In this document: piece after piece, positions 1 to 7,369 of the stretch
Position numbering within the stretch: position 1 is the first letter of the stretch
Layout of the letters: the number at the start of each line of letters is the position of its first letter
The notes under the pieces: model-generated
Told to the model about the DNA's origin: nothing
Databases searched by the model: none
Seen by the model: the letters and a program-made list of their open reading frames with translations, nothing else
DNA from: Planctomycetota bacterium
Lineage (GTDB): Bacteria > Planctomycetota > Phycisphaerae > WQYP01
Reading direction: 5' to 3'
Assembly: GCA_021785155.1 (NCBI GenBank)
Contig: JAJYGE010000219.1
Location: forward strand, 1 to 7,369
DNA: 7,369 bases
Translations under genes and position numbers: made by a program

Positions 1-2900
1 ATTTCCAAAAGACGGTCGGTTTTGGGATTCCACCGGGCGAAAACGCGTTCGCCGATGCGGAAGGGTAACGGCCCGACCTTGAACCAACTGTTGTCGTGCC
101 ACACTTTTCCCGTGGCATCCCGCACCATGGCCGGTTCGCCCAATGGCCTTGGTGGCTGGTGCTCCAACGTGACCAGGGGAAGTTGATAGGGCGTTATGGG
201 GGTCAAACCGACGATCTTCGCCGTGGCAAAACCCCGGCGCGCGAGGATACGTGTCGCCACGGAATTTTCGATAGTGATCGTCACGTCGTCACCAGGGAGC
301 AGATCGGCCAAGGGAATGGAGGCCTCCGGTTGGCCATTTTCGCTAATATTAATCTGCGCCTGTGGACTGACCATCAGCGGTGGAACGGCGATGCCATCGT
401 AGGGGTCATAGTTGAGATTTCCACCGTTCACTCCGCCGCACTCGCCCATTACCGTTCGGTACGCCGGCTGCGGCAGCCACTGTGCCGGTGGCGGTTCCGC
501 CGGGGCTACATGCCGCCGCCAGATAACTTGCGCCAGGTCATTGGCTTTACGGTAGGATCCGGACGTAAATAACTGTTCAGCCAAGGTCCGTTGGTGACGC
601 TCTTGAGCGCTTAACGTGCGGCGCGGAATTGAATTCGCCAACGTGAGACTCCAATGCGCATCGGCCCGCCAACCCACCAGGCTGGCCTCCGCCCGTAAGC
701 GGTCGCCGCCATAACTGCGATTCGATGCGCATAGTTCCTCCAGATTTCCCGGCCATTTTTGTTCCAACGCCACACTGAACAGGCATACCCACGACGGCAG
801 GCCGGACGGATGAAAGTCATAGGCCACCCACAATTTATCGGAATTTTCAGCAACGCCGCTTATATCCACCTGGCGGGTGGCAATTCCACTGTTGACCATC
901 TGATCAACCTTACGAAGATTGCTACGGCTGGTACCGGCGTATACGGTCAGGCGGCCGGCGGTGCTGTTTTGGCGAAAAACAAAAGCTCTCGCGGTATAGG
1001 AAAGAAGTATTTTGCCAAATGTGTCCCGACCTGTCAGTTGTTGGCTCTCAAAACACAGCAGCAGACGGGTGGTCGTGTTTAACGGTGTCGCGTATAAATG
1101 TTTGCCGCCGCCTGGCCAATCGCGCAAGACGATGTCCGGCCCGGCCTCAACAGCAACAGCATTCGCGTTGTCGTTGCGTTTGGGATTGCGATAATCGCGG
1201 CGGAAAAGTGTCGGCCGCCACGGCTGCGGCCGAAATTCTCCCCATCCAGCTTTCAACGACGGCGTGATCTGACTAAGTTGCGTCACTGACGCATTAAACA
1301 ATGTCAGATAGCTGCATCCACCGGCATACGCGGCATGGACATCACGCACGACGTCCTCCGGAAGGCTGCTGCCGCATTCTCGATTTACCCCGGCGGGGAC
1401 GCCAATTTCCCGGAACTGTTCCAGCAACGCCATGTCGCGAAAAATATCCGCCCATTCGCCGCCGAACCGGCCATATTTCAATACGCCCACCTTGGCCGCA
1501 TCCATCAAGTTATCAAACAAGCCGCCAACGTTAGCTATATATGTATGCGTATATACACGATCCGCAATCGGCGATGGTGCAAGTCCTTTGCGTATGGCCG
1601 CGTTCATCTGGTTATTGTAATATAGCAGGCTTTGTCGCAGGAAATGCCTGGCGGCATGGCTTTCGCCGTGTTCCGGATTTAAATTCACGCCTACGGCTTT
1701 CGCCGCCGCCACCATACATGGGTTAAAATCACCTTCGACTCCGGCCGGTTCACCGGGATCCCCGGCGCACCAGTATGTTACCTCATTATCCAATACCACG
1801 CTGAATATACGCTTGGCGTCGGCCTCCGGCAGCCCCCGGAGCATCGTGCCGAACTGCCAAAAGGCACCGGATTTATAGGTGTTCAACCGGTCATTGCGCA
1901 CGGTAAGCCAGGGAACATTGCTCCACATATTCGGTACCGAGAGCCCATATTCCCGCATTTTAGGCCAGTAGGTGACCTGCTGATAGGTTGGGTCGTACCA
2001 ACGCCCGCCCACGCCGTCAAATCCTGAAGGCGTACCGGCCCACCAGGTGATCGCCTGTATCTCCAACGGCATATCAAAACGCCACGACATCGCAATCGCC
2101 TGCTTCAGGTATGCCAATTGGTCGGCAGGCGGCCAATCGGCCACGGCTAACGTCGGCACACAATAGCCCAGCGTCATGTCCTGGCGCTTCGGGAACAGGC
2201 TGCGAATTTTGGCGAATATCCCCGGATCCAAATTCTCAATGGTGGGAGCCAGGTATATTGGCTGCACCAATCTTTCGCGCCGGGCAAAGGCTTCCACATC
2301 GGAATACACAATGGCCTGGGCAAAATGGATCGGCACATCGCACTTGTTGATAAGCCTGACACGCAATTCCGATGCGCCAGCCAATTCATCTGGAATGTCG
2401 ATAAACGCGGTCGTTGGACCATCCCCATAAAATTTCCGATTACGAAACGCAATGGCCCGTCCATTAACTTCCACGAGATAAGCGACGTGACCGTCGTTTT
2501 CAGTACGGAACTCCCGCAGAACCAGCGTCAGATCCCCGGCATGGCCGCGATTATGCAGCCGCAAGGCCAATGGTGTCCCATTTTGTATAATACCGGGGCC
2601 GCGCATGGGAATGACCCTTTCACCGACTTTCCAGTTGTAATCCACTATGGGCGTGCCGCCGGTGATGTGCCGGGCATGCCAATTGCGAGAATCGCCCAAG
2701 TCGACGCGGTCAACGATACCCGGCTCCGAGACGGAGGGGAGTCTCTCTGATACTGTGCATCCCGGCACAGCGCCCAGTGTCGCCGCCGCCGCTGTCATCA
2801 AAAGGAAACTTCTTCGGCTTGTGCCGCTGCCTGTGGGTGGTGTCCCCACGGCTTCCGCCACCATCACACCTCGACCATCCACACTGTGCCAACCGAACAT
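1..2900 (-). CDS. Large Tat-exported protein, putative glycoside hydrolase-like, partial (C-terminus off the left edge)
   Basis: The frame is open from ATG at 2900 to the window edge: 966 codons with no stop. The start is supported by GAAGGG six bases upstream; Met13 is an in-frame alternative. Residues 28-34 (SRRSFLL) form a twin-arginine motif, followed by an Ala-rich hydrophobic stretch and V-P-G-C ending at Cys48, so this may be a Tat lipoprotein. Residues about 65-215 look beta-rich. Residues about 225-540 resemble an (alpha/beta)8 barrel: AITWWAG (W286-W287), PNMWSNVPW, VVLDNEVTYW (D371, N372, E373), YTHTYI, FGGEW (E482), VNRECG (E508), then a final strand-like CSYLTLFNA. By analogy with clan GH-A, E373 could be the acid/base and E508 or E482 the nucleophile; this is inference. 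Residues about 620-700 look like a beta-sandwich, possibly carbohydrate binding. A short helical segment follows (around N787), then more beta-rich sequence. I do not recognise the family. It is last in a run with GH92 and LamG genes, 64 bp after GH92, which suggests a role in glycan breakdown. Confidence 0.9.
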   Translation of the reverse strand, partial: MFGWHSVDGRGVMVAEAVGTPPTGSGTSRRSFLLMTAAAATLGAVPGCTVSERLPSVSEPGIVDRVDLGDSRNWHARHITGGTPIVDYNWKVGERVIPMRGPGIIQNGTPLALRLHNRGHAGDLTLVLREFRTENDGHVAYLVEVNGRAIAFRNRKFYGDGPTTAFIDIPDELAGASELRVRLINKCDVPIHFAQAIVYSDVEAFARRERLVQPIYLAPTIENLDPGIFAKIRSLFPKRQDMTLGYCVPTLAVADWPPADQLAYLKQAIAMSWRFDMPLEIQAITWWAGTPSGFDGVGGRWYDPTYQQVTYWPKMREYGLSVPNMWSNVPWLTVRNDRLNTYKSGAFWQFGTMLRGLPEADAKRIFSVVLDNEVTYWCAGDPGEPAGVEGDFNPCMVAAAKAVGVNLNPEHGESHAARHFLRQSLLYYNNQMNAAIRKGLAPSPIADRVYTHTYIANVGGLFDNLMDAAKVGVLKYGRFGGEWADIFRDMALLEQFREIGVPAGVNRECGSSLPEDVVRDVHAAYAGGCSYLTLFNASVTQLSQITPSLKAGWGEFRPQPWRPTLFRRDYRNPKRNDNANAVAVEAGPDIVLRDWPGGGKHLYATPLNTTTRLLLCFESQQLTGRDTFGKILLSYTARAFVFRQNSTAGRLTVYAGTSRSNLRKVDQMVNSGIATRQVDISGVAENSDKLWVAYDFHPSGLPSWVCLFSVALEQKWPGNLEELCASNRSYGGDRLRAEASLVGWRADAHWSLTLANSIPRRTLSAQERHQRTLAEQLFTSGSYRKANDLAQVIWRRHVAPAEPPPAQWLPQPAYRTVMGECGGVNGGNLNYDPYDGIAVPPLMVSPQAQINISENGQPEASIPLADLLPGDDVTITIENSVATRILARRGFATAKIVGLTPITPYQLPLVTLEHQPPRPLGEPAMVRDATGKVWHDNSWFKVGPLPFRIGERVFARWNPKTDRLLE

Positions 2901-2906
2901 TTTCTA

Positions 2907-2912
2907 ACCCTT
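2907..2912 (-). promoter_or_regulatory. Ribosome binding site of the Tat-exported protein
   Basis: The minus strand reads GAAGGG, then TTAGAA, then ATG at 2900. This purine-rich site with six-base spacing favours the 2900 start over Met13 and fixes a 28-residue region before the Tat motif, which is within the usual range for Tat signals. Confidence 0.7.
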
Positions 2913-2964
2913 CAACATGTCTTTGGACGCTTGGTCCCACAGACGTAAACGGTTTATAAGCGCC

Positions 2965-5349
2965 TTACTTTCTAACGTGTGCCGCCGCCCCGGTGGACAT
3001 TGACCAGGGCCGTGCGTCGCCAGCGGAACCCCAAGCCTTATTCGGATGGGGACCCACCCGCATATCCCACACGCCACCGTTGGTAATTACCGATTCCGAC
3101 AGCCAGGGACGATTCAGCGTTTGGCCATTGAGCGTAGAGGATTGAATGTACATGTTTTTTCCGCCGGCTCCGGGCGCGTTGATGATAAATTGTCGGCCTT
3201 TGTAGGGTGCTCGCAGACGGATGACTATGTGCTTAAACCGTGGCGTGGAGATGACAAACTCCGGCCGCCCCGGAAATTCCGGATAGATACCCAGTTGCGT
3301 TAATACATACCATGCGCTCATTTCCCCACAGTCATCATTTCCGCCACCGGCCAGGCCGCCAGGAGCATCGGTAAATGCCTTATCCGCCACTTGGGCGACA
3401 TATTTCTGCGTAAGCCAGGGATAGCGGGCGTAGTCAAACTCCCAAGGTGCCTCCAAGTCCGGCTCGTTGGTGGGATCGTAATGACCGGCGTTAAAAAAGT
3501 GTTGCAGCCGCACCGTAAATCGTCGGTCGCCACCCAGCAGTTCAATAAGCCCCCGGACATCCTGCGGTGCCAGCCATAGATATTCCCATGCGGAGCCTTC
3601 ACAGTAAAAACTGAAGTCATATTGATCCCGCCGTTTCCTCGTCATTTTTCGCCAGGCTCCCATCGCCGTTTTTCCCTGCATAAAGCCGGTGGCCGGATTA
3701 TAGAGCGTGCGGTAGCCCAGTGCCCGCTGGGCGAGGTAGGCGGCGAGTCCCGTCTTGTGAAATTCTTTGGCGAATTGCGCCAGCGCGGCAAAGGCAATAT
3801 CGTACTCTTCCGCCGTTGCAACGTTGGTATTCGCGGCAATGGCCGCGCCATGCTTCTCCCGCCACACACCCTGGTATGGCCCAGGTGCCTGATTGTGCCA
3901 GCGTGATACCCCGTTGGGACTATAGGTATGCGGCCACAATGGCCCTTGTCCTTGTCCCACGCACCAATCGGCGGAGTTGCGGACCACGGTTTGCCGCAAC
4001 ATCGCTTTCCATGCGGTTTTCACATTAAAGTTATGGACGCCGGCGTTCCAGATACTCACCAGGGCAATCGTCAACGGGTTGCCATTCATCACCCCGGTGG
4101 AGACGTTGGCCTCCGGCCAGCGATCCATATATCCCTGTTGTTTATACATCTCCACCAGCGACTGCGCCATATCCGCAACCCGTTGCGGCTCCAAAATGGT
4201 CAGGAGTGGAATTTCACTGCGATAAATATCCCAGCCCGAAAAATTGGCGTAAATGTGTTTATGGCTGGTGGGGACATGATGAATTTTACCGTCAAAGCCA
4301 ACGTATCGGCCATCCACATCATCGAATACATTGGGCATTAGCAGCGCATGATAGAGTGCCGTATAGAAAATTGTGCGATGCGCCGCCGAACCGCCACGCA
4401 CCTGAATAACACTTAGCGCCTTGTTCCATTTCCGCAACGCCGCAGCGCGGTAGGTGAAGAATTTCCAACTCGGCATTTCTGCTTTAAGATTACGGATCGC
4501 ACCGTTGATACTCACGTAGGATATGCCCACCCGAACCCGAATGGCGGTTTGTCGGGAGATCGCGGGCCAGGATACATAGGCCCCGATATTACCGTGCTTG
4601 GGGCCTTGCGTTACGGAGGAATCTCCGTGCATGACGGTATGGTTCTTCCAGGTCCCATGCGTCTCGAAGGGGCGGCTGAACTGCATGGCAAAATAAACGG
4701 CAACATTTCTTTTTATTCCACAGAAGGCCTGCGAGGAAACGAATCCCGTTAACGTCCGATCACCGACGATTTGGACCTTACTGGCTGCAACGGGCGTATT
4801 GGCCAAACCGATGGGAAGCAGAATGTTTCTCCGCAAACCGGCCGGAAAGGTGAACTTCACCATGCCGCAGCGTGTGGTTGCGGTAAGCTGAGCCTTAATT
4901 CCCCAAGGTTTCATGAGCACCCGGTAATAGCCGGGAATGGCCCGTTCATCCTGATGGCTGAATGTAAATCTGCATTGTTTTTGTTGGACGCGCACGGGCC
5001 CGGTGGTCGCGGTGAATAGGACATCACCATAGTTCAATGCTCCCGTCCCACTCATCATATTCATGGCGAAGCCACGGTATCGTTTCCGATTGTAACCATA
5101 TCCGCCAATCATCAACTTGGACGCAATAGGATTGATCGAAGCCATGCCGAACGGCACCACCGCGCCCGGATAAGTGTTACCGCCATCGGCAGTGCCGATG
5201 AAAGGATTTACCAGCGCCGCCGGGCCAAGGTTTGTCGCCGCCAGCAGATTCTGGCCGAAGAACAACAGACCAATACATGCCGTCAGGATAACCATCGGTG
5301 TGTGGAGAAACTTTTGGAACTGGTGATTCGTCATTACGGGAAGGCGCAT
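2965..5349 (-). CDS. Secreted GH92 family alpha-mannosidase
   Basis: A full-length 794-residue member of glycoside hydrolase family 92: calcium-dependent, inverting exo-alpha-mannosidases. An N-terminal signal (hydrophobic about 18-32, likely cut after A37-A38) sends it out of the cytoplasm; L-T-A-C at 22-25 resembles a lipobox but sits inside the hydrophobic core. The N-terminal beta domain has NPFIGT (48-53) and the N-T-Y-P-G-A..P-F-G-M motif (58-69). The helical barrel has FYTALYH (328-334), GWDIYR (W373, D374, R377), YCEGSAWEY with the likely general acid E584, NEPD (N628-D631, calcium and substrate region) and GNDDCGEMSAWYV (N671, D672, D673), which supplies the catalytic base. Linkage specificity (alpha-1,2, -1,3, -1,4 or -1,6) cannot be told from sequence alone. 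After NEPD the usual H-x-P-Y-L-Y-N is replaced by E-A-P-W-E-F-D, a notable variation. The start at 5349 follows GAGGA with nine-base spacing; Met6 has no such site. The gene begins 12 bases after the LamG stop codon, pointing to coupled expression. Confidence 0.96.
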   Translation of the reverse strand: MRLPVMTNHQFQKFLHTPMVILTACIGLLFFGQNLLAATNLGPAALVNPFIGTADGGNTYPGAVVPFGMASINPIASKLMIGGYGYNRKRYRGFAMNMMSGTGALNYGDVLFTATTGPVRVQQKQCRFTFSHQDERAIPGYYRVLMKPWGIKAQLTATTRCGMVKFTFPAGLRRNILLPIGLANTPVAASKVQIVGDRTLTGFVSSQAFCGIKRNVAVYFAMQFSRPFETHGTWKNHTVMHGDSSVTQGPKHGNIGAYVSWPAISRQTAIRVRVGISYVSINGAIRNLKAEMPSWKFFTYRAAALRKWNKALSVIQVRGGSAAHRTIFYTALYHALLMPNVFDDVDGRYVGFDGKIHHVPTSHKHIYANFSGWDIYRSEIPLLTILEPQRVADMAQSLVEMYKQQGYMDRWPEANVSTGVMNGNPLTIALVSIWNAGVHNFNVKTAWKAMLRQTVVRNSADWCVGQGQGPLWPHTYSPNGVSRWHNQAPGPYQGVWREKHGAAIAANTNVATAEEYDIAFAALAQFAKEFHKTGLAAYLAQRALGYRTLYNPATGFMQGKTAMGAWRKMTRKRRDQYDFSFYCEGSAWEYLWLAPQDVRGLIELLGGDRRFTVRLQHFFNAGHYDPTNEPDLEAPWEFDYARYPWLTQKYVAQVADKAFTDAPGGLAGGGNDDCGEMSAWYVLTQLGIYPEFPGRPEFVISTPRFKHIVIRLRAPYKGRQFIINAPGAGGKNMYIQSSTLNGQTLNRPWLSESVITNGGVWDMRVGPHPNKAWGSAGDARPWSMSTGAAAHVRK

Positions 5350-5358
5350 AAAAGGTAT

Positions 5359-5363
5359 TCCTC
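5359..5363 (-). promoter_or_regulatory. Ribosome binding site of GH92, overlapping the LamG stop codon
   Basis: The minus strand reads TGAGGA, in which TGA (5364-5362) is the LamG stop and GAGGA is the Shine-Dalgarno sequence nine bases before the GH92 ATG. A terminating ribosome would sit on the GH92 initiation region, so translational coupling is likely. The site also favours the 5349 start over the internal Met6. Confidence 0.75.
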
Positions 5364-6153
5364 AATGATTTCCGACATACATTTTCTCGAAGAAGGCGGC
5401 CAACGCCTTGATTCGCCGAGGGCTAAGTACGCCGCTGTACACTCGCAATTCGGTGATGTCGCCGCGAAAGAATTCCGCTGGTGTTGCACCGGGACCGGTG
5501 GCGGCTGCTCCGATGAACCAGATGGGCTGGGTAAAGGAATCGTGCCCGGAGAACGTTCCATTCGGATGGCCGTTGAGATAAAACGTTCCGTTCCCGGTAT
5601 TGTCCGTCGCCACGGCAACCATACTGAAACCTTTGGTCGGGACGGCGGAATGAGACGCCCCAAAAGCCGTGATGGCGGTCTTAAGCAGAACCTGCTTATT
5701 TTGCCCGTTGGCCATTGTTTGGATCCGGTACTCCAAACTTTCCGGACCGCCGGCGGTAATGGCCGATGCCGTCCGGGCATTGTCTCCTGTCGGTTTGACA
5801 AAGGCCACAACCGTGTAACCGCGGCCTGGCGGCAGCCCGTGGGACATTTTCAGATACTGCTTTTTTGCCGCGTCAAAATGGACCGCCGGTGAACCGTTGG
5901 GTGTGGCTTTCGCCACCAATGTGGGGGCCGCGACACCAACAGGAGGAATGGCGTTGCACCCGTTATTGGACGCGTCGTCCCAAATGCCGATTTTCGGGTG
6001 GTAATTGACAGCCTTATAGTCGGCCAGAAGTTTAGGTCCCGATTTGACGGAGGAACTTTTTGCCACTGCCCATTTCGCGGGGGTGGTCGCTACCACCGCA
6101 ATCATAACAGCCGCCAGGCCGAATCGAACCAACAATTCCCCGCAATTTTTCAT
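5362..6153 (-). CDS. Secreted LamG / concanavalin A-like domain protein
   Basis: A 263-residue protein with a Sec signal peptide (K2, R10, hydrophobic 11-24, likely cut after A29-V30-A31) and a single LamG-like (concanavalin A-like lectin/glucanase) jelly-roll domain over about 45-255. Visible marks are I-W-D-D-A-S-N-N-G near the start, G-S-P-A-V-H-F-D, Y-T-V-V-A-F-V-K-P, F-Y-L-N-G and the closing GDITELRVYSGVLS (231-244) followed by a terminal helix, the usual end of this fold. There is no separate catalytic domain, so a binding or surface-attachment role is more likely than hydrolysis; the ligand is unknown. The ATG at 6153 is preferred because GGAG lies ten bases upstream and it places the signal peptide at the N-terminus. 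An in-frame GTG at 6195 would add 14 residues. Its stop lies in the GH92 ribosome binding site, so the two are probably made together. It could also be an extracellular-matrix protein unrelated to the glycan. Confidence 0.9.
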   Translation of the reverse strand: MKNCGELLVRFGLAAVMIAVVATTPAKWAVAKSSSVKSGPKLLADYKAVNYHPKIGIWDDASNNGCNAIPPVGVAAPTLVAKATPNGSPAVHFDAAKKQYLKMSHGLPPGRGYTVVAFVKPTGDNARTASAITAGGPESLEYRIQTMANGQNKQVLLKTAITAFGASHSAVPTKGFSMVAVATDNTGNGTFYLNGHPNGTFSGHDSFTQPIWFIGAAATGPGATPAEFFRGDITELRVYSGVLSPRRIKALAAFFEKMYVGNH

Positions 6154-6163
6154 TTTCCAATTT

Positions 6164-6167
6164 CTCC
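6164..6167 (-). promoter_or_regulatory. Ribosome binding site of the LamG gene
   Basis: The minus strand reads GGAG (within GGAGAAA) ten bases before the ATG at 6153. It decides for this start over the upstream in-frame GTG at 6195, which would place 14 polar residues before the signal peptide. Confidence 0.55.
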
Positions 6168-6358
6168 GTGCATAACCGCCCTGATCCGCAGACACTCTTG
6201 GCTCCGCAAAATCTCATTGTCCGCCGTGGTGGACGGTGCGGATGGAAAGCCGACGATACCGATTGTCAGCCCACCGCGCGTCAATTATTAACTTCGTTAG
6301 CAGTACCGCCCGGATTCCGCCTGACGCCGCAAAAACTGGGCATGGTAAGCCATCGTTC

Positions 6359-6373
6359 CCGACGACGCGTCGG
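6359..6373 (-). repeat. Perfect inverted repeat (6-bp stem, 3-base loop)
   Basis: CCGACG and CGTCGG flank a three-base loop 27-41 bases after the prepilin stop codon. There is no following U-run, so it is not a standard rho-independent terminator. It could stabilise the 3' end of the prepilin message or be chance. Confidence 0.45.
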
Positions 6374-6399
6374 TCCAGTAGCCATCGAGATACAGGCGC

Positions 6400-7311
6400 C
6401 TACCATCCAAAATACCATGAGTTCACTCTGGCGCACCGCACCTTGATGTTGGACAATGGCACCCACCGCACCGATCCGTCGTTGTACATTTCATGTTCAC
6501 CGGCGGGCTCGGAATTCGACATGGAGCCATCGACATGATTCGATAGCGGCACACCGTTAAGCACATAACCGTCCCCGCCGTTGACGGTCGGCCCGGTAAA
6601 TACGGCCAGGTCACTGGCTAAAATGGAGCCAGGGTTGGCCTGGGGGTTCAGCGCCGGCTCATGCCCCGGATCATCATTATACCAAGCCCAGACCCCCGGC
6701 CCGGTCCCGGAGTAAGTCCCGCCGTAGCCAGCCCACGGTGGCAGATCGTATGCCACGCTGTAGTTCGTCTGAACCGTGGTCGGATTCGTCGCAAGCCAAC
6801 CCGGTTGCATTCCATGGTCCGCCCAGTAACAATATCCGACATAGGTATAGAAGCTGGTCGCAATTCCCTGCGCATTATAATATGCGGGATTACCCAAGTT
6901 GCTACTGTAACTGAACGCTCCTGGTTCCGGCGAATAAATAAGTTGCGTGCCGCCGATCGTCGGTTGTAATATTCCCGGCTGAAAATTCTGCGTTGACGCA
7001 ACGCCATACCCAGGTGCCACACCGGAGTAATAGAGCAGTTCCAGGCCCCACGCGGGATATACTTGGCCACTACCTCCATACGGGCCAACGAGAGGAAGAA
7101 ACGTTGAGTTCGGTGGATATTGCCCTCTATATTCATTGGCGTATTCATGCAGGGCAATGCCGATTTGCCGCATGTTGGATGCGCACTGTATCCGTAACGC
7201 TAATTGCTTGGCCCGCGCCAGTGCCGGCAGCAGCAGGGCAATTAGCAATGCAATGATGGAAATTACCACTAAAAGCTCGATAAGCGTAAAACCGTGTGCG
7301 CGCTTAGACAT
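6400..7311 (-). CDS. Prepilin-type (type IV pilin-like / DUF1559-type) secreted protein
   Basis: A 303-residue protein beginning with a classic type III (prepilin) signal: a short basic leader ending in G7, a cut before F8, the conserved Glu at mature position 5 (E12), then a hydrophobic helix to about residue 31. A prepilin peptidase would process it, and the mature protein would sit in the membrane or a pseudopilus-like fibre. [12 protein letters not shown] follows the helix as in the DUF1559 group. Near the C-terminus, [12 protein letters not shown] (D278, G279) corresponds to the family's H...D-G motif, although the H-to-DG spacing (H273 or H259) is not the canonical nine residues. The middle is rich in Gly, Tyr, Trp and Pro. 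The ATG at 7311 is chosen because it follows AGAAAGG by seven bases and gives the correct short leader; an in-frame ATG at 7365 would add 18 residues. Such proteins occur in many copies in planctomycete genomes and their individual roles are mostly unknown. Confidence 0.93.
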
Positions 7312-7318
7312 CGTAGAG

Positions 7319-7325
7319 CCTTTCT
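7319..7325 (-). promoter_or_regulatory. Ribosome binding site of the prepilin gene
   Basis: The minus strand reads AGAAAGG, then seven bases, then ATG at 7311. It sets the start at 7311 rather than 7365 and partly overlaps the second copy of the tandem repeat in the leader. Confidence 0.65.
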
Positions 7326-7341
7326 GCTCGCTTCTGCTCGC
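7322..7341 (-). repeat. Perfect 10-bp tandem repeat in the prepilin leader
   Basis: On the plus strand TTCTGCTCGC occurs twice head to tail (7322-7331 and 7332-7341); the minus-strand unit is GCGAGCAGAA. The two copies are identical and end in the ribosome binding site of the prepilin gene. Confidence 0.85.
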
Positions 7342-7350
7342 TGTGCGAGC
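7326..7350 (-). promoter_or_regulatory. Possible alternative hairpins in the prepilin 5' leader
   Basis: In the minus-strand RNA, GCUCGC (7350-7345) can pair with GCGAGC at 7341-7336 across a three-base loop, or with the identical GCGAGC at 7331-7326 across a 13-base loop. Both stems are perfect over six pairs. The second ends two bases before the AGAAAGG site. A translational role is possible, but nothing here proves it. Confidence 0.35.
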
Positions 7351-7369
7351 TATCGTATTGCCCATTGGC

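What the first reader, a model, noticed from the sequence alone, without database searches (positions are those of the whole stretch)
1..2900. Very large Tat-exported protein with a possible new glycosidase barrel
Over 966 residues are open to the window edge, with a clear twin-arginine signal and a possible lipobox Cys48. The middle third looks like a clan GH-A-like barrel: a strand ending D371-N372-E373, then FGGEW (E482) and VNRECG (E508), with a final strand-like segment. The 135-residue distance from E373 to E508 suits an acid/base and nucleophile pair. I cannot assign it to any named family. Sitting directly after a GH92 mannosidase, it is a good candidate for an undescribed enzyme acting on the same glycan.
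Basis: partly seen in the sequence, partly recalled or inferred. Interest (0 to 1): 0.72.

Follow-up and report, generated by a model that had tools for sequence, protein, structure and literature searches.

The report
New family of TIM-barrel sugar-cutting enzymes
The gene encodes a large exported protein whose core looks like a known type of sugar-cutting enzyme but matches no family in the libraries searched, and some of its relatives in very different bacteria sit beside genes for enzymes that trim mannose or galactose, so it probably opens up sugar chains that those helpers finish.

Summary

Context hints at the substrate. The window and locus L001 share GH92-then-barrel order. In Paenibacillus and Cohnella, seven of eight first-copy loci have a GH38 gene nearby; three loci of one branch have a melibiase (GH36-type) gene instead. 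There the barrel protein has an export signal and often SLH domains, while partner enzymes look cytoplasmic. So it probably cuts extracellular glycans bearing alpha-mannose or alpha-galactose; the bond is unknown, and most of the wider family shows no such partner.

The parts
3..2900 (-). Open reading frame of the new barrel protein, 966 codons, 3' end just outside the window (nearest database protein is 972 aa)
2799..2819 (-). Twin-arginine motif S28-R-R-S-F-L-L34 of the Tat-type signal
   Evidence: sequence; Pfam and NCBIfam Tat models below cut-off; 4 of 22 members match the Pfam Tat model at E 0.1 or better
2757..2759 (-). Cys48, possible lipobox cysteine (VPGC)
   Evidence: kept in 7 of 9 rows P0002-P0010; lipidation untested
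2301..2723 (-). N-terminal beta-sandwich, about residues 60-200, function not assigned
   Evidence: secondary structure of the full model
1236..2264 (-). (beta/alpha)8 catalytic-type barrel, about residues 213-555
   Evidence: models; fold searches
2028..2045 (-). W286-W-A-G-T-P291 at the start of the long loop after strand 3; W287 57 of 57, D295 53 of 53, Q308 57 of 57 in the same loop
1782..1790 (-). D371-N372-E373 just after strand 4; E373 proposed acid/base (55 of 57); N372 in 44 of 57
1728..1730 (-). Asp391, invariant 57 of 57
1455..1457 (-). Glu482 at strand 6, invariant 56 of 56; third conserved carboxylate, role unknown
1377..1379 (-). Glu508 at the end of strand 7, invariant 56 of 56; proposed nucleophile
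741..1223 (-). Second beta-sandwich, about residues 560-720
   Evidence: secondary structure
501..713 (-). Helical segment, about residues 730-800, with Arg736 (55 of 55)
3..488 (-). C-terminal beta-rich domain, about residues 805-966
   Evidence: secondary structure
2965..5349 (-). GH92 gene directly upstream (64 bp gap); the family is known for exo-alpha-mannosidases (recalled)
   Evidence: Pfam PF07971 and PF17678, TIGR01180
5362..6195 (-). Laminin_G_3 (LamG-like) protein with an export-signal-like N-terminus, 12 bp before GH92
   Evidence: Pfam E 1.4e-16; N-terminus by eye
6400..7365 (-). DUF1559 / type IV prepilin-like protein, 204 bp before the LamG gene
   Evidence: Pfam PF07963 and PF07596

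Best explanation
The protein is an exported glycoside hydrolase of an undescribed family with the clan GH-A layout. [quoted passage not shown] Inferred: E373 is the acid/base, E508 the nucleophile, and it hydrolyses an equatorial (beta-type) glycosidic bond with retention by double displacement. Inferred from operons of part of the family: it acts outside the cytoplasm as the chain-opening enzyme on glycans that carry alpha-mannose (or, in one branch, alpha-galactose); the products are then trimmed by exo-alpha-glycosidases, GH92 here, GH38 or a GH36-type melibiase in Paenibacillaceae. The exact bond, and whether the enzyme is endo-acting, are not shown.
Against: No activity has been measured, as far as my searches show, for any member. 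E373 is absent in 2 of 57 rows (L031 and L041 read MEWG, with Glu two positions earlier). The best structural score is to GH14, which inverts and cuts alpha-bonds (recalled). GH92 lies beside the barrel only in the window, L001 and the broken contig L009; 10 of 17 host genomes searched have no GH92 match. By my own profiles GH38 is in 7 of 48 stretches and GH92 in 2 of 48, so most loci show neither; GH36 and GH27 were not sought in all 48. The GH38 loci are, L047 apart, one clade and not independent; L013 and second copies L113 and L114 have no GH38. In the full model the loops 287-299, 322-330 and 374-389 have pLDDT below 50; in the barrel model only 385-387 do. Side-chain distances could not be measured here.
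Confidence: 0.68

Rival explanations
1. GH14-like inverting enzyme: Glu on strands 4 and 7 as here, but acting by single displacement on axial alpha-bonds, for example of an alpha-mannan, with GH92 or GH38 finishing the same polymer.
Against: GH14 leads the best GH35- and GH42-type rows by only about 0.9 to 1.5 Z. Foldseek ranks GH35 first. Asn before E373 in 44 of 57 rows matches the clan GH-A enzyme GH164. No GH14 Pfam match in the 48 members of A5.
Confidence: 0.17
2. Exo-acting glycosidase (beta-galactosidase or beta-mannosidase type, like GH35, GH42 or GH164) rather than a chain-opening endo-enzyme.
For: The 50 rows shown for the barrel are beta-amylases, beta-galactosidases, an alpha-L-arabinopyranosidase and a beta-1,2-glucosyltransferase, exo-enzymes or a transferase as recalled; the GH92 partner is itself exo-acting (recalled).
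Against: In the Paenibacillaceae loci looked at, the barrel protein is the one enzyme seen with an export signal, often with SLH domains, near importer genes, which fits depolymerisation outside the cell better. Long repeat modules and a below-cut-off dockerin match in P0025 also fit polymer work.
Confidence: 0.3
3. Member of a recently created CAZy family that has no Pfam model, no PDB entry and no NCBIfam model; that is, already classified but not visible in these libraries.
For: CAZy could not be searched here; CAZy families without a solved structure exist (recalled).
Against: No assigning match in Pfam, NCBIfam or PDB. Source names, given for 5 of 24 rows P0002-P0025 and 10 of 24 rows P0026-P0049, say hypothetical, uncharacterized or S-layer/SLH domain protein. 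Three locus tags of members occur in no held paper, a weak test.
Confidence: 0.2
4. Non-catalytic or carbohydrate-binding barrel protein.
For: Much of the protein is beta-sandwich and all-beta modules; some GH-fold proteins are non-catalytic (recalled).
Against: E373, E482, E508, D391, W287 and Q308 are kept at 96-100% over rows down to 18% identical to the query.
Confidence: 0.05

Closest known systems
GH35 beta-galactosidases and the beta-1,2-glucosyltransferase of Ignavibacterium album (GH35 type as recalled)
   Different: No Pfam GH35 match in 48 members; profile-profile probability 0.65% over 35 columns
GH42 beta-galactosidases
   Different: No Pfam GH42 match in 48 members; profile-profile probability 0.3%
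GH14 beta-amylases
   Same: Highest barrel Z, 23.7; catalytic Glu on strands 4 and 7 (recalled)
   Different: No Pfam GH14 match in 48 members; some neighbours are mannosidases and galactosidases, not starch genes
GH164 beta-mannosidase Bs164
   Different: Family profiles A1 and A5 match no PDB chain of it up to E 10
Xanthan utilisation cluster of Paenibacillus taichungensis (GH9 xanthanase with GH38, GH92, GH88 and PL8)
   Same: A depolymerase in one cluster with GH38 and GH92 mannosidases and transporter genes (PMC12827396, passages)
   Different: Here a barrel protein, and no GH9, GH88 or PL8 match among the 34 neighbour proteins scanned with Pfam

Membership tests
Clan GH-A | (beta/alpha)8 catalytic barrel | tested here: met
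Clan GH-A | Acid/base Glu after strand 4, usually preceded by Asn | tested here: met
   E373 follows strand 365-370; E in 55 of 57, N372 in 44 of 57
Clan GH-A | Nucleophile Glu at the end of strand 7 | tested here: met
   E508 ends strand 504-508; 56 of 56; position only, the role is inferred
Clan GH-A | Retaining double-displacement hydrolysis | not testable with these tools
   Needs NMR of products or a trapped intermediate
GH42 | Sequence match to the family model | tested here: not met
   Pfam scan of 48 members; hhalign probability 0.3% against 16 GH42 sequences
GH35 | Sequence match to the family model | tested here: not met
   Pfam scan of 48 members; hhalign probability 0.65% against 12 of 16 fetched GH35 sequences
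GH14 | Sequence match to the family model | tested here: not met
   Pfam scan of 48 members
GH14 | Inverting cleavage of alpha-bonds | not testable with these tools
   Fold closest by Z, by a small margin
GH164 | Sequence similarity to the founding enzyme | tested here: not met
   Profiles A1 and A5 hit no GH164 PDB chain up to E 10
GH164 | Fold and catalytic layout | tested here: inconclusive
Any recent CAZy family without Pfam, NCBIfam or PDB entry | Membership by CAZy's own models | not testable with these tools
   CAZy and dbCAN are not on hand
Tat-exported lipoprotein | Twin-arginine motif and lipobox Cys | tested here: inconclusive
   SRRSFLL present but models below cut-off; Cys48 in 7 of 9 close rows

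The most novel reading that the evidence does not exclude
A new glycoside hydrolase family that is an exchangeable 'opener' module: in different phyla it is paired with whichever exo-alpha-glycosidase fits the local glycan (GH92, GH38, a GH36-type melibiase, perhaps GH27), and within one Paenibacillaceae operon one family member has been swapped for a member only 26% identical while the three neighbours compared stayed 85-92% identical. In its boldest form it works on alpha-mannan with GH14-like inversion; I know of no such enzyme (recalled).
Probability: 0.13. Interest if true: 0.76.

Novelty: new variant of a known kind. Interest (0 to 1): 0.56.

Why it matters
If right, this is an uncatalogued glycosidase family found in records named Planctomycetota, Armatimonadetes, Victivallales, Verrucomicrobiaceae, Omnitrophota, Paenibacillus, Cohnella, Clostridia and Actinopolymorpha, now labelled 'hypothetical' or 'S-layer' protein where labelled at all. 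It would add a testable entry point to the breakdown of mannosylated or galactosylated polysaccharides, and it gives named residues and members in named isolates (Paenibacillus and Cohnella strains) for a direct assay.

Tried and rejected
Sequence-level family assignment: Pfam and NCBIfam on the protein, Pfam on 22 members and on 48 barrels, NCBIfam on 41 members (one member hits an endo-glycanase model, by inference the GH16 piece of P0017 seen), PDB by sequence with the protein and two profiles: nothing beyond weak single matches. A single-sequence scan of genome contigs found nothing; the alignment scan found 48 loci.

Profile-profile tests: GH42 with all 16 fetched sequences; GH35 with 12 of 16 fetched (for L076-L078 the right frame was not recovered, L080 was not put in). 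Probabilities below 1%.

GH92 as a general partner: rejected for the family as a whole. 10 of 17 host genomes have no match, and a GH92 profile made from two sequences finds it in the stretches of L001 and L009 only, of 48. L009 was not counted as conserved order, since its barrel piece begins near residue 263 right after a GH92 piece, as in a broken assembly. GH38 in L010: my notebook entry counts it from a BLAST cluster; the profile search did not confirm it and it is not counted.

Substrate-assisted Asp-Glu dyad (GH20/GH123-like): thought unlikely because position 372 is Asn in 44 of 57 and Asp in 7 while E508 is invariant. Viral relatives: Foldseek against BFVD, nine matches at E 0.001 or better, best 1.9e-5, read as general barrel matches. 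Literature: seven paper searches listed no paper that by title or abstract start is about this family; PMC11087588 and PMC11002231 were seen by passages only and gave nothing on it.

That other families are absent from the fold lists says nothing against them.

Full report
Observation. The window's minus strand encodes, in order, a DUF1559/prepilin-like protein (7365-6400), a LamG-like protein (6195-5362), a GH92 protein (5349-2965) and the protein in question (2900-3, open at the edge). Gaps are 204, 12 and 64 bp (from the coordinates), so at least the last three could be one operon. The nearest database protein, P0002, differs at two residues and ends six residues beyond the window.

Relatives. 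The first protein search gave 22 rows (P0002 included), the second added P0024 and P0025. A scan of one genome for each of 84,980 species with the alignment gave 48 loci, in records named, among others, Planctomycetota, Victivallales, Armatimonadetes (incl. Chthonomonas), Abditibacteriaceae, Omnitrophota, Sumerlaeota, Verrucomicrobiaceae, Paenibacillus and Cohnella, gut Clostridia and Actinopolymorpha. In the class of L001's genome 7 of 198 genomes have a match at E 0.001 or better; three are strong (G001, G002, G009) and four lie at E 1.8e-4 to 5.4e-4. So it looks like a sporadic accessory gene. Source names, given for 5 of 24 rows P0002-P0025 and 10 of 24 rows P0026-P0049, say hypothetical, uncharacterized or S-layer/SLH domain protein.

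Conservation. Over 57 rows (9 proteins, 48 loci; L009 lacks the second half): E508 56/56, E482 56/56, N536 56/56, W287, Q308, N324, W331, Y376, W377 and D391 57/57, D295 53/53, E373 55/57, N372 44/57, H452 42/56. The exceptions at E373, L031 and L041, form one clade and read MEWG with a Glu two positions earlier. D or E at 371 occurs in 51 of 57.

Mechanism. Asn-Glu on strand 4 and Glu on strand 7 is the ground on which GH164 was placed in clan GH-A; there the Asn binds O2 and the enzyme is retaining (PMC7105311, passages). Spacing is 137 there and 135 here. I infer a retaining mechanism with E373 as acid/base and E508 as nucleophile. The invariant third carboxylate E482 is unexplained. GH14, the best-scoring fold, inverts (recalled); this cannot be excluded from models, and side-chain distances could not be measured here.

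Family. No assigning Pfam model in 48 barrels (best single match E 0.0094), no NCBIfam model for the barrel, no PDB sequence relative, hhalign probability below 1% to GH42 and GH35. In the GH35 comparison the best local stretch, though not significant, aligns the NE of strand 4 with GH35's ENE motif, as a shared layout would. CAZy was not searchable.

Context. (a) Phycisphaerae-type genomes: L001 repeats the window's order pilin, LamG, GH92, barrel, with 71% identity in the barrel protein (L001's pilin gene is read from its sequence, not from Pfam). L002, at 49%, has no GH92 in its stretch. (b) Paenibacillus and Cohnella: of eight first-copy loci, seven (L011, L012, L014, L015, L023, L026, L047) have GH38 within the fetched stretch (Pfam-confirmed in L011, L012, L014 and L026). 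In L015 it lies about 6 kb away; in L023 it is in pieces. Importer and LacI-type regulator genes nearby are read from their sequences; only L012's solute-binding protein was confirmed by Pfam. With 7-18 GH38 matches per 7-9 Mb genome, chance placement would give roughly 0.24 of 8; the loci are related, so this is not a p-value. First copy L013 and second copies L113 and L114, a fully supported branch of the quick tree, have a melibiase (GH36 type, recalled) instead. (c) By eye, the barrel proteins of L012, L014, L026 and L047 begin with an export signal, the GH38 proteins of the same loci and L012's MGH1-like and GH78 proteins do not. SLH domains are listed for 11 of 24 rows, not for L015 or L047. 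So the barrel protein is the one enzyme seen there that would meet a polymer outside the cell. (d) L012 and L047 have GH38, MGH1-like and GH78 neighbours that are 91%, 92% and 85% identical, but barrel proteins that match at only 26%; L047's genome showed no other member, and L047 lies far from L012 on the tree, on a long branch with weak support. I read this as replacement of one family member by another in the same operon slot. (e) P0025 carries, before its barrel, a stretch 39% identical to the separate gene next to the barrel in gut Clostridia L019 and a below-cut-off dockerin match; L022 has an alpha-galactosidase (Melibiase_2, GH27 type) about 3 kb away. (f) P0017 carries a partial GH16 domain.

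Against a general rule: by my profiles GH38 is in 7 of 48 stretches and GH92 in 2 of 48; GH36 and GH27 were not sought in all 48. Most of the wider family therefore has no known partner here.

[quoted passage not shown] No GH9, PL8 or GH88 match was seen among the 34 neighbour proteins scanned, so xanthan itself is not favoured; another glycan with alpha-mannose is plausible.

Confidence by step: barrel of GH-A layout about 0.95; active glycosidase about 0.9; not in Pfam, NCBIfam or PDB, shown; new to CAZy about 0.8; retaining about 0.75; substrate bearing alpha-mannose for the window's clade about 0.65; endo-acting about 0.6.

Noticed in passing
L012:3946-17481 and L047:3528-14783: Operon slot swap: three neighbours 85-92% identical, barrel proteins 26% identical.
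   Followed up: partly
L041 (genome G017): One planctomycete genome has 13 matching stretches of the barrel profile, some of them pieces of one frame; the other 16 genomes of that search have 1 to 3.
   Followed up: no
L031 and L041: Clade in which the Asn-Glu of strand 4 is replaced by MEWG; both have an MFS_2 sugar transporter gene in the stretch.
   Followed up: partly
P0025; L019:4178-10539: Barrel and repeat-module protein are fused in P0025 (repeats first) and are separate neighbours in L019 (barrel first).
   Followed up: partly
P0017, residues 1085-1152: Partial GH16 domain behind the barrel protein, possibly a fusion or an incomplete gene.
   Followed up: no
L009 genome (G009): 15 GH92 matches in a 3.2 Mb genome, the most of the 17 genomes searched; some are pieces.
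   Followed up: no
window:5362-7365 (-): A DUF1559 prepilin-like gene and a LamG gene precede GH92, and the same order recurs in L001; their link to glycan use is unknown.
   Followed up: partly
L021, L024, L025, L033, L043: Armatimonadetes-named branch with Asp-Asp-Glu after strand 4 (read directly in L021, L024, L025 and L043) and Tyr instead of His452, perhaps a different specificity.
   Followed up: no
L012 and L015 barrel proteins; P0027: Weak C-terminal matches to a hyaluronate-lyase N-terminal beta-sheet domain (E 0.027 and 0.0084, below cut-off); PF21461 is listed for P0027.
   Followed up: no
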